A program made the position numbers and the translations under genes. Shown here in pieces: positions 1-64,000 of a stretch of 64,000 bases of DNA; within the stretch, counting starts at the first letter, position 1, and each line of letters begins with the position of its first letter. The notes under the pieces were generated by a model that saw only the letters and a program-made list of their open reading frames with translations, made no database searches and had not been told where the DNA came from. This DNA is from a bacterium (GTDB lineage: Bacteria; Bacteroidota; Bacteroidia; Flavobacteriales_D; Crocinitomicaceae), in contig JANSYQ010000013.1 of NCBI GenBank assembly GCA_024742305.1, forward strand, positions 1 through 64,000, written 5' to 3'.

Positions 1-45
1 CGTAGGAGATTCAAAAATGTACTGCAATTTAGATTCAGTGAATTA

Positions 46-1473
46 ATGAAAATATTACTCACCGGTGCCACCGGATATATTGGAAAAAGGCTGCTCCCCG
101 TTTTGGTTGAATTGGGACACGAAGTTGTTTGTTGTACAAGAGATGCTCGTCGTTTCAGTCCGCCCAAATCACTAGAAAACAAGATTTCTGTAATTGAGAT
201 TGATCTTTTGGATGAAGACTCTTTGAAAAACATCCCAAAAGATATCGACGGTGCTTATTACTTGGTGCATTCCATGTCTTCATCAAGCGACTACAAATCC
301 TTGGAGGAAAAATCGGCGATCAACTTTAGAAATGCTCTCGAAAATACGCAGGCGACTCAGGTGATTTACCTCAGTGGAATGACAAACGAAGATGAACTTT
401 CGGAACATCTCAGCTCTAGAAAAAACGTGGAAATGGAACTCGAAAAAGGGTCGTATCACCTTACGACACTTCGAGCAGGAATTATTATCGGTTCGGGAAG
501 TGCCTCCTTTGAAATTATCAGAGATCTCGTTGAAAAACTCCCTGTAATGATCACCCCAAAATGGCTGCGCACTAAATGTCAACCTATTGGTATTTCGGAT
601 GTTATTCAGTTTCTTTCCAAATCCTTGTTCAACCAAGAAGTGTACGACCAAAACTTTGATATTGGTGGTCCTGACGTGCTTTCTTACAAACAAATGCTGC
701 TTGATTTCGCCGAAATACGCGGTTTAAAACGCAAAATTTTCGTGGTTCCAGTGATGACACCGAGACTTTCCTCTTATTGGCTCTACTTTGTCACTTCTAC
801 ATCGTACAAATTAGCAGTTTCATTGGTAGACAGCATGAAAATTGAAGTTGTTTGTAGAGACAATCGGATCAATGACATATTGAAAATTGAACCAATCTCG
901 TACAAGAAATCTTTGAAGAAGGCCTTTCGAAAAATAGCGGGCAATGAAATTATTTCCAGTTGGAAAGACTCTTATGCTAGTAGTGGAATAAGCTTCTCGA
1001 TTTCTGATTTTATTGAAGTTCCGTCTTATGGCTGTTTCGTTGACCACAGAAGCCGACAAGTGGAGAGTCTTGACGAAACGTTGAATAAGATTTGGAGCAT
1101 TGGTGGAAAAACGGGTTGGTATTATGCGAATTGGTTATGGAAAGTAAGAGGGTACCTCGATAAACTTGTTGGTGGCGTTGGGTTACGCCGAGGAAGAACG
1201 AATCTTACTACAATTAATGCCGGTGACGCCGTGGATTTTTGGCGCGTTTTGTATGCCGATAAAAAAGAGGGTCGATTGCTTTTATTTGCTGAAATGAAAT
1301 TGCCAGGCGAGGCTTGGCTGGAATTTAAAGTTGTTGATGACAAACTACAGCAAACTGCCACTTTTCGTCCTCGTGGTGTTTGGGGAAGATTGTATTGGTA
1401 CTCCGTTCTTCCTTTTCACGGACTCATTTTTAAAGGTATGCTTCGAAACCTGACTAAGTCGTCGAGGAAGTAG
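46..1473 (+). CDS. SDR-type NAD(P)-binding protein with C-terminal DUF2867
   Basis: The N-terminus is an atypical short-chain dehydrogenase/NAD-dependent epimerase fold: residues 1-15 carry the nucleotide-binding Gly motif TGATGYIG, and YLVHSMSS near residue 75 matches NmrA-like/atypical SDRs. Roughly the last 150 residues (from about 325) look like DUF2867, a domain often fused behind such SDRs. At 475 residues it matches this two-domain family. Redox activity on an unknown substrate is inferred from the family. It is convergent with the oxygenase gene 11 bases downstream. No clear promoter is visible in the 45 bases before the ATG, so it may be preceded by a co-transcribed gene outside the window. 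Confidence 0.85.
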   Translation: MKILLTGATGYIGKRLLPVLVELGHEVVCCTRDARRFSPPKSLENKISVIEIDLLDEDSLKNIPKDIDGAYYLVHSMSSSSDYKSLEEKSAINFRNALENTQATQVIYLSGMTNEDELSEHLSSRKNVEMELEKGSYHLTTLRAGIIIGSGSASFEIIRDLVEKLPVMITPKWLRTKCQPIGISDVIQFLSKSLFNQEVYDQNFDIGGPDVLSYKQMLLDFAEIRGLKRKIFVVPVMTPRLSSYWLYFVTSTSYKLAVSLVDSMKIEVVCRDNRINDILKIEPISYKKSLKKAFRKIAGNEIISSWKDSYASSGISFSISDFIEVPSYGCFVDHRSRQVESLDETLNKIWSIGGKTGWYYANWLWKVRGYLDKLVGGVGLRRGRTNLTTINAGDAVDFWRVLYADKKEGRLLLFAEMKLPGEAWLEFKVVDDKLQQTATFRPRGVWGRLYWYSVLPFHGLIFKGMLRNLTKSSRK

Positions 1474-1484
1474 AAGCTTCTTTC

Positions 1485-2114
1485 TCAATCTAAAAATTTG
1501 CCAAGCGCTGATGGTTGATTTAATAACCAACCTGTTAAACTGTATCTTGGTTTGTTGGAAGCCAAAACAGCATGTGGAACTTCTGCACTTTTGAACATCA
1601 CACACCTAGCACCAATGGGTTCGACTAGAATAGATGTATTATCTTTTTGAAAGATTTCCAACTCGCCTCCATCGCCTTTTTGCCAACCTATATTTAAGTA
1701 GATCACCACGGAAATCAATCGGTTATTTCGATTGTTGAATTGATCCAAGTGCTTGTCATAATGTCCTCCTGTTGGGTAGTGCGCCAAATGAAACTCATAG
1801 CCGGATAAGCCAAGAAAGCAATACCGATTGAATATGTGAATGGTTTCATCTACTAGCTCCCAATGATCACTCAACTCAGTATCTCGATTTCTGTCCAACC
1901 AGTAAGTAAAATCTCCCCGGATATCCCTTCGGATCATATTGTCTCCTAATGCACCAATACCAGCTTTTGAGAAAGCATCTAAATGGGATAGAAAAAAGGC
2001 ACGAATCGTAGTAAATTGTGTTTGATTCAAAAAATCATCAATAACTACGAAATCATTTTGAGAAAGTTCGTCCATCCAAGACAACCAATCCTCCAGTTCA
2101 TGGTACTTGTTCAA
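1485..2114 (-). CDS. 2OG-Fe(II) oxygenase (prolyl 4-hydroxylase-like)
   Basis: This is a double-stranded beta-helix dioxygenase. The iron ligands appear as HLD (H122, D124) and a distal H181 in VPHAV, with R190 (RYSL) placed to bind the 2-oxoglutarate carboxylate. The segment between, with YLN and GGELEIF, is typical of P4Hc-type enzymes. The substrate is unknown. The longest frame starts at TTG (2114); an in-frame ATG at 2075 would drop 13 residues. A weak -7-like TAATTTCA (2133-2140) lies upstream of both. It sits 69 bases downstream of tex on the same strand, so co-transcription with tex is also possible. Confidence 0.85.
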   Translation of the reverse strand: MNKYHELEDWLSWMDELSQNDFVVIDDFLNQTQFTTIRAFFLSHLDAFSKAGIGALGDNMIRRDIRGDFTYWLDRNRDTELSDHWELVDETIHIFNRYCFLGLSGYEFHLAHYPTGGHYDKHLDQFNNRNNRLISVVIYLNIGWQKGDGGELEIFQKDNTSILVEPIGARCVMFKSAEVPHAVLASNKPRYSLTGWLLNQPSALGKFLD

Positions 2115-2183
2115 TTCATAAAAAAAAGTGGGTGAAATTAGGAAATAAAACTTTTAATAGGTGAAGTTAACCTGTACAAGTAA

Positions 2184-4292
2184 TCACAACCTTTTCAACC
2201 CAATTCTTTTCCTCCCTAAATCTACCTCCAGCACTTGCACTTCCACATGTTCGTGAAGTGCGATGTACTCGGAGGGATCTTCGACATAATGATCGGCCAA
2301 CTGCGATTTGTGTATGAGTCCATTTTCTTTGATGCCAATGTTGACGAACGCACCAAAATTGGTCACGTTGGTAACAATTCCGTTCAAGGTCATCCCAGGC
2401 TGAACATCTTCAATAGTTTTCAGTCGATGGTCGAATTCCAAAACCTTCGCTGCTTCGCGTGGATCTCTCCCCGGTTTTTTTAATTCCTCAACAATATCCT
2501 TGAACGTAAAGGCATCAATTTCAGAAAAGTCATCGTGTTTCAATCCATTCAACAGACCAGATGAACCCAGTAAAGCCTCTGTTGTGGTCGCCTTCTTTCT
2601 CGCAATTTCTTCCACCACAGCATAACTCTCAGGGTGAACTGCAGAATTGTCTAATGGATTTTTCCCATCACGAATACGGATAAATCCTGCCGCTTGCTCA
2701 AAGGCCTTGTCGCCCAATCGCTTTACCTTCTTCAACTCTTGTCGCGAATCTATGCGTCCTTTCTCATCGCGGTAGGCGACAATATTTTCGGCCAAGGTGG
2801 GACCCAAACCGGAAACGTAACTCAACAAATGCGCGCTGGCCGTGTTGACGTCAACTCCAACAGCATTCACACTTGAAACGACTACGTCATCCAATGCTTT
2901 CTTCAAGGCAGTTTGATTGACTTCGTGCTGGTACTGCCCTACTCCTACCGATTTCGGGTCAATCTTCACCAGCTCTGCTAAAGGATCCATTAAGCGGCGA
3001 CCGATGGATACGGCACCGCGAACTGTGACATCGTAATCGGGAAATTCTTTTCGTGCAATGGAACTCGCAGAGTAAATAGATGCTCCATCTTCACGCACGA
3101 CAAAAACGGCAACGTCGCGATCAAAACGAATGTGCTTCACCATTTGCTCGGTTTCCCTTCCAGCGGTTCCATCTCCCACTGCAATCGCCTCAATTTTATA
3201 GGCTTCTACAAGCTGTGCTATTTTTGATTTCGCTTTGGACATCTCCTTCTGCGGCGGATGCGGAAATATGGTTGTGTTCGTTAATAAGTTTCCCTTTTCA
3301 TCAATGCAGACCACTTTACACCCTGTCCGAAATCCTGGGTCGATGGCCAAAATTCGCTTCGACCCTAGAGGTGGCGATAACAAGAGTTGACGCAAATTCT
3401 TCGCAAAGACATTGATGGCATCTTTATCGGCTTTTTCCTTTGCTTTGGCAATTGCCTCGTTTTCCAACGAAGGGCGCAACAGACGTTTATAGGCATCTTT
3501 GCACGCCTCTTCGACAATCGCTCCACACTCATCATGACTTTTTACGAAAAAGCGAGTGACGTTCTGCAATGCTCGTTCCTCATCCGGTCTAGCCTTTAAG
3601 TTCAAGACTCCCTCTTTTGCCGCTCGATGAATGGCTAAAAATCGATGTGATGGACAACGTTGCAGCGACTCTGAATGATCGAAATAATCTTTGTATTTCT
3701 CGCCTTCTTGCTCTTTTCCCTTCACTAATTTCGCTGAAAGTGTTGCATGTCTATCGAACTGTTGTCGCAAGCGATCACGAAGCGTTTCGTTCTCGTTTAC
3801 CCATTCTGCAATAATGTCCTTAGCACCGGCAATTGCCATCTCCTCATCGTAAACTTCGCCTTTGATGAAACGATCTGCCATTTGTTCGGGATCGCCTCCC
3901 CGTTGTGACATGATCATTTTCGCGAGTGGTTCCAGCCCAAGTTTCCGCGCTTTTTCTCCGCGCGTCAATCGTTTTTGTTTGTAAGGCAAGTAGATATCTT
4001 CTAGTCGTACCGGATCAAAACAATCCAAAATCTTCGATTTCAATCGCTCATCCAATCGTCCCTGCTCCTCAATCGCGTTTACAATCGTTTGCTGACGGGC
4101 AATCAATTCGTCGTATTTTTCTCCAAAATCTCGAATAGCAGTAATTACTACCTCATCCAATCCTCCGGTTTTTTCCTTCCGATATCGAGCGATAAATGGA
4201 ACTGTTGCTCCTTCGTTAATGAGTTGTAAAGTATTGGAAACGGCGCGCTCTGAAGCACCTGTTTGGTTGACAACAAATTGATTTTTTTGCAT
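2184..4292 (-). CDS. tex: Tex family RNA-binding transcription accessory protein
   Basis: About 702 residues, the usual Tex length. It has the Tex helical N-terminus (residues 1-200), the YqgF/RNase H-like core (LAIDPGFRTGCKV), the helix-hairpin-helix region (TASAHLLSYVSGLGPTLAENI) and a C-terminal S1 RNA-binding domain (GIVTNVTNFGAFVNIG). Tex proteins act on RNA or RNA polymerase in the cytoplasm, and in other bacteria they affect transcription and stress tolerance. I chose the ATG at 4292 (protein begins MQKNQF) over a start 15 codons upstream, because a near-consensus promoter, TTG then 18 bases then TATCTTTG at 4325-4297, ends 4 bases before this ATG. The longer frame would run through the promoter. 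Confidence 0.95.
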   Translation of the reverse strand: MQKNQFVVNQTGASERAVSNTLQLINEGATVPFIARYRKEKTGGLDEVVITAIRDFGEKYDELIARQQTIVNAIEEQGRLDERLKSKILDCFDPVRLEDIYLPYKQKRLTRGEKARKLGLEPLAKMIMSQRGGDPEQMADRFIKGEVYDEEMAIAGAKDIIAEWVNENETLRDRLRQQFDRHATLSAKLVKGKEQEGEKYKDYFDHSESLQRCPSHRFLAIHRAAKEGVLNLKARPDEERALQNVTRFFVKSHDECGAIVEEACKDAYKRLLRPSLENEAIAKAKEKADKDAINVFAKNLRQLLLSPPLGSKRILAIDPGFRTGCKVVCIDEKGNLLTNTTIFPHPPQKEMSKAKSKIAQLVEAYKIEAIAVGDGTAGRETEQMVKHIRFDRDVAVFVVREDGASIYSASSIARKEFPDYDVTVRGAVSIGRRLMDPLAELVKIDPKSVGVGQYQHEVNQTALKKALDDVVVSSVNAVGVDVNTASAHLLSYVSGLGPTLAENIVAYRDEKGRIDSRQELKKVKRLGDKAFEQAAGFIRIRDGKNPLDNSAVHPESYAVVEEIARKKATTTEALLGSSGLLNGLKHDDFSEIDAFTFKDIVEELKKPGRDPREAAKVLEFDHRLKTIEDVQPGMTLNGIVTNVTNFGAFVNIGIKENGLIHKSQLADHYVEDPSEYIALHEHVEVQVLEVDLGRKRIGLKRL

Positions 4293-4296
4293 TTCA

Positions 4297-4325
4297 CAAA
4301 GATATTTGAATCCTGAAATCAACAA
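4297..4325 (-). promoter_or_regulatory. Bacteroidota-type promoter of tex
   Basis: On the minus strand, TTG (4325-4323) is followed after 18 bases by TATCTTTG (4304-4297), a perfect match to the TAnnTTTG -7 consensus of the Bacteroidota primary sigma factor. The ATG of tex begins 4 bases later. Transcription would start at or very near the start codon, so the mRNA is predicted to be leaderless. Confidence 0.65.
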
Positions 4326-4345
4326 TGCGCATCGCATGAATTGCG

Positions 4346-4353
4346 TATCTTCG
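4346..4353 (+). promoter_or_regulatory. -7 element for CoA-transferase gene
   Basis: TATCTTCG lies 8 bases before the ATG at 4362 and is one base off TAnnTTTG. No good -33 TTG is visible at the right spacing, so the call rests on the -7 alone plus its position in the divergent tex/CoA-transferase gap. Confidence 0.4.
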
Positions 4354-4361
4354 ATTTCTAT

Positions 4362-5432
4362 ATGAAACGATCTGATTTACCGCTGAAAGGAATCAAAGTG
4401 ATTGACGCAAGTACTGTTCTTGCCGGACCTAGCGTGGGCATGTACTTTGCCGAACTGGGAGCAGAGGTCATCAAGGTGGAACATCCTAAATTCAAAGATG
4501 TTACACGCTCATGGAAGTTACCGAGTGAATCTGCTAACAGCAGTGTTTCTGCGTATTTCTCCAGTATCAACTATGGAAAAAAATACGTGAACCTTAATCT
4601 GAAAGACTCTGAAGATCGATCAAGTTTTTCTGAATTACTTTCCGATGCAGACATTTTGTTGATGAATTTCAAGCGCTCGGATTATGAAAAGTTCGGACTT
4701 ACTGATTCGGAGTTAACCAATCAATTTCCAGGACTTATTGTTGGCAAAATTAGCGGGTACGGAACAGAAAGTGATCGTGTAGCCTACGACTTAATTCTTC
4801 AGGCGGAATCAGGGTTCATGTCTATGAATGGACAACCCGATGGACCGCCAACCAAAATGCCTGTTGCTTTTGTGGATGTTTTGGCTGCGCACCACCTGAA
4901 GGAAGCCATCCTTTTGGCACTTTACTCTCGCGAAAAATCGAAATTGGGTAGAGTAGTAAACGTTTCTTTGTACGATGCTGCTGTGAGTAGTTTGGTGAAT
5001 CAAGCATCGAATTATTTGATGGCTGGACACATTCCACAGCGAATTGGAAGTAAACATCCTAATATCGCTCCGTACGGTGAGTTGTTCGACACAAAAGATG
5101 GTAAAACGATCACCTTTGCCATAGGGTCGGACGTACATTTCCTGAAACTCTGTGAAACTCTTAACATGCCCGATCTTGGCAGCGATGGTCGCTTTGAATC
5201 CAATCAAAAACGGATAAAAAATAGAGAGGAACTTTTTGAAGTGCTACAAAAGGAGGTGGCGAAAATGAATGCCATGGAACTTTTGGAAGATCTTCAAGAG
5301 TTACATGTTCCTGCGGGGGCGGTAAAAAACTTGGAGGAGGTATTCTCTGAAAGTGCTGCGAAATCGCTGATTTTGGAAGAAACAATTGAAGGAACTTTAA
5401 CACGACGTGTAGCGTCGGCAATTTTCACTTGA
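4362..5432 (+). CDS. CaiB/BaiF family CoA-transferase (class III)
   Basis: 356 residues, in the range of class III CoA-transferases, which move CoA between acyl groups. The N-terminal motif (GIKVIDAS, AGPSVGMYFAELGAEVIKVE) and the central YDLILQAESGFMSMNG segment are diagnostic. D143 in that segment corresponds to the catalytic aspartate, so it should be active. The nearest named relatives would be alpha-methylacyl-CoA racemase or formyl-/carnitine-CoA transferases, but the substrate cannot be read from sequence. The ATG at 4362 was preferred to an upstream TTG at 4341 that would sit within the promoter. Its stop overlaps the start of the next gene by one base. Confidence 0.88.
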   Translation: MKRSDLPLKGIKVIDASTVLAGPSVGMYFAELGAEVIKVEHPKFKDVTRSWKLPSESANSSVSAYFSSINYGKKYVNLNLKDSEDRSSFSELLSDADILLMNFKRSDYEKFGLTDSELTNQFPGLIVGKISGYGTESDRVAYDLILQAESGFMSMNGQPDGPPTKMPVAFVDVLAAHHLKEAILLALYSREKSKLGRVVNVSLYDAAVSSLVNQASNYLMAGHIPQRIGSKHPNIAPYGELFDTKDGKTITFAIGSDVHFLKLCETLNMPDLGSDGRFESNQKRIKNREELFEVLQKEVAKMNAMELLEDLQELHVPAGAVKNLEEVFSESAAKSLILEETIEGTLTRRVASAIFT

Positions 5433-5860
5433 TGGAAGTACGATCACCACAAACTGCGGAGGAATGGGAAGCATACTACGATTTGCGCTATCGCATTCTG
5501 CGGGAACCATTGGGAAAACCGCGCGGAAGTGAACGAAATGACGGTGATGCCACGGGAATCCATTTAGCGCTTTATGAAAACGGACAACTCCGAGCCATCG
5601 CTCGATTGGATCAGGCAGAACCTAAAGTTTCCCAAACGCGTTTTGTTGCTGTAGACAATACAATACGTGGAAGGGGTTACGGTCGCATCATTATGGAAGC
5701 TGCCGAAAAGAAATCGAAAGAAATGGGAAATGAAAAAATGATCCTTCATGCCCGTGATTATGCCTTGGAATTCTACGTGAAAATTGGATATACTACCATC
5801 GATAAGAGCTACAAACTATTTGATGTGCTGCAGCATTACTTTATGGAGAAGGTGTATTGA
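5432..5860 (+). CDS. GNAT family N-acetyltransferase
   Basis: 142 residues with the GNAT fold: the acetyl-CoA pyrophosphate-binding loop is RGRGYG (in DNTIRGRGYGRIIME), and the C-terminal FYVKIGY segment is the usual beta6/alpha4 region. The opening (RSPQTAEEWEAYYDLRYRILREPLG) is typical of a small ElaA-like group with unknown acceptors. The start is the ATG in the TGATG overlap with the CoA-transferase stop, which indicates translational coupling. The acceptor is unknown, and a link to the CoA-transferase reaction is inference from gene order only. Confidence 0.85.
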   Translation: MEVRSPQTAEEWEAYYDLRYRILREPLGKPRGSERNDGDATGIHLALYENGQLRAIARLDQAEPKVSQTRFVAVDNTIRGRGYGRIIMEAAEKKSKEMGNEKMILHARDYALEFYVKIGYTTIDKSYKLFDVLQHYFMEKVY

Positions 5861-5867
5861 GCGTAGC

Positions 5868-7349
5868 TTACAACTTGAGAAACTTCATTCGCGATCGCCA
5901 ATCATTGCTCATTACATCAATTAGGTACATACCCGATGGCAATTCCCTGACACTCAATTGTAGTTCGCCTGATTGCATATTCTCAGACTTTAAAATTGCT
6001 CCATTTAAATCCATAATTCGGACTTCGGCATCATCAAGATACTCTGTATAAATTGTGATAGACTCGCTGGCCGGATTCGGATAGAAACCAGCTAGGGGCT
6101 CCTGCAATTCAGGTGTATTTGCTGTTCCTTGACTGAAGGTGTGCTCATCGACTCCACGCAAGAAAACAATGCGTCTTCCATTAAACGAGTTCGCTTTATT
6201 CGAACCTAGGGTTGAATCACACCAAATAGCAACATCCAAATGAATTAAGGAGTCATTTAACAAAGTCAACGTATCGATCAGTGTTACAAAATTGGAATCT
6301 TGATACACACTCATTTCAAAAGCGATTATGGTGATGCCTCCACCTTGAAAAACGGTATCTTCAGAATAAGTGAGCGTGTCAACCGCTGCTGTGAAATCAA
6401 AGCCGAGACATTCTTGGAAATTATAATACGCAGTATCCTGTGCAGCATACAAGTATATGCTCGAGTCTATATAAGCTGTGTTGGAATTCGTTACGATAAA
6501 AGTATCAATGCTTGCTCCAACTAGCTCGGCTGTTTGAACGTCCGTCTCGTATGAATACACTCCGTAAACTCCTGGACAAAGACCAACTAGCGTATTGGTA
6601 CTATAATCGCCTGTATTCCAGTTATTATTTAGATTTCCAGTAGCATTCACCGGAGTGGCATTCACCCATCCGACACAATTGTTATCAGCATGCTGCATGC
6701 TCAGATCCACTACTAATCCAGTATCCATGTAGATATCGTCTGGATCCCCGAAAATGAAACGGATATCCAAATGATCCTCCGGCACCTGAGGATTCTCAAT
6801 AAAAAGTGTCATCCAGCCATGAGAAGCATCATTAATGGTGACTGAATTGGCTGTTGGATAGGTAATATTGGTGAGGTTACCATTTTCTTGGAATGCGGTC
6901 AAGTTGTAGTTTGGACCAAGAACAAAAGCACTATCAAATTCTAAGGTTAATGAGCCATCTGCAGTCAATGTATCATAATAACCTCCTGTTGGTTCCGTAT
7001 AACTCACTACATTGAACTCGAAATTAGGTGTTACCGGGGTGCAGTGCAAACGCCCAGCGTGCCCGGTGTATGCATTCGTAGTAATAAAGCCAATCCTGTG
7101 CACGTTTTGGCCTGAGACTGCATCGATACAGATGTTACTGAGTGTATCTCCGGCAAAAAGAGTGTCCATCGGAAATGCGTTCAAATCCTCAATAATAGTT
7201 GCTGTAGGCGGAATATTGTACGCCTCAATTACAACACTGTTGTTGCATGAACCTAGCGTGTAATTACCAATTACGGTAGATTTTATATACGATTGAGAAA
7301 ATGTGGTAAATCCGAATAGTGAGAAAAGAATGATGAAAAGGTGCTTCAT
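5868..7349 (-). CDS. secreted protein with type A T9SS sorting domain
   Basis: 493 residues. A signal peptide (MKHLFIILFSLFGFTTFSQS) is followed by a beta-rich, Asp/Asn/Thr-rich body with no catalytic motif I recognise. The C-terminal 75 residues are a T9SS type A domain: GFYPNPASESITIY, then a beta-sandwich ending LPSGMYLIDV and a final KFLKL. It should cross the outer membrane by T9SS and be surface-attached or released. Repeated paired Cys in the body could be structural. The -7 element TAACTTTG (7361-7354) overlaps the stop of the preceding gene and lies 4 bases before this ATG, so the gene is likely transcribed separately. Confidence 0.85.
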   Translation of the reverse strand: MKHLFIILFSLFGFTTFSQSYIKSTVIGNYTLGSCNNSVVIEAYNIPPTATIIEDLNAFPMDTLFAGDTLSNICIDAVSGQNVHRIGFITTNAYTGHAGRLHCTPVTPNFEFNVVSYTEPTGGYYDTLTADGSLTLEFDSAFVLGPNYNLTAFQENGNLTNITYPTANSVTINDASHGWMTLFIENPQVPEDHLDIRFIFGDPDDIYMDTGLVVDLSMQHADNNCVGWVNATPVNATGNLNNNWNTGDYSTNTLVGLCPGVYGVYSYETDVQTAELVGASIDTFIVTNSNTAYIDSSIYLYAAQDTAYYNFQECLGFDFTAAVDTLTYSEDTVFQGGGITIIAFEMSVYQDSNFVTLIDTLTLLNDSLIHLDVAIWCDSTLGSNKANSFNGRRIVFLRGVDEHTFSQGTANTPELQEPLAGFYPNPASESITIYTEYLDDAEVRIMDLNGAILKSENMQSGELQLSVRELPSGMYLIDVMSNDWRSRMKFLKL

Positions 7350-7350
7350 C

Positions 7351-7938
7351 CTACAAAGTTACATCTTTTTGGCGTTTCTTGTTTTGTCGAATCTGCTGCT
7401 CTATGCGCTTTGTCAAATATTTGAAGAGTATTTCGGCGTCTTTCTCGTTGAGCTTTCGACCAAAACGAATTAATCTGCCCATGTAATCAAATTCGAGGCG
7501 TTCCCCCCCAACAATCCAAGGAGATTTCTCCCATGCTGCTTGTACAGAATTTTCTTTTGGCGTGAAAACACGCATTTTTTGGATGTTCTCTAATAGATAT
7601 GGTGTTGCCTTTCCGTATTTACGAATGGATCGTTTGTAGGTGAGGGCGACCTCATCAATCTTAATCAATTCCTTACCCAACATGAGCCAAAGCCATGAAC
7701 GTGTCACGCGAACTGCATAGTACGCCCAAAATGCCATGAACACCCAAATGAAAATAGCTTGATTTTCATTCAGTCCGAGCGAATTGTAGTTGATTACCAC
7801 CGAAACGCCAATGGCGAGCCACATAAAAACCCATGCCCCCATAGCACTTCGAACCCAACCGGCATTCATGGGTTCAATGACAACGGTTGTTCGGTTTTTG
7901 TCCTCAACAAATGAGATACGCTCTCCAATCCACTTCAT
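7351..7938 (-). CDS. small membrane protein, function unknown
   Basis: About 195 residues. Two hydrophobic segments (about 28-50 and 58-80 from the chosen start) form a hairpin anchor. They are followed by a basic, soluble-looking domain with short beta-strand patterns (LIKIDEVALTYKRSI, KMRVFTPKENSV, RLEFDYMGRLIRFGRKL) resembling membrane-anchored PH-like domain proteins, and the C-terminus is very basic. I do not recognise a named family. The ATG at 7938 is preferred to a TTG at 7956 because TACTTTTG (7951-7944), a -7 element, sits between them, 5 bases before the ATG. Confidence 0.75.
   Translation of the reverse strand: MKWIGERISFVEDKNRTTVVIEPMNAGWVRSAMGAWVFMWLAIGVSVVINYNSLGLNENQAIFIWVFMAFWAYYAVRVTRSWLWLMLGKELIKIDEVALTYKRSIRKYGKATPYLLENIQKMRVFTPKENSVQAAWEKSPWIVGGERLEFDYMGRLIRFGRKLNEKDAEILFKYLTKRIEQQIRQNKKRQKDVTL
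7354..7361 (-). promoter_or_regulatory. -7 element of the T9SS cargo gene, inside the upstream stop
   Basis: TAACTTTG on the minus strand matches TAnnTTTG exactly and ends 4 bases before the ATG at 7349. Its bases also encode the last codons of the upstream membrane protein. No -33 TTG at standard distance was found. Confidence 0.5.
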
Positions 7939-7943
7939 GGTGA

Positions 7944-7951
7944 CAAAAGTA
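7944..7951 (-). promoter_or_regulatory. -7 element of the small membrane protein gene
   Basis: TACTTTTG on the minus strand, an exact TAnnTTTG match, is separated from the ATG at 7938 by 5 bases. A very short or absent 5' leader is implied. The -33 box is not obvious. Confidence 0.5.
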
Positions 7952-7975
7952 CCCAATTTTCAGATTTTAGGGCAT

Positions 7976-8014
7976 AAAAAAAAGGCCGCATCTCGACTAC
8001 ATCGATGACCGACC
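7976..8014 (-). terminator. intrinsic terminator after the Omp28-like gene
   Basis: On the minus strand an interrupted stem (GGUCG/CGGCC outer, CAUC/GAUG inner, with a GU bulge) spans 8014-7984 and is followed at once by eight U residues (7983-7976). It lies about 24 bases after the stop of the gene at 8038-10017. Confidence 0.7.
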
Positions 8015-8037
8015 CTTCTTTAAAACCTTTTGGTTAA

Positions 8038-10017
8038 TTATTCAACAACCAGTTGTTTTGTCAATAGTTTTCCGTTTACCGTTAATTGTACAATGTACAC
8101 TCCGGATTCCAAAGCGGATGTTGCGATTGGCAACTTAGTTCCCGGTGTCACCATTCCGTAATCTCGAGCATCTACCACTTTGCCTGCCATATCTGTGAGC
8201 GTTAATGTGATTTCTGCATCTTGCGCTAAATCTGCTTCTATTACCGTTACCTCTGATGATGGGTTTGGATACATGCGAAACGATTGATCGTTAGATACTT
8301 CATCCAAGCTGGATAGACCATCGATCATAGATTTTCCGGCGTTGTCGATTCTTCCATTTGGATCAATTAACAACCCAATGATGTGCATCATAGAAACATT
8401 CCATTCTTGAGGAATTGTGAAAGTAAATGTTACTGAATGTTGTTCACCAGCATTCACCGTTGCAGGGAAGCTGTTTGGATCTCCGTCAAAATCAGGAGCA
8501 ATATCGCGCGCTACGTGATCGTATACCATTTGCGAAGCTGGAACTGGGTTTGGAAGCAATTCGTATCCTCCCATTGGTCCGTTACCCCCTCCTGCGTAAG
8601 CGTTCGCCTGATCGTATCCAGATCCAGTTCCTGTAACACCATCTTCTGTAAGTACACAAGCCAAACGGTAGTTGCTGTTCGCAGCGGATGTGAAATCTGC
8701 CTCTACAGTAACACTCAATTCTCGTGTAGCTGCATTCCATGTAGATGAATTGTTGATTGATGCTACTGGCATTGTTTGCAAACGCGTATAGAAATCTGTC
8801 GACATTGCCGATGGATCAACGTCTGCACCGCGATCTACCAAAGCACTTGGATATCCTCCAATCAGTGGTCCGATAGATGCGTCGTAATCTGTTACAACCA
8901 TTGGATCATTGTTGTGTACAGCAATTCCTGCCCAGTACTCACCAAAATCTTCTTCGTAACGATCCATGAATACAGTACCGCGTGTACACCACGGACACCA
9001 TGTTCCCGTTGCTTCCTCTCCCACAACCACTTTTCCAGGTGCAGGAATAACTGGACTTACAATCGCACATGCGTCGTTGTCGGTTGCATCGCCGTCTGTT
9101 CCGCCATTGATATTCGATATCGTTGCTGTTGTAGACTCCTCTGTACTTCCCGTAGTAATAGCACTCGAGAAATCGACTACCATAGATTGACCAGCGGCGA
9201 GGTTTACGCCCGTTACATTTTCCGTAATTGTTGATCCAAACGCTTGCACCTCTACATCGAAGGATGTAATAGCATCCGTTCCTGTATTCGCAACGGTTAC
9301 CGATGGATTTTCATCTTTCCCAGCGATAATTCCTCCAAATGAATACCCCGTAATTGTGGCATTCAATTGAGCTGGTGTGTAGGTTGTGTGATCGAATGAG
9401 ATATCATCCACATAGAACGAGCTTCCATTAATTGGGAACAGATCCAACGATGCGATTTCATTTACTGAATTTGCCCATACCCCAAAACAAACACCATCCA
9501 TTGACGCTTGCCAACGACCTGTAGAAAGATTGGCTTCAATACGAAGCGTAAACCATGTATCCGGTGTATATGTTCCAAGAGCTAGGTCAGCGGTAACTCC
9601 ATCATCAAGGGAAACAATTCCATCTGCCATGTTGCAGTTCAACGACCAAGTGGTACCTGGTGTTGGAGTTCCTTGAAAGTTGAAATATCCGTTATTTCCT
9701 GCGTCTACGTAGAAGTCAGATTCGAAGACAAACACACCAGAAGTGTATTGTTGTCCAAAATCCAAAATTACATCCTGAGGTCCTCCGTTAGCTGAAGTGG
9801 ATGAGAAATAAATGGAATTAGTACCGCTACTTGCTTGAGCAGTGGTTACTTGAGCATCCTCTGCTCCTCCTTCTGTTCCACTCCAGGTGGTCCATTCTGT
9901 TGATGGGGGTCCGATATAATCACCAGCGTTATATCCTTCAAAATCGTCTGAAAAGATTTGTGCGTTGACGGACGACACAGCTATCAAAGACGATAGCAAA
10001 ATCGTTGCTTTTTTCAT
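8038..10017 (-). CDS. Omp28-like thioredoxin-fold protein, T9SS type A cargo
   Basis: 659 residues. Signal peptide (1-19), then a lectin/LamG-like jelly roll (about 20-215, FSDDFEGYNAGDYIGPP to FYVDDISFD), then an Ig-like CARDB-type segment (about 215-320). Next comes an Omp28-related domain starting KVVVGEEATGTWCPWC. C341/C344 form the CxxC of a thioredoxin-like fold. A C-terminal T9SS type A domain follows (FRMYPNPSSEV, LESGVYIVQL, TKQLVVE). It should be an exported surface protein. Whether the CxxC is redox-active outside the cell is unknown. The gene ends in a strong terminator. A possible -7 TAGTTTCG lies at 10060-10053. Confidence 0.87.
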   Translation of the reverse strand: MKKATILLSSLIAVSSVNAQIFSDDFEGYNAGDYIGPPSTEWTTWSGTEGGAEDAQVTTAQASSGTNSIYFSSTSANGGPQDVILDFGQQYTSGVFVFESDFYVDAGNNGYFNFQGTPTPGTTWSLNCNMADGIVSLDDGVTADLALGTYTPDTWFTLRIEANLSTGRWQASMDGVCFGVWANSVNEIASLDLFPINGSSFYVDDISFDHTTYTPAQLNATITGYSFGGIIAGKDENPSVTVANTGTDAITSFDVEVQAFGSTITENVTGVNLAAGQSMVVDFSSAITTGSTEESTTATISNINGGTDGDATDNDACAIVSPVIPAPGKVVVGEEATGTWCPWCTRGTVFMDRYEEDFGEYWAGIAVHNNDPMVVTDYDASIGPLIGGYPSALVDRGADVDPSAMSTDFYTRLQTMPVASINNSSTWNAATRELSVTVEADFTSAANSNYRLACVLTEDGVTGTGSGYDQANAYAGGGNGPMGGYELLPNPVPASQMVYDHVARDIAPDFDGDPNSFPATVNAGEQHSVTFTFTIPQEWNVSMMHIIGLLIDPNGRIDNAGKSMIDGLSSLDEVSNDQSFRMYPNPSSEVTVIEADLAQDAEITLTLTDMAGKVVDARDYGMVTPGTKLPIATSALESGVYIVQLTVNGKLLTKQLVVE

Positions 10018-10112
10018 AAGTACTTGTTTCGTTTACAGTTGATCGCAAGGTACGAAACTATACTTCACGAACAGTCAAAGACACCTCCGATTCCCAAGGG
10101 ATTCTTTAAATC

Positions 10113-11192
10113 CTATTTGATATAACGGAAATCTTGCCCGTTCTCAATCTTTTGCAACGTTCGATACATAAGTCGAATGGCATTTTCTACGTCTTCCTTA
10201 CGACACATTTCCACAGTGGTATGCATATAACGAAGCGGAAGAGAAATTAAGGCACTTGGTACGCCTTCATTGGAATAGGCAAATGCATCAGTATCAGTAC
10301 CCGTAGCGCGAGAAGCTGCTGCTCGTTGGAACGGAATTTTGTTGTCCTCTGCCGCATCGATGATTACTTGCAGAAGATTGTTTTGAACGGCAGGACCATA
10401 AGTTAACACCGGACCATCACCCGATTTTAAATCGCCCTGAACAATTTTACTAATCATAGGAGTGTTCGTGTCATGACATACATCCGTAACTATCGCCACA
10501 TTCGGTTTGATTTTTTGAGCGATCATTTGTGCACCACGCAGCCCCACTTCCTCTTGAACTGCATTCACGATGTACAATCCGAAAGGTAGTTTCTCCTTGT
10601 TTTCAGAAAGCAGGCGTACTACTTCAGCAATCATGAAGCCACCCATTCGGTTATCCAAAGCACGACCAACATAGCGGTTTTTATTCAGGACCATGAATTC
10701 GTCCTCAAAAGTCACAACGCAACCCACATGAACCCCTAACTTTTCCACTTCCTCTTTGGTAGAGCAACCACAATCCAAACAAATGTTTTTCATACTTGGG
10801 GCTTCATCTTTTTCATGCCGCGTATGAATTGCAGGCCAACCAAATACTGCTTTCACCAATCCTTTTGAGGTATGAATATTGACGCGTTTGGATGGTGCAA
10901 TCATGTGATCGGAACCACCGTTTCTGCGCAAATAAATAAATCCATCTTTGGTGATATAATGAACAAACCAAGAAATCTCATCGGCGTGAGCTTCAATCAC
11001 CACTTTGTATTCCGCTTTTGGGTTGATGACCCCAACAACGGTACCGTAGTTATCCGTAAAATACTCATCGATGTATGGTTTTATATACTCTAACCACAAC
11101 TTTTGACCTTCCAACTCGAATCCGGTTGGAGAAGTGTTGTTCAAGTATTTTTCAAGAAACTTTTGCGATTTTGCATTGATGATTTTCTTCAT
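10113..11192 (-). CDS. M42 family metallopeptidase (glutamyl aminopeptidase type)
   Basis: 359 residues, normal for M42 co-catalytic zinc aminopeptidases, which form large tetrahedral assemblies that trim peptides in the cytoplasm. The metal ligands and catalytic residues are all visible: H69 and D71 in EAHADEISWF, the bridging Asp in GRALDNRMGG, the Glu pair in VQEEVGLRGA, the Asp in TDVCHD, and the late His in MHTTVEM. There is no signal peptide. It could equally act as an endoglucanase-M annotated homologue, a historical misnomer for this family. It is flanked by surface-protein genes on the same strand but has no obvious functional tie to them. Confidence 0.92.
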   Translation of the reverse strand: MKKIINAKSQKFLEKYLNNTSPTGFELEGQKLWLEYIKPYIDEYFTDNYGTVVGVINPKAEYKVVIEAHADEISWFVHYITKDGFIYLRRNGGSDHMIAPSKRVNIHTSKGLVKAVFGWPAIHTRHEKDEAPSMKNICLDCGCSTKEEVEKLGVHVGCVVTFEDEFMVLNKNRYVGRALDNRMGGFMIAEVVRLLSENKEKLPFGLYIVNAVQEEVGLRGAQMIAQKIKPNVAIVTDVCHDTNTPMISKIVQGDLKSGDGPVLTYGPAVQNNLLQVIIDAAEDNKIPFQRAAASRATGTDTDAFAYSNEGVPSALISLPLRYMHTTVEMCRKEDVENAIRLMYRTLQKIENGQDFRYIK

Positions 11193-11259
11193 GTCTTTGG
11201 ATTTACATCACAAAAAAACACAGAATATGTATGAGAAATGAAGATTTATTGAAAAGGTA

Positions 11260-14200
11260 TTAACGCATCAATGTTACATTCCCTTTGATGATTTCTTCCA
11301 AACCGCCGATACAGGTTACTTGAAGGTAGTAATCATAGGTGTCAGGATCCATTGGTTTGCCACGGAAAGTACCGTCCCAACCGTCAGCCCGATCAAAAGA
11401 CTCAAAGACCAATTCCCCCCAACGATCATAAATTCGGAAGACCATTTTTTCTACCATGGCACCGCGAACGTACAACACTTCATTTTCGCCATCATCATTT
11501 GGTGAAAAAGCATTAGGAATGTAGACGAATGGATCTTCACAAATAAAAGTGAAAACATCAACCAATGTGGTATCAGTTCGTAGGCAAATTCCATCGGTAA
11601 CCGTTAATGTGTAAATCGTAGGCTGATCGACAGTTGCCTGTGTTACCTGACTGTTCACATTTACGACTCCTTCTCCCGGAGTCCATTCGTAGCTAAACCC
11701 TGATGGTTGCCCTGATAAGGTAGTTGTTCCTCCAGCTGGAACCGAGTTGGGAGTCGCTGTTGCAATGACCGATCCAGGAGGAATGTATCCAACAAAGATT
11801 TGAATAGAATCTTCAACCACACACCCCGTGTTAGAAGAGGCCGTAACATATATAAATTGCGTTACCGTTGGTGCTACTGTGACCTGATTGGTTGTCGATG
11901 GCGTGACGATTACAGAGTCAGGTGACCATTCGTACGTAAAGGTAATTTGCGGGTTGCTGTTGGTTGCTGTAATTGTTGTGGATTCACCCGCACAAATGGA
12001 ATCATTGGCGGAAAGCGTTAACGCGGAGCCTATGTAATCCACGACGACGCTATCGACTAACGAGCAACCATCATTGGAGACCTCGATATAATATACTCCC
12101 GGGTTTGTTGGCTGATACGTCCAAACTGAATCGGATGTCCCGCCTGCGTTTAACGTGTCGGTGAAATTGCTGTTGCTCGACCAAATGAACGTGTCGGCAG
12201 AGCCATTGGTATAAGCGATGAAGTCAATATCTGTTGGGATGCACAACTCCTGATCAGGAATGGTGGTTAATTCCAATGAGTCAGTCACGGTGATGGTGAT
12301 TTGTGCCGTATCTGTCAACAAACAAATACTGTCCGTTACGTAGAGAAAAACTTCATAAACTCCAGCAGTATCAAAGGTCACCGTTGGTTCAAAAATGACG
12401 GACGTTGTATCTCCATTGCCGAAATCCCACAGATAGGAGTCAGAATCAGTGGAGAAGTTCGTGAAATCGACGGTAAATGGCGCACAACCAATAGTATTGT
12501 TCACAGTAAAATCTGCATCGGGAATGAGCTCAAAGTCGAATTTGAAAATGAGGTTGTTGCAGTTACCGCTCAAATTTTGATCGGACCAAGCGCCGGGCGA
12601 GGTGGTAAAATCGCTAAACCCGCCACATCCGCCACAAACTGATTGATATACAACACCGTTTGCATCGAAGCGCGAAGTTCCTCCATCCACATGTTCTCCA
12701 GCGGAACCTCCACCAATGTAGGTTCCATAAAGCGTGTCCGAAAAATCTCTTTCGATTACCAAAAGGTAAAAATCTACGTTTGATGAAGTTGGCTGAAAGG
12801 CATCCTGTGTGATAGGCATACCCGCTGCTGAACTCCCGGTAAACAAATCGCGCCCCCATCCTGAGATGTAAATGTTTCCGCAGATATCTACCAAAAATGC
12901 CGCGGGTGAAATGTCCAATGCGTTATTCCCACTACCGAATACGGTAGAATTGATGGCCGTGGTCAAATCTTCGTCCAATCGTGTGACAAATTGACTACTG
13001 CCGGGGTCGACATAAGCAGAGTTGATGACAGGAAAACTTCCATTTCGTGATTGTCCTAACAAATACACTTGGTTCAAACGATCCACTTCGATGAAAAAGA
13101 CCTGATCGTAGTTGCCCGTTCCCATGTAAGAAGCGGCTAAAATACTTCCGCCATTAGGGCCTGTTTTAGCGACAAATCCATCAGCATTTCCGCCGTTGAA
13201 AGCAGGCTGCCATCCGCTGCCCATTCCTGGTAAGTTGTTGGAAGATGTACCTCCTGCAAAAATGACGTTTCCAGCCGTGTCAACTTTCGCAGAATAACAA
13301 GCATCGTTCTCAGAGCCTCCATAATAACTGGACCAAAGAAGGTTGTCCAAATTGGTCGTTAGTTTGAAAAGAACACCGTCTTGTCCACCGCCGTTGGTCG
13401 TTTGAAATGCATTTAACACAGGGAAATCCGTTGAACGTGTCATCGAAGCAACAATTACATTGAAGTTTTCATCCAACATAATTTCTCCTCGGAACTGATC
13501 TCCATAATTCGTTACCAGTGAGTCCAGCAAGATCGGATTGGAAATGTTGTAGTTCACCCCATCGTTTAAGGTACCACCAACGTAGGTTGAGCCCAATAAA
13601 TTGAGTCCGTCTGCGCTCAACTTTGAGACAAAAATATCGGTTCCGTTATTGTAATGGTGTACTCCGTTCTGAGTGAAATTCGCGTTTGGCGTTCCTCCGG
13701 CATACGTGTTGTCGTAAGCATTCTGCATGGGGAAATCGTTACTGGAAGTTGCTCCGTACAAATAGACATTGTCCAACGTGTCACAAATAAGGCTGTGCAC
13801 CGATTCCGTTCCCTCTGAGTCGTTTCCTCCACCTAAAAAACAGGTCCACAACATTTGCGTTCCATCCGCCGAATATTTCGAGATAAATACGTCGGTTACA
13901 CCATACGTTCCAAGCGGATCATTTGCCGTAGGCATGACATTAGTAATTGTCGTTGTCGTGTTCCAAGCCGGTGCTGGCGTTGGATAAGAATTTCCGAAAA
14001 CAATTCCACCAGAATATGCCGAACCGTCGTAGCCGTAGGTCGCGGTCATTCCGAAGTTATCTGTAACAGAACCACTATATGTAGAGAAAACCAAAACAGG
14101 GTCAATTACCAAGGTTGCATGCGGATTGTATTCTCCCAGTTCGAATGTAACTTCTCCATCTTCCAAATGAAATGACGACGCTACTTCGCGGATATTACCG

Positions 14201-14826
14201 TTGACGATCTGATAAACATACGGTTTCTGCTCTACAATTTCGCCGAGAATCGTTTTCACTTTGAGGTTGCCTTTTCGATCAATGGCGATATCTTGGTAGC
14301 CGTTGTACAGCATCACGATTTGACTTGGATCGGCACCGGGCTGCACATGAAATTCATATTTCAAATCCATGTGATCTTCGATCAACTTCATGTCAATTCC
14401 ATCGTACAAATCCTTCAAGGTTGCTTCGCCATAACCGCGAACTTCCGTTGCCCATCGTTCCTCGTCATTCCCAAGGAAATAATTGTAGTAATTCGATGTT
14501 GCGTGCTCCTTTTCAATTTCCGAGACATCGTTCGCTCCCCAAAAAATAAGTTCCAATAACTCTTGCTGAATTTCCGTATCTCCTTCTCGAATTTTATCCG
14601 ATCGGTGATTCTCTTGCATGTTGTTCAGATCCAAAAAGTGGAAAAGAAAGCGTCCTTGCTCCACCCAAAGGTTTCCTCCAGATAGTTTGGACTTGAACAA
14701 TACTTGATCGTTCCACTGTCCTTTGTTCTCTACAAAAGCATGATGGATAGAGTGATCGTGGTTGATTTCCTGCCCAAAAACAGACAAGGACCAAACTGCA
14801 CAACAAATCACAAGTAGTAAACGCAT
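11260..14826 (-). CDS. large SBBP/PKD surface protein with type B T9SS C-terminus
   Basis: 1188 residues. After a signal peptide (MRLLLVICCAVWSLSVFG), the FVENKGQWNDQVLF start marks the N-terminal domain usual in this Bacteroidota family. A series of SBBP-type beta-propeller repeats follows (residues about 240-740, repeated motifs such as YGGSENDACYSAKVDTAGNV). Then come a PKD domain (DFTNFSTDSDSYLWDFGNGDTTS, about residue 790), further Ig-like modules with paired Cys, and the gliding-motility type C-terminal domain (YIPNAFSPNDDGENEVL, YDRWGELVFES, GNVTLMR). Such proteins leave by T9SS and act as adhesins or surface filaments. Type B domains usually need a PorP/SprF partner, but none is adjacent; the only one in the window is at 48463. 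Confidence 0.88.
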   Translation of the reverse strand: MRLLLVICCAVWSLSVFGQEINHDHSIHHAFVENKGQWNDQVLFKSKLSGGNLWVEQGRFLFHFLDLNNMQENHRSDKIREGDTEIQQELLELIFWGANDVSEIEKEHATSNYYNYFLGNDEERWATEVRGYGEATLKDLYDGIDMKLIEDHMDLKYEFHVQPGADPSQIVMLYNGYQDIAIDRKGNLKVKTILGEIVEQKPYVYQIVNGNIREVASSFHLEDGEVTFELGEYNPHATLVIDPVLVFSTYSGSVTDNFGMTATYGYDGSAYSGGIVFGNSYPTPAPAWNTTTTITNVMPTANDPLGTYGVTDVFISKYSADGTQMLWTCFLGGGNDSEGTESVHSLICDTLDNVYLYGATSSNDFPMQNAYDNTYAGGTPNANFTQNGVHHYNNGTDIFVSKLSADGLNLLGSTYVGGTLNDGVNYNISNPILLDSLVTNYGDQFRGEIMLDENFNVIVASMTRSTDFPVLNAFQTTNGGGQDGVLFKLTTNLDNLLWSSYYGGSENDACYSAKVDTAGNVIFAGGTSSNNLPGMGSGWQPAFNGGNADGFVAKTGPNGGSILAASYMGTGNYDQVFFIEVDRLNQVYLLGQSRNGSFPVINSAYVDPGSSQFVTRLDEDLTTAINSTVFGSGNNALDISPAAFLVDICGNIYISGWGRDLFTGSSAAGMPITQDAFQPTSSNVDFYLLVIERDFSDTLYGTYIGGGSAGEHVDGGTSRFDANGVVYQSVCGGCGGFSDFTTSPGAWSDQNLSGNCNNLIFKFDFELIPDADFTVNNTIGCAPFTVDFTNFSTDSDSYLWDFGNGDTTSVIFEPTVTFDTAGVYEVFLYVTDSICLLTDTAQITITVTDSLELTTIPDQELCIPTDIDFIAYTNGSADTFIWSSNSNFTDTLNAGGTSDSVWTYQPTNPGVYYIEVSNDGCSLVDSVVVDYIGSALTLSANDSICAGESTTITATNSNPQITFTYEWSPDSVIVTPSTTNQVTVAPTVTQFIYVTASSNTGCVVEDSIQIFVGYIPPGSVIATATPNSVPAGGTTTLSGQPSGFSYEWTPGEGVVNVNSQVTQATVDQPTIYTLTVTDGICLRTDTTLVDVFTFICEDPFVYIPNAFSPNDDGENEVLYVRGAMVEKMVFRIYDRWGELVFESFDRADGWDGTFRGKPMDPDTYDYYLQVTCIGGLEEIIKGNVTLMR

Positions 14827-14904
14827 GGGATTCTTGATAATTGATCTAAGTTAATGATTTATAAACAAGACACCAAAAGGCTCCAAAAAGTTGGCTGAAA
14901 CCCG

Positions 14905-14912
14905 TATTTTTG
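14905..14912 (+). promoter_or_regulatory. -7 element of the oxidoreductase/M16 operon
   Basis: TATTTTTG matches TAnnTTTG and lies 16 bases before the ATG at 14929, allowing a leader of about 10 bases. No TTG at the usual distance upstream. Confidence 0.45.
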
Positions 14913-14928
14913 AGCGATTCAAAGAATT

Positions 14929-15882
14929 ATGAAAAACAAAATCATTGAACTTTTCGGCATCGATTACCCCATCATTCAGGCGGGGATGATTTGGTGCTCT
15001 GGCTGGGAACTGGCTTCTGCAGTATCTAATGCGGGTGGACTGGGAATTATTGGATCGGGATCAATGTATCCTCACATTCTCGAAGAGCACGTGCAAAAAT
15101 GCAAGGCTGCCACCAACAAACCATTTGCGGTAAACCTTCCCATGCTGTACCCCGATATTGAAAAACATATTGAAACCATCATCAAGTACGAAGTTCCCAT
15201 TGTATTTACCTCAGCAGGAAATCCAAAAACATGGACGGAACACCTGAAATCTCATGGCATAACTGTTGTTCACGTGGTATCCAGTGTGAAGTTTGCCTTG
15301 AAAGCGCAGGCGGCTGGTGTTGATGCCGTTGTTGCCGAAGGATTTGAAGCTGGTGGACACAACGGAAGAGATGAAACGACCACCTTTTGCTTAATTCCTA
15401 TGGTCAAAGAGCAGTTGGAAATTCCTTTGATTGCAGCTGGAGGAGTTGGCTCAGGACGCGGAATGCTCGCAGCAATGAACCTTGGAGCTGATGCGGTTCA
15501 AATTGGAAGCCGTTTTGTGGCATCGAATGAATCCAGTGCGCATGCGAACTTTAAAAATGTTGTGGTAGATGCCAAGGAAGGCGACACATTGTTGACTCTG
15601 AAGGAGGTAACTCCGGTTCGTTTGATAAAAAACGACTTCTATCAAAAGGTTCAGGATGCATACAATCGTGGTGCGAAGGTGGACGAACTGAAAGAAATTC
15701 TCGGTCGTGGACGTGCAAAAAAAGGCATGTTTGAAGGAGATTTGGTAGAGGGCGAACTAGAAATCGGACAAATTTCGGGACTTATACACGAGATCAAACC
15801 CGCTGCGGAAATCGTGGCAGAAATTTTGGAAGAGTACCGAACAGCTTTAAAGGAGCAATCATCTGATAAATTCAATTTTTAA
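14929..15882 (+). CDS. NAD(P)H-dependent flavin oxidoreductase (nitronate monooxygenase/FabK-like)
   Basis: 317 residues, a TIM barrel of the 2-nitropropane dioxygenase family. FMN-binding motifs are clear: an early PIIQAGM, the EGFEAGGHNGRDE segment that holds the family's active-site His, and the phosphate-binding GGVGSGRGMLAAMNLGADAVQIGSRF. Members oxidise alkyl nitronates or, as FabK, reduce enoyl-ACP. Which applies here cannot be decided from sequence alone. It is the first gene of a three-gene unit; its TAA overlaps the next ATG by one base, implying translational coupling with two M16 peptidase genes. Confidence 0.87.
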   Translation: MKNKIIELFGIDYPIIQAGMIWCSGWELASAVSNAGGLGIIGSGSMYPHILEEHVQKCKAATNKPFAVNLPMLYPDIEKHIETIIKYEVPIVFTSAGNPKTWTEHLKSHGITVVHVVSSVKFALKAQAAGVDAVVAEGFEAGGHNGRDETTTFCLIPMVKEQLEIPLIAAGGVGSGRGMLAAMNLGADAVQIGSRFVASNESSAHANFKNVVVDAKEGDTLLTLKEVTPVRLIKNDFYQKVQDAYNRGAKVDELKEILGRGRAKKGMFEGDLVEGELEIGQISGLIHEIKPAAEIVAEILEEYRTALKEQSSDKFNF

Positions 15883-17123
15883 TGATCCACTTTGATAGAT
15901 TTACGTTGGAGAACGGACTTCGAGTTCTTTTCCATCAAGATACCACTACACCGCTTGCCGTAGTTAATGTTCTCTACGATGTTGGCGCCCGAGATGAGTC
16001 CGAAGATCAAACAGGCTTCGCTCATTTATTTGAACATTTGATGTTTGGTGGATCAGTTAATATCCCCGAATTTGATACTCCTTTGCAACAGGCGGGTGGC
16101 GAAAATAACGCCTTCACGTCAAATGATGTGACCAATTATTACGACGTCCTGCCAGTCGAAAATATTGAAACGGCTCTTTGGTTGGAAAGCGATAGAATGT
16201 TGTCTTTAGCATTTACTCCCAAAAGTTTGGAAGTACAGCGCCAAGTCGTCATTGAAGAGTTCAAACAGCGTTACCTGAATCAACCTTATGGAAACGTTTG
16301 GTTGGAATTGCGCCCGCTAGCGTATCAAAAACATCCGTACAAGTGGGCGACTATCGGCAAGAAAATCGAGCACATTGAAGATGCGACCATGGAAGATGTG
16401 AAAGCGTTTTTCAGAAAGCACTACAACCCACAGAATGCCATATTATGTATCGCAGGAAATTTGGAGTTGGAAACAGTGAAGTCATTGACCAAAAAATGGT
16501 TCGGTAGCATTCCCGCAGGAGAAAAATACGAGCGAAACTTACCAAAAGAACCCGAGCAAGTAGAATTCCGTGAGAAAACCATCGAAAGTAAGGTTCCCAC
16601 AGACGCTTTTTATTACGCATTCAAAATGGTTGATCGCAAACACGATGACTTCTACACGGCCGATGCATTGTCTGATGCCCTGGGGCGAGACAAGTCATCG
16701 CGTTTGTATGTCGCGCTGAAGAAAGAGCAAAAATTGGCTTCTGAAATCAATGCGTATATCATGGGGTCGCATGATGAAGGTCTGCTGGTCATCAGCGGAA
16801 AGTTAAACGATGGCGTTTCCTTTGATGCTCTCGATTCGGCTCTGTGGAAGGTTCTGGAAAAACTATGTGCTTCACCAATGGAAGCTGCAGAACTGGACAA
16901 AATCATGGTCAAAATTCGAACTGCCAAGGCATTTCAGGAACAAGGATTGCTGAACCGTGCCATGTCACTTGCCATGAACGAACTCTTGGGAGACGCAAAT
17001 GATGTCAACCTTGAAAATGAAAAATACAAACAAATTACCCCGGAAGATATGCACCGCGTAGCGAACAACATCTTCCAAAAACAGCGTTGCTCTGTACTTC
17101 GCATTAAATCCGCGCAGAAATAA
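15882..17123 (+). CDS. M16 zinc peptidase, catalytic subunit
   Basis: 413 residues. The inverted zinc motif HLFEH (H48, E51, H52) and a downstream E125/E126 give the HxxEH...E signature of pitrilysin/processing peptidases. One half of the M16 clamshell is present, so it needs a partner, which is the next gene. There is no signal peptide, so a cytoplasmic role in degrading peptides is likely. The start ATG overlaps the preceding TAA, and its own stop overlaps the next ATG in the same way. Substrate unknown. Confidence 0.93.
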   Translation: MIHFDRFTLENGLRVLFHQDTTTPLAVVNVLYDVGARDESEDQTGFAHLFEHLMFGGSVNIPEFDTPLQQAGGENNAFTSNDVTNYYDVLPVENIETALWLESDRMLSLAFTPKSLEVQRQVVIEEFKQRYLNQPYGNVWLELRPLAYQKHPYKWATIGKKIEHIEDATMEDVKAFFRKHYNPQNAILCIAGNLELETVKSLTKKWFGSIPAGEKYERNLPKEPEQVEFREKTIESKVPTDAFYYAFKMVDRKHDDFYTADALSDALGRDKSSRLYVALKKEQKLASEINAYIMGSHDEGLLVISGKLNDGVSFDALDSALWKVLEKLCASPMEAAELDKIMVKIRTAKAFQEQGLLNRAMSLAMNELLGDANDVNLENEKYKQITPEDMHRVANNIFQKQRCSVLRIKSAQK

Positions 17124-18379
17124 TGGACAGAACTCAGGCCCCTGCACTTTCGGCAATTACCGAAGTCAACTTTGTAAGCCCAATCACTTTTGTGATCAAC
17201 AAGCACGTGAATTTGTACCACATGCCATATGTTCCGAACGATACTGCTCGCTTCGATTTGTATTTCGATGCAGGTAAAATTCGGAACCAAAAGTCGCTTT
17301 CTTCTTTTGTCAATGGACTGCTTTTCTCAGGAACCAAAGACAAAACATCGGTTGAAATCAATGCAGACATTAATCGTTTGGGCGGATTTTTAGACACCGG
17401 TCTATCAGCGGAGAATGCCGTGATTTCTATGTATTGTTTGAAAGAACATTTGCCGGAACTTTTCGATATTTTATTTGATGCGATTACAAATGTTTCTTTT
17501 AGAGAGGATGAAGTAGCAGATTTTCTATCAGATCGAAAGCAAAAACTGCATATCAGTCGCGAAAAAGTATCGTATTTAGCGCAATCCAATTTTCAAAAGG
17601 AACTGTTTGCATCTGACGAAAAATATGCAACCATTTTAGAAGATGAACACTTTTCCTCTGTGACTCAAGAAGATTTGAAAGCCTTCCACGAAAACTACAT
17701 TTTGAATGGATTGGAGCGCGTGGTCGTCATCGGAAATATTCCAGCAGCTGAAGTGCAAAAAATAGCATCAAAGGCTGGTGAAATTGCGGCTACGAGACGG
17801 CCGGAATTCGCCACTTCTTTGCAAAATAGAATTGGTAGTAAACATGTCGAGAAAGAAGGAGCACTTCAATCGGCAATTCGAGTGGGACGCACTTTATTCA
17901 ACAAAAACCATCCCGATTTCCTTGATTTTTTTGTGCTTAATACCATTCTTGGCGATTATTTCGGTAGTCGTTTGATGTCCAACATCCGCGAAGATAAAGG
18001 CTATACGTATGGAATTGGATCCATGATCGCAGAGTTGAACAATACAGGTTATTTTCTCATTGCCACAGAAGTTGGAAAGGATGTCCGCGAGAAAGCGTTG
18101 CAAGAAATCCGAAATGAATTGGACCGTCTTTGCAACGAGCTTGTTTCAGAGCAGGAGTTGGACCTAGTTCGCAACTATATGCGAGGTCAATTGCTCAAAA
18201 GTGCTGATGGACCTTACGCCATGACGGACTTGTTTCTTTCCGCTTCACTTCAAGGAAAAGATTTGGAGTTTTACAACGATGCCCTCTTGGCAATCCATGA
18301 AATTACTCCCGAACGAATTCAAGAACTAGCGAATAAATACCTTCGTTGGGACCAAATGACCATTGTTACTGCGGGATAG
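17123..18379 (+). CDS. M16 peptidase-like non-catalytic subunit
   Basis: 418 residues and clearly M16-like in fold (FVNGLLFSGTKDKTSVEINADI aligns to the active-site helix of the partner; the C-terminal NIREDKGYTYGIGSMI is the conserved R/Y substrate-binding motif). HxxEH is missing: the corresponding stretch has no histidines. This is the inactive beta-type subunit that closes the chamber of a heterodimeric M16 protease, while still supplying the R/Y residues. It is translationally coupled to the catalytic subunit through a TAATG overlap, matching the 1:1 pairing seen in two-subunit M16B enzymes. Confidence 0.92.
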   Translation: MDRTQAPALSAITEVNFVSPITFVINKHVNLYHMPYVPNDTARFDLYFDAGKIRNQKSLSSFVNGLLFSGTKDKTSVEINADINRLGGFLDTGLSAENAVISMYCLKEHLPELFDILFDAITNVSFREDEVADFLSDRKQKLHISREKVSYLAQSNFQKELFASDEKYATILEDEHFSSVTQEDLKAFHENYILNGLERVVVIGNIPAAEVQKIASKAGEIAATRRPEFATSLQNRIGSKHVEKEGALQSAIRVGRTLFNKNHPDFLDFFVLNTILGDYFGSRLMSNIREDKGYTYGIGSMIAELNNTGYFLIATEVGKDVREKALQEIRNELDRLCNELVSEQELDLVRNYMRGQLLKSADGPYAMTDLFLSASLQGKDLEFYNDALLAIHEITPERIQELANKYLRWDQMTIVTAG

Positions 18380-18415
18380 CAACGTTTAAAGAAATCAGCC
18401 GTCTTCATACTACGT

Positions 18416-21400
18416 ATGCATCTTTTACGTTATTCAATCAGCATGTTCCGAACACTACTTTTATTTCTATTCCTGTCGTTGAGCGCAAATAGCTGGGCTT
18501 CGCACATTCTTGGTGGAGATATCACTTGGACGTGCGATGGCAATGGAGACTACATTTTTCAGTTGGTTTTCTATCGCGATTGCAATGGCGCTGATGTGAA
18601 TACAGTAAACGTAGATTTGGACGTTTGGAACCACCCAACGGTTACGGGAATTCAGGTTGATTTCGTTTCTAGAACAGACGTTTCACCCATTTGTACACAA
18701 GTTTCCGGAGGTCCGAGCCAGCTGGATTGCGGTATTGGCGCATTTGGTGGGAACGGAGTTGGCGCGATTGAAAAAATTGTCTACCAAAGTGCACCAATTA
18801 CTCTAACGGGAACACCGCCCGCCGAAGGTTGGATTTTCACCTATGAAGATTTTTCTCGAAACAATGCTTTAACGAATATCCAAAATCCATCGACCTATGG
18901 AATTACGCTAGCATCTAGAATGTACGCCATCCCCGGAGCTACAGGTGCGTGTATTGATAACTCACCCCAATTTCTTCAGGAACCACACTTTGTAAGCTGC
19001 GTCGGTGAACCGTACGAATACAACTCCAATCCTGTTGATCCTGATTTGGACTCCATTTCAGTTTCTTTGGGACATCCATTAAATCATATCATCGGTGCGG
19101 TTTTCGATCCACCTACAGATCCCATCGAGTTGCCGTACGAACCGGGGTTCTCTCCTACCTCCCCCACTCCTGATGTTGGACTCAACCCGGGTAACATACC
19201 AATGAACGTGAATGCCAACACAGGAAACATCACCTTTCTATCAAATAATTCCGGGAATTTTGCGGTAAAATTGGTCATTCAATCCTTCCGACAAGGAGTA
19301 CTCATTGCCGAGGTAGAGCGAGAAATTCAGCTTATCGTTCAAAACTGTAACGGATCGAATAGCCCACCAGTAGTTAACGGACCATTTGCTGGTTCTTTCG
19401 AAACAACGGTATCTGCGGGAGACTTGGTGACGTTCAATTTGGCTGGAACCGACCTTGAGTTTCTACAAGATGGATCCGCACAGAGCAACATTCTCACGGC
19501 AACTGGATTGGAATTTGGACCCAACCCAACAGTACCAACAGGATGTGCCATTGCACCGTGCGCCACGCTTGATCAAATGCCTCCAATTACAGCTCCTCAA
19601 GGAGTAAGTACGAACTTCTCATGGCAAACAGATTGTGCTCATTTGGTGAATCCTTATGGATTTGTTGCTGCTGAGGTTCCATACATTTTTGTATTCAAAA
19701 TTCAAGACGATTACTGTCCAGTTCCGGGAGTAAAATACGCTACCATTAAGGTAAACGTCCAAAATCCGGACATTATTCAAGCACCACAAATCAACTGTAT
19801 TCAAACCGAGCCGAACGGAGACGTTACTATCCACTGGGACCCCGTAATGGATATCAACGGGTCGTTTAGTTCCTACGACATCGTTTCTGAACAAAGTGGC
19901 ACGATTGGTAGTATTTCGAACATCAATACAAGTAGTTATACAACGGCACTTCCTACTGGACAAGCAGAAAACCTTCAAGTTGCTGTGGGTTCAGCATGTT
20001 ACGGCGCCACTTTCACCTACTCGGATACCGTTTCCAACATCCATTTGGACCTTAACAACCCTGGGAACGGAACGGCCATTCTTCAATGGAATGATCCAAT
20101 GCCAACGCCCACAGCAAATATGGGTGGCTATTATCACATTTACCAAGAATATCCTGCTGGAAACTGGACCTTACACGATAGCGTTCCTTATGGAACAACT
20201 ACGTACGTGGATACCATTATCGTGTGCTCAGGAACAATCAATTATCAAATCGTGCTACCGAACGTACCGTGCGATTATACATCCAATATTGCCGGTGATT
20301 TGCTGGAGGATATGATTACACCGGATATTCCTAACATCGCACATGTTTCTGTGGACACATTGACAGGATTAGTTACCATTGAATGGGATCAAAATGCCCA
20401 AATTGACACTTACGGATACATCATTTTCACCCTCGACGCGAACGGATTTGTGGTTCCTTTGGATACTATTTGGGACCAAACGATTACTACGTATCAACAC
20501 AATGTTCCAACGGATACCGGACCGCTGACCTACACGGTTGCCGCATTTGATTCTTGCTTTACATCAACGGTTCCACCGACGTATCAAACTTCGGCGAAGG
20601 CCTTGTTGAATACCTCCATTTTCTTAGAAACATCTCTGGATATTTGCGCCAATGAAGTGACCTTGACTTGGACCAACTACGACGGATGGCCCGGAATTAC
20701 AGGGTATCAAGTATTCGTGCGCGAAAACGGTGGGAATTATACGTTGGTGGGCAACACTACGGACACCACTTTTACTGTTTCCGTTCAACAAGCTTCAGAC
20801 TATTGCTTTGTGGTCGAGGGAATATCTACTGACGGAAACCGCGCTTTCTCAAATCCTTCATGCTTCTTTGTACCACTTCCAACGGAGCCAGCGTTCAACT
20901 ATTTGCAAGTGGCAACGGTGGATAACGAACAAATTGATTTGACCCATTACGTTGAATTCACGACGAATATTTCGGAGGTTTCCATTCAGCGTGAAGACTT
21001 CTCAGGAAACTTTGTAGAAATAGCACGACTTCCAGTAACGTCAAATACCATCAATTATACCGATAGCGAAGTAGATGTCAACGTTTACAGTTACACCTAT
21101 CGCGTTCAAGTATATGATAGCTGCGGTAAAGCAGGAGCATTTTCGAATGAAGCAGAAACCATTCTTTTGGATGTTCAATTGGATGAAGTGGAGAAGCTCG
21201 TTTACTTAACTTGGAGTCCTTACAGAGAATTTGACGGTTCTATTTTAGGCTATACCATTTACCGTTCGGTGGATGATATCTTGAATCCTACGCCGATTGC
21301 AACGGTACCTAACGGACAACTATTCTACAACGATGATGTGTCCGGTGTATCCTCTAGCGGCAGGATTTGTTATTACGTAGAAGCAGTTGAGGCCACCAAT

Positions 21401-21739
21401 CAATATGGAATTGCCGAAAGAAGTACATCCAATCGAGATTGCGCATTGCTAGAGCCATTGATCTACATTCCCAATGCCTTTTCACCTGACGGTAACGAGT
21501 TCAATGAGGTGTTCATTCCGGTTGTTTCAGATTTTGATGAATCGTACTATGAATTCACGGTGTACAATCGATTCGGACGAGTAATTTTCCAAAGTTTCGA
21601 TCCTGCTGTTGGTTGGGATGGAACCATGAACACAACGGGAGAACCAGCCATGCAAGGATTGTACTTGTACTCGTTGAGTATTCGTGATGGAAACGGGATT
21701 GAAATTTTGAAACGCGGTCATGTGAGTTTGATGCGTTAG
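18416..21739 (+). CDS. large fibronectin-like surface protein, T9SS type B C-terminus
   Basis: 1107 residues. A signal peptide precedes ASHILGGDITWTC, a characteristic opening of a Bacteroidota family of cadherin/Fn3-rich exported proteins. The middle (about 460-1000) has several fibronectin type III-like repeats (VTIHWDPV, AILQWNDP, VTLTWTNY, VYLTWSPY spaced about 90-100 residues). The end is a type B sorting domain (YIPNAFSPDGNEFNEVF, YNRFGRVIFQSFD, GHVSLMR). ATG 18416 gives the longest form; ATG 18443 gives a more standard signal peptide (MFRTLLLFLFLSLSANSWA) and may be the real start. It follows the M16 operon by 36 bases, with no clear terminator between. Confidence 0.87.
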   Translation: MHLLRYSISMFRTLLLFLFLSLSANSWASHILGGDITWTCDGNGDYIFQLVFYRDCNGADVNTVNVDLDVWNHPTVTGIQVDFVSRTDVSPICTQVSGGPSQLDCGIGAFGGNGVGAIEKIVYQSAPITLTGTPPAEGWIFTYEDFSRNNALTNIQNPSTYGITLASRMYAIPGATGACIDNSPQFLQEPHFVSCVGEPYEYNSNPVDPDLDSISVSLGHPLNHIIGAVFDPPTDPIELPYEPGFSPTSPTPDVGLNPGNIPMNVNANTGNITFLSNNSGNFAVKLVIQSFRQGVLIAEVEREIQLIVQNCNGSNSPPVVNGPFAGSFETTVSAGDLVTFNLAGTDLEFLQDGSAQSNILTATGLEFGPNPTVPTGCAIAPCATLDQMPPITAPQGVSTNFSWQTDCAHLVNPYGFVAAEVPYIFVFKIQDDYCPVPGVKYATIKVNVQNPDIIQAPQINCIQTEPNGDVTIHWDPVMDINGSFSSYDIVSEQSGTIGSISNINTSSYTTALPTGQAENLQVAVGSACYGATFTYSDTVSNIHLDLNNPGNGTAILQWNDPMPTPTANMGGYYHIYQEYPAGNWTLHDSVPYGTTTYVDTIIVCSGTINYQIVLPNVPCDYTSNIAGDLLEDMITPDIPNIAHVSVDTLTGLVTIEWDQNAQIDTYGYIIFTLDANGFVVPLDTIWDQTITTYQHNVPTDTGPLTYTVAAFDSCFTSTVPPTYQTSAKALLNTSIFLETSLDICANEVTLTWTNYDGWPGITGYQVFVRENGGNYTLVGNTTDTTFTVSVQQASDYCFVVEGISTDGNRAFSNPSCFFVPLPTEPAFNYLQVATVDNEQIDLTHYVEFTTNISEVSIQREDFSGNFVEIARLPVTSNTINYTDSEVDVNVYSYTYRVQVYDSCGKAGAFSNEAETILLDVQLDEVEKLVYLTWSPYREFDGSILGYTIYRSVDDILNPTPIATVPNGQLFYNDDVSGVSSSGRICYYVEAVEATNQYGIAERSTSNRDCALLEPLIYIPNAFSPDGNEFNEVFIPVVSDFDESYYEFTVYNRFGRVIFQSFDPAVGWDGTMNTTGEPAMQGLYLYSLSIRDGNGIEILKRGHVSLMR

Positions 21740-21759
21740 GACTCTTTCATTAGAATTAA

Positions 21760-21791
21760 TTGGCTCCATGCTATGAGATTCGGTATTTTTA
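21760..21791 (+). promoter_or_regulatory. promoter of glycosyltransferase gene
   Basis: TTG (21760-21762), 21 bases, then TATTTTTA (21784-21791), a near match to TAnnTTTG. The GTG start codon follows after 4 bases (gccc). Leaderless transcription is implied and supports GTG as the start. Confidence 0.55.
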
Positions 21792-21795
21792 GCCC

Positions 21796-22752
21796 GTGAA
21801 TCGGATTCTGATCATTCAAACAGCTTTTTTGGGAGATGTTATTTTGGCAACACCCGTTGTATCTGAATTGCATCGACTCTACCCCGAAGCTACCATTGAC
21901 TTTCTAGTAAAAAAAGGCAACGAATCACTGTTGGCAAATCACCCAAAAATTCGAAACGTTATAGTATTTGATAAATCGAAGGGAAAGTACAAATCCATGA
22001 TTCGATTGACTCGTCAGTTCAGAAAAGAGCGCTACGATTTAGTGGTCAATTTGCATCGATTTGCGTCATCTGGTATCATGACTGGCTTCTCGGGAGCCAA
22101 ACATCGCATTGGTTTTGATAAAAATCCATTCGCTTGGCGCTACACAAAAAAGTATCCGCATCAAATTGGCAACGGAACGCATGAAGTGGAACGAAACCTT
22201 TCGCTGATTCAAGACTTTGGTGCCTCGACCATTGTTCGTCCCGAATTGTTCCCATCGGAAGAGGATTTTAACAAAGTTGCAGCGTATCAAGATGAAAAGT
22301 ATATCTGCATAGCTCCTGCATCTGTTTGGTTTACGAAAGCGCTTCCTGAAAGCAAATGGGTAGAATTGATCGAGAAAAACGCGCAACTGAAAATTTACGT
22401 TCTCGGCGGTCCTGGAGATAGCGAATTGGCGCATCGGATTTTGGAACACGTTCCGGAGGCGAACGCTGAAAACCTGTGCGGAAAGCTGACCTTACTTCAA
22501 TCTGCCGCATTAATGAAAGGAGCTGAACGCAACTATGTGAATGATTCCGGTCCTTTGCACCTTGCTTCGGCCATGAACGCCAACGTGACCGCTTTTTTCT
22601 GTTCGACTGTTCCCGAGTTTGGGTTCGGCCCGCTTTCCGAAGATTCCGAGATCAAGCAAGTCGCTAATTTACCATGTCGCCCATGTGGATTGCATGGTCA
22701 TCAAGAGTGTCCAAAAGGACATTTCAAGTGTGGGAAAGAAATGGTTGTTTAA
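21796..22752 (+). CDS. glycosyltransferase family 9 (heptosyltransferase-like)
   Basis: 318 residues beginning with a GTG codon. The opening RILIIQTAFLGDVILATPV and later APASVWFTKALP and NDSGPLHLASAM are the GT9 signature blocks. GT9 enzymes (WaaC/WaaF/WaaQ type) add heptose or related sugars to the lipopolysaccharide core at the inner face of the inner membrane. The actual donor sugar is not predictable. The Cys-rich tail (LPCRPCGLHGHQECPKGHFKC) is common in this family and may bind metal. The gene's end overlaps the convergent gene by 4 bases. Confidence 0.92.
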   Translation: MNRILIIQTAFLGDVILATPVVSELHRLYPEATIDFLVKKGNESLLANHPKIRNVIVFDKSKGKYKSMIRLTRQFRKERYDLVVNLHRFASSGIMTGFSGAKHRIGFDKNPFAWRYTKKYPHQIGNGTHEVERNLSLIQDFGASTIVRPELFPSEEDFNKVAAYQDEKYICIAPASVWFTKALPESKWVELIEKNAQLKIYVLGGPGDSELAHRILEHVPEANAENLCGKLTLLQSAALMKGAERNYVNDSGPLHLASAMNANVTAFFCSTVPEFGFGPLSEDSEIKQVANLPCRPCGLHGHQECPKGHFKCGKEMVV

Positions 22753-23516
22753 TCTTCTTTACGTTCTTTTCGACGTTCTCTTCGTTGCTCTCGTTTGTAC
22801 TTTCTATGGTTCTTTCTTGAAACTGCAGGTGATGTACTAATTCCTCCAACTTCATAAATATCCATGTATATTTCATTCAGACGAATTTCGTTCACTTCGT
22901 GCTTTTTCCAATCTTCGTTCATTGCACAAACACTATCGCTGTAACCAATACATTCAAACTGCACGGAGTCTGTAGCATTATACAAGTCAGGCGTCAAACG
23001 AAGAAGTGCGAACCCATCAAAATCAGACTGAGCGCCACCAATAGTTTCTCCCTGTGAATTTTTCAAACGTACATTAGCGAATGGCAGAGGTTCCCCTGTT
23101 TCATTGTCTAGAACCTGAAAACGAATTTTAATAAATGCATCATTTACGGAAGTTTCCGTTGAATCCTTTTCGATTTCCTCAATAAGTGAGATAGGCGCAC
23201 TGAACATTTTAGAATCTTCCGCTTGCGCAGAATAGGTGGACATAAGCAAAGTCAACCCAAGAACCACTGCTAGTAAATCAGGACCATTTTTAAATTCATG
23301 AATGTTAAGAGGTCGATTTAATTGATCCTTACGAATGTGACCACAGAGATCGCCATTCGAGTGCTGTATCACATAGTGAAGTTGTGTATCCGACATGTTA
23401 GCTAAATCTCGCACAACTTTTCTACACGAGTCGCAGTAACGTCCCGATTCCACCTGAGACATTCGCTCCCAAGGTACAGTGCACGGTTCCGGAATTTGAA
23501 GGTGCTTTGCTTTCAT
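22749..23516 (-). CDS. membrane protein with N-terminal IPxPC/CxxC domain and Ig-like domain
   Basis: About 255 residues from the chosen ATG at 23516. Residues 1-68 hold a conserved cytoplasmic-side motif: IPEPC (C12), W16, GRYCDSC (C28, C31), KVVRD, and later C58 before a DQLNR box. A hydrophobic segment (about 82-100) follows, then a carboxypeptidase-regulatory-like beta domain (FQVLDNETGEPLPFANVRLK). The tail is extremely basic (RKYKREQRRERRKERKED). The start was picked because it aligns exactly, residue by residue, with the paralogue upstream. The Cys pattern suggests metal or cofactor binding. The family occurs in Bacteroidota, but I know of no assigned function. It is convergent with the glycosyltransferase, overlapping by 4 bases. 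Confidence 0.75.
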   Translation of the reverse strand: MKAKHLQIPEPCTVPWERMSQVESGRYCDSCRKVVRDLANMSDTQLHYVIQHSNGDLCGHIRKDQLNRPLNIHEFKNGPDLLAVVLGLTLLMSTYSAQAEDSKMFSAPISLIEEIEKDSTETSVNDAFIKIRFQVLDNETGEPLPFANVRLKNSQGETIGGAQSDFDGFALLRLTPDLYNATDSVQFECIGYSDSVCAMNEDWKKHEVNEIRLNEIYMDIYEVGGISTSPAVSRKNHRKYKREQRRERRKERKED

Positions 23517-23553
23517 GCTTTTAAGATGCGCCATCCATCCAAAATACATAAAA

Positions 23554-24258
23554 TTAGTCTTCATCAATTGGCTGATAGATCATCATCCCGTCTATCATCA
23601 TATCCATTTGATGAAGCTCAACGACTGGAACAAGCGCCATATCAGACTTCCATTCTTCGTTCCACTCAATAATTCGTTCGACGAAATCAAACGATCGAAC
23701 TTTGCAGTATTTTGCTTGTGCTTTTTCGTCAGGTGTAAGTTTAAATACCAAATATCCATTTTCGTCTGAGGTAGCTCCAGCAATGGCAACATCGTTTTCA
23801 TCGTGCAAAACAAGCGTCACGTAGGCAAGTGGGCTTTTCGTATCACCATCTACTAGTTGCAGTTTGATCTCAATATATTCATGTCCATCAGCCGGAATGT
23901 TTTGAGGCTCTTGCAACATCTCAATTAATGAAACCTTGGGAGTATGCTCGCTCGTTGGACTGGCAAAGGCTGGATACGTACTTAACAAAAGCGTCATTCC
24001 CAACACCACAGCCAGCAAGTCAGGGCTTCGTCGTTCTTTCGCAACAGAAATGGCACGGTTTAACTGATCTTTTCTGAAATGTCCACAGGCCGCACCATTT
24101 GAATTCTGAATAATGTATGCCAATTGTGTATCTGATAGTTTCGAGAAGTCGCGAACTACTTTATCACAAGATTGGCAATATCTACCATTAGACTTTGGCG
24201 TCATTTTTCCCCAGTCCTCAGAACAGGGATTCGGAATTAGAATTTGGTGCGCTTTCAT
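23554..24258 (-). CDS. paralogous IPxPC/CxxC membrane protein
   Basis: About 234 residues from the ATG at 24258. It shares with its downstream neighbour IPNPC (C12), W16, GRYCQSC (C28, C31), KVVRDF, C58 and DQLNR at identical positions, then a membrane segment (LLAVVLGMTLLLSTYPAFA) and a carboxypeptidase-regulatory-like domain (IEIKLQLVDGDTKSPLAYVTLV). The C-terminus is Met/Asp-rich (ELHQMDMMIDGMMIYQPIDED), unlike the very basic tail of the neighbour. The tandem pair, 37 bases apart, arose by duplication. A GTG at 24291 would add 11 residues, but the conserved motif normally begins within a few residues of the start. Function unknown. Confidence 0.75.
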   Translation of the reverse strand: MKAHQILIPNPCSEDWGKMTPKSNGRYCQSCDKVVRDFSKLSDTQLAYIIQNSNGAACGHFRKDQLNRAISVAKERRSPDLLAVVLGMTLLLSTYPAFASPTSEHTPKVSLIEMLQEPQNIPADGHEYIEIKLQLVDGDTKSPLAYVTLVLHDENDVAIAGATSDENGYLVFKLTPDEKAQAKYCKVRSFDFVERIIEWNEEWKSDMALVPVVELHQMDMMIDGMMIYQPIDED

Positions 24259-24389
24259 GATCTTTAGATGTCTTTTCGAGTGTGTTTCCACAAGTTAGTA
24301 CATCTAAACGTGTACTTGGTTCAATAATTTCGGATAAATACCTCAAACCTACGATGAAATTAAAGTCAAATTAGTTTGATCTACCTATC

Positions 24390-24480
24390 CTTTTTGCTTG
24401 ATCAAAAAGAATGAAAAAATCAAGGAGCGCTTCAAGCCGTTCGGCACAGTGTTCTCGCTAGCTACCGCCAAGGGCAGTAT
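24390..24480. repeat. possible interspersed intergenic repeat with nested hairpins
   Basis: CTTTTT (24390-24395) pairs with AAAAAG (24404-24409), and CTTGAT (24397-24402) also pairs with ATCAAG (24419-24424). A GC-richer stretch follows, with GCCG-TT-CGGC at about 24436-24445 and GCTAGC. The style differs from surrounding intergenic DNA. From memory it resembles a TTTTTGCTTGAT...AAAAATCAAGG motif seen repeatedly between genes in other Bacteroidota. I cannot confirm copies elsewhere from this window. Confidence 0.35.
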
Positions 24481-24510
24481 CGAAATTAGATATCAATAAA
24501 TACGATTGAA

Positions 24511-25008
24511 TCACTTCAATTTCAACTCCATGATGTAATCCTCCATGAAGTAATCTTTTCCGATATCGATATCCTCTTCACCGGTGATTTTAAACCCGCA
24601 ATGCTCGTAGAATTTTACAGCTTCATTGAACCGATTGACATTGAGATGAAGCGTATGTAAATCAAGATCGAAGGCGACATCAATCGCTTGATTCAGTAAA
24701 ACGCGTCCTAGCCCTTTTCGATGTTGATCAGGAAGCACGTATAATTTATGGATACGCAAGTAATCGGCATCGGGATAATTGGGTTCAATACCTAGAAACC
24801 CTTTGGCGATTCCGTTTTCTTTCACGAGGTAGTACAGGTGCCCAATTTGAACTTGCTCTTCCAAGGTATTGACATCATACATCCAATCGAGCATGTAGTC
24901 GATTTGTTCTTTAGAAAGAATATCCTTGAATGCGATGGGCCAGATTTCATGTGCTAAATGATTGACAAGAAACACATCTTCTTTTCCTAGCTGCACCGTT
25001 TGAACCAT
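24511..25008 (-). CDS. GNAT family N-acetyltransferase
   Basis: 165 residues with a complete GNAT core: IHKLYVLPDQHRKGLGRVLL holds the acetyl-CoA loop (QHRKGLG), and NRFNEAVKFYEHCGF is the conserved C-terminal helix region. The early segment (IWPIAFKDILSKEQIDYMLDWMY) is typical of a Bacteroidota GNAT subgroup close to polyamine or amino-acid acetyltransferases; the acceptor is not predictable. Upstream on the minus strand TACCTTCG (25033-25026) is a candidate -7, 17 bases before the ATG. It is flanked by unrelated genes, so it is probably monocistronic. Confidence 0.88.
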   Translation of the reverse strand: MVQTVQLGKEDVFLVNHLAHEIWPIAFKDILSKEQIDYMLDWMYDVNTLEEQVQIGHLYYLVKENGIAKGFLGIEPNYPDADYLRIHKLYVLPDQHRKGLGRVLLNQAIDVAFDLDLHTLHLNVNRFNEAVKFYEHCGFKITGEEDIDIGKDYFMEDYIMELKLK

Positions 25009-25157
25009 ACTACTTTACTTTTTTACGAAGGTAGAGTGAAATGAACTTGGACTCAAGGGGATGGAAATATGAATTTGCACAGTCGTATGTTCAGAGCGCC
25101 ATTTTGAGTTCCGTTGCCTTCTAAGTGCGATGATGATTGCTTAACCTTTTTGAAACG

Positions 25158-25183
25158 AAAAAGGCTGTCTTAAATGACAGCCT
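25158..25183 (-). terminator. intrinsic terminator after the VWD-domain gene
   Basis: AGGCTGTC and GACAGCCT form a perfect 8-bp stem around a 6-base loop (25162-25183). On the minus strand the stem runs into a run of U residues (A-run 25158-25162 on the plus strand). It lies 21 bases beyond the stop of the gene at 25205. Confidence 0.85.
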
Positions 25184-25204
25184 CTTCTCTATTCTATGGA
25201 TCAA

Positions 25205-26998
25205 TTATCTTCCTCCACGACCACCGCCTCTTGAAGGCGTGCTGCGCGGTGTTGATCTTGTTGGTGTTGATCTCGTTGGCGTACTACGCGTTGGTGTTGA
25301 GCGTGGTGTACTTCTCGTAGGTGCCGTTCGTGTTGGCGTTGAACGAGTCGGTGTTGTACGCGTCGGAGTAGTTCTCGTTGGCGTACTTCGTGTTGGAGAT
25401 GTTGAAGGCTCCGAGCGCGATGGTGACGACCATGTAGATCGAGTACGCGTTGGCGTTGTTGTTCGTGTTGGCTCCTCTTCTTCCGAAGGTGAAGATGATC
25501 CCCAAGTGAATGTGCGCTTTTTCTTCTCCTCTGTTTGCACATCTTTAACCGGCGCTTGTTCCTCGTTGGAAACATCTCCTTTCGGAGTACGTGGCACTGG
25601 AGTTCTAGGTGTATCAATTCCATCCGCTGGACGCACAGTTCCCGGTTTAACATCTCCTGGATTGTTCGATCCACCGCCTGGCACACGTCCTGGTCCAACA
25701 GTTCCAATCGGTACAATCGGTGGTTCAGGATTGTCATTTACAACTGGCTGACGGATAGGCGTAACTGTCTCAGGTGTTACCACTGGCTGGCGAATTGGTG
25801 GTTCAGGACAAGGAGTAATGTTCAAATACGCATTATCGTAAATACAACCGTCCAAGTCTGCCCCACGAATTCCTGCTTCGTTACAACGACGTCTTGCTCG
25901 GTCACGTCGAACAGGGTCCAAGTCATTCACTGTACGAATAGCACGTGGATACGAACGATCTGTAAAGAAGAATGTCGACTGTCCGAAGCCGTAATCAAAC
26001 AATGACGTGGCTTGTGTTACTCGGTGCTGATCTGCCATGTTTCGGATAGCAAAAGCCGAACGCTCACGCTGCCAGTTTTCGTTATTGCTGGCAAAAATTC
26101 CACCTGGGGTACTCCAAGCGTTGTTATCAAAATCATTGCGACCGTTTCCATCGGCGTTTCCGAGTACACCGGAAAGGTTTGCTGCTCCACATGGAACAAT
26201 GTTCACGGATACATTAAAGAAATTCATTCCGCTGGTACGACCTTCCCGCGCTGTAACAGATTCTCCCGTTGGCCAATCAAATATATACGACTGTCCTGAG
26301 CGACGAATAACTCCACCATTTGGTAGGAAGTAGTTTCCTCCATTCACTTGTACCGGCTGTCCGTTCACACGAAGTGGGTTGTTTGTATTCATGTCCGGGA
26401 AATCCTCTGCGTACAAACAAACGCGGTCTCCATTCATATTCATGGCAACGGCTGTATTCAGAGAGAAATCATCCTGTACAGGGCGTTGACGTGTTTGCAC
26501 CTCGAAACGGTTATCGTCTGCCTTTGTTAGAACAAACTCACCTACTGCTTGGAAAGAAATACGCTCTCCATCATAAGTAACCAAGTGCGGATCACCATAC
26601 GATCTTGCACGACTCACGGGTCTGCGATTGATCGATGTTGCCTCCAATTCAGAACAAGCAGAAGATTGTACTAGGTTGTTGAACTGTGTCCAAAATTGTT
26701 GGTCACGACCTGTACCGCTGTTGTCTTCCGCTACTTCTAAAAGTTCATTTCTCGTTTCTGCAGGCACAAGTGACATCACATCCATTGGAGTGGCGTTCTC
26801 CGGAAATGTTCTCACTGGTACTGTAGTTCGATCAATCACTGCAGGCATTGCGTCTGCCAACCAAGCTCCACGAATAGGGTCCCAGCTTTTTAGCGTTGTT
26901 TTAACTTTTTGGTAATCCCTTTCAAAACTGTCGCTTCGCTGAGCGTGAAGCGTTGTTGCGAGAAAGAGTGCTGATGTGAAAAGTAATATCTGTCTCAT
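25205..26998 (-). CDS. secreted von Willebrand factor D-like protein with Thr-Pro-Arg repeat tail
   Basis: 597 residues with a signal peptide (MRQILLFTSALFLATTLHAQ). A VWD-like domain begins SYGDPHLVTYDG (135-144) and ends near LSGVLGNADGNGRNDF (275-290), the two hallmark motifs of VWD modules. A Cys-containing region (371-398) follows, then a Pro-rich linker with duplicated PIRQPVV. The final 65 residues are low-complexity: repeated TPTRS/TPTRT units (about 535-590) and a closing GGGRGGR. No T9SS domain is present, so export may stop in the periplasm or use another route. The tail is strongly basic and probably disordered. Function unknown; binding to polyanions or cell wall is a guess. Confidence 0.8.
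   Translation of the reverse strand: MRQILLFTSALFLATTLHAQRSDSFERDYQKVKTTLKSWDPIRGAWLADAMPAVIDRTTVPVRTFPENATPMDVMSLVPAETRNELLEVAEDNSGTGRDQQFWTQFNNLVQSSACSELEATSINRRPVSRARSYGDPHLVTYDGERISFQAVGEFVLTKADDNRFEVQTRQRPVQDDFSLNTAVAMNMNGDRVCLYAEDFPDMNTNNPLRVNGQPVQVNGGNYFLPNGGVIRRSGQSYIFDWPTGESVTAREGRTSGMNFFNVSVNIVPCGAANLSGVLGNADGNGRNDFDNNAWSTPGGIFASNNENWQRERSAFAIRNMADQHRVTQATSLFDYGFGQSTFFFTDRSYPRAIRTVNDLDPVRRDRARRRCNEAGIRGADLDGCIYDNAYLNITPCPEPPIRQPVVTPETVTPIRQPVVNDNPEPPIVPIGTVGPGRVPGGGSNNPGDVKPGTVRPADGIDTPRTPVPRTPKGDVSNEEQAPVKDVQTEEKKKRTFTWGSSSPSEEEEPTRTTTPTRTRSTWSSPSRSEPSTSPTRSTPTRTTPTRTTPTRSTPTRTAPTRSTPRSTPTRSTPTRSTPTRSTPRSTPSRGGGRGGR
25229..25396 (-). repeat. 15-bp coding tandem repeat (S/T-T-P-T-R units)
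   Basis: About eleven degenerate units of 15 bases encode pentapeptides of the form S/T-T-P-T-R, with occasional shortened S-T-P-R units. Units vary at third positions, so the array is older than a fresh slippage event. Length variation between strains is likely. Confidence 0.75.
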
Positions 26999-27108
26999 AA
27001 TTAAATCATTTAAGTCCGCGTAGTAAGGAGCAAATCGCGTGCCAAATCTTAATTTTTTGTTAAAGCCCTGCTTTTACGCCGAATACAGACGTTCAAAAAT
27101 TAGAACAA

Positions 27109-27648
27109 TCATTCAATCTTTGGTGCCAAAAAAGGTCTAATAATAGCTATCAAAACCAAAAAGACGAAGGATACATTGAGCAGTATTCCGCCTGTTTGAA
27201 GTTGTGACCACATATCTATCATGTGCAATACTATGGGAAGTGACATGATGCAGATCACGATGTTCCTCGTGAATGATGTTCCTTTTTGTATTAGGAACGA
27301 ATACAGGAAGAGTAACAGTGAAAAAAGCACCGCGACGACCAATTGCATTTCGTATTCACCGTACTTGAAGATCACGTAGAAATACCGACCAATGATTACA
27401 GCATAAATTGCCAACAGCAACCCATTTATAGGTTTTCTGAGTTTTGAATCCGACTTCAAGACAAGGTCCAATGGAACAAACGTGATTGTGAACATGGCGG
27501 CAGTAACCATGAGAACGAACTGCCATGTAATGAAGAAAAACTCTACCATGTAGTACCACGGCGTAATATCATGTGCATACGGAAAAAACCAAGACACCAA
27601 GATTGTTGCGAATAGAAGTATCTCGATAACTAGAAAGCGTTTTTGCAT
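27109..27648 (-). CDS. integral membrane protein, unknown function
   Basis: 179 residues with five to six predicted membrane helices (segments starting at about residues 8, 37, 72, 98, 125 and 150) and short charged loops. No catalytic motif is seen and no family is recognised. It lies downstream of the nqr terminator and is therefore probably separate from that operon. A weak -7-like TAAATTCC (27660-27653) is 4 bases from the ATG, the same spacing seen at other genes here. Codon use resembles its neighbours. Confidence 0.65.
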   Translation of the reverse strand: MQKRFLVIEILLFATILVSWFFPYAHDITPWYYMVEFFFITWQFVLMVTAAMFTITFVPLDLVLKSDSKLRKPINGLLLAIYAVIIGRYFYVIFKYGEYEMQLVVAVLFSLLLFLYSFLIQKGTSFTRNIVICIMSLPIVLHMIDMWSQLQTGGILLNVSFVFLVLIAIIRPFLAPKIE

Positions 27649-27684
27649 AGGAGGAATTTACCCTTTTTTCCATTGTTGTGAAAC

Positions 27685-27716
27685 AAAAAACCCTGACATT
27701 TTTCAATATCAGGGTT
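27685..27716 (-). terminator. intrinsic terminator of the nqr operon
   Basis: AACCCTGA (27689-27696) pairs with TCAGGGTT (27709-27716) around a 12-base loop. On the minus strand the stem is followed by a U-run (A-run 27685-27690 on the plus strand). It is placed 20 bases after the nqrF stop. Confidence 0.85.
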
Positions 27717-27735
27717 TTCGTATATCTCGTTGGGA

Positions 27736-29037
27736 TTATCCTCCAAAGTCGTCGAAACGAACATTTTCTGGTGGTACTCCCCATTCGTCACACATAGTGA
27801 GAACCGCTTGGTTCATCAATGGTGGTCCACAGAAGTAGAACTCGATATCTTCCGGTGCATCATGCTTCGATAAGTACTGGTCGATTACCGCTTGGTGCAC
27901 GAATCCTAGGAATCCGTCTCCTTCTTCATCGTGGATGTCTTTCTTTTCTTTCCAGTTATCTTCTTCCAATGGCTCAGAAAGTACCATGTAGAATTTGAAG
28001 TTCGGGAAGTCTTTTTCCAAATCGCGGAAGTAGTGGATGTAGAACAACTCTTCTTTTGAACGTCCTCCGTACCAATACGTCACTTTACGATCGGTTTTAA
28101 TTGTCTTGAACAACTCATACAAGTGCGAACGCATTGGAGCCATTCCCGCACCACCACCGATGTACAACATTTCTGCGTCTGAGTGGTTGATGAAGAATTC
28201 TCCGTAAGGTCCTGAGATAATTGCATCGTCTCCTTCTTTCAAGTTGAAGATGTAAGAAGATGCTACCCCTGGATTTACGTTCATCCAAGTATTACGGTTA
28301 CGATCCCATGGTGGCGTCGCAACACGTACGTTCAACATAATTCTTCGTCCTTCTGCTGGGTAAGAGGCCATGGAATAAGCGCGAACCACTTCTTCGTCGT
28401 TCTTCATTACCAAATCCCAAAGACCGAATTTTTCCCATGCTTTTTGGAACTTGTCCGGCTCACCTGGGTGATCTTGTGGATGCGCCGTAATATCCATGTC
28501 TTTGTAGTTCACCACAGTTCTTGGGATTTTAATCTGGATGTATCCTCCAGCTTTGTAATCCATGTCTTCTGGGATCTCTACAATAAACTCTTTAATGAAG
28601 GTTGCTACGTTGTAGTTAGAAACTACTTTCGCCGTCCATTCTTTAATACCAAGAACTTCTTCCTCCACGTGGATTTTCATGTCCTCTTTTACCTTTACTT
28701 GGCATCCAAGGCGCATTCCTTTTGCGATTTCTTTACGAGAGAAGTGTGGCTCCTCCGTAGGAAGAATGTTTCCTCCTCCTTCCAAAACTTCACAGGTACA
28801 TTGTACACAAGTACCTCCACCTCCACAGGCAGAAGGCAAGAAGATTCCGTTGCTTCCAAGCGTACTCAAAAGCGTTCCTCCACCATCAACTTCGATTACT
28901 TTCTCACCGTTATTGATGTCAATTTTGATCTTTCCAGCCGGAGATAGTTTTGCTTTCACGAAAAGCAACATTGATACAAGTACCAAAATAACTACCAAGA
29001 AGGCCGCGATCGTAATTCCAATTGTCATTATATCCAT
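27736..29037 (-). CDS. nqrF: Na+-translocating NADH:quinone reductase subunit F
   Basis: 433 residues. This is the NADH-oxidising subunit: an N-terminal membrane helix (4-28), a plant-type 2Fe-2S domain with C71, C77, C80 and C112 (CGGGGTCVQC spacing), an FAD-binding barrel with RAYSMASYP, and an NADH domain (IGGGAGMAPMRSHLYE, FYFCGPPLMNQAVL), ending DDFGG. Electrons enter from NADH to FAD, pass to the 2Fe-2S centre, and move on to the FMN and riboflavin sites of the other subunits. It is the last gene of nqrABCDEF, 12 bases after nqrE and followed by a terminator. Confidence 0.97.
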   Translation of the reverse strand: MDIMTIGITIAAFLVVILVLVSMLLFVKAKLSPAGKIKIDINNGEKVIEVDGGGTLLSTLGSNGIFLPSACGGGGTCVQCTCEVLEGGGNILPTEEPHFSRKEIAKGMRLGCQVKVKEDMKIHVEEEVLGIKEWTAKVVSNYNVATFIKEFIVEIPEDMDYKAGGYIQIKIPRTVVNYKDMDITAHPQDHPGEPDKFQKAWEKFGLWDLVMKNDEEVVRAYSMASYPAEGRRIMLNVRVATPPWDRNRNTWMNVNPGVASSYIFNLKEGDDAIISGPYGEFFINHSDAEMLYIGGGAGMAPMRSHLYELFKTIKTDRKVTYWYGGRSKEELFYIHYFRDLEKDFPNFKFYMVLSEPLEEDNWKEKKDIHDEEGDGFLGFVHQAVIDQYLSKHDAPEDIEFYFCGPPLMNQAVLTMCDEWGVPPENVRFDDFGG

Positions 29038-29049
29038 GATATCTTCTTT

Positions 29050-29763
29050 TTATTCTCCGTTGTTATTAACTCCAACCTCAGGGTTGTTGTTTTCATCAAC
29101 CAATTCCGTTTGTGCTTTCTTGTCGTCCGCTTTCTTGTCTGTTCCTTCGCTGGTGTATTTGATACCCATGAAACTCATGAATGCGATTCCCATCAAACCA
29201 GTGATGATAAACGTAATACCCAATCCACGAAGTGGAGCTGGAACTTTCGAGTAACGGATTTTTTCACGAATGGCTGCGATTGCAACAATGGCGATGAACC
29301 ATCCAATTCCTGATCCAAGCGAGAACGCTGTTGCATCCAAAATTGTTGAATACTGACGCTCTTGCATGAAGAGTGCACCTCCCAAAATTGAACAATTTAC
29401 AGCGATAAGCGGAAGGAAGATTCCCAAAGCACCATAAAGTGCCGGAGCGAATTTCTCTACCAACATCTCTACCAACTGTACGATGGATGCTACAACGGCA
29501 ATAAACATAATGAATGAAAGGAAGCTCAAATCCATGTCAGGATATCCTGCCCAAGCCAAGGCTCCTTCTTTCAATAAGTAGTTTTCCAATAGGTAGTTCA
29601 CAGGAACTGTCACGAACAATACGAAGATTACCGCGGCTCCTAGACCTACTGCTGTTTTCACCGTTTTGGATACGGCGAGGTACGAACACATTCCCAAGAA
29701 ATATGCAAAAATCATATTCTCGGAGAAGATCGCTTTTACGAATATATCTAAAGTACTTTCCAT
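29050..29763 (-). CDS. nqrE: Na+-translocating NADH:quinone reductase subunit E
   Basis: 237 residues, an integral membrane subunit with six helices (FAYFLGMCSYLAVSKTVKTA, AVNCSILGGALFMQER). NqrE and NqrD form an inverted-topology pair that holds an iron centre between Cys residues of both; the CSYL and NCSILGG cysteines fit this. The C-terminal 35 residues (from GTDKKADDKKAQ) are an acidic/Asn-rich extension beyond the usual end of about 200 residues. It lies 21 bases after nqrD. Confidence 0.96.
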   Translation of the reverse strand: MESTLDIFVKAIFSENMIFAYFLGMCSYLAVSKTVKTAVGLGAAVIFVLFVTVPVNYLLENYLLKEGALAWAGYPDMDLSFLSFIMFIAVVASIVQLVEMLVEKFAPALYGALGIFLPLIAVNCSILGGALFMQERQYSTILDATAFSLGSGIGWFIAIVAIAAIREKIRYSKVPAPLRGLGITFIITGLMGIAFMSFMGIKYTSEGTDKKADDKKAQTELVDENNNPEVGVNNNGE

Positions 29764-29784
29764 TTCTTTTACTCTTTAGTCGGT

Positions 29785-30468
29785 TTAGTGATCTTCGATC
29801 AATGCTTTGTTACGAGAACGCTGCACCCAAATAATAACTCCCACAATGATCAACGCCATTGGAGGCAAAATCATCATGTTGTTGTTCACGTAACCTATTG
29901 AGTACAATCCATTTCCTTCAATGTAATCACCAAAGATTGGTTGCCCCCAAAGTGTTCCGGAACCAAATAACTCACGTACAAATGCCACTAGAATCAAAAT
30001 CCAAGCGTAACCGAATGAGTTTCCAAGTCCGTCCATCAAAGAAGGACCTACTTTGTTACCCATTGCGAAGGCTTCGAAACGTCCCATGATAATACAGTTC
30101 GTAATAATCAACCCGACGAATACCGAGAGTTTCTCGGAGACGTCCGGAACGAACGCCGCCAGCATCAGGTCAACGATAATTACCAATGAGGCAACCACCA
30201 CCAACTGAACAATGATTCGAATTCGAGAAGGAATCAGGTTACGCAACATGGAGATCACCATGTTCCCCAACACCAATACAAACAATACGGATACTGACAT
30301 CCAGAACGCCTGTTCTACCTGCACTGTAATCGCCAATGCGGAACAAATCCCCAATACCTGAATGGTGATAGGGTTGTTGTCCGTTAGCGGATCCGTAACC
30401 AACTTTCTGTTCTTTTTCGAGAACAGTGACTCACGAGGAGCTTTTGTTTTTTCTGCTACTTCACTCAT
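29785..30468 (-). CDS. nqrD: Na+-translocating NADH:quinone reductase subunit D
   Basis: 227 residues. A multi-helix membrane protein homologous to NqrE and RnfE, with the conserved GICSALAITVQVEQ and ITNCIIMGRFEAFA motifs; the ICSAL and NCIIMG cysteines are the expected iron-centre ligands. The soluble N-terminus (first 30 residues) is longer than in enterics. It is separated by 3 bases from nqrC, consistent with one transcript and coupled translation. Confidence 0.96.
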   Translation of the reverse strand: MSEVAEKTKAPRESLFSKKNRKLVTDPLTDNNPITIQVLGICSALAITVQVEQAFWMSVSVLFVLVLGNMVISMLRNLIPSRIRIIVQLVVVASLVIIVDLMLAAFVPDVSEKLSVFVGLIITNCIIMGRFEAFAMGNKVGPSLMDGLGNSFGYAWILILVAFVRELFGSGTLWGQPIFGDYIEGNGLYSIGYVNNNMMILPPMALIIVGVIIWVQRSRNKALIEDH

Positions 30469-30471
30469 ATC

Positions 30472-31224
30472 CTATTGCTTAAGTGTTTTGAAATATTTGA
30501 TGTACGGCTTCAATCCGCGGTTCACCATTTCCTCTACTCCTTTCGAAGTAATGGTACCTCCCGTGATTCCGTCCACTTTTACGGGTTCTTTCGCTCCTGA
30601 GTTGTCTTTTACAATCTCGAAAGTGACAGGGTTCCCTTCTTCATCTGTGATTTGCTCACCGATCCAACGATCGATAAAGAATCCTTGTTTGATTTCTGCA
30701 CCCAATCCAGGAGTTTCAGTCTTGTGATCGAAGGTTGCTCCTTTTATGGTACGCATATCTTCATCCAAACAAATGTTTCCCCAAACCGGTCCCCAAAGAC
30801 CTTTACCAACTACCGGAATTACATATGCCTTCTTTCCGTCTTTATCTTCTGCAACGAAAAGAGGAAAATGCTTATCCTTTTCTTTTAGTTCTTTGTCTCT
30901 GTATTCTTTCTTGATATCAACATCTAGAATTGCTTCACCAGTAATATTGTCTTTGTGAATATTTCCATTCATATCCAATACAACTGCGTTCTCAAGATTC
31001 ACCATCTCCTCGAACTTTGCAGTGGCATTCTTACGAGTCACCTTTTCTGCTTGTTTCTTTGGAAGAATGGCTTTCACGATATCCATTTTCTTCTTCACCG
31101 CCTCGTTCTTTTCTTGGAACGGTTTGGTCGCCATGGCAACACTTGCCAAAATCGCACCTACAACTACAACCAATGCAATTGCAAATCCGAAAGTATATCC
31201 GTTACTATCTTTATTTACTGCCAT
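30472..31224 (-). CDS. nqrC: Na+-translocating NADH:quinone reductase subunit C
   Basis: 250 residues. One N-terminal helix (11-32) anchors a periplasmic FMN-binding domain. The flavin-attachment motif reads DGITGGTITS, with T224 as the predicted threonine that receives FMN by a phosphoester bond. The usual Ala of SGAT is Gly here. Attachment requires the flavin transferase ApbE, whose gene is not in this window. TPGLGAEI (about residues 171-178) is the other conserved block. Gaps to nqrB and nqrD are 3 bases each. Confidence 0.96.
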   Translation of the reverse strand: MAVNKDSNGYTFGFAIALVVVVGAILASVAMATKPFQEKNEAVKKKMDIVKAILPKKQAEKVTRKNATAKFEEMVNLENAVVLDMNGNIHKDNITGEAILDVDIKKEYRDKELKEKDKHFPLFVAEDKDGKKAYVIPVVGKGLWGPVWGNICLDEDMRTIKGATFDHKTETPGLGAEIKQGFFIDRWIGEQITDEEGNPVTFEIVKDNSGAKEPVKVDGITGGTITSKGVEEMVNRGLKPYIKYFKTLKQ

Positions 31225-31227
31225 GAC

Positions 31228-32490
31228 TTATGCTGTTTTTAATCGTTTCATTCGGCGTTTAACATTCGCCTGAATTACGTAGTGATCAATAATTGGCGCC
31301 ATTACGTTCATGAATAGAATTGCCAACATTACCCCTTCTGGATAGGCTGGGTTCAATACACGTATAAGTATGGCGATGACTCCTCCGAAGAATCCGTAAA
31401 TCAGTTTACCGACGCCAGTTTGCGCGGCAGTTACTGGATCGGTTGCCATGAACACGGCTCCAAAGGCAAATCCTCCGATGAGTAAGTGATATTCAGCTGC
31501 CAAATCGAAGTAAGGGTTACCTCCAACAGCATTCAATACAACTCCCATTAACCATCCTCCTGCAAAGAAAGAAGCCATAATGCGAAGTGATCCAACACCT
31601 GTAAACAACAACAATGCTGCTCCGATAAGAATAGCGATTACGGATGTTTCTCCTATTGAACCTGGAATCATACCGATAAATGCATCCATCTGAGAGTACG
31701 TTGATTCAAATGCGGACACCGCTGCATCGCTCGTAACTTCCGTTCCGGCGACAGTCATCTTGTCGGACATAAAGGACGCTGCATCTCCCAGTGCTGTGGC
31801 TCCTGAGAAACCGTCCATTTGCTGAGCAACTGCATCGCTTTTCTCTGCCAATGCTTGCTTGTCTTCCAATCCGCTCATCCAAACTTTGTCTCCCGACATG
31901 GAAGTTGGATAGGCGAAGAACAAGAACGCACGCGCTGTTAAGGCGATGTTCAGAATGTTCATACCTGTACCACCGAAGATTTCCTTTCCGATAACTACAG
32001 CAAATGCCGTAGCAACACCCACCATCCACAACGGAACATCCGCAGGCATAATTAAAGGAATTAACATCCCTGATACGAGGAATCCTTCGTGCAGACCGTG
32101 TCCAGCTCGCATAGCGAAGATGAACTCCATTCCCAAACCTACACCATAGGATACGACGATCATTGGTAGAACGATCATTAGTCCACGGAAGATTTTCTCT
32201 CCTTGATCTGCCCAAAATGGAAGATCGCGATTTCCTAACTCAACGGCTAAATCCCAGTGACCTGCATTGTAAATACCAAACAAAAGGGCAGGAATCAATG
32301 CGATAATCACGGTCATCATGGTTCGCTTCAAGTCTACCCCGTCACGAATATGAGCACCACGTTTCGTCGTATGATTTGGCGTAAATGCAAACGTCGATAG
32401 CGTCTCGTATAGTGGATACCACTTTTCAAGCTTGCCGCCTTTGGCAAACTTTGGAGCGTTTTTCTTAACTATTTTTTCTAAAAATTTCAC
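31228..32490 (-). CDS. nqrB: Na+-translocating NADH:quinone reductase subunit B
   Basis: 420 residues with about ten membrane helices. The covalent FMN motif SGAT is present (S229-T232, in MDGFSGATAL). Conserved elements include NALT-like NIALTARAFLFFAYPT and GFAFGAVFMATDPVTAAQT. NqrB carries FMN, and in structures also riboflavin and part of the sodium path. It begins 17 bases after nqrA. Confidence 0.97.
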   Translation of the reverse strand: MKFLEKIVKKNAPKFAKGGKLEKWYPLYETLSTFAFTPNHTTKRGAHIRDGVDLKRTMMTVIIALIPALLFGIYNAGHWDLAVELGNRDLPFWADQGEKIFRGLMIVLPMIVVSYGVGLGMEFIFAMRAGHGLHEGFLVSGMLIPLIMPADVPLWMVGVATAFAVVIGKEIFGGTGMNILNIALTARAFLFFAYPTSMSGDKVWMSGLEDKQALAEKSDAVAQQMDGFSGATALGDAASFMSDKMTVAGTEVTSDAAVSAFESTYSQMDAFIGMIPGSIGETSVIAILIGAALLLFTGVGSLRIMASFFAGGWLMGVVLNAVGGNPYFDLAAEYHLLIGGFAFGAVFMATDPVTAAQTGVGKLIYGFFGGVIAILIRVLNPAYPEGVMLAILFMNVMAPIIDHYVIQANVKRRMKRLKTA

Positions 32491-32507
32491 TGTAACTGAT
32501 TTTTAGT

Positions 32508-33869
32508 TTACATGCATTCTTCCTGGATCAAATCCAATCCGTTGCGGATTTTATCTTGGATATTGATTTTCGTTGTACAAACGTACTCACAAAGCGCAAA
32601 ATCTTCTGGTGCTACTTCGTAGATACCTAGCGCCTCCATGTTATCAATATCATCTGTAATTGCGGCTTTCACCAATTGCATTGGATAAATATCGAATGGG
32701 AATACTTTTTCCAATTCTCCAGTTACTACAAATGCGCGTTCTTCTCCGTTCAAGTTGGTATCCAAACGGAACTTTTTGTTTCCAGTTAGGAATGTTGGGA
32801 ACAATCGAGAATTTGAGAATTTGTCAAACCCAGGTCCGAGCCATCCTTTCGTCAAAATGAACTTGTATTCGTCTCCTTCAGGGATTACTGTGATTTGATT
32901 ATCATAGAATCCGAGGAATCCGTCTGCTTCGATTTTTTCACCTGTCAAAACGTTTCCGCTAATAACACGAACATTATCTGAGGTGATTCGATCTTTCAAG
33001 ATATCTGCAACGTTGGTTCCGATGATTACATCCATGTAGTTTGGATCTTTCACTTCGGATCCAGTCAAAGCGATGGTTCTTTTCGGAATAAATTTCCCGG
33101 AAAGGAAGTAACGACCGATGATTGCAACATCTTGTGCGTTCACAACCCAAACAAACTCTCCTTTGTTAATCGGATCGATGTGGTGAATTTGTGTCCCCAC
33201 GTTACCCGCTGGGTGTTTCCCACTAATCTTATTGATTTGTGCACCTTTTGCCTCTGTAAACGTCGCATCAGCAGGCATTTTTCCGTTCAACGTTAAGTGA
33301 ACTTTACCTTCGGTAAGTTTTGCTAATGCATCCAAACCAGCCTGGAACTCCTTGTTCTTTCCGTGCAACACGAAATCGAAGTCCGGCGCCAATGGAGCGC
33401 TATCAAATGCCGAAATAAATATTGCCTTTGGAGTTTGATTGGGATCTGCAACTACGTCGATTGGACGTTGTTTTACGAAAGGCCACAAACCTGCCGACAA
33501 CATTGTTTCTTTTACTTGCTCACCAGACATTCCAGCAACATCAATTGCTGAACCTCCGTCGAAGTCTTGCGTTTCCGCAACATCAATTTGTACTTCCATA
33601 ATTCGACGTTTTGCACCACGAACAATGGCTTTTAACGTTCCGTTAACGGGAGATACATACTTGATTACTTCTTCGTATTTGTCTTGGAAGATTGGTTGCC
33701 CGGCAGTCACTGCCTCACCTTCTTTTACGAGCATCTTTGGGGTCAAACCATGAAAATCTGTTGGTTTGATGGAAACCACCTTGGGCATTGGAACATCTGT
33801 TTTCACCTTGTTCGCAACACCTACAAGCCTGATATCCAAGCCCTTTCTAAGCTTTACTGTTTTAGACAT
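32508..33869 (-). CDS. nqrA: Na+-translocating NADH:quinone reductase subunit A
   Basis: 453 residues, the soluble cytoplasmic subunit that binds ubiquinone/menaquinone analogues. The start (KLRKGLDIRLVG) and the VLTGEKIEADGFLGFYDNQITVIPEG block are family signatures. It is the first gene of the complete nqrABCDEF operon, which couples NADH oxidation to sodium export and suits a marine organism. An upstream -7 element TATTTTTG (33905-33898) places the likely transcription start about 23 bases before the ATG. Confidence 0.97.
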   Translation of the reverse strand: MSKTVKLRKGLDIRLVGVANKVKTDVPMPKVVSIKPTDFHGLTPKMLVKEGEAVTAGQPIFQDKYEEVIKYVSPVNGTLKAIVRGAKRRIMEVQIDVAETQDFDGGSAIDVAGMSGEQVKETMLSAGLWPFVKQRPIDVVADPNQTPKAIFISAFDSAPLAPDFDFVLHGKNKEFQAGLDALAKLTEGKVHLTLNGKMPADATFTEAKGAQINKISGKHPAGNVGTQIHHIDPINKGEFVWVVNAQDVAIIGRYFLSGKFIPKRTIALTGSEVKDPNYMDVIIGTNVADILKDRITSDNVRVISGNVLTGEKIEADGFLGFYDNQITVIPEGDEYKFILTKGWLGPGFDKFSNSRLFPTFLTGNKKFRLDTNLNGEERAFVVTGELEKVFPFDIYPMQLVKAAITDDIDNMEALGIYEVAPEDFALCEYVCTTKINIQDKIRNGLDLIQEECM

Positions 33870-33897
33870 GCATTAAAGCGTTTAATAAATACCGTCG

Positions 33898-33905
33898 CAA
33901 AAATA
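33898..33905 (-). promoter_or_regulatory. -7 element of the nqr operon
   Basis: TATTTTTG on the minus strand matches TAnnTTTG; 28 bases separate it from the nqrA ATG. A short leader is implied, unlike the near-leaderless genes elsewhere in the window. The -33 box is unclear. Confidence 0.45.
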
Positions 33906-34082
33906 TAAAATTGTCCACGAATTGGTTCTTTTGACACATATCACGATTGCTTATAAATACAATTTAGAATCATTATAAATAACGTTTTTTAACATCCATT
34001 CTACCCCATTTATTCGTCTTTACTACGACGGGCTTAATTTATTCTTAATTTTAATCTCTATTGAAGTAAAGATTTTCTTCAC

Positions 34083-34469
34083 ATGAGCACACTAATTACA
34101 TCGGGTATTCAAATTTCTGTTTCTACGGAATATCGTTCGGATTTGTCTGATGTAACTTCATCTGAATTCTTCTTTAATTACCACATTGAAATTCAAAACA
34201 TGAATTCGTTCGATGTTCAATTGATTTCAAGAGATTGGTACATTTTTGACTCACTCAGCGAGGCACGCTATGTTTCAGGAGCTGGAGTTATTGGGGAGCA
34301 ACCGGTATTAAAGCAAGATGAGACATTTCGCTACACTAGTGGATGTGATTTGAATTCAGAAATGGGAATGATGAAAGGGTTCTACACGTTTAAGAATCTT
34401 ACGGATGGATCGCTTTTCGAAGTATTTGTTCCGACTTTCCTCTTGGAGTACACCAACAAACTTAACTAA
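34083..34469 (+). CDS. apaG: ApaG domain protein
   Basis: 128 residues, normal for ApaG, a single Fn3-like beta-sandwich. Conserved stretches include FFNYHIEIQN, LISRDWYIFDS and GEQPVLKQDETFRYTSG, with the MKGFYTF motif near the end. In enterobacteria apaG is linked to cobalt resistance and magnesium efflux, but its biochemical role is unsettled. It is divergent from nqrA and ends 8 bases inside the convergent TPR gene, so the two transcripts overlap at their 3' ends. Confidence 0.93.
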   Translation: MSTLITSGIQISVSTEYRSDLSDVTSSEFFFNYHIEIQNMNSFDVQLISRDWYIFDSLSEARYVSGAGVIGEQPVLKQDETFRYTSGCDLNSEMGMMKGFYTFKNLTDGSLFEVFVPTFLLEYTNKLN

Positions 34470-35703
34470 AGCGTTTCCGCTCAAGGAATATGAAAAGTGC
34501 GACCAATGCTACCACAGCGCAGAGGATAAAAAGTGCACCACTACCACCTTTCTTTTCTTGAATATTGATTCCCGACGCGACTTCCTTTGCTGTAAAATCA
34601 AGATCAATTCCATTTGGTAACTCTTCCCTTGCATTGGTTCTCGCCTCAATGATTTCCTCTACTTCTTTCATTCGACGCACGTACACGGACTTCAGAACAG
34701 CATTGTCTCTTTTGTCGTAAATAGCAATCAATTCGACCAAAAAATCTTTCAAGTCGGCCCACATCTTGTGCTTTTCAGCCAGTTTACGTCCTATTTCGTA
34801 GTGCTCTACTCCCCGTTGTAAACTGTCACGCTCGGTGTAAAAGAACCCAAGATTATAGTAGGCTTCCAAAATTGGACGCACCGCCTTTAGCTCTAATCGA
34901 AGTTCTAAGGATTTTTCAAAGAAGTAAAGGGATGAGTCATAATCTTCCTTCATAAACTTTCGAATTCCTTCATTGGCATAACTGTGCGCGAGATGACTTT
35001 TGGAGTTGGAACGCTTGCTGTAATAGATACTTTGACCGTAGTACTCTTGTGACAGCCCTATATTTTTTCGATCTCCTTCAATCTGCGCCATCAATGCATA
35101 CACGTCAGCGGCGGCCTCGTACTTTTCATTTTCAACAGAAGCCAGTTTGTATTGATGCAAAATGGTCATCGCTGTGGTTGTATCTCCTAATTGCAAGTAT
35201 GTTCTACCCAACCCTAGCTTTGCGTTGAAAGCTGCCGTGGCATCATTCGATTGCTCTCCCATTCGCAAAGACAAGTTGTACATCTCCTTGGCCTTTTTGT
35301 AGGCCCCTTCTCGCAAATGAGCATGTCCCATTGCATTGCAAATTTCAGAAACGATGACGTAATCTTCTTTCTTTTCGAAATAGTCTTTGGCAATTGTTAG
35401 ATATTCCAGCCCTTGCTTTTGATTCCCGGCTTTACAGAGGTAGCTCCCCAACATTCTTGTACCAACGGCTCTAGCAAAATCGTGCTTGTGTTCAGAAGCA
35501 TCCAGCAATAAATCAATTGCGGCAATCTTCAAGGAATCTAGGTTGAAACGAACGTAATAGTGCAACAGTTCCATCCCCATCTCTGACTTGATGTTTAAAT
35601 CACGTTGATCTTGAAACTTCTTGTACGCATCTTGACTGTAGATAGCGCTAGACACACATAAACAAATGATCAAGAGTGAGATATGTCGATAGAAGCGTTT
35701 CAT
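34462..35703 (-). CDS. secreted, membrane-anchored TPR protein
   Basis: About 413 residues from the ATG at 35703, which gives a proper signal peptide (MKRFYRHISLLIICLCVSSAIYS); the longer frame would add 14 implausible residues. About six tetratricopeptide repeats follow (for example EAYYNLGFFYTERDSLQRGVEHYEIGRKL). After a coiled segment (about 330-370) comes one C-terminal membrane helix (ALFILCAVVALVALFIFLE). The layout resembles the sensor part of Bacteroidota TPR-histidine kinases, but no kinase or DNA-binding domain is attached, so it may be a truncated relative or a stand-alone periplasmic scaffold. Confidence 0.8.
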   Translation of the reverse strand: MKRFYRHISLLIICLCVSSAIYSQDAYKKFQDQRDLNIKSEMGMELLHYYVRFNLDSLKIAAIDLLLDASEHKHDFARAVGTRMLGSYLCKAGNQKQGLEYLTIAKDYFEKKEDYVIVSEICNAMGHAHLREGAYKKAKEMYNLSLRMGEQSNDATAAFNAKLGLGRTYLQLGDTTTAMTILHQYKLASVENEKYEAAADVYALMAQIEGDRKNIGLSQEYYGQSIYYSKRSNSKSHLAHSYANEGIRKFMKEDYDSSLYFFEKSLELRLELKAVRPILEAYYNLGFFYTERDSLQRGVEHYEIGRKLAEKHKMWADLKDFLVELIAIYDKRDNAVLKSVYVRRMKEVEEIIEARTNAREELPNGIDLDFTAKEVASGINIQEKKGGSGALFILCAVVALVALFIFLERKRFS

Positions 35704-35726
35704 AAAGATCAGTGTAAGACCGGTCG

Positions 35727-35757
35727 TTGCAAGGATAAACAACAATAGTTACTTTTG
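35727..35757 (+). promoter_or_regulatory. promoter of pruA
   Basis: TTG (35727-35729), 20 bases, then TACTTTTG (35750-35757), an exact TAnnTTTG match. The ATG at 35774 follows 16 bases later. It overlaps the opposing promoter of the TPR gene, so the two may compete for RNA polymerase. Confidence 0.65.
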
Positions 35758-35760
35758 CAA
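35730..35760 (-). promoter_or_regulatory. promoter of the TPR gene, overlapping the pruA promoter
   Basis: Minus-strand TTG (35760-35758), 20 bases, then TATCCTTG (35737-35730), one mismatch to TAnnTTTG. It is face-to-face and overlapping with the pruA promoter. Confidence 0.4.
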
Positions 35761-35773
35761 CAAAAAACAAGAT

Positions 35774-37402
35774 ATGTCAAATGCACTTTTTCAGGTACCT
35801 GTAGCTGTAAACGAGCCAGTTCGCGCTTACAAACCAGGAACCGAAGATCATACCAACTTAATCGCGAAGTACCGTGAAATGTACAACCAAGCTCCAATTG
35901 AAGTTCCACTTTACATTGGTGATGAACATGTGAGTACGTCAACCAAGAAGGCCATGACTCCTCCGCATGATCATCAAAAAGTTTTGGGACATTACAATGT
36001 TGGTGATGCATCTCACGTAGAAGCTGCTATTGACGCTGCAATGAATGCTCGCGAGGCGTGGGCCAACCTTCCATGGGAACAACGTGCCTCTGTATTTCTT
36101 CGCGCGGCAGATCTTTTGGCTGGACCTTATAGAGATAAGATGAACGCTGCAACGATGTTGGGACAATCCAAGAATGTTTTCCAAGCGGAGATTGATGCTG
36201 CCTGTGAGTTGATCGATTTTTTCAAGTTCAACGTGCAGTACATGACGCAAATTTATAAGGATCAACCTGAGTCTCTTCCTGGAATGTGGAACCGATTGGA
36301 ATACCGTCCGTTAGAGGGATTTGTATTTGCAATCACCCCGTTCAACTTTACATCTATCTGTGCCAACTTGTGTGCAGCTCCAGCAATGATGGGGAACGTG
36401 GTTGTTTGGAAGCCGGCAGAATCTCAAATGTATTCAGCGCAAGTAATTATGGAACTGTTTGAAGAAGCAGGTGTACCGAAAGGGGTTATCAACATGATTT
36501 CTGTAGATGGACCTGTGGCGGGAGAAGTAGTATTCAACCATAAAGATTTTGCCGGACTACACTTTACTGGATCAACAGCAGTTTTCCGTCATTTGTGGAA
36601 AGAAATCGGAAACAACATTGAAAAATACCGTAGCTATCCAAGAATAGTTGGGGAAACTGGTGGAAAGGATTTCATCATGGTACACAAGTCGTCTGACGCA
36701 GCTCAAGTTGCTACCGCAATGACACGTGGAGCCTTCGAATTCCAAGGACAAAAATGTTCTGCTGCATCTCGTGCTTACATCCCGCACAACCTTTGGGACG
36801 ATGTAAAGAAAATTGTTGTAGAACAAGTAAGTTCGTTCAAAATGGGATCGCCTGAGGATTCTTCAAACTTCATCAACGCAGTGATTGACGAGCGTGCCTT
36901 TGATAAAATTGCTGGATACATTGATTACATCAAGGAGCAAGATGATGCTGAGATCATCGTTGGTGGAAACTACGATAAATCGAAAGGATATTTCATTGAG
37001 CCAACGGTTGTGGTAACATCAAATCCAAAGTTCCGCACCATGTGTGAAGAAATATTTGGACCTGTTTTGACAGTCTATGTATACGATGCTAACGATTACG
37101 AAGCAACTTTAGACTTGGTGGATGAGACATCCGATTACGCATTGACAGGGTCAATCATTTCACACGATCGTTACGCTATCAACCTGGCGATGAAGAAACT
37201 TGAGAATGCTGCTGGTAACTTCTACATCAACGACAAACCAACAGGTGCCGTTGTGGGACAACAACCATTTGGTGGAGCCCGTGGATCAGGAACAAATGAT
37301 AAAGCAGGAGCGCCAATGAACTTGTTGCGTTGGGTTTCTGCGAGAACGATTAAAGAAACCTTCGTTCCTGCTTCTGATTATCGTTATCCGTTCCTTGGCT
37401 AG
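35774..37402 (+). CDS. pruA: L-glutamate gamma-semialdehyde dehydrogenase (P5C dehydrogenase)
   Basis: 542 residues, the size of the stand-alone P5C dehydrogenase. The aldehyde dehydrogenase catalytic pair is present: E294 (VGETGGKDF) and C328 (FQGQKCSAASR). The NAD-binding blocks ITPFNFTSICANL and FTGSTAVFRHLWKEIG and the end motif FGGARGSGTNDKAGAP are specific to the PruA/ALDH4 type. It oxidises glutamate-5-semialdehyde to glutamate in proline degradation. The partner proline dehydrogenase is not in the window. A strong terminator lies about 90 bases downstream. Confidence 0.95.
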   Translation: MSNALFQVPVAVNEPVRAYKPGTEDHTNLIAKYREMYNQAPIEVPLYIGDEHVSTSTKKAMTPPHDHQKVLGHYNVGDASHVEAAIDAAMNAREAWANLPWEQRASVFLRAADLLAGPYRDKMNAATMLGQSKNVFQAEIDAACELIDFFKFNVQYMTQIYKDQPESLPGMWNRLEYRPLEGFVFAITPFNFTSICANLCAAPAMMGNVVVWKPAESQMYSAQVIMELFEEAGVPKGVINMISVDGPVAGEVVFNHKDFAGLHFTGSTAVFRHLWKEIGNNIEKYRSYPRIVGETGGKDFIMVHKSSDAAQVATAMTRGAFEFQGQKCSAASRAYIPHNLWDDVKKIVVEQVSSFKMGSPEDSSNFINAVIDERAFDKIAGYIDYIKEQDDAEIIVGGNYDKSKGYFIEPTVVVTSNPKFRTMCEEIFGPVLTVYVYDANDYEATLDLVDETSDYALTGSIISHDRYAINLAMKKLENAAGNFYINDKPTGAVVGQQPFGGARGSGTNDKAGAPMNLLRWVSARTIKETFVPASDYRYPFLG

Positions 37403-37433
37403 ATTAAAGAAGAAAAGACAAAAGATAAAAGAC

Positions 37434-37459
37434 GCTTGACGGCCGGACTGCTTGACGGC
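37434..37459 (+). repeat. 10-bp direct repeat GCTTGACGGC
   Basis: GCTTGACGGC occurs at 37434-37443 and 37450-37459 with six bases between, in a purine-rich stretch (repeated AAAAGA-like words) between pruA and its terminator. It may be part of an interspersed element, but no second locus is in this window. Confidence 0.5.
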
Positions 37460-37491
37460 TAGATTCTAGATAGTTTGTCTTTAAAAATACG

Positions 37492-37531
37492 AAGCTGATC
37501 ATCGTTTTTATAATGGTGATCAGCTTTTTTT
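37492..37531 (+). terminator. intrinsic terminator downstream of pruA
   Basis: AAGCTGATCA (37492-37501) and TGATCAGCTT (37517-37526) form a perfect 10-bp stem with a 15-base loop, followed by a T-run. It is the strongest terminator in the window. Confidence 0.9.
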
Positions 37532-37541
37532 ATTGGGCTTA

Positions 37542-37573
37542 TTGGGAAACTCGGCTCTTCGGAGGTATTTTTG
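37542..37573 (+). promoter_or_regulatory. promoter upstream of leader ORF and membrane protein
   Basis: TTG (37542-37544), 21 bases, then TATTTTTG (37566-37573), an exact TAnnTTTG match. Transcription would begin near 37579, upstream of a 21-codon ORF and of the gene at 37658, leaving an unusually long leader of about 80 bases. Confidence 0.6.
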
Positions 37574-37589
37574 TTATCATACTAAATAC

Positions 37590-37655
37590 ATGGCCACTTC
37601 TTGCAAAGTGCAAATCACTTCACTTGAAAGTGATGACATAATCCTCGATCAATAA
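37590..37655 (+). CDS. possible 21-residue leader peptide
   Basis: ATG to TAA encodes MATSCKVQITSLESDDIILD plus Q (21 residues). The stop is two bases before the ATG of the next gene. It lies wholly between the promoter at 37542-37573 and the membrane-protein gene. An internal inverted repeat, ATCACTT (37614-37620) with AAGTGAT (37628-37634), can form a hairpin in the mRNA. Ribosomes on the small ORF could therefore affect folding or re-initiate on the main gene. This is inference; the ORF could be chance. Confidence 0.35.
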   Translation: MATSCKVQITSLESDDIILDQ

Positions 37656-37657
37656 GA

Positions 37658-38344
37658 ATGGGAAGTTTTACAAAAGTCTACCAGCAGAAATACAATCCGG
37701 AGCGAACATTGACACTCACATGGGATGTCGGCTACACGAATGTGGTGCTTCTAGACAACGGCAGAGTGGTTGCTGAATGGGTAAAACCGGGAAGGTTCCA
37801 ACGCGGCGTGACTTTCGAAGATGAACAATTGGGCACCGTTCAATTAAAATTTACAGATACGCGCCCACTTCAATTGGAACTGCGTGTTAAACGAAAGAAG
37901 TATGTCCCGCTGAAAAAAGGGAAACAGGAGTTTAGCGTGTTTGGATCGAAGTTCATTTTTTGGCTGATGTTCATCATGACCGTATTTTATGCGCTCTATA
38001 CTTTCTACATGTTTCAAGATTTGTACAGCGCCGTACCTGAAATGTTAACAATTCTCACATCTATTTTTGTTGGAGTTTCACTAATCTACTTGTTTACAGC
38101 TCTCATGTTGGTATTTAAAAAATACTGGGCTTTCTTTATTGGACTTGGGTACTTTGCGCTTTCAACCATCCTATATACATATATTTCATTCATTGAATCT
38201 GATTATGTTTTTCTAGTGATATGCTTCATTCGCCTCGGCATGTTGGTATATCTTATCTTTCAAATCAAAACCATTTTGTTCGCCATTCGAAGCAAAAGAA
38301 ACAATCCTCATGAGGAAAGTTCTGTGTTAGATTCTGAATTATAA
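37658..38344 (+). CDS. membrane protein with soluble beta N-terminal domain, unknown
   Basis: 228 residues. The first 85 are a soluble, beta-rich domain (LTLTWDVGYTNVVLLDNGRVVAEW repeated strands, KPGRFQRG) and the rest is four membrane helices (about 100-120, 128-150, 155-177, 182-205) with a charged tail. No known family motif. It is preceded by a candidate leader peptide and has its own promoter. The gene's end is convergent with the lipoprotein gene, with 66 bases between. Function unknown. Confidence 0.7.
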   Translation: MGSFTKVYQQKYNPERTLTLTWDVGYTNVVLLDNGRVVAEWVKPGRFQRGVTFEDEQLGTVQLKFTDTRPLQLELRVKRKKYVPLKKGKQEFSVFGSKFIFWLMFIMTVFYALYTFYMFQDLYSAVPEMLTILTSIFVGVSLIYLFTALMLVFKKYWAFFIGLGYFALSTILYTYISFIESDYVFLVICFIRLGMLVYLIFQIKTILFAIRSKRNNPHEESSVLDSEL

Positions 38345-38410
38345 GCCACTATAATTAGTTATAAAGGCGGGAGAAGAAAATCAAGAATCTGAAATTTTGG
38401 ATGAGCAGCT

Positions 38411-39007
38411 TTAGTTTCCGAGTTCAAAAGTCATCCCCATATATTGCGCCAACGTTTCAAAGTCTTTGGCGTTTTCGGAAATGGTCCAAGACTTAATTGT
38501 GACGAAGGTATTTTTGATTTTGTAGTAGCGGAAATAGAAGGTCTTTCTCTTAGGAAAACCATACTCGAAGCCGTGAATGGTTTGTTTTAAGCACGATTTC
38601 TTATTTACACTGGTAGATTGTACTGGATTTACCTCTGCCTTTTTCGGTCCAGCGATAATTTTATCTGCTTCTTTCTTTGCCAGCCATTTTAATTGAGCAC
38701 TTGTTTCCCTGGGGAAGTCATTGTCGTTTTTAAAGTACGAGGCTGGAACCGCAGTTATGTTGATGTGATATTCCTTTGGAAGAAACTCAGCATCAAACAA
38801 AGTGAAACCGGAAACCTCGTTCCAAGACATCGACTTCAGGAGTTGTAAACGAAAGCCGTCGCCTTTGAACTCACGAAACTTCGATGTATCTACCTTCGGG
38901 AGCTGTTCGCTAGTAGCATCATCAGCCTTCTTCGTTTCACTGCTAGAGCAAGCGGCAACAGTTAAAGAAATCAACAATAAAAAACAAACAGATTTTAGCG
39001 CAGACAT
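38411..39007 (-). CDS. lipoprotein, unknown, at the end of the paa operon
   Basis: 198 residues. A lipoprotein signal peptide ends in a lipobox (LTVAAC, C20), followed by SSSETKK, so it should be lipid-anchored. The mature part is a compact alpha/beta domain (FKGDGFRLQLLKSMSWNEV, FYFRYYKIKNTFVTIKSW) resembling small PsbP/DUF1795-like stress proteins, without a firm match. Its start lies 13 bases inside paaD, so translation is tied to the phenylacetate genes. A direct role in that pathway, which is cytoplasmic, is not obvious. Confidence 0.75.
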   Translation of the reverse strand: MSALKSVCFLLLISLTVAACSSSETKKADDATSEQLPKVDTSKFREFKGDGFRLQLLKSMSWNEVSGFTLFDAEFLPKEYHINITAVPASYFKNDNDFPRETSAQLKWLAKKEADKIIAGPKKAEVNPVQSTSVNKKSCLKQTIHGFEYGFPKRKTFYFRYYKIKNTFVTIKSWTISENAKDFETLAQYMGMTFELGN

Positions 39008-39483
39008 TTGAAATAGTCAAAAGGTTCCAGACACTCATTGCATTGATAATGCGCTTTACAAGCCGTACTTCCGAATTGACTTACAAGCCGCGTGTCTTTC
39101 GAATTACACTTTGGACAAGGAACTACAATTGGATCCGCGAAAAGAACACTTTTGTCCGGCTCGTTTTCCGGTGGTGCGATTCCGTACTCCTTCAACTTTC
39201 GCTTCCCATTTTCCGAGAGCCAGTCAGTAGTCCAAGCAGGTGCCAAAACTAACTCTACGGTAACATTTTCAATACCCTTCTCGTTCAGCTTTTCCACAAT
39301 ATCATCTTCGATACGCTTCATTGCTGGACAACCGCTGTAGGTAGGAGTGATTGTCACTTTGCAGGCATCGCCGTTCAATTCAACATCTCGGACAACGCCT
39401 AAATCAACTACAGTCAACACGGGAACTTCAGGGTCGAAAACCTCTTCCAAATACCCCCATATTTCTTCTGTAGTCACTACCAT
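38995..39483 (-). CDS. paaD: 1,2-phenylacetyl-CoA epoxidase subunit PaaD
   Basis: 162 residues in two parts: an N-terminal MIP18/DUF59 domain (DPEVPVLTVVDLGVV, PTYSGCPAMKRI) and a C-terminal zinc-ribbon-like Cys set (CPKC...C...CNEC...C). PaaD is needed for epoxidase activity, thought to help assemble Fe-S or di-iron centres rather than be a structural subunit. Its start overlaps paaC by 7 bases. Some databases call it PaaJ. Confidence 0.95.
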   Translation of the reverse strand: MVVTTEEIWGYLEEVFDPEVPVLTVVDLGVVRDVELNGDACKVTITPTYSGCPAMKRIEDDIVEKLNEKGIENVTVELVLAPAWTTDWLSENGKRKLKEYGIAPPENEPDKSVLFADPIVVPCPKCNSKDTRLVSQFGSTACKAHYQCNECLEPFDYFKCLR

Positions 39484-40229
39484 TCCATGTTTGGATAAGC
39501 GCGTTGCATGTATTGTAATTCGGCAAGAATGTACCCCAAATGCTCAGTGTGCAAGCCTTTGCGTCCACCTTCTTGTTTCCAGTTGTTGTCGGGCGTTTCT
39601 AACGTCGCTTCTTTTAGAACCGAATAGACAATTTCCTCCCAATCTGCGCGGAGTGTCTCCATATTTGGTAAAACGCCTGCCTCTTTCAATGTGGCATCCA
39701 CCTCATCTTCGTAGAAAATTTCAGCGGCATACTTCCACAAATCGTTTAGAGCTTCCTGAATTCGTTCGTGCGATTCTTCCGTTCCATCTCCCAAACGAAT
39801 GACCCATTCAGAAGAATGTTTCAAATGGTACTTGGTTTCTTTTAAAGATTTCGCTGCAATTGCTGCAATGGTCTCATCAGAAGAATGAACCAGTCGTTCG
39901 AAAAGAGGCTTTCGATAGGCATCAAATAAAAACTGGCGCATGATAGTCACTCCGAAATCGCCATTTGGACGTTCTACTAAGAGTAAATTGCGGTAGTCTT
40001 TGTCAAATCGTAGGAATGCCAAATCATCTTCCGAGCGTCCTTTACCCTCAACTTTTCCGGCGTAGTCTAAAAAGGATGTCGCCTGACCAATCAAATCCAA
40101 GGAAAGGTTCGTTAATGCGATATCTTCCTCTAAAATAGGTCCGTGACCACACCATTCCGAAAGACGATGCCCTAGAATCAAACTATCATCTCCCAAACGG
40201 AGCAAATATTCAAATAATGCTTTTTCCAT
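39477..40229 (-). CDS. paaC: 1,2-phenylacetyl-CoA epoxidase subunit PaaC
   Basis: 250 residues. A ferritin-like helical protein lacking the full di-iron ligand set, acting as the structural partner that lets PaaA fold and work (PaaAC core). Motifs LILGHRLSEWCGHGPILEEDIAL and ETKYHLKHSSEWVIRLGDGTEES are typical. It begins 11 bases after paaB and overlaps paaD at its end. Also named PaaI in some annotations. Confidence 0.95.
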   Translation of the reverse strand: MEKALFEYLLRLGDDSLILGHRLSEWCGHGPILEEDIALTNLSLDLIGQATSFLDYAGKVEGKGRSEDDLAFLRFDKDYRNLLLVERPNGDFGVTIMRQFLFDAYRKPLFERLVHSSDETIAAIAAKSLKETKYHLKHSSEWVIRLGDGTEESHERIQEALNDLWKYAAEIFYEDEVDATLKEAGVLPNMETLRADWEEIVYSVLKEATLETPDNNWKQEGGRKGLHTEHLGYILAELQYMQRAYPNMEW

Positions 40230-40240
40230 GAAGTTGATGA

Positions 40241-40528
40241 TTACATGTGTTCAATACCATCCGGTACATCATAGAATGTTGGATGACGGTACACCTTGCT
40301 ATTTGCTGGTTCGTACAATGAATCGGCTTCGTTCGGGTCGGAGGCAAATACATTCGCAGAAGCCACTACCCAAATACTGATTCCTTCAGATCGACGCGTG
40401 TAAACATCTCGCGCATTTTCGATTGCCATTTGTTCATCGGCAGCGCGCAGGCTTCCCACGTGTTTGTGACTCAGTCCTTGCTTACTTCTGATAAAAACCT
40501 CCCACAGAGGCCATTCTTTTTTTGACAT
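40241..40528 (-). CDS. paaB: 1,2-phenylacetyl-CoA epoxidase subunit PaaB
   Basis: 95 residues, the usual length. WPLWEVFIRSKQGLSHKHVGSLRAADEQMAIENARDVYTRR is the family signature; it bridges PaaAC heterodimers in the (PaaABC)2 complex. It is separated from paaA by 79 bases that contain a large inverted repeat, a bigger gap than the others in the operon. Confidence 0.95.
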   Translation of the reverse strand: MSKKEWPLWEVFIRSKQGLSHKHVGSLRAADEQMAIENARDVYTRRSEGISIWVVASANVFASDPNEADSLYEPANSKVYRHPTFYDVPDGIEHM

Positions 40529-40544
40529 ACTATTTTTTAGTTAG

Positions 40545-40594
40545 AAGTGAGAAGTGAATGGTGAGGAGACATTTACTCTTTTCACATCTCACTT
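40545..40594 (-). repeat. 14-bp inverted repeat between paaA and paaB
   Basis: AAGTGAGAAGTGAA (40545-40558) and TTCACATCTCACTT (40581-40594) pair with a single mismatch around a 22-base loop. There is no U-run after it on the minus strand, so it is not a classical terminator. It could mark an mRNA processing or stability site, or be a short interspersed repeat. Confidence 0.6.
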
Positions 40595-40607
40595 TTGAGA
40601 CTTATCA

Positions 40608-41573
40608 CTAAGAGGCCTTTTTGGCCAATCTTGCTTTTCGTTTTTCTGCGTAAGCATTTGCTGCTTCTCGAACCCACATTCCATCTTCTTTGGCTTTGCG
40701 GCGGGCATCAATTCGATCTTTGTTACAAGGTCCGTTTCCTTGCACCACTTGCCAAAATTCGTCCCAGTTAATTTCACCAAAATCGTAGTGTCCCGTTTCT
40801 TCGTTCCACTTCAAGTCCGGATCAGGAATTTCCAATCCAATCATTTCGGCTTGCGGTACGGTGATGTCTACAAACTGCTGACGTAGCTCGTCGTTGGTGT
40901 GCCTCTTAATTTTCCAATCCATGGATTGCTGGGTGTGCTTTGAATCCGCATCATTTGGACCAAACATCATCAATGCTGGCCACCAAAATCTATTCAATGC
41001 ATCTTGCGCCATGGCTTTTTGCTCGGGTGTTCCAGAAGCCAATTTCATCATGATTTCAAACCCTTGGCGCTGGTGGAATGATTCTTCCTTACAAACACGA
41101 ACCATTGCTCGTGCATAAGGACCGTAAGAACAACGGCACAATGGCACTTGGTTCATAATTGCGGCCCCATCTACCAACCAACCTACGGCACCCATATCGG
41201 CCCAAGTTAATGTTGGATAATTAAAAATGGAAGAATATTTTGCCTTCCCTGAGTGCAGATCATCAATCGTTTCCTCTCGATCTGCCCCAAGCGTTTCTAC
41301 GGCACTATATAAATACAACCCGTGCCCTGCTTCATCTTGCACCTTCGCCAACAAAACGGCTTTTCGACGCAAGTTAGGTGCACGTGTAATCCAGTTTCCT
41401 TCTGGTAACATTCCAACAACTTCAGAATGCGCATGTTGAGAAATTTGTCGGATCAACGTTTGTCTGTAGTCATCCGGCATCCAATCCTTCGGCTCGATTT
41501 TGATATCGTTGTCGATTTTTTCCTGAAACCTGCGTTTCAATTCGTCGATATTCAATTCTTTCATACTGCTCAT
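40608..41573 (-). CDS. paaA: 1,2-phenylacetyl-CoA epoxidase catalytic subunit PaaA
   Basis: 321 residues. The di-iron monooxygenase subunit converts phenylacetyl-CoA to the ring 1,2-epoxide. Di-iron ligand regions are visible in [17 protein letters not shown]-type ([12 protein letters not shown]) and [14 protein letters not shown] (ExxH pairs). The C-terminus is Lys/Arg/Ala-rich, as in homologues. The first two ATG codons (41573 and 41564) are both possible. TACATTTG (41592-41585) is a -7 element 11 bases upstream of the first. First gene of paaABCD; the downstream pathway genes (paaG, paaZ, paaF, paaH, paaK) are not in this window. Confidence 0.96.
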
Positions 41574-41584
41574 AATTTCTATAA

Positions 41585-41592
41585 CAAATGTA
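41585..41592 (-). promoter_or_regulatory. -7 element of the paaABCD operon
   Basis: TACATTTG on the minus strand, an exact TAnnTTTG match 11 bases before the first paaA ATG. A TTTG at 41629-41626 is too far to serve as -33. No palindromic operator stands out in the 152-base divergent gap. Confidence 0.5.
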
Positions 41593-41693
41593 CGAAATTC
41601 AGTGCATTTTTAGAAGTTTGAAATTCAAATCCTAACGTTTTCTTGTCCAAGTGTGAATCCCCCTTTCGAATCTTCCTCTTGCAGAAAAATGAG

Positions 41694-41701
41694 TACTTTT
41701 G
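41694..41701 (+). promoter_or_regulatory. -7 element of paaE
   Basis: TACTTTTG, an exact TAnnTTTG match; its last bases form the TTG at 41699 that a gene finder might take as a start codon. Its presence argues that the real paaE start is the ATG at 41726, 24 bases downstream. Confidence 0.5.
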
Positions 41702-41725
41702 CCCGAAAAAGAGACTTATCATTTC

Positions 41726-42796
41726 ATGAAACCAACGTTCCATTCTTTATCGATTCGAGAAATTACCCGCGAAACGGAAGATGCTGTTTCTATCGCGTTT
41801 GATGTTCCTGAATCTCTGCAAGATCAATTTCACTATTTGCCTGGTCAATATTTAACGTTGCGATCAGATATCAACGGTGAAGATGTGCGTCGTTCCTACT
41901 CTCTGTGCTCTGCTCCTTATGAAAATGAATGGCGCGTAGCGATCAAAGAAGTTCCGAACGGACGTTTTTCCACCTTTGCCAACCGTGAATTGAAGGAAGG
42001 AATGCAGTTGGATGTTATGACTCCGGCCGGTGGTTTTGTCTTGAAAACAGATCCTTCCGCCGAAAAACACTATGTACTCTTTGCTGCTGGTAGTGGCATC
42101 ACCCCTATTTTGTCCATTGCGAAAACAGCACTTAAAGAAGAGCCAAATAGCACCGTTTCTTTGTTTTACGGCAACAAAGGATTCGCCTCTATTATTTTTA
42201 GAGAAGAAATTGAGGCTCTAAAAAACGTGTACATGGATCGTCTTCGTTTGGTACATATTCTTTCACGAGAAAGTTTGGGCAACAAGCTGCAAAAGGGACG
42301 AATTGATGCCGAAAAAGTGGATAAGTTGTATACCGCATTTCTACAGGGAATTGACATCGACGCAGTCTATGTTTGTGGACCTGAACAAATGATCTTGGAT
42401 GTAAAGGATCGCATGATTGCCAATGGTGTTGCTGCTGAAAACGTACACTTCGAGTTGTTTACCTCTCCATCGGCGAACAAGCAACCGATCGAAAAACCGA
42501 CAAACGCACCGAAAGTAGAATCGAACGTTACCATCATTATTGATGACGAACACATCGGATTGAACTTATCATCTAACGGGCAAAATATTTTGGATGCCGG
42601 TCACGAAGCTGGAGCCGATCTACCTTTCGCATGTAAAGGAGGCGTTTGCTGCACATGCAAAGCGAAAATCATCGAAGGTTCTGCTACCATGGATGTAAAT
42701 TATGCGCTAGAACCTGACGAGGTGGACGCCGGATACATTCTTACATGTCAGGCCCACCCTACAAGTGACAAACTAATTGTTTCATTTGACGACTAA
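41726..42796 (+). CDS. paaE: 1,2-phenylacetyl-CoA epoxidase reductase subunit PaaE
   Basis: 356 residues from the ATG. Order: FAD-binding barrel (RRSYSLCSAP), NAD(P)H domain (FAAGSGITPILSIAKTAL, VYVCGPEQM), C-terminal plant-type 2Fe-2S domain with CKGGVCCTC and a distal Cys in LTCQAHP. It passes electrons from NADPH to the di-iron centre of PaaA. It is transcribed divergently from paaABCD rather than as the fifth gene of the operon, as in E. coli. A TTG nine codons upstream lies inside the promoter and was rejected. Confidence 0.93.
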   Translation: MKPTFHSLSIREITRETEDAVSIAFDVPESLQDQFHYLPGQYLTLRSDINGEDVRRSYSLCSAPYENEWRVAIKEVPNGRFSTFANRELKEGMQLDVMTPAGGFVLKTDPSAEKHYVLFAAGSGITPILSIAKTALKEEPNSTVSLFYGNKGFASIIFREEIEALKNVYMDRLRLVHILSRESLGNKLQKGRIDAEKVDKLYTAFLQGIDIDAVYVCGPEQMILDVKDRMIANGVAAENVHFELFTSPSANKQPIEKPTNAPKVESNVTIIIDDEHIGLNLSSNGQNILDAGHEAGADLPFACKGGVCCTCKAKIIEGSATMDVNYALEPDEVDAGYILTCQAHPTSDKLIVSFDD

Positions 42797-42801
42797 ATTT
42801 T

Positions 42802-43860
42802 ATGGGATTATTTAAAAGCCTTCGCGGTAAATCAAGTAATAAAGCACCAAGAGGATTCAACTTTACGAAGATTCAAGCAATCGAAAGATTGTCCAGTGAT
42901 ACAGTAAAAGTTATTTTCGACTTATTTGTCGACTTTACACCCGGACAGTATATTAATGTTTCAATTCCAGTGAATGGAAAAGAAGAAAGACGCTCCTATT
43001 CCATTTGCAGTGGAGAAAATGAACCGCTCGCAATTGCTATAAAGGAAGTGGAAGACGGAACTGTTTCCAAATGGTTCAATCAAACGGCGAACGCTGAAAT
43101 GGAAATAGCCATTTCATCTCCTGAAGGAAACTTCACCAAGCCAAACGAAGCAAAAAATATTGTTGCCATTGCCGCAGGAAGTGGTATCACCCCAATAATG
43201 TCCCTTTCGAAACAAGTGGAAGCGGAAGGTGGTAATGTGCGTTTGTTTTTTGGAAACAGAACCGAAAAGGACATCATCTTCAAAAGTGAGATTGATGCGT
43301 TAGAAAATACAAGTCCCGTTTATTTCCTAAGTCGAGAGGAAAAAGAAGGCTATGAAAAAGGACGAATTACCAAACAAGTTCTTATTGACGAGCTCAAAAA
43401 AGACTTGAGTCTACTTCGTTCTGATGGCTTCTTTCTTTGCGGTCCGGAGGAAATGATTGTTGCGGCAAATGAAGCATTGGACATGTTTGGCGTTGCCAAA
43501 GAAAAAATTCACTTTGAATTATTCACCACGCCTGTTTTAATGAAGTCGGAAGAAACTACTGTAGTAGCGGATTTCAAAGGTACCAGTCAAGTCACGGCCA
43601 TTTTAGATGCCGATGAAGAGACCTTCGAATTGGACAGTTCAAAAACATTATTGGAAGGCGCTTTAGATCAAGGTGTTGATGCTCCGTACTCTTGTCGTGG
43701 TGGCGTATGTAGTACATGTAAGGCGAAAATCACTGAAGGATCAGCATCGATGAAAATCAATTACTCTCTTACCGATCAAGAAGTGGAAGAAGGATTTGTT
43801 TTGACCTGTCAAGCGCATCCAACATCTGAAAAACTAACATTCAACTACGATGAAGCCTAG
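42802..43860 (+). CDS. second PaaE-like ferredoxin reductase
   Basis: 352 residues with the same three domains as the preceding gene: FAD (RRSYSICSGEN), NAD(P)H (AIAAGSGITPIMSLSKQ, FFLCGPEEM) and C-terminal 2Fe-2S (CRGGVCSTC, LTCQAHP). The pair is a tandem duplication, only five bases apart. The N-terminus (MGLFKSLRGKSSNKAPRGF) is extra and basic, and the 2Fe-2S region keeps all ligands, so both copies look functional. It may serve a different monooxygenase or the same epoxidase under other conditions. It overlaps the following SDR by 11 bases. Confidence 0.9.
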   Translation: MGLFKSLRGKSSNKAPRGFNFTKIQAIERLSSDTVKVIFDLFVDFTPGQYINVSIPVNGKEERRSYSICSGENEPLAIAIKEVEDGTVSKWFNQTANAEMEIAISSPEGNFTKPNEAKNIVAIAAGSGITPIMSLSKQVEAEGGNVRLFFGNRTEKDIIFKSEIDALENTSPVYFLSREEKEGYEKGRITKQVLIDELKKDLSLLRSDGFFLCGPEEMIVAANEALDMFGVAKEKIHFELFTTPVLMKSEETTVVADFKGTSQVTAILDADEETFELDSSKTLLEGALDQGVDAPYSCRGGVCSTCKAKITEGSASMKINYSLTDQEVEEGFVLTCQAHPTSEKLTFNYDEA

Positions 43861-44539
43861 AACGATTGTCATCACGGGCGCTAGTCGTGGTATTGGCAAA
43901 GAGTTGGTGCATCAACTCGCCGAGTATTCAGGGCATCGTATTTTGGCTTTATCACGCAACGTTGACAGAATGGAGACTGAGTTTGAAGACCTTGAAAACG
44001 TCTCTTGCCATGCCTTTGACCTTAGTCGCGATGATGTAAAGGAACAGACAGAAAAAATCCTCTCCACTGTAAAAACCGTTGATATCCTCATCAACAATGC
44101 TGGATATTTGGTGAACAAACCTTTTTCTGAAATCACTCATAATGACTTCATTACGAGTTATAAAATCAACGTAACTGGTGTAATGGAAACAGTGCAAGGC
44201 GCACTTCCAAAAATGAACGATGCTCATATTGTGAACATTAGTTCAGTGGGCGGCTATCAAGGAAGTGTCAAATTTCCTGGGCTCACTGCCTACTCGACAT
44301 CAAAAGCGGCACTTTGTAGTTTCACAGAATTGTTTGCGGAAGAATTTAAAGAATCAGATATCGCTATGAATTGTTTGTGTCTCGGTGCAGCGCAAACAGA
44401 AATGTTAGAAGCTGCTTTTCCAGGGTATCAAGCCCCGGTAAGTGCTGCGGAAATGGCAGAATTTATTGCAGATTTCTCATTAAACGCTAAAAAATGGATG
44501 CGCGGTAAAATAATACCGGTTTCTCTAAGCACTCCATAA
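43850..44539 (+). CDS. SDR family oxidoreductase
   Basis: 229 residues, a classical short-chain dehydrogenase. TGASRGIG is the cofactor motif, NNAG the structural motif, and the catalytic S-Y-K set is NISSVGG...YSTSKAAL. The arginine after TGAS suggests NADP. Substrate unknown. It starts 11 bases inside the second reductase gene, making a three-gene plus-strand unit with paaE. Whether it acts on a phenylacetate-derived intermediate is speculation. Confidence 0.9.
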   Translation: MKPRTIVITGASRGIGKELVHQLAEYSGHRILALSRNVDRMETEFEDLENVSCHAFDLSRDDVKEQTEKILSTVKTVDILINNAGYLVNKPFSEITHNDFITSYKINVTGVMETVQGALPKMNDAHIVNISSVGGYQGSVKFPGLTAYSTSKAALCSFTELFAEEFKESDIAMNCLCLGAAQTEMLEAAFPGYQAPVSAAEMAEFIADFSLNAKKWMRGKIIPVSLSTP

Positions 44540-44843
44540 TAAGTTAAACGCTAAAACGTTTAGTACTTAAAATCTCCTTATGTCTCACCCTAAATTCTCC
44601 TTATGTTTTTCTAAAAATGACTACGTACTACTACGTAAGTAGCAATACGTAATTCGTCGATATAATTTTGACATTCGTCGAAGTTTTATTTAATTTGATC
44701 TATTAAAAGTTACTAACCAGCACGATTAGCCGCAGTCAATTGCACTTCTAAATCGTTAAACAAGCATCCGTTTTTTAATGCATGATTGTTTCACGAGTTA
44801 AGCGATACAACACTGTTTCTGAAAGTGCTCTAATACGCTTAAT
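44540..44843 (+). other. 304-base intergenic region with operator-like repeats
   Basis: No gene seen. It holds a near-palindrome CTAAAACGTTTAG (44551-44563), a direct repeat CTCCTTATGT (44574-44583, 44597-44606), three TACGTA hexamers (44622, 44632, 44646), and a direct repeat ATTCGTCGA (44652-44660, 44673-44681) whose copies start 21 bases apart, two helical turns. The dense short repeats suggest protein-binding sites controlling the adhesin gene at 44844. No clear TAnnTTTG lies near that ATG. Confidence 0.5.
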
Positions 44844-46178
44844 ATGTTTACAACTAAACGTACGTTTTTCGTCGTGTTTGTTGTTACGACCCTAATTTCA
44901 TTCTCGTCGTACAGCCTTCACTACACAACAACAGGCTCCGGAAGCTGGTCCGAGCCAACAATTTGGTCGCTTGATGGCGGCACAACCAGTTGCTTCTGTG
45001 TTCCTCCCAATAATCTCAGCGGAGACACCATTACAATTAATCACGACATTTCGGCAACGAGCAATCTGACCATCAGCAACAACGCTCTATTCAATGTAAA
45101 TGCATCAGGAAGCCTCGATGCAACGGGACGTCGATTGACCATCACAGGTGGTGCCGAAGTCAATCTTTTTGGTGATTGTACCTTTTCACGATTCATCAAC
45201 GGTACTGCTGCAGGAACAAGTGGTGGTACGCTGAATATTTACGGAGCAATTATTCACCTTGCTGGTCCAATTGACGCCAACGCTGGTGTAATCAATATTT
45301 CCGGGTATATGTATCAAACTTCCGGAAACATTGATATTGGTGCTAATGGAACCATCAATTTTGTAACTGGCGGAAAGTTTGAATCCTTCAACGGAAACAT
45401 TAACAACGAAGGAATCTTATCTATTTGTTCCGATTGCTGCATGCAGTCATCAGGAAACTGGACAAATGAAGCCACAGGAACTGTTTCAGGAACAGGTTCT
45501 GCAGTTACAACCACCGGTAACATGAATAATTTCGGGTCATTTTCTCCGAGCATTACTTGGTGTTCGGTAGGGTTTGATACGGGAATGCCATCACCTGAAG
45601 ATTGTACAACATCCAACACAACATGTGCTTATGTTTCGTTGCCAGTTGAGCTCTCTGATTTCTATGGAACTGCCATGGAGAAACATAACTTGCTCGCTTG
45701 GGTAACGCAAACTGAAAAAGATTGTGAATCGTTCCTAGTTACAAAGTCAGAAGACGGGTACCTGTGGGAAACAATTGGAACGGTGAATTGTGTTGGAAAT
45801 AGCACCAGCGCCAATTATTACGAGTTCCGCGATATCCATGTAACAGGGGGAATATCTTACTATCGTTTGCAACAAATCGATATGGATGGAACAGTGCATT
45901 ACTCCCAGCCTATCAGCATTTCGAATAAATCGTCTCAAAAACTAATGACCTACCCCAATCCGATTTCATCAGGCGATCAGGTATTTATCGCTGGTATCGA
46001 AGGTGCGGGTACTTTGAATATTCGCAATGCAGCAGGACATCTTGTTCGTTCAGAAGAAATCTCTTTGTCGACAGGAGAGTCCGCTTTTATCAACTCGGAA
46101 AATTTCTCATCAGGCTTGTATATCGTTGAATTCAACGACGGTGACCACCTGAAAACAACGAAGTTTATCATACGTTAA
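44844..46178 (+). CDS. secreted beta-helix-like adhesin with T9SS type A domain
   Basis: 444 residues. Signal peptide, then the opening TTGSGSWSEPTIWSLDGG common to a family of Bacteroidota surface proteins. Asn/Gly/Ile-rich repeats follow (residues 60-240, strands such as LTISNNALFNVNASGSL), probably a right-handed beta-helix. A linker (ELSDFYGTAMEKHNLLAWVT, SYYRLQQIDMDGTVHYS) leads to a type A sorting domain (LMTYPNPISSGDQVF, FSSGLYIVEF, TKFIIR). Exported through T9SS to the surface. It is preceded by a repeat-rich regulatory region and followed by a terminator. Confidence 0.86.
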   Translation: MFTTKRTFFVVFVVTTLISFSSYSLHYTTTGSGSWSEPTIWSLDGGTTSCFCVPPNNLSGDTITINHDISATSNLTISNNALFNVNASGSLDATGRRLTITGGAEVNLFGDCTFSRFINGTAAGTSGGTLNIYGAIIHLAGPIDANAGVINISGYMYQTSGNIDIGANGTINFVTGGKFESFNGNINNEGILSICSDCCMQSSGNWTNEATGTVSGTGSAVTTTGNMNNFGSFSPSITWCSVGFDTGMPSPEDCTTSNTTCAYVSLPVELSDFYGTAMEKHNLLAWVTQTEKDCESFLVTKSEDGYLWETIGTVNCVGNSTSANYYEFRDIHVTGGISYYRLQQIDMDGTVHYSQPISISNKSSQKLMTYPNPISSGDQVFIAGIEGAGTLNIRNAAGHLVRSEEISLSTGESAFINSENFSSGLYIVEFNDGDHLKTTKFIIR

Positions 46179-46201
46179 ACCTACAATTACAACGGCGAAA
46201 G

Positions 46202-46230
46202 GGAGAGTTTTTTCATAGACTCTCCTTTTT
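46202..46230 (+). terminator. intrinsic terminator after the adhesin gene
   Basis: GGAGAGT (46202-46208) and ACTCTCC (46219-46225) form a 7-bp stem with a T-rich loop, followed by a run of T. It is 23 bases after the adhesin stop. Confidence 0.85.
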
Positions 46231-46291
46231 TATTGAAAAAGGATGTTACTTTCACCAAGAACAACATTCTATTAGAAAACGAAAGCACCTT

Positions 46292-46858
46292 TTGGGAAGA
46301 ACGAAGGAAATAGCCAAACTCTCTGAATCGCAGATTATCGCGCTTGCTAAGAAAAAGAAGCGATACTTTGGGGTTTTGTATGATCGCTATTTCGATCAAA
46401 TTTTCCGATTTGTGTTCAAAAGATTAAGCGGTAACGAAGAAGTCGCTGGTGATATAACACAGCAAACTTTCATGAAGGCCATGGCGAATTTGGAGAAATA
46501 TGAAGATCGTGGATTGCCCTTCAGCAGTTGGTTGTATAGAATCGCACAGAACGAAGTTTCCATGTTTTTCCGTCAGCAGAAAAAGAGTTACTCTGTTTCT
46601 ATTGATGAGGGACGATTGATGGACGTGGCGGGTGAGGCCAACCTTTCCAACCACATGAGTATGGACGATCAGGAGCGATTGATCGAAGCCATTAATGGAC
46701 TAAAACAAGAGCATCAAGATTTGTTGGAACTTCGCTTCTTTCAGGAAATGAGTTTTAAAGAAATCGCTGAAATTTACGATATTACGGAAGCAAACGCTAA
46801 AATGCGCACCTACCGCATTCTCGAGAAAATCGGTAAAATGTGGGAAGATAAATCATGA
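46292..46858 (+). CDS. ECF-type RNA polymerase sigma factor
   Basis: 188 residues. Region 2 (YDRYFDQIFRFVFKRL, DITQQTFMKAMANLEKYE, FSSWLYRIAQNEV) and region 4 (DLLELRFFQEMSFKEIAEIYDITEANAKMRTYRILEKI, helix-turn-helix) are clear. No ATG or GTG exists in frame near the N-terminus, so translation must begin at TTG (46292) or another rare codon. The start of region 2 is only about 20 residues in. Its stop overlaps the next small gene by four bases (ATGA). That gene is a candidate regulator. Confidence 0.9.
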   Translation: MGRTKEIAKLSESQIIALAKKKKRYFGVLYDRYFDQIFRFVFKRLSGNEEVAGDITQQTFMKAMANLEKYEDRGLPFSSWLYRIAQNEVSMFFRQQKKSYSVSIDEGRLMDVAGEANLSNHMSMDDQERLIEAINGLKQEHQDLLELRFFQEMSFKEIAEIYDITEANAKMRTYRILEKIGKMWEDKS

Positions 46859-47061
46859 GAAAATTTGTCATAAATAAAGAGCAGAAGAAATTGACGCCAT
46901 CTGAAGAACAGATCAAGCGACAGAAGGACTTTGCGCGTTTGCATCATGATTATGAGAAAATCGTCAAACGCGGCAAAAAGCCATTGTACCGGGATCCAAA
47001 GATGTTCCTTCTTTTGTTGATCATCGGGTTGCTGTTCTTATTGATGTTTTTGGAGTCTTAG
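46855..47061 (+). CDS. 68-residue single-pass membrane protein, possible sigma-factor partner
   Basis: Very basic cytoplasmic N-terminus (about 50 residues, INKEQKKLTPSEEQIKRQKD, HHDYEKIVKRGKK) and one C-terminal membrane helix (MFLLLLIIGLLFLLMFLES). The start codon overlaps the sigma factor stop, so they are translated together. ECF sigma factors are often followed by a membrane anti-sigma factor. This one is too short for a FecR-like or zinc anti-sigma, but it could hold the sigma factor at the membrane. Unrecognised family; role is inference. Confidence 0.6.
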   Translation: MRKFVINKEQKKLTPSEEQIKRQKDFARLHHDYEKIVKRGKKPLYRDPKMFLLLLIIGLLFLLMFLES

Positions 47062-47081
47062 AGAAAAATCAAGCGCTTGTT

Positions 47082-48245
47082 CTAAGGTATCTTCTTTGGC
47101 GTTATTGTTAACGTATTCGTACTTCTAATCGCATCATCACTTGCTCGAAACTTGCAAGAATACTTTACCCCCCGATCTTCGGATGACTTAGCGTAACCAG
47201 CTTTCATATCATTTAAGTACTTCAAATCTGTACTACACTTCTCACGGTAATTTGTAGTCTTTCCTTCTTCATCGAATCGCATACAGATCAAACAATACTC
47301 TTCCGCTGGCTTCGATGCCTCTGAGCTTTCTCCTTCTGAGCTACTTCCCTGTTTTTGAATTGATGCAGGTAACTTGACATCCAGCGTTGCGAGCGACTCT
47401 ATAGGATTGACAATTTTCACCCTCGGTGTCTCCGCCGTGGTATCCTCAAAAGGCGTTACATTGATATCAGCATAAGCGATTAGCTCGGACTCTGCCACAT
47501 CCAAGGACTCGTTGATGCGTTCTCTTCTGTGTGTGATAATCATTTTTATTTTACTATTGCTTACTCTATTCTCAGGCATCACGTTGAAAAAGCCATATTG
47601 ATCAGTTGATGTTTGCGTGCGCAATTGTGGCAATACAACCGAAGCATTCTCAAGGGGTGTTCCGTCCATGTAGATATTACCGCGGTACTGAATTTGCGGT
47701 GCGACTTGTCCTTTCTTTAAGTCAATAGACACCACTCCGTTGAGTTCCTTTGAAGCGATATAAACTACCGTATCAATGCCGTTCTCCTCACTTTGACAGA
47801 ACAAACTCAATGTCTTTGGAAGTTCAGTTTCAGTAAGTGTAAGGGTGAATTTCCCCACCTTATTCGAGTGTCCCAATTGATCTGTTTCCCGAACGAAAAC
47901 ATCTACATCCCCAGCTGGTTTTCCTGAAATCGTTACCAACCCTCGTAATGTGGCATTTTCACTGCAAAGTGAGGAATCCAGTGGTGTACTCGGAGAAAAG
48001 AAATACACCATGACCAACACGGCGATTGCACCCGAGGCACTAACAACCCCTTTATAATTTATAGAAATCGCACCGGGAATCATTACCGCAAAAGCACCCG
48101 CGGCGAGCGCCATAACGATCTTGAAAATTTGATTCTGAAACTCTGTTGGACATTCAACAGTAAAAGCGATAATAAGAAGAGTAATCACAAACAGAACACC
48201 TACGATGCCCGCGATAATAAATTGTTTACCAATATTGAATTTCAT
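47082..48245 (-). CDS. membrane protein with two carboxypeptidase-regulatory-like domains
   Basis: 387 residues. Three hydrophobic helices fill residues 8-85. Two beta-sandwich repeats follow: LRGLVTISGKPAGDVDVFVRE (about 102) and YRGNIYMDGTPLENASVVLP (about 193), both like CarboxypepD_reg modules. The last 60 residues have three or four Cys (EEYCLICMRFDEE, REKCSTDLK, VKYSCKF). No catalytic motif. It is convergent with the 68-residue membrane gene, 20 bases apart. A CAAGCGCTTG palindrome (47070-47079) sits in the gap. Function unknown. Confidence 0.65.
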   Translation of the reverse strand: MKFNIGKQFIIAGIVGVLFVITLLIIAFTVECPTEFQNQIFKIVMALAAGAFAVMIPGAISINYKGVVSASGAIAVLVMVYFFSPSTPLDSSLCSENATLRGLVTISGKPAGDVDVFVRETDQLGHSNKVGKFTLTLTETELPKTLSLFCQSEENGIDTVVYIASKELNGVVSIDLKKGQVAPQIQYRGNIYMDGTPLENASVVLPQLRTQTSTDQYGFFNVMPENRVSNSKIKMIITHRRERINESLDVAESELIAYADINVTPFEDTTAETPRVKIVNPIESLATLDVKLPASIQKQGSSSEGESSEASKPAEEYCLICMRFDEEGKTTNYREKCSTDLKYLNDMKAGYAKSSEDRGVKYSCKFRASDDAIRSTNTLTITPKKIP

Positions 48246-48420
48246 TTTTCAGTGTTTTGATCTTCAGCATCTACCACTCGAACAGCACGAAAAACGTCAC
48301 GGTAACAAAAATTGAAATTTTCAGCGTTTCATAGCGGCGAGAAACCAAGCCAAATTGCGAAAAAAGAATGACTTATCATAATTACGGTGGAACAATGCTC
48401 AAACTCAGTTCCCTTGACCG

Positions 48421-48452
48421 TTTGCTTCGCCTACCCATTTTTCGTATTTTCA
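48421..48452 (+). promoter_or_regulatory. promoter of the PorP/PorE-like operon
   Basis: TTTG (48421-48424), 20 bases, then TATTTTCA (48445-48452), one or two changes from TAnnTTTG. The porP ATG follows after 10 bases. Confidence 0.5.
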
Positions 48453-48462
48453 TCTGAAATTC

Positions 48463-49470
48463 ATGCGTTTGAAGCTAATTGGATGTATTGTAACACTACT
48501 TATCTGCACTTTCTACGGAAGTGCTCAAGATATCCATTGGTCTCAATTTAACGACAATCCAATTTTTCAAAACCCAGCGAGCGCAGGGCATTTCCGAGGA
48601 GATGTGCGCTTTATTGGGAATTATCGCGATCAATGGCGCAGCGTTACCGTTCCATTTCAAACCCTAAATTTTTCAGTCGATGCGATGCCCTTGAATAAAC
48701 GCGACATTGGCTATGGACTCATGGTTTTTCACGATGTAGTAGGAGATGGAAATTTCCGAACGATTGAAATTCAAGGAAATATATCGAAGCAGTTCAAAAT
48801 AACACCTGACTCTATGCACACTGTTCGTGCGGGGCTAAATTTAGGTATGAACCATCGACAGCTCAACTTTGATAAGTTCTACTTCGATAATCAGTTCAAC
48901 GGGGTACAATTTTTTCCTTCCTTACCAACGGGCGAAGTACTGTTTTCGGACAGCCGAACGAATCTCAATATCGGGGCAGGACTTACGTACCAGTATTTCG
49001 ATAACGAACGCTTCAATTTCACCACCGGCTTTGGCTTTTTTAATATCAATCGCCCAAATCAAGGGTTCTATGGAGATGTCATTCGCCGTGATCTGCGATT
49101 CACTGCCTTCGGTAAAGGAATCTACGAGTTAAACTACGACTGGGACCTCATTCCGGGATTCCAAGTGTCCGTTCAAGGAAAATACCGCGAAATCATGATT
49201 GGTTCCTCGGCAAAATACACCTTAGTAAATCGCATGGGAGACTACAAAGCCTTGTATGCTGGACTATACTACCGAAATCGCGATGCCGCATTTTTGTCTA
49301 TGGGAATGGATTTTCAAGCTTGGTTCGTTGGCGTTAGCTACGATATCAACTTTTCTCAATTGGTTCCTGCAAGTAGAACACGTGGAGGGATTGAAATTGC
49401 AATCCGCTACATCATGAATCGTTTCAAACCGAAAAAAATCGTTCACCGAATATGTCCAGACTATATCTGA
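48463..49470 (+). CDS. PorP/SprF family T9SS outer-membrane protein
   Basis: 335 residues. After a signal peptide (MRLKLIGCIVTLLICTFYGSAQ), the start DIHWSQFNDNPIFQNPASAG is the hallmark of PorP/SprF proteins. The rest alternates beta-strands of an outer-membrane barrel (GYGLMVFHDVVGDGNFRT, FTTGFGFFNINRP). SprF-like proteins serve as partners for type B T9SS substrates and sit beside them in most genomes; here the upstream neighbour is a minus-strand membrane protein instead. The gene ends 19 bases inside the PorE-like gene, so the two are coupled. Confidence 0.93.
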   Translation: MRLKLIGCIVTLLICTFYGSAQDIHWSQFNDNPIFQNPASAGHFRGDVRFIGNYRDQWRSVTVPFQTLNFSVDAMPLNKRDIGYGLMVFHDVVGDGNFRTIEIQGNISKQFKITPDSMHTVRAGLNLGMNHRQLNFDKFYFDNQFNGVQFFPSLPTGEVLFSDSRTNLNIGAGLTYQYFDNERFNFTTGFGFFNINRPNQGFYGDVIRRDLRFTAFGKGIYELNYDWDLIPGFQVSVQGKYREIMIGSSAKYTLVNRMGDYKALYAGLYYRNRDAAFLSMGMDFQAWFVGVSYDINFSQLVPASRTRGGIEIAIRYIMNRFKPKKIVHRICPDYI

Positions 49471-51692
49471 TTTTACTTTTTTGCATTCTCAGCGGGACAT
49501 CATTCGGACAGGACCAACTGAAGAAGTATCTCGATTTCGCAAAAGAACAATACGACAAAGGCGATTATTATTACGCATTGGAGTATTACAAAAAAGCCAT
49601 GGAACTGGACTCTGCCACCGTAGATATTGTCTGGAACTTGGCAGAAACGTATCGCGCATACAAGGACTATCGAAAGGCAGAATATTACTACAAGAAGGTT
49701 TACGAGAAAGAATCCTCGCGAATCTACCCAAACAGTCTACTCTATGTTGGACTGATGCAAAAGCAAAATGGTAAATACGATGAAGCACTAGAAACTTTCA
49801 AGAAAGCCAAGAAAAAATACTACAAAGACAAGAAGAGCTATTGTTATCAAAAGGCAAAACAAGAAGTTTCGAGCACCGTTTGGGCACGCTCGGCCTTGAG
49901 AGATACAGCAGAACTTACTGTGGAACCATTGCCTCCCTCCGTAAATACCCCAAATTCCGAATTTGGGCACGGAATCTACGACTCTGTGCTCTACTTTTCC
50001 AGTCTTCGCGCCGATTCAATCAGTGAACGTGAAGAAGTTTATACTACTGGATATCATACGCTTTTGTATCAAAGTGAGATCAAAAACAATCAGTTCGAAG
50101 CCTCGACCAAAATTGAAGACTTGGTAAAAGAAGCCATGAATACTGGAAACGGAACCTTCAGTCTCGACGGTACTCGCTTTTATTTTAGTCGCTGTACAGA
50201 GAAAGGGTACAACTATCATTGCAAAATCATGGTGGCTCAGTACGCACGCGGACAATGGACGTACATTGATTCCTTGGGTGAAATTATCAACGAGCCTGGA
50301 TCCAACACAACGATGCCATGCATTGCCGATTTGGATGGAAACGAAACATTGATATTTGCTTCGGATCGAGAGGATTCTCAAGGGGGACTGGATCTATTCT
50401 ACAGTCAAATTAGAAACGGAAACCAATTCGGGAAAGTACGCGCATTGAAAACTCTAAATTCCATTGAAAACGACGTCACTCCTTGGTGGGATGCAGAAAA
50501 TCAACGTTTGTATTTCTCTTCCTCATGGGAAGATGGCTTCGGTGGATACGATGTTTTCTACTCACAATACAACGGCCGATTTGAAAAGCCTGTGAACGCG
50601 GGCTTGCCTGTTAATAGTCCAGCGAATGATTTGTACTATTTCCGAGAACTAGATACCGGCTACGTGACCACAAACCGTTTGGGCGTACAATACAGCAAAA
50701 ATCCTACGTGCTGTAGCGACATCTTCGCCTTGAAACCACCGGTGAAAATCATCCCTCCTACTCCGGAAGAAACCTTGGAAGACCTGATGAAACGTCTACC
50801 TGTTACCTTGTATTTCCACAACGATTGTCCGGATCCAAAGACGAGAAATGATTCAACGAAAGTCAATTACATCGATGGATACAACGAATACACAGCAATG
50901 TTGGACAAATACAAAAAAGAGTATTCGAACGGATTGTCCGGAGATAAGGCTGAGGAAGCTAAAGAGGATATCGAAAGTTTCTTTACTGAATACGTCGATC
51001 AGGGCGTAAAGGATTTAGAGGTTTTCCGTGATTTGTTGTTGAAAGAGCTGGATAAAGGAGCGAAAATCAATCTGACCGTTAAGGGATTTGCCAGTCCACT
51101 TGCTAAAACCGATTACAACGTTCACCTCACACGACGTCGAATTACATCGCTAGTGAACTACATGTACGAGTATAACGGAGGTGTTTTTGCAAAATACCTA
51201 GATGGAACCGCTGAAAATGGCGGCAAGGTTGTTTTCTCGTACGTACCCTTCGGTGAATACACCGCCGATCAGACCACCAGTGATAATCCAAATGACGTGC
51301 AAAAATCGGTCTATTCCCGAGCCGCAGCCAAAGAACGAAAGATTGAAATTCAAAGTGTTAGCTATCTAGAAGAAGATACCGTTTTTGCGCTCGTCACAGA
51401 CAATGCACTAATTGACGCAGGACCTCGAAAAAGAGGCGACGTAATCAAAGTGGAATACGAGGTAAAAAACGATTCTTCTGAGCCGATCACCATTAGCAAT
51501 GTTCGAATTCCATGTGAATGTACCTCGGCAGATATCGAAAAGAAAGAGTTGGCACCAGGAGAATCCACCAAGGTAACAATGGAGGTCGATACCAAAAATC
51601 TCATCGGGTTTGCAGTAAAATCCATCTATTTGCAAGTCGACGGTTACGACGAAGAACTGCGTTTATATATCTCCAGCGAGATTAGTGATTAA
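49452..51692 (+). CDS. PorE-like TPR/beta-propeller/OmpA protein with C-terminal DUF1573
   Basis: 746 residues. Signal peptide; TPR-like region (20-130, ALEYYKKAMELDSATVDIVWNLAETYRAY split over repeats); PD40-type propeller (about 165-430, TFSLDGTRFYFSRC, LIFASDREDSQGGLDLFYS, GGYDVFYSQYNG); a divergent OmpA-like peptidoglycan-binding domain (about 455-640, LYFHNDCPDP, VKGFASPLAKTDYNVHLTRRR); and a DUF1573/ASH-like beta domain (about 660-740, IPCECTSADIEKKELAPGES). PorE in Porphyromonas has TPR, propeller, CRD and OmpA. Here the added C-terminal DUF1573 replaces the internal CRD. It probably tethers the T9SS machinery to peptidoglycan. Confidence 0.85.
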   Translation: MSRLYLILLFCILSGTSFGQDQLKKYLDFAKEQYDKGDYYYALEYYKKAMELDSATVDIVWNLAETYRAYKDYRKAEYYYKKVYEKESSRIYPNSLLYVGLMQKQNGKYDEALETFKKAKKKYYKDKKSYCYQKAKQEVSSTVWARSALRDTAELTVEPLPPSVNTPNSEFGHGIYDSVLYFSSLRADSISEREEVYTTGYHTLLYQSEIKNNQFEASTKIEDLVKEAMNTGNGTFSLDGTRFYFSRCTEKGYNYHCKIMVAQYARGQWTYIDSLGEIINEPGSNTTMPCIADLDGNETLIFASDREDSQGGLDLFYSQIRNGNQFGKVRALKTLNSIENDVTPWWDAENQRLYFSSSWEDGFGGYDVFYSQYNGRFEKPVNAGLPVNSPANDLYYFRELDTGYVTTNRLGVQYSKNPTCCSDIFALKPPVKIIPPTPEETLEDLMKRLPVTLYFHNDCPDPKTRNDSTKVNYIDGYNEYTAMLDKYKKEYSNGLSGDKAEEAKEDIESFFTEYVDQGVKDLEVFRDLLLKELDKGAKINLTVKGFASPLAKTDYNVHLTRRRITSLVNYMYEYNGGVFAKYLDGTAENGGKVVFSYVPFGEYTADQTTSDNPNDVQKSVYSRAAAKERKIEIQSVSYLEEDTVFALVTDNALIDAGPRKRGDVIKVEYEVKNDSSEPITISNVRIPCECTSADIEKKELAPGESTKVTMEVDTKNLIGFAVKSIYLQVDGYDEELRLYISSEISD

Positions 51693-51700
51693 TCATTCGG

Positions 51701-51708
51701 TATATTTG
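51701..51708 (+). promoter_or_regulatory. -7 element of first acyltransferase gene
   Basis: TATATTTG, an exact TAnnTTTG match, ends 4 bases before the GTG start at 51713. It supports the GTG start and a leaderless mRNA. It begins 8 bases after the preceding gene's stop. Confidence 0.55.
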
Positions 51709-51712
51709 CGCC

Positions 51713-52849
51713 GTGGAAACCAAAATTAAACGTTTAGGTTTTATAGACGCCGCCCGCGCCCTGGCCATCATTCTGATGCTGCAAGGACATTTTATTTCTT
51801 TGACCTACAAGGACTATACGGCAATGGCTCATGGCGCCATCTATGGAACTTCCGGGAACTTCTTTTTTGATGTTTGGTTCTTACTTCGTGGATTTACGGC
51901 TCCACTTTTCTTTAGTATCACCGGACTTGTTTTCACGTTTCTTCTTCTTCGCGAACGTGACAAACCCTTTTGGTCGCAAGTTCGTGTTCGAAAAGGAATA
52001 AAGCGAGGCTTTGAAGTAATGCTTTGGGGATATATCCTTTGCTTGAATTATAAGAACTGGCATCTTTATGCCGCAGGAAAGATTCCTGACAGAACCTGGT
52101 CGTTTCACGTTTTACAAAGTATTGGATTCTCGTTATTCGCATTGATCTTTTTATATGCGCTGGCATTGCTGATTAAGAAAGTTCGCGTGTCCGCATTGTT
52201 CCTTATCGTTGGCACTATTATTATTGCCGTAACTCCTTTTTTCAAGGCCATGGGCGATAACTACTTTCCTTCTTGGGCACCGCAAATCATTCAAAATATG
52301 TTCAACGGTCCCAATTCGTTCTTTCCTATATTTCCTTGGCTTGGCTATGTGCTATTAGGAGGATTTGTAGGGGCTATACTGCAAGAAAAAAAATCCATCC
52401 TTACCGAAAAATGGACACCGTTGAAGTACGCGGGAATTGGTGCCGCCGTATGTCTTTTCATTGTTGGGTTGGTCCACGTAATTGATTGGATTTTTGCTCC
52501 ATCCATGGATTTCACTACCATCGGTATCCGTTTTGGAAACTTTGCCATGGTTCTTGGCGTATTAGTTGGTCTGCTCTATTTGGAGCGATCTGAGAAACTG
52601 AGAATTCCCTTCTTGGTGGAAATGGGAAAAAATACACTGGACATATACATTGTACATACCATTGTACTCTATGGTTCTGTATTTGGCATTGGAATTCGAA
52701 CCTATATCGAAAAAGACATATCCTTCCCAATGGCCATTTTGGGTGCCATAGCGTTCATTCTGTTCTTCGGTCTTATGACCTATTTTCAAAACATGTTTAA
52801 ACGATGGTGGAGAGCGCGTAAAACGAAGGCAAAAACTACTGAAGGTTAG
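51713..52849 (+). CDS. membrane acyltransferase (HGSNAT/DUF1624-like)
   Basis: 378 residues starting at GTG, with about ten membrane helices. The opening RLGFIDAARALAIILMLQGHFI carries the R...D..R......GH pattern of membrane acyltransferases that move acetyl groups from cytoplasmic acetyl-CoA to sugars outside; the His in GHF would be the acyl carrier or base. The C-terminal MGKNTLDIYIVHTIVLYGS is also conserved. The substrate is unknown: a surface polysaccharide or LPS sugar is likely from context. It has a close paralogue directly downstream. Confidence 0.82.
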   Translation: METKIKRLGFIDAARALAIILMLQGHFISLTYKDYTAMAHGAIYGTSGNFFFDVWFLLRGFTAPLFFSITGLVFTFLLLRERDKPFWSQVRVRKGIKRGFEVMLWGYILCLNYKNWHLYAAGKIPDRTWSFHVLQSIGFSLFALIFLYALALLIKKVRVSALFLIVGTIIIAVTPFFKAMGDNYFPSWAPQIIQNMFNGPNSFFPIFPWLGYVLLGGFVGAILQEKKSILTEKWTPLKYAGIGAAVCLFIVGLVHVIDWIFAPSMDFTTIGIRFGNFAMVLGVLVGLLYLERSEKLRIPFLVEMGKNTLDIYIVHTIVLYGSVFGIGIRTYIEKDISFPMAILGAIAFILFFGLMTYFQNMFKRWWRARKTKAKTTEG

Positions 52850-52876
52850 ACATTCGCACAACAATTTAATTTGAAT

Positions 52877-52884
52877 TAAATTTG
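52877..52884 (+). promoter_or_regulatory. -7 element of second acyltransferase gene
   Basis: TAAATTTG, an exact TAnnTTTG match, six bases before the ATG at 52891. A TTCG 20 bases upstream may be a weak -33. The element contains the TTG at 52882, an unlikely start codon. Confidence 0.5.
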
Positions 52885-52890
52885 CAGCCC

Positions 52891-54033
52891 ATGACGACGA
52901 AAGAATTGAGTATGAAGCCAAAGGTTCGATTGAAATTTATCGACATGGCGCGTTCTGTGGCTATCCTTCTTATGTTGGAAGGACACTTTGTGGATGACAC
53001 TCTTCTCGAAGTGTATCGCGATCCGGATAACATGATTTTCTTTTCATGGAAATTCGTGCGAAGCTTCACGGCTCCTGTATTCCTCACTGTCACCGGAATG
53101 ATTTTCGTTTACCTCTTGCTGAAAAATCGTGAAGAGCGCTGGATAGACAATATTCGCATTCGAAAGGGATTCAAACGTGTGGTTGAGTTGTTGTTTTGGG
53201 GATTGGCAGTTCAATGGTACGCATTTCACGTTCTTGAAGCCATCTCTTTTGGTATCCTCACTATTCTAATCATTTACGGCCTCTATAAATTGCTACGATT
53301 TATTCCACTTTGGATATTCTTCTTTTCGGCTGGAGTAACAATATTTGCCCTTTATAAAATTGTGTTGGTAGGAGAATTAAGCCAAACCTTTATTGAAGAG
53401 GGATACATGCATCTAATTACAGACAATGTAGGAGATGGGCGTGATCCAAAGTATTGGTTCCCCATCATTCCGTCTATAGGATACACCATGTTTGGAGCTA
53501 TGATTGGTGCCTTACTTCACGATCTCAAGAGTCATGTTCGGACATGGTATTTCCCTACCATCGTTTTCACCATTGGGTTTGTTTTCTTTTGGTGGGCCAA
53601 AGAAATCCTGTATGGACTGGATCAAGTGTTAAAAATGGATTCCTTTCAATTTATCGGTGGTGACTCGATGTACAGTAAAATGGGAATGGTACTCATGGAA
53701 TTGAGTGTGCTCATTTTTATTGACAATAAATGGGGGCACAAAATTTCTGAAAACAACTTATTCTTGAAGGTGGGACAAAACACGCTCACCATCTACGTTC
53801 TTCACATGGTTGTTCTTTACGGATCAATTACTGGTCTTGGCTTGAATCGCCTCTTCAGTAAAGGGGAGCATTCTGTCATGCATTTAAATCCTTGGGAAGT
53901 CGCGTTAGGAGCTGCGTTGTTCGTTGCCTTCTTCGTGCTCCTAATCAAGTATTTGGATTGGATCAAAAAACGACTGGAATTCATTCTAGGTCCGATTCGC
54001 CGCTTCTTCAATAAATTATTTTTTGTTGCGTAG
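52891..54033 (+). CDS. membrane acyltransferase paralogue (HGSNAT/DUF1624-like)
   Basis: 380 residues from the ATG. It shares the RLKFIDMARSVAILLMLEGHF start, GFKRVVELLFWG, PIIPSIGYTMFGAMIGALL and KVGQNTLTIYVLHMVVLYGS blocks with its neighbour, so it is a tandem duplicate that has diverged in the loops. The H and R of the N-terminal motif are kept, so both should be active. Different acceptors or a heteromeric pair are possible. Its 3' end overlaps the convergent SGNH gene by 18 bases. Confidence 0.82.
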   Translation: MTTKELSMKPKVRLKFIDMARSVAILLMLEGHFVDDTLLEVYRDPDNMIFFSWKFVRSFTAPVFLTVTGMIFVYLLLKNREERWIDNIRIRKGFKRVVELLFWGLAVQWYAFHVLEAISFGILTILIIYGLYKLLRFIPLWIFFFSAGVTIFALYKIVLVGELSQTFIEEGYMHLITDNVGDGRDPKYWFPIIPSIGYTMFGAMIGALLHDLKSHVRTWYFPTIVFTIGFVFFWWAKEILYGLDQVLKMDSFQFIGGDSMYSKMGMVLMELSVLIFIDNKWGHKISENNLFLKVGQNTLTIYVLHMVVLYGSITGLGLNRLFSKGEHSVMHLNPWEVALGAALFVAFFVLLIKYLDWIKKRLEFILGPIRRFFNKLFFVA

Positions 54034-55095
54034 CAGACGCTTTTCTCTTCGAGTAAGATTTGCCTTTTGATAATAAGGAGGCGGCATTCGGTACGAGTAG
54101 TTTCGTGAACCACAATCAGAAACTACCTCTAGCTCAATCTCATGATCTTTATCATCAGCGAAGACCACCGAACCTTTAGGGTCTTGAATATCTTTCTCAC
54201 CGTCTATCGTCCACCTGTAAGAAAGTGCATTTGGATAATTAGATCGGAATTCCGCTTTTACTGTACCATCCTCATTAAACTTCCAATTCACCAGCGATTC
54301 CTGTTCGTCCAGTGAGTATAAACCACGGTTTTCATGCACAAACACATACGCTTGATTGGATATATACCTTGCCATTCGCTTAGATACCCATTTAGGTTTG
54401 TAGTTACGGTTTTCTTCATCATAAAAAGCAGAAAAGAACGTAGATGCAGCCAAAAACGACCCTTTTTTACTAGGGTGAAATTTATCTCGAACATACAAGT
54501 TCGCTCTACTCGACAACTTTACGTTTTTCCAAACCTTACCAACCGGAACGACTGGCAATTGATAATACTCACCGATACGCATATAACCACCGTGAATAGT
54601 ATCCGCCATGCCTTCGAAATCCTTTGTGTATTCATAATCGCCAAAACCTTTGTCATAGCCCCAAGTCATAAAAAAATAGACGTTAGTACAAGGATTGTTG
54701 GCGTAGATAGAATCTAAAAGTTGATTCAAATAAGGAACGGTTGCAGAATCAACGTGCGCTGCTGAATGAATAAATTCTCGGCTATAGCCTTGCAAAATAA
54801 TGTTGTCCCACTTATGCGATTTGATGGAAGCGTAAACACTCGGTCTTTGAGAATGCTCGTCGAAATTTGCACCCCCTTTTGTGTTCGATTTCACATACAC
54901 ACTCTTACCGGCATTTCGCGCAATATGTTCAAACATCGTTGGCATGTCGTTATAGTAGGTAAAGCTATTTCCAATGAACAAATAGGACGTTTTGGAAGGA
55001 TCCATTGGATTCTCCTGTGCCTTGACTTGAACGTTGAGCAACAACAGTACTGCAACGACCAAAAACCTCTTGATGTTATTACGTAGATTTTTCAT
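54016..55095 (-). CDS. secreted SGNH/GDSL-type hydrolase
   Basis: 359 residues. Signal peptide (to residue 26), then block I FIGNSFTYYNDMP with the predicted nucleophile S44, and block V DKFH with D204 and H207. GGANF and LQGYSREF correspond to the oxyanion-hole Gly and Asn/Gln regions. After residue 230 comes an Ig-like segment (FRSNYPNALSYRWTIDGEKD). SGNH enzymes in this setting deacetylate or esterify glycans. Its position opposite two acyltransferases suggests opposing acylation/deacylation of a surface glycan, which is inference. TAACTTTTG (55130-55122) is a weak -7 candidate. Confidence 0.82.
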   Translation of the reverse strand: MKNLRNNIKRFLVVAVLLLLNVQVKAQENPMDPSKTSYLFIGNSFTYYNDMPTMFEHIARNAGKSVYVKSNTKGGANFDEHSQRPSVYASIKSHKWDNIILQGYSREFIHSAAHVDSATVPYLNQLLDSIYANNPCTNVYFFMTWGYDKGFGDYEYTKDFEGMADTIHGGYMRIGEYYQLPVVPVGKVWKNVKLSSRANLYVRDKFHPSKKGSFLAASTFFSAFYDEENRNYKPKWVSKRMARYISNQAYVFVHENRGLYSLDEQESLVNWKFNEDGTVKAEFRSNYPNALSYRWTIDGEKDIQDPKGSVVFADDKDHEIELEVVSDCGSRNYSYRMPPPYYQKANLTRREKRLLRNKK

Positions 55096-55160
55096 CTTTC
55101 AATGTATACGTAATAGAACAACAAAAGTTAGTCCAAAATTGCACTAAACTGAAAAAAATA

Positions 55161-55550
55161 TTATGCAGTCCTAATTTTCTCTGCTATTACCTCCATTTTT
55201 TCCGCTGGAAGTTGGAGTTTAGGTTTAGAGAAATTCATATCATCCATGGTGTCAATAGGGATCAAATGGATGTGCGCATGAGGCACCTCCAGGCCTATGA
55301 CCGATACTCCGATCCGCTCGCAAGGAAATGCCGCTTTTATTTTTTTCGATACCTCTTTTGCAAAAAGCATCATCTCAGCAAGGCTTATATCCTCGATATC
55401 AAATAGGTAATCTACCTCTTTTTTGGGAATGACAAGCGTGTGTCCTTCCTTTAGCGGCATAATGTCTAAAAACGCGAGAAAATCGTCATTCTCAGCGATT
55501 TTATAGGCCGGTATCTCGCCTGATACTATTTTAGAAAAAATAGAAGCCAT
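55161..55550 (-). CDS. HIT family protein (Hint-type nucleotide hydrolase)
   Basis: 129 residues. The histidine triad HAHIHL (H91, H93, H95) and the opening SIFSKIVSGEIPAYKIAE are diagnostic. HIT proteins hydrolyse AMP-linked phosphoramidates or dinucleoside polyphosphates in the cytoplasm. The start codon overlaps the greA stop by one base, so the two form one operon. Confidence 0.95.
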   Translation of the reverse strand: MASIFSKIVSGEIPAYKIAENDDFLAFLDIMPLKEGHTLVIPKKEVDYLFDIEDISLAEMMLFAKEVSKKIKAAFPCERIGVSVIGLEVPHAHIHLIPIDTMDDMNFSKPKLQLPAEKMEVIAEKIRTA

Positions 55551-56023
55551 TAACGGGTAATTTCAACTATTTCAAACTTCATTACACCATTTGGCGTTTG
55601 AATGTCTGCAATTTCACCTACAGATTTACCAAGGAGACCCTTACCAATTGGCGATTCTACGCTAATTTTTTTGGCTTTGAGATCTGCCTCATTTTCCGCA
55701 ACCAATGTATACGACAGTTCCATTCCGTTATCTACATTCTTAATCTTAGCAGTGGAAAGGATGTACACTTTCGTATTATCAATGTCTGAATCGTCAATGA
55801 CTCTTGCATTGGAGATTACTTCTTTAAGCTTCGCGATTTTCGCCTCTAACAGACCTTGAGCTTCTTTGGCAGCATCGTACTCAGCGTTCTCCGAAAGATC
55901 TCCCTTATCGCGTGCTTCAGCAATCTGCTGAGAGATAGAAGGACGTTGAACAGTCTCCATTTCATGAAGCTCTTGCTTCAGCTTATTGAGTCCTTCTTGC
56001 GTGTAATATGATATTTGTGACAT
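55550..56023 (-). CDS. greA: transcription elongation factor GreA
   Basis: 157 residues, the standard length. The N-terminal coiled coil (EGLNKLKQELHEMETVQRPSI, ARDKGDLSENAEYDAAKEAQ) includes the acidic D/E tip that enters the RNA polymerase secondary channel, and the C-terminal FKBP-like domain (ISVESPIGKGLLGKSVGEIADI) is complete. It rescues backtracked elongation complexes by stimulating transcript cleavage. First gene of a two-gene unit with the HIT protein. Confidence 0.97.
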   Translation of the reverse strand: MSQISYYTQEGLNKLKQELHEMETVQRPSISQQIAEARDKGDLSENAEYDAAKEAQGLLEAKIAKLKEVISNARVIDDSDIDNTKVYILSTAKIKNVDNGMELSYTLVAENEADLKAKKISVESPIGKGLLGKSVGEIADIQTPNGVMKFEIVEITR

Positions 56024-56044
56024 AGCGTAATATTATACAAAAGA

Positions 56045-56066
56045 AGAGAGCCCCGCAGGACTCTCT
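56045..56066 (-). terminator. probable terminator after the PorV-like gene
   Basis: AGAGAG (56045-56050) pairs with CTCTCT (56061-56066), with partial GG/CC pairing inside. On the minus strand it is followed by UCUUUUG. It would end the receptor/1422-residue/PorV-like operon just before greA. Confidence 0.55.
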
Positions 56067-56093
56067 CGCTAATCAAATATAGTAAATTAAATC

Positions 56094-57161
56094 TTACTTC
56101 AGACTGATCGTTGCTCCAATAGTATGGATGATTCCGAATACTCCAGCAAAACGCGCAGCGTACTCGATTCCCAACGCATGTTGGTTCTCACCAACCAAGG
56201 CATCAACAGAAAATCCTGCTGTTGGACCAACTAGAGCATTTGAACGGTTTTCAACACTGAATAGGTTTTGCTCGTAAACAAACCCACCTCGAATATTGAA
56301 CGCCATCTTATCATTCGTCATTTGGTAGTCAGCACCAACTCGGTATTGATCTCTTGAGAATGAGTTAGCCGTGAACCCAAAGGCTGCTGTTAACTTGTTG
56401 TTCTCATCAAAGATGAAATCATACGAAGCACCAATTCCAAGCAATGCAGGCATTTCGTACGTTGCTGAACGTTGCTCCAAAGTAGCAACATTACCAGTAG
56501 ATACGTAATTAACCTGATTTGCCATACCATCACCACGGAAACGCATAACCGGACCAACATTCTTCAATGTAATTCCAAATTTGATCTGATCTTGCTCTCC
56601 TGTCACGTAACGAATTCCCGCGTCGATTGCAACACCGTTTGCACGCAAGTTGGCGATATTCTCAGAGATCACTTTAAAGTTGATTCCTCCATAAATGGAC
56701 TGAGAGAATGATCGCGCATATCCTACATTGAAGATGTTTGCACGTGGCGTGAAGAAACCGATGTCTCCTTCCGGGTTGTTAACTGTAGTAATTGGAATAT
56801 CTCCAAAGTTCATCGACTGAACACTTACTGCAATTACGTCTTGCTCTGAAATTCGCTGAGCGATACCCGCACTGTTAAATGCGATACCCGCGTTTCCAAG
56901 CCAGTTACTGTAATTGAACTTGATTTGAGTCTTCTTTGTAAAAGCAAGACCCGCAATGTTCGTAAATGTTCCTTCCAAACCATTCGTGTTCGCAATACCT
57001 ACATCCCCAAGGGCTGAGCTACGCGCCCACGGATTCACCAACATATGAGATGCTCCCGCAGATCCTACACGATCTTCGTTTCCGGCAGTTGCTGCGAAGC
57101 TGGAAAAAATCGCAGCTCCGACAACAAATGCATTCTTTATTTTATTCATTGAATTGTTCAT
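56094..57161 (-). CDS. PorV/PorQ family outer-membrane beta-barrel
   Basis: 355 residues. Signal peptide (cut near TAGN), then the family opening RVGSAGASHMLVNPWARSSALGDVGIANTNGLEGTFTNIAGLAF (family motif A...L.NP.ARS...G, later NIAGLA). The remainder is amphipathic strands of a FadL-like barrel (YGGINFKVISENIANLRANGVAIDAGIRY). PorV acts as a shuttle delivering T9SS cargo to the attachment complex; paralogues such as this, outside core T9SS loci, usually sit beside a specific cargo. Here it follows the 1422-residue protein by 22 bases. An alternative start is M5. Confidence 0.85.
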   Translation of the reverse strand: MNNSMNKIKNAFVVGAAIFSSFAATAGNEDRVGSAGASHMLVNPWARSSALGDVGIANTNGLEGTFTNIAGLAFTKKTQIKFNYSNWLGNAGIAFNSAGIAQRISEQDVIAVSVQSMNFGDIPITTVNNPEGDIGFFTPRANIFNVGYARSFSQSIYGGINFKVISENIANLRANGVAIDAGIRYVTGEQDQIKFGITLKNVGPVMRFRGDGMANQVNYVSTGNVATLEQRSATYEMPALLGIGASYDFIFDENNKLTAAFGFTANSFSRDQYRVGADYQMTNDKMAFNIRGGFVYEQNLFSVENRSNALVGPTAGFSVDALVGENQHALGIEYAARFAGVFGIIHTIGATISLK

Positions 57162-57183
57162 TTCAATCGTACTTTAAGTCTTA

Positions 57184-60100
57184 TTAAATACCCTGTAGGT
57201 CAATTAGTCTCATTCCTCCGAAGAACTTGATAACACGTTCTCCAACATCAGGAACATCCACATGAATTAGGTAAACACCTCCGGCTACCGGAATACCTTG
57301 CCAGTTGTTCAAGTCCCAGTCAACCGAAGTGATTGGACTATCCTTTCTGAAGGTACGAATCAGTTTACCGTTTACAGAGTAGATTTTCACTGTACAACGC
57401 TCTGGAAGGTTCGTGATTTTCACACGAGTATCCAATCGGTTGCGCTCGTACTCAGAGTACGCATAGTAAGGGTTCGGTACAACGTTGATCAAATCAAGCG
57501 CACTTGCCAAACGATCACGACTTCCAAGTTCTGTAGCAACACTTGACATGTTCCAAGAGTACATTGGTTGTCCGTTGTTCAATCCAGTTGCAGAGAAGTT
57601 TTTATACTCCTTGCTCACTCGCAAACTGATGGTAACATCTGTCGGCAAATCTTGCGGATTGATTGTATAGTTCGCAGCTGCTAATGGATAAGCAACCCAG
57701 CTAATACTGCTGTAGAAGTTACGCTTCGCAGTTGTGTTGTTCGCAAGAACATCCTGCATTAATAGAAGCGCTTCATTCGTAGCATCGTTATCTCCTTGTG
57801 CTGGAACGTATGCTGGGAAATCATACCCTAGCAAGTAGTTGTTGATGTCAGCAGTGTTGTTAGAGAATACATATACTGGGTGCATACCTCCCATGAGTGG
57901 GTTACCTCCGTTATCAACCAAAGTTGAAGTCGGGTTCCAAATCATGTCAGCTCCATTTTCAGAAGCAAGGAATGAATTCTCTCCGAACGCCATGTACAAG
58001 CGTGCCCCTGTTTCTAGGTCGATTGCATAACCTGGGAACCATCCCATTCCGGTTGAACCACTTTCAGGGTTTCCGTTTTTGTCCACTGAAGGACTTGCAC
58101 GCAAGGCTCCTGGCTGCGCTCCACCTACGTTAAGAGATGCTTCACGACCAAGTTCGATAATTGGAACTCGTGTCCATTTCGATTTGTCGCTTGTGATCAC
58201 AATATCAACGGATGGCAAGAAGCTAATGGAAGATCCATTTCTTGCTGATGTTGGTGATGCGTAGTTGTAGTATGCCATTGGCATGAAACTAGCCTCCCAT
58301 CCCGTCAACTTGTGAGGTGCAATACCTCCACCGAAGATTTGGTTCCAGTTCTTGTTTGGATCAGCGAAGTTGTTTGGTGCTTGCCAATCTGCATAGTTAC
58401 ATGGATCTAAGTAATCACGGTACGTTGGTTGTGTGTTATCTAGACACTCGTAACCAGGATCGTTTTGATCTGTATTTGGTGCGTAAGTTCCTGCGCGAAC
58501 CCAGTTAGTTGGGTAGAACGCATCGTTGTCAGAAACAGCTTCCAACCAACGAAGTGAACTATCTGCAAAAGTTATTGACGAACTAATCAATTCAGTAGAT
58601 CTCGCTTCTACACCTCCAGATGCTCCATCTGGCAAGAAGTAGTTCTCTTGATTGATTTGAACTGATACACCCCATTCAGGAATGATCTGTTCATTATTTG
58701 TACCAATGTTTACTTGAGAAACTACAGAGTCCGTTGGAGCTGTCGCAGTTTCACTGTCATATCGGTAAATTACCCATGATGCAGTATCTGCTCCGTTGCT
58801 TGTAGAAGTCGCATAGTCTCTGAAACGACACTCGTAGTAACCATCGCGTACATTCAATGGATCCACAACTTTTACATTGATTGGTCCTGCTCCGAAATCG
58901 TATTCCGGTGCTTCCATGAATCCGTTCTCAATGATTGTCTTCTTTGAAGCTTCTGTCAATTCAAGTGCACGACCTCCGTTTCCGTGTCCGTCCAAACGGC
59001 GGATGATTGGACTTGATCCATAACCGATCAATTGTCCTGTTCCATCTGCTTCTGGCATTGGATTGTGCGGAATTGCTGGAATTGGCGTAATAGCCGTTCC
59101 GTCGAAGTTCAAACGAGAGGCAATGTAAGGTGTTTGCTGCCCTGACAATGCATTCGGATCCGTTGGATCATACAAGTTTGGTGCACCTGTTTGAATGTCT
59201 GCCATATCGTTGTATGCATAAGCAATTGCGATATAGTAGTACGTTTTGTGATTCACCAAAGTACGATCTCCTTGCGCGAAGAAATCTTCGTTCAATAGGA
59301 ATGTGTGCTGAATTCCTTGGTTCGCTCCGTCCACTTTTTCAGTAGGGATAGAGAATCCGAGGTCTTCGTCAAAGTCGAAGTTGATGATTCGATCGATTCC
59401 GTTCTCAACATCACACTGAGCCACCAATCGTGCTTTTGAGTTATCACCGATATCGGCAACACCAGCATCTTCATCTATCATTTGATAGATTTGGTAACCT
59501 TCAAATCGGTATACATTGTCTACACCTGGGTCTGTAATGTTCACTTCGTCTGCTACTGCATACGTCTCGTTTGCATTATTAGAACCTCCTGGGTTATCCA
59601 ACATCAATACCAATTGATTTTCCAATTCTTGAATTGTGATACGCGGTGCGTTTGGTGGATCTAGGATACGGAAACATGCATCAAACAAAGCCTGTGCTTT
59701 CGTATCGGCACGCTTCAACGCTTCTACAGATGAGAATGGATCTCCATCCGAACCACGACCGTAAACAATACCTACAGTAATGTTGTTGATCGCTCCTGGA
59801 CGCAATGTAAACGGACCAGCTGATTGTACGAATCGACGATCCTCTGGTGGGTTTGGTGACCCTCCGTTCGCGTTGTATTCTGCCCAGTCATCGTTAATAA
59901 TAGCTCCTTCTGTTGCCCATCCAAGTGGATCGGAATCTCCTGGGAACACATAGGTTGTTGGTGTTGTAGTTACCCCAGCGTTGTAAGCGTTACCTCCGTA
60001 GAAGATTTGTGAACCATCTGCCCAGAATCCACGCATAAAGTTGTAGAATTCAGGTGCGTTGTTCGGGTCACTTGTTGGGAATACCGCTGCGTTCGTATAG

Positions 60101-61452
60101 TAAGTGAATAGACGCATACCATAACGCTCGTTATCAGGAATTCCATCGGAGTAACCTACTCCAATACCGCTATAAACGATACCGTCATTTGCTATTGCTT
60201 GAGACACCCACTGATCAGAAGGGAAATTAGCCGCTAATGAATCAGGTCCGATGTTATCGATTCCGTCAGCATCTTGGTAAGGTCCCTCAAAGAAGTCAAC
60301 TCCAATCGCTGGTGGGTTTTCACCATATCCTTGAGCTCCCCCATTTGTTTCGTCCAAGGCGTCACCGTTGTATGCGTAACCAAGTCCACGAGAAACGTCA
60401 CAACCTACGTAATCATCTTGGTAGTTTCCTACATCCGGATCAAGGTATTGAGCGAAGTACGTATCAAACAATGTTTGCGTACCACGGTTAATCATTTCAT
60501 AGTTGTAGAAAGTCATTCGGTTCACTTCATCGTTTGTAGCGAAAGCGAATGCTTGTGCACGGATTTCCATACCGATTGGCTCTCCGTTTGTTTCTGTGTG
60601 GATGTTTCCTTTGTCGTTAAATACCCACCAGTGAGTTTCATCTCCAAATAGTGTTACACGACGATCTGCACCACAGATTACGTCATCACGACCTAGGATA
60701 TCATCGTACCAAGGAATATCACCTTCTGCTGGGTTGTAAGCTCCAGTTTGACCGTAATCGTAGAACGGTGCCAACCAGTAATCTTGTCCTAAAGACACAT
60801 CACCATGTGCTGGCCAATCGTAAATACGAGTTAACTCATCATTTGTTGGAACTGTTGCCTCGGCACAAGCAATTGGATCCTGATTCGGTCCTTGACATGC
60901 TTCCCACCAAACTGTGTAGCGAATTACCTCTGCTTTACGAATTGTGTAGAATCTGTCGTAGAACAAACACTGATCGGGATCGATGTTCGCTTCACCGAAG
61001 TCACGTACTGCGTCATCTCCAACTGGACCTGAAGGATCGTAATCCCCGGAACCTGGTTGTGCAGTAAGTGGTCCAGGCCAAAAGTCGTTACCTTGACGGA
61101 ACGTTAGTGCGGCCAATTTCAACTGACCGTTTACGTCTGTTCCTCCCATCCAAAGTGCTCCTGCATAGATTGCGAAGAGGTTTTCTCCACCTACCTCGTA
61201 GGCAGCTACACTGTTCTGACGGTCCTGGAACATACTTCCACCTTGTTCAATAAAGGCGCTTACGTCGTTAAAACTCATCGTTATACTTGCTGTTGCGGGG
61301 GCACAATTGGCTCCCTTAGCGCTCGCAACGGTATTATTACCGCCACTACCGCCTCCAGCCGGCTTGCTACTGTAAGATTTGTAGGCAAGCGCATCGCTAG
61401 ACCACAGCAGGGTTGCTGCTCCAACGATTATTGCTACTAGTTGCTTTTTCAT
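57184..61452 (-). CDS. 1422-residue secreted protein of the TonB receptor/PorV operon
   Basis: Signal peptide (MKKQLVAIIVGAATLLWSSDALA) and a Ser/Gly-rich mature start. The long body is rich in Asp, Asn, Gly and aromatic residues, with repeated calcium-site-like DxDxDG-type words but no enzyme motif I recognise. The C-terminal 110 residues form a FlgD/T9SS-like module (LINVVPNPYYAYSEYERNR, VKIYSVNGKLIRTFRKD, NWQGIPVAGGVYLIHVDV) followed by an unusual extra end, KFFGGMRLIDLQGI. I recall this end in similarly placed Bacteroidota proteins. It lies 24 bases after the receptor gene and 22 before the PorV-like gene, so the three should be co-expressed. Confidence 0.8.
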   Translation of the reverse strand: MKKQLVAIIVGAATLLWSSDALAYKSYSSKPAGGGSGGNNTVASAKGANCAPATASITMSFNDVSAFIEQGGSMFQDRQNSVAAYEVGGENLFAIYAGALWMGGTDVNGQLKLAALTFRQGNDFWPGPLTAQPGSGDYDPSGPVGDDAVRDFGEANIDPDQCLFYDRFYTIRKAEVIRYTVWWEACQGPNQDPIACAEATVPTNDELTRIYDWPAHGDVSLGQDYWLAPFYDYGQTGAYNPAEGDIPWYDDILGRDDVICGADRRVTLFGDETHWWVFNDKGNIHTETNGEPIGMEIRAQAFAFATNDEVNRMTFYNYEMINRGTQTLFDTYFAQYLDPDVGNYQDDYVGCDVSRGLGYAYNGDALDETNGGAQGYGENPPAIGVDFFEGPYQDADGIDNIGPDSLAANFPSDQWVSQAIANDGIVYSGIGVGYSDGIPDNERYGMRLFTYYTNAAVFPTSDPNNAPEFYNFMRGFWADGSQIFYGGNAYNAGVTTTPTTYVFPGDSDPLGWATEGAIINDDWAEYNANGGSPNPPEDRRFVQSAGPFTLRPGAINNITVGIVYGRGSDGDPFSSVEALKRADTKAQALFDACFRILDPPNAPRITIQELENQLVLMLDNPGGSNNANETYAVADEVNITDPGVDNVYRFEGYQIYQMIDEDAGVADIGDNSKARLVAQCDVENGIDRIINFDFDEDLGFSIPTEKVDGANQGIQHTFLLNEDFFAQGDRTLVNHKTYYYIAIAYAYNDMADIQTGAPNLYDPTDPNALSGQQTPYIASRLNFDGTAITPIPAIPHNPMPEADGTGQLIGYGSSPIIRRLDGHGNGGRALELTEASKKTIIENGFMEAPEYDFGAGPINVKVVDPLNVRDGYYECRFRDYATSTSNGADTASWVIYRYDSETATAPTDSVVSQVNIGTNNEQIIPEWGVSVQINQENYFLPDGASGGVEARSTELISSSITFADSSLRWLEAVSDNDAFYPTNWVRAGTYAPNTDQNDPGYECLDNTQPTYRDYLDPCNYADWQAPNNFADPNKNWNQIFGGGIAPHKLTGWEASFMPMAYYNYASPTSARNGSSISFLPSVDIVITSDKSKWTRVPIIELGREASLNVGGAQPGALRASPSVDKNGNPESGSTGMGWFPGYAIDLETGARLYMAFGENSFLASENGADMIWNPTSTLVDNGGNPLMGGMHPVYVFSNNTADINNYLLGYDFPAYVPAQGDNDATNEALLLMQDVLANNTTAKRNFYSSISWVAYPLAAANYTINPQDLPTDVTISLRVSKEYKNFSATGLNNGQPMYSWNMSSVATELGSRDRLASALDLINVVPNPYYAYSEYERNRLDTRVKITNLPERCTVKIYSVNGKLIRTFRKDSPITSVDWDLNNWQGIPVAGGVYLIHVDVPDVGERVIKFFGGMRLIDLQGI

Positions 61453-61476
61453 AATGCTCTCTGTTCTTATTATGAA

Positions 61477-64000
61477 TTAAAAATCGAATTTAACCCCCAA
61501 ACGGATAGTTCGTGGTGAACTAATGTTGAAAGGATTTTGAACCTTCATTAAGTAGTAATCTCTGAACGCTTGTTCGTCCAATTGATTTTGGATTGATGTT
61601 TGGCTCGCTGCTGCAGCAAGGAATCCATCATCATCCCAGTTACCCGTTGCACGGTAAACATTCAACACGTTGAATTGGTTGAACAAGTTCGTAACACGGA
61701 AGTAAACATTTAAGAAAACTGCTTTTCTGTTATCCTCTTTACCCATTTCAAGTTCGAAAGTACGATCCAACTGTAGATCCAAACGGTAAGCCCATGGAAG
61801 GCGTGACCCGTTTGTTGTTCCGTCCAAACCTGAGTTTTGAGCGTTAAACTGAGCTGCGTTTGTAATTGTTCCCTGTGCTGAGTAAGGTGAACCTGAGTAG
61901 ATGTTAGAAACAATGTTCAATCCTGTGTTTCCAAACACTTCGAAGTCACCTACTAATGGACCGTTGTAATCACGACCTGTTCCGTAACGGTAATCGAATG
62001 TTACGTTGAACGCGTGACGACGATCGAATGAGTAAGGGAAGATCGCACGTAAGTTTGGCAATCCTGCTTGAATCAAACCAGCTGCAGAAGTTGCATCTGA
62101 TCCAGTTCCGTCCGCGAACTGCAATGTATAGTTAGCAGTCATTCGAACATTTCCTGTACGACGCAAGTCGTATGCTACTGTCAATCCTTTTACCGTACCG
62201 AAGTCACGGTTAGAGAATGTCGAATAAGTCGCTGGATATGCTTCGAAGATGTTCTGCAACTGAACGTTATCACGTTGCTCACGGTAGAACGCTGAGATCT
62301 TCAATGATGACGTACGTGTCAATACCTGCTGGAATCCAACTTCGTAATCAATTGTTCTTTCTGGACGCAATGCTGAGTTTGCGATAGTTGCACTACGATC
62401 ATTAATAAACTGGTATTCGAATGGATCGAAACGGAATCCTGAAGTAGGACGTTTTGTTAAGATATCGTAGTGTGCGAAGAATGATGCTTCATCTGAGATT
62501 GGGAATGAGAATGCGATACGAGGCATTACGTTCACCTGTGGAGTGTAATCTTCGAATGCATCTGCTGTTGGAGTTTCCAATGATGGATCCAACAACCATG
62601 GTGCAATTCCTCCTGGTCCGCGAAGTGTTTGTGGATCTTCCACTACAACACCATTTGCATCATACCAAATATCACCTGTTCTAAATCCGTTGATTTGCGT
62701 TGGGTTGTTTACGTCATTTACATATACTACGTAATCATCTCCAATTGACTCTGGAATATCAACCCATGGCTCACCTGTTGCTCTTGCTTCAGCTGCTGTG
62801 CGTGCTTCGTAGAACAAGTAACGGTCTTTCAACACTGGTTGGTTCGCATCGAAAACGTCAACACGTACCCCTACGTTGAATACGATGTCACGGAATGCAA
62901 ATTTATCCATGATGTATCCTGCCATGTAGATTGGTTGGAAAGCTCCAACAAAACGACGGTAGTTACCGTTTTCATCAAACTCTGTAAAGTACTTGTCAAT
63001 ATCTGTAACTCCACGTACTTTCTGACCTGTGTGATCAAATCCGTAGTAAGATACAAACGAGTTACCTTGGTTCAAAAGTTCATCCGGAGAGAACATATCC
63101 AAGCTAAAGATGTTTGGATCGTACTTATCTACGTCGATGAAGTCTGTTCCTTGAACACCTTCTGAAATCAACCCTTGCTCGAACAAGTACTGACGTAGGT
63201 TGTAATCAAAGAATGACTGGTTATCGTTATTAACTTGTCCTCCGTATTCGTCTGTATTATTAAGGTATGCATACCCTGTATTCAAACGCTCGTAGTTAAT
63301 GTATACACGACCAAGTGAATCAACCAATGTTGCTTGGTTCAAATCAAGTTCTGTGATGTGGAAGTTTGCCAACTGACGTGCAATCTGCCAAAGACCAACT
63401 GGTCCTTGTCCACCCCCACCGGTAGTAGTACCGTTTGTCCATCCACGGTCCCAACGACGTTCGAACTCGAATCCAACTGAGATTGAGTGATCACCGATGT
63501 TTGCCGATCCTGAACCTGTTACACGGAACTGATCGTTTTCAAATACTCCGAATCCGTTAAATGGTGCACCGATGTTGCTCCAAATGTTGTAAACGCTTCG
63601 TGGAGAGTCTCCATTCAACAAACCAGAACCTTGCTGAATTTGCAATAGGTTTTCGTAACGTCCTTCTGGAAGTCCGTCATAGATTTGGTAGTACTGAGCA
63701 GTAATAGCTGCCAATGCTGAGTTTGTTTCAGACGGCTCGAATTCTACTAATACATCTCTAAATCCATCGTGCTCATAGTTATTTGTATTCGGGTTCAACG
63801 AGTGAGAACGACGACGTGTAGTTGTGAATCGTCCTACGTGACCGTAGTTAAATAGGTTGTATCCGTGGTTTGGATCGTAGTTATCACGACGTACTTTCGA
63901 GAAGTCAACCATCAATGAGTAGTATGCACTCTTAATTTTAGAAGAGCTTTCTGGATCGTTGTTGTTGAAACGTTGAGTCAAACGTCCAAATACCCTCCAG
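61477..64000 (-). CDS. TonB-dependent receptor, C-terminal part (continues beyond window)
   Basis: The frame is open to the right-hand window edge, so the 5' part (signal peptide, carboxypeptidase-like domain, plug) is outside; about 840 residues of barrel are visible. Features are the long extracellular loops, repeated amphipathic strands (FNVTFDYRYGTGRDYNG, YEVGFQQVLTRTSSLKISAFYREQRDNV) and the typical terminal strand TIRLGVKFDF. A TTG near 63981 is internal, not a start. It should import a bulky ligand across the outer membrane with TonB energy, or act in export/assembly with the downstream genes. The ligand is not evident. Confidence 0.88.
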   Translation of the reverse strand, partial: WRVFGRLTQRFNNNDPESSSKIKSAYYSLMVDFSKVRRDNYDPNHGYNLFNYGHVGRFTTTRRRSHSLNPNTNNYEHDGFRDVLVEFEPSETNSALAAITAQYYQIYDGLPEGRYENLLQIQQGSGLLNGDSPRSVYNIWSNIGAPFNGFGVFENDQFRVTGSGSANIGDHSISVGFEFERRWDRGWTNGTTTGGGGQGPVGLWQIARQLANFHITELDLNQATLVDSLGRVYINYERLNTGYAYLNNTDEYGGQVNNDNQSFFDYNLRQYLFEQGLISEGVQGTDFIDVDKYDPNIFSLDMFSPDELLNQGNSFVSYYGFDHTGQKVRGVTDIDKYFTEFDENGNYRRFVGAFQPIYMAGYIMDKFAFRDIVFNVGVRVDVFDANQPVLKDRYLFYEARTAAEARATGEPWVDIPESIGDDYVVYVNDVNNPTQINGFRTGDIWYDANGVVVEDPQTLRGPGGIAPWLLDPSLETPTADAFEDYTPQVNVMPRIAFSFPISDEASFFAHYDILTKRPTSGFRFDPFEYQFINDRSATIANSALRPERTIDYEVGFQQVLTRTSSLKISAFYREQRDNVQLQNIFEAYPATYSTFSNRDFGTVKGLTVAYDLRRTGNVRMTANYTLQFADGTGSDATSAAGLIQAGLPNLRAIFPYSFDRRHAFNVTFDYRYGTGRDYNGPLVGDFEVFGNTGLNIVSNIYSGSPYSAQGTITNAAQFNAQNSGLDGTTNGSRLPWAYRLDLQLDRTFELEMGKEDNRKAVFLNVYFRVTNLFNQFNVLNVYRATGNWDDDGFLAAAASQTSIQNQLDEQAFRDYYLMKVQNPFNISSPRTIRLGVKFDF

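Follow-up and report, generated by a model that had tools for sequence, protein, structure and literature searches.

We report a conserved three-gene unit of the Bacteroidota in which a TonB-dependent receptor, a giant exported protein and an outer-membrane barrel of the PorV/PorQ family are encoded side by side, and we consider it somewhat probable (about 55%) that the giant is exported by the T9SS, kept on a PorV-family barrel of its own and paired with the receptor, the three making up one outer-membrane complex. What marks the genes as a unit is their order, distribution and co-occurrence, together with the kind of C-terminal domain (CTD) that the giant carries and the tail that follows it. 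That receptor, giant and barrel form a dedicated outer-membrane module, as a first-pass annotation of this DNA had suggested, is well supported by the conserved order, by the co-occurrence and by a CTD which in this genome is strongly matched by two giants only. Our literature searches found no description of a unit of receptor, giant and PorV-family barrel, and no experiment on one. The features are listed below by their coordinates in the window, that is, the whole stretch of 64,000 nucleotides that was analysed.

61477..64000, minus strand: TonB-dependent receptor, C-terminal 840 residues (open reading frame, cut by the window edge)
57184..61452, minus strand: giant exported protein, 1422 aa (open reading frame and family alignment)
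59662..61302, minus strand: predicted super-beta-sandwich of the giant, residues ~51-597, resembling the GH94/GH116/GH15-type N-terminal domain
59059..59661, minus strand: fibronectin-III-like (FN3-like) sandwich, residues ~598-798, a weak assignment from structure comparison
57520..59058, minus strand: mostly confidently modelled region, residues ~799-1311, hardly covered by structure matches
57226..57519, minus strand: T9SS CTD of the PorZ/PorU kind, residues ~1312-1409 (Foldseek, VIA, NF052228)
57187..57225, minus strand: fixed-length C-terminal tail, residues 1410-1422, after a conserved lysine
56094..57161, minus strand: PorV/PorQ-family outer-membrane barrel of a triad-specific subfamily, 355 aa (NF033709, alignment)
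56044..56067, minus strand: hairpin resembling a terminator, in the interval from the barrel gene to greA
55550..56023, minus strand: greA (Pfam), a conserved neighbour outside the claimed module
55161..55550, minus strand: HIT-family protein (Pfam), a conserved neighbour outside the claimed module

The three open reading frames all lie on the minus strand, with 24 bases (61453-61476) separating the first two and 22 bases (57162-57183) the last two. These coordinates bear out the trio as originally described, and the compact same-strand layout suggests a single predicted operon. A probable terminator had also been placed past the last gene. A hairpin does occur there, at 56067-56044, but the scan returned 3 terminator-like sites in 7 kb against 5.2 (sd 2.2) in shuffles, which is not above chance, and it is therefore position alone that speaks for reading this hairpin as a terminator. 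Of the 50 near loci that have enough flanking sequence on either side, 43 show the order receptor, giant of ~1400 residues and barrel; it also holds at 38 of 40 loci that are more distant and, with one locus taken per genome, at 27 of 34 others from the class. In other classes the receptor lies directly upstream of the giant at 33 of 35 loci, the exceptions being one lone giant and one at a contig end. Since the order is kept at most of the loci examined, within the class and in other classes, it is far beyond chance, and we could rule out a chance neighbourhood of three genes.

Of 395 genomes from the class, a broad profile detected the giant in 325, the remaining 70 giving no match at E <= 1e-10, and in a draw of 296 genomes across the phylum it detected the giant in 154, with 142 giving no match at the same threshold. 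Because so many genomes show no giant, the unit is not needed by the phylum as a whole. The triad-type barrel, which is mostly single-copy, was found in 304 of the 395 class genomes, 303 of which also have the giant. Cross-tabulated from our listings, these 395 genomes comprise 303 with both proteins, 1 with the barrel only, 22 with the giant only and 69 with neither, for an odds ratio of 950 by a Fisher test that ignores kinship. In four of the 22 giant-only genomes the match to the giant is weak (E 1e-11 to 1e-15), 12 more are <90% complete and the other 6 are 91-100% complete. On the tree the triad looks ancestral, and the giant has been duplicated repeatedly without the receptor.

The receptor gene extends 1271 bases past the window on the same contig and in full encodes 1264 aa starting MLRKLNLIVV (contig 61477-65271; L090:478-4272). 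It scored 53.8 bits for CarboxypepD_reg (cut-off 32.3) and 36.2 bits for the TonB plug domain PF07715 (cut-off 23.9); the plug motifs are conserved, and a TonB-box-like stretch, E-[VI]-V-V-x-Y-x-x-P-L-I, was recognised by eye. The SusC/RagA model TIGR04056 (cut-off 368.25 bits) gave no match to the window's receptor at E <= 0.1, and in one distant receptor it gave 84.1 bits over the N-terminal part only. Like SusCD and other lidded TonB receptors, the unit joins a CarboxypepD_reg receptor to a large partner encoded alongside, for which a place at the surface is predicted here. It differs from SusCD in this want of a SusC/RagA match and in its partner, which by eye looks T9SS-exported rather than a lipoprotein.

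The giant begins with MKKQLVAIIVGAATLLWSSDALA, by eye a Sec-type signal peptide, and the lengths of 101 giants range from 1008 to 1490 aa. Against Pfam it matched no family at E <= 1. When this and other giants were searched against Pfam and NCBIfam, no model spanned the whole protein and no enzyme, peptidase or propeller family was matched, in agreement with the initial view that the large protein belongs to no known enzyme family. Its domain folds are predictions. The model of residues 40-800 (pLDDT 72.7, pTM 0.73) contains the putative super-beta-sandwich (VIA Z 18.8 over 248 residues, 3.0 A; best Foldseek E 8e-4), and most of the matches align with the N-terminal part of GH94/GH116-like enzymes. 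In such enzymes a catalytic (alpha/alpha)6 barrel lies beside the super-sandwich, and the match presumably covers only the non-catalytic part of the matched structures. With this presumption, and with no enzyme family matched, we set aside the reading of the giant as a plain enzyme. The super-sandwich fold gives a hint of glycan binding, and just a hint, since the model confidence is middling and a fold shows no function. The FN3-like part gave a VIA Z of ~7 to many FN3 domains, which is below the reliable level of the tool, and the model of residues 595-1422 reached a pLDDT of 86.4 and a pTM of 0.81.

The end of the giant scored 17.5 bits against TIGR04183 (T9SS type A), below the cut-off of 23, and is followed by the 13-residue tail, which agrees with its earlier description as a non-standard T9SS-like end; two other giants scored 19.7 and 15.7 bits, and a third gave no match at E <= 0.1. 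Two whole-protein models aligned with the CTD stretch only and scored far below their cut-offs, namely NF052228 for PorZ (31.3 bits, residues 1320-1400; cut-off 260) and NF033707 for PorU (14 bits; cut-off 420, peptidase included). The predicted CTD model shows the Ig-like sandwich of solved T9SS CTDs, and PorZ ranks first by fold in both the Foldseek (5m11, E 8.3e-6, 30% identity) and the VIA comparison (Z 10.7, 93 residues, 2.5 A; PorU, Z 9.0). PorZ was likewise the best CTD family for the window's giant and for each of three further giants, of which two are from other classes. The CTD of the giant is T9SS-like, its closest counterpart being the uncleaved domain of PorZ. In PorZ itself, beta-propellers precede the CTD; structure comparisons of the giant list the super-sandwich and FN3-like folds, with part of the protein hardly covered. 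As for the rankings, PorU was tied in VIA with an unrelated Vpr peptidase domain (8.8), and two long low-probability matches stand between PorZ and PorU in Foldseek.

A profile of the CTD had two strong matches in this genome, both of them giants (160.9 and 155.4 bits), and a third match, of 27.7 bits, is PorU2, encoded beside PorV2. Of the ordinary T9SS cargo signals in this genome, which number at least 150, none matches the profile. When 100 other giants were compared, 98 had 13 residues past the conserved lysine, and the chain end lies 27-36 residues past GxY in 145 of 147 giant-type ends, compared with 18-22 residues in 42 of 43 canonical T9SS ends. The window's giant continues for 28 residues past GxY and does not stop right after the last CTD strand; the triad giant of locus L173 has no such tail, and its end is like that of ordinary cargo.

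The barrel scored 141.4 bits with NF033709 (cut-off 90), which places it in the PorV/PorQ family, and among PDB sequences it matched PorV (6h3i_F, E 1.1e-7). It fell below the cut-offs for PorV (NF033710, 80.6 bits against 250), PorQ (NF033711, 77.8 against 220) and PorV2 (NF052325, 42.6 against 325), and each of these has a separate gene in this genome (397.5, 239.6 and 470.8 bits, respectively, the PorQ score being on a fragment). The last gene thus encodes a PorV/PorQ paralogue, as first annotated, and is ruled out as canonical PorV, PorQ or PorV2.

According to PMC5562754, PorU is held by PorV and PorZ by PorQ, and PMC11285876 describes both partners as retaining their CTDs. The CTD of the giant being of the PorZ/PorU kind, this lends indirect support to a giant that pairs with the barrel. 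The first-pass annotation had cast the paralogue as a shuttle for the giant; “shuttle” is probably the wrong word, since a lasting anchor fits better. The likeness to PorQ:PorZ and PorV:PorU lies in a family barrel and a partner, here putatively T9SS-exported, with the same type of CTD. The differences are that the giant has ~1000-1500 aa and no whole-protein match to PorZ or PorU, that the triad barrel is below both equivalog cut-offs, and that the triad adds a TonB receptor and the 13-residue tail. The PorU2:PorV2 pair (NF052324, NF052325; “putative” in NCBIfam), which this genome carries on contig C52, likewise combines a PorV-family barrel with a CTD protein, but its partner is sortase-like and its CTD only weakly alike. 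For type B cargo, PMC12618676 describes cognate barrel genes commonly directly downstream, with orphans sharing a barrel. The triad resembles type B cargo with PorP/SprF barrels in having the barrel gene directly downstream of that for the exported protein, and differs in CTD kind, in barrel family and in its receptor, which the type B pairs lack.

We infer T9SS export, docking on the cognate barrel, non-cleavage, barrel sharing, receptor contact and an import purpose along the following lines. The Sec signal would take the giant out, the CTD would then guide it through the T9SS translocon, and the protein would be collected by its own PorV-family barrel, not by the general PorV. The CTD would stay uncut and, with its fixed 13-residue tail, remain bound to the barrel in the manner of PorU on PorV and PorZ on PorQ, the barrel serving as a lasting anchor. 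Most of the giant (super-beta-sandwich, FN3-like part and the large remaining part) may lie over or beside the receptor as a surface subunit, in place of lipoprotein lids such as SusD of other Bacteroidota, and extra giants encoded elsewhere would use the same barrel. More tentatively, with a probability of about one in three, the unit might represent a new class of TonB-dependent outer-membrane machine, ancestral in the Bacteroidota and retained by much of the phylum, with a non-lipoprotein T9SS-exported lid held by a PorV-family clamp through the tailed CTD, and with paralogous giants as exchangeable lids that share a single receptor and a single anchor. In the account of PMC12618676, a single general PorV serves all type A cargo, and dedicated barrels serve type B cargo. 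If the complex exists as we propose, a separate kind of CTD would have a PorV-type anchor reserved for it, the phylum's two great surface systems, one for T9SS export and one for TonB uptake, would be joined in one complex, and many hypothetical proteins of Bacteroidota would acquire a testable role.

We also weighed the possibility, which we regard as unlikely, that the unit is a further T9SS sorting or attachment module, comparable to PorU:PorV with PorQ:PorZ or to PorU2:PorV2, with the receptor as scaffold or sensor instead of importer and the giant handling other surface molecules, for example lipopolysaccharide. The CTD and the barrel resemble exactly the parts of the attachment complex, the third match of the CTD profile is PorU2, and a mostly single-copy barrel in a triad that looks ancestral is what a housekeeping part might show. 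Against this, the giant matches no peptidase or propeller family, the receptor keeps plug motifs and a TonB-box-like stretch, as energised transporters typically do, and the giant was not found in 70 class genomes, which may or may not have a T9SS. Quite improbable, in our estimation, is a barrel acting simply as a FadL-type channel, through which a hydrophobic compound would pass, in an ordinary uptake operon, the giant leaving by way of canonical PorV and no contact being needed. PorV is described as a FadL homologue in PMC12578637, a canonical PorV is present in this genome (397.5 bits), and binding of giant to barrel is itself deduced. BamG is described there as another FadL homologue, and the Bacteroidota BAM was considered as well. 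Such a channel does not account for a separate kind of CTD with a nearly fixed tail where canonical ends are shorter, for its absence from the ordinary cargo of this genome, or for the joint presence of giant and barrel across genomes. Least credible is a giant that serves as adhesin or surface coat, its link to the receptor reflecting shared regulation or old synteny. In favour of this, the giant is large, multi-sandwich by prediction and repeatedly duplicated without the receptor. Against it, the receptor stays directly upstream at nearly all loci of other classes, while relatives of greA and the HIT gene are close to 28 of 32 class triad loci and to 0 of 35 loci of other classes, and the receptor link is thus tighter than old synteny. 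These recurrent neighbours, greA and HIT, gave no hint of a substrate.

Widespread homologues of the giant without either neighbour had been named at the outset as evidence against the module, an objection that holds in part. Such lone giants do occur (16 of the 83 copies examined, six of the 16 being second copies sampled on purpose), but in the class, where 14 genomes with a lone giant were searched, every one encodes a triad-type barrel elsewhere, as do all 7 searched genomes behind near loci lacking the complete triad. At L091, L154 and L205, with <650 bases downstream, it is the absence of the receptor that is shown and not that of the barrel. The lone giants show that not every copy of the giant requires a receptor linked to it. 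In G242, from another class, the lone giant L154 is accompanied by six PorV-family matches (best E 2.3e-43), which, the profile having been made from our class, have no bearing on barrel sharing.

Seven of the 50 near loci depart from the pattern (L023, L033, L036, L037, L039, L059 and L067), and at L064 and L066, which have too little room upstream, the barrel is also absent. L033, L036, L037 and L039 have receptor and giant and lack the barrel; the 5' half of their giant is triad-like, the 3' half is close to that of a lone copy, and the sequence downstream corresponds to the flank of a lone-giant locus. Each of the four genomes has a single barrel gene on another contig. This contig breaks off, in G730 and G732, within a giant whose end is of the triad type; beside the barrel gene of G731 and G734 no piece of a giant was seen. 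In our reading, paralogues were either misjoined at these four loci or exchanged sequence there. L023, L059 and L067 resemble lone copies, and the genomes of L023 and L059 carry the barrel elsewhere.

At its right end the window holds three genes in the order receptor, giant, barrel, with 24 bases between receptor and giant and 22 between giant and barrel:

61477 to beyond 64000, minus strand: TonB-type receptor, an ORF with CarboxypepD_reg and TonB plug domains
57184-61452, minus strand: giant of 1422 residues, an ORF
56094-57161, minus strand: PorV/PorQ-family barrel, an ORF with a family match
55161-56023, same strand as the triad: greA and HIT gene

On the contig the full receptor measures 1264 amino acids and carries both the CarboxypepD_reg and TonB plug domains; a divergent gene lies 228 bases upstream of it, and greA and then the gene for a HIT protein follow the barrel on the same strand. 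The giant matched no Pfam family at E ≤ 1 and, by sequence, no PDB entry at E ≤ 10. Some 4.4 kb from the triad, at 48463-51692, a PorP/SprF-family gene and a PorE-like TPR gene with a C-terminal DUF1573 domain overlap by 19 bases.

We examined the gene order in several samples. A scan with one genome per species gave 152 relatives, of which 80 near loci were retained, labelled mostly Flavobacteriales, Crocinitomicaceae, Fluviicola and similar, with some odd MAG names. The receptor-giant-barrel order was present in 43 of the 50 near loci having room on both sides, and wherever the neighbours were found, gaps ranged from -11 to 40 bases on the receptor side and from -20 to 42 on the barrel side. 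For a distant sample we hand-picked 40 stretches around well-scoring giant matches (5 from another family of the class, 35 from other classes) out of the 180 positive genomes among 395 obtained with a first, narrower giant profile; 38 held the triad, one a lone giant (without adjoining receptor), and one was cut by a contig end. A further class sample, with one well-scoring match per genome and the receptor permitted within 1.5 kb, gave 27 triads and 7 lone giants at 34 loci; at one (L194) the receptor is 1.1 kb from the giant. All six second giant copies that were deliberately added were lone. Counting the second copy of the window's genome, the 83 copies at 81 loci comprise 66 triads, 16 lone giants and 1 cut copy. 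At 28/32 class triad loci and 0/35 loci of other classes a greA relative lies no more than 6.5 kb from the giant, and the counts for HIT-gene relatives are the same; the triad persists longer than its gene surroundings, and greA/HIT beside it is old synteny without evident functional link. One record, CP034120.1, is labelled Glaciecola amylolytica, a gammaproteobacterium, and this label is probably wrong because the genes flanking its triad on both sides are syntenic with Crocinitomicaceae loci.

A broader profile built from near and distant giants, with at most two candidates scored per genome, found the giant in 325/395 class genomes and 155/197 genera, and the best matches among those listed mostly span nearly the whole model; the narrower profile had found it in 180/395. 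In a phylum draw, weak matches counted, it occurred in 154/296 genomes and 102/140 genera. The triad-type barrel (E ≤ 1e-60) was found in 304 of the same 395 class genomes. When the listings were compared by hand, 303 genomes had both, 1 the barrel only, 22 the giant only and 69 neither; a Fisher test of this co-occurrence takes no account of kinship and has only descriptive value. The sole barrel-only genome is 69% complete, and the 22 giant-only genomes comprise 4 with weak giant matches only, 12 more that are <90% complete and 6 that are 91-100% complete.

In a tree of 101 giants made by a quick method, lone copies are scattered, and well-supported branches force a minimum of 9 changes. Of the 36 rows from outside the class, 35 are triads, including one whose receptor side is cut off; the triad therefore looks ancestral and the lone giants look like repeated duplicates. 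Among class genomes carrying a lone giant, 14/14 searched had a triad-type barrel elsewhere (E 1.3e-133 or better), and the barrel was likewise present elsewhere in 7/7 genomes whose near locus shows an incomplete triad; four genomes whose giant matches were all weak had no barrel better than E 1e-29. On a simple reading, one barrel may serve several giants, the arrangement that PMC12618676 reports for orphan type B cargo, several of which share one barrel. The second giant of the window's genome (G000:C14:29814-33887, or L091:7725-11894) is 63% identical to the first and has no receptor upstream; by eye, an M28-type peptidase gene precedes it. Its contig stops 165 bases behind it, and a ATTGCCTA tandem repeat runs from its 3' flank up to the contig end. 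At four loci (L033, L036, L037, L039) the giant has a triad-like 5' half and a 3' half close to a lone copy, with the downstream flank of that copy, a pattern pointing to misjoined assemblies or to exchange between paralogues.

Noteworthy family matches of the window giant were to stretches of its C-terminal domain (CTD): PorZ at 31.3 bits, type A at 17.5 (cut-off 23) and PorU at 14. PorZ was also the best CTD family in three other giants, two from other classes (L143, L152) and one from the class (L137). By fold, Foldseek placed PorZ first (E 8.3e-6, 30% identity), followed by long low-probability matches to an S-layer protein (0.41) and Sas6 (0.08), and next by PorU and the CTDs of RemZ and NucA; VIA scored PorZ at Z 10.7 and PorU at 9.0, the latter tied with an unrelated domain of peptidase Vpr (8.8). 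The literature describes PorU and PorZ as T9SS components whose CTD stays on (PMC11285876), PorU sitting on PorV and PorZ on PorQ (PMC5562754). The CTD profile matched only the two giants strongly in the window's genome, and its third hit was PorU2, encoded beside PorV2; ordinary type A signals number at least 150. The PorU2 and PorV2 genes (L244:2179-8582, contig C52) overlap by 4 bases and score 684.6 and 470.8 bits. PorQ of this genome seems split over two contig ends (C35:1-828 and the end of C47), and the final stretch of C47 is GC-rich and, by eye, foreign-looking.

The last-strand lysine of the CTD is invariant in all 37 aligned rows, and among 100 giants besides the window's exactly 13 residues follow it in 98 and 12 in one; the exception, a distant triad giant (L173:9589-12963), lacks the tail, and its end resembles ordinary T9SS cargo. 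As a control, ends were measured from the GxY motif among 1627 ORFs of the examined loci. Giant-type ends extend 27-36 residues past GxY in 145/147, the exceptions being L173 and one non-giant protein, and canonical ends 18-22 residues in 42/43, a count in which near-copies recur and which includes all five sequences behind the canonical-end profile. Motif E, the end of ordinary CTDs, is reported to bear on PorV binding (PMC10202324), and a fixed-length addition at the CTD end suits a changed, cognate barrel. The last giant residues have low confidence in the monomer model (mean 56), as would be expected if the tail orders upon binding.

The best reading of the gene order, co-occurrence, kind of CTD and tail observed here is that the giant would be exported by the T9SS and captured by its own PorV-type barrel, a cognate docking that would last through the uncleaved CTD and the tail; the docked giant would then work together with the TonB receptor, presumably through contact and import, and the barrel may be shared among giants. 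The main rival places the role of the triad inside the T9SS itself, in sorting or attachment. The unit was not assigned to PorV, PorQ, PorZ or PorU because their membership tests fail, and we file it as a variant of such barrel-plus-CTD-partner pairs in which a TonB receptor is added. No description of it was found in searches of open PMC papers.

Plug motifs and barrel end are well conserved over 78 aligned receptors, and a TonB-box-like stretch, E-V-V-V-x-Y-x-V-P-L-I-x-K-D, was seen by eye ahead of the plug, absent from some rows. By family score the receptor is not SusC/RagA. Within the giant, residues ~51-597 are predicted to adopt a super-beta-sandwich fold resembling the N-terminal domain found in enzymes of the GH94/GH116/GH15 type (VIA Z 18.8, 248 residues, 3.0 A; Foldseek best E 8e-4; model confidence 72.7), and we take the matched regions to be non-catalytic domains of those enzymes. 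Residues 598-798 are FN3-like in the predicted model (VIA Z about 7), and 799-1311 are mostly confident. Three shorter proteins of the window's genome share the N-terminal region, but their CTDs are of the ordinary type A and score above the cut-off:

L092:8159-9781
L093:7511-9115
L094:7771-9474

Since they carry such CTDs, a head related to the giant's appears from sequence to travel the general route as well.
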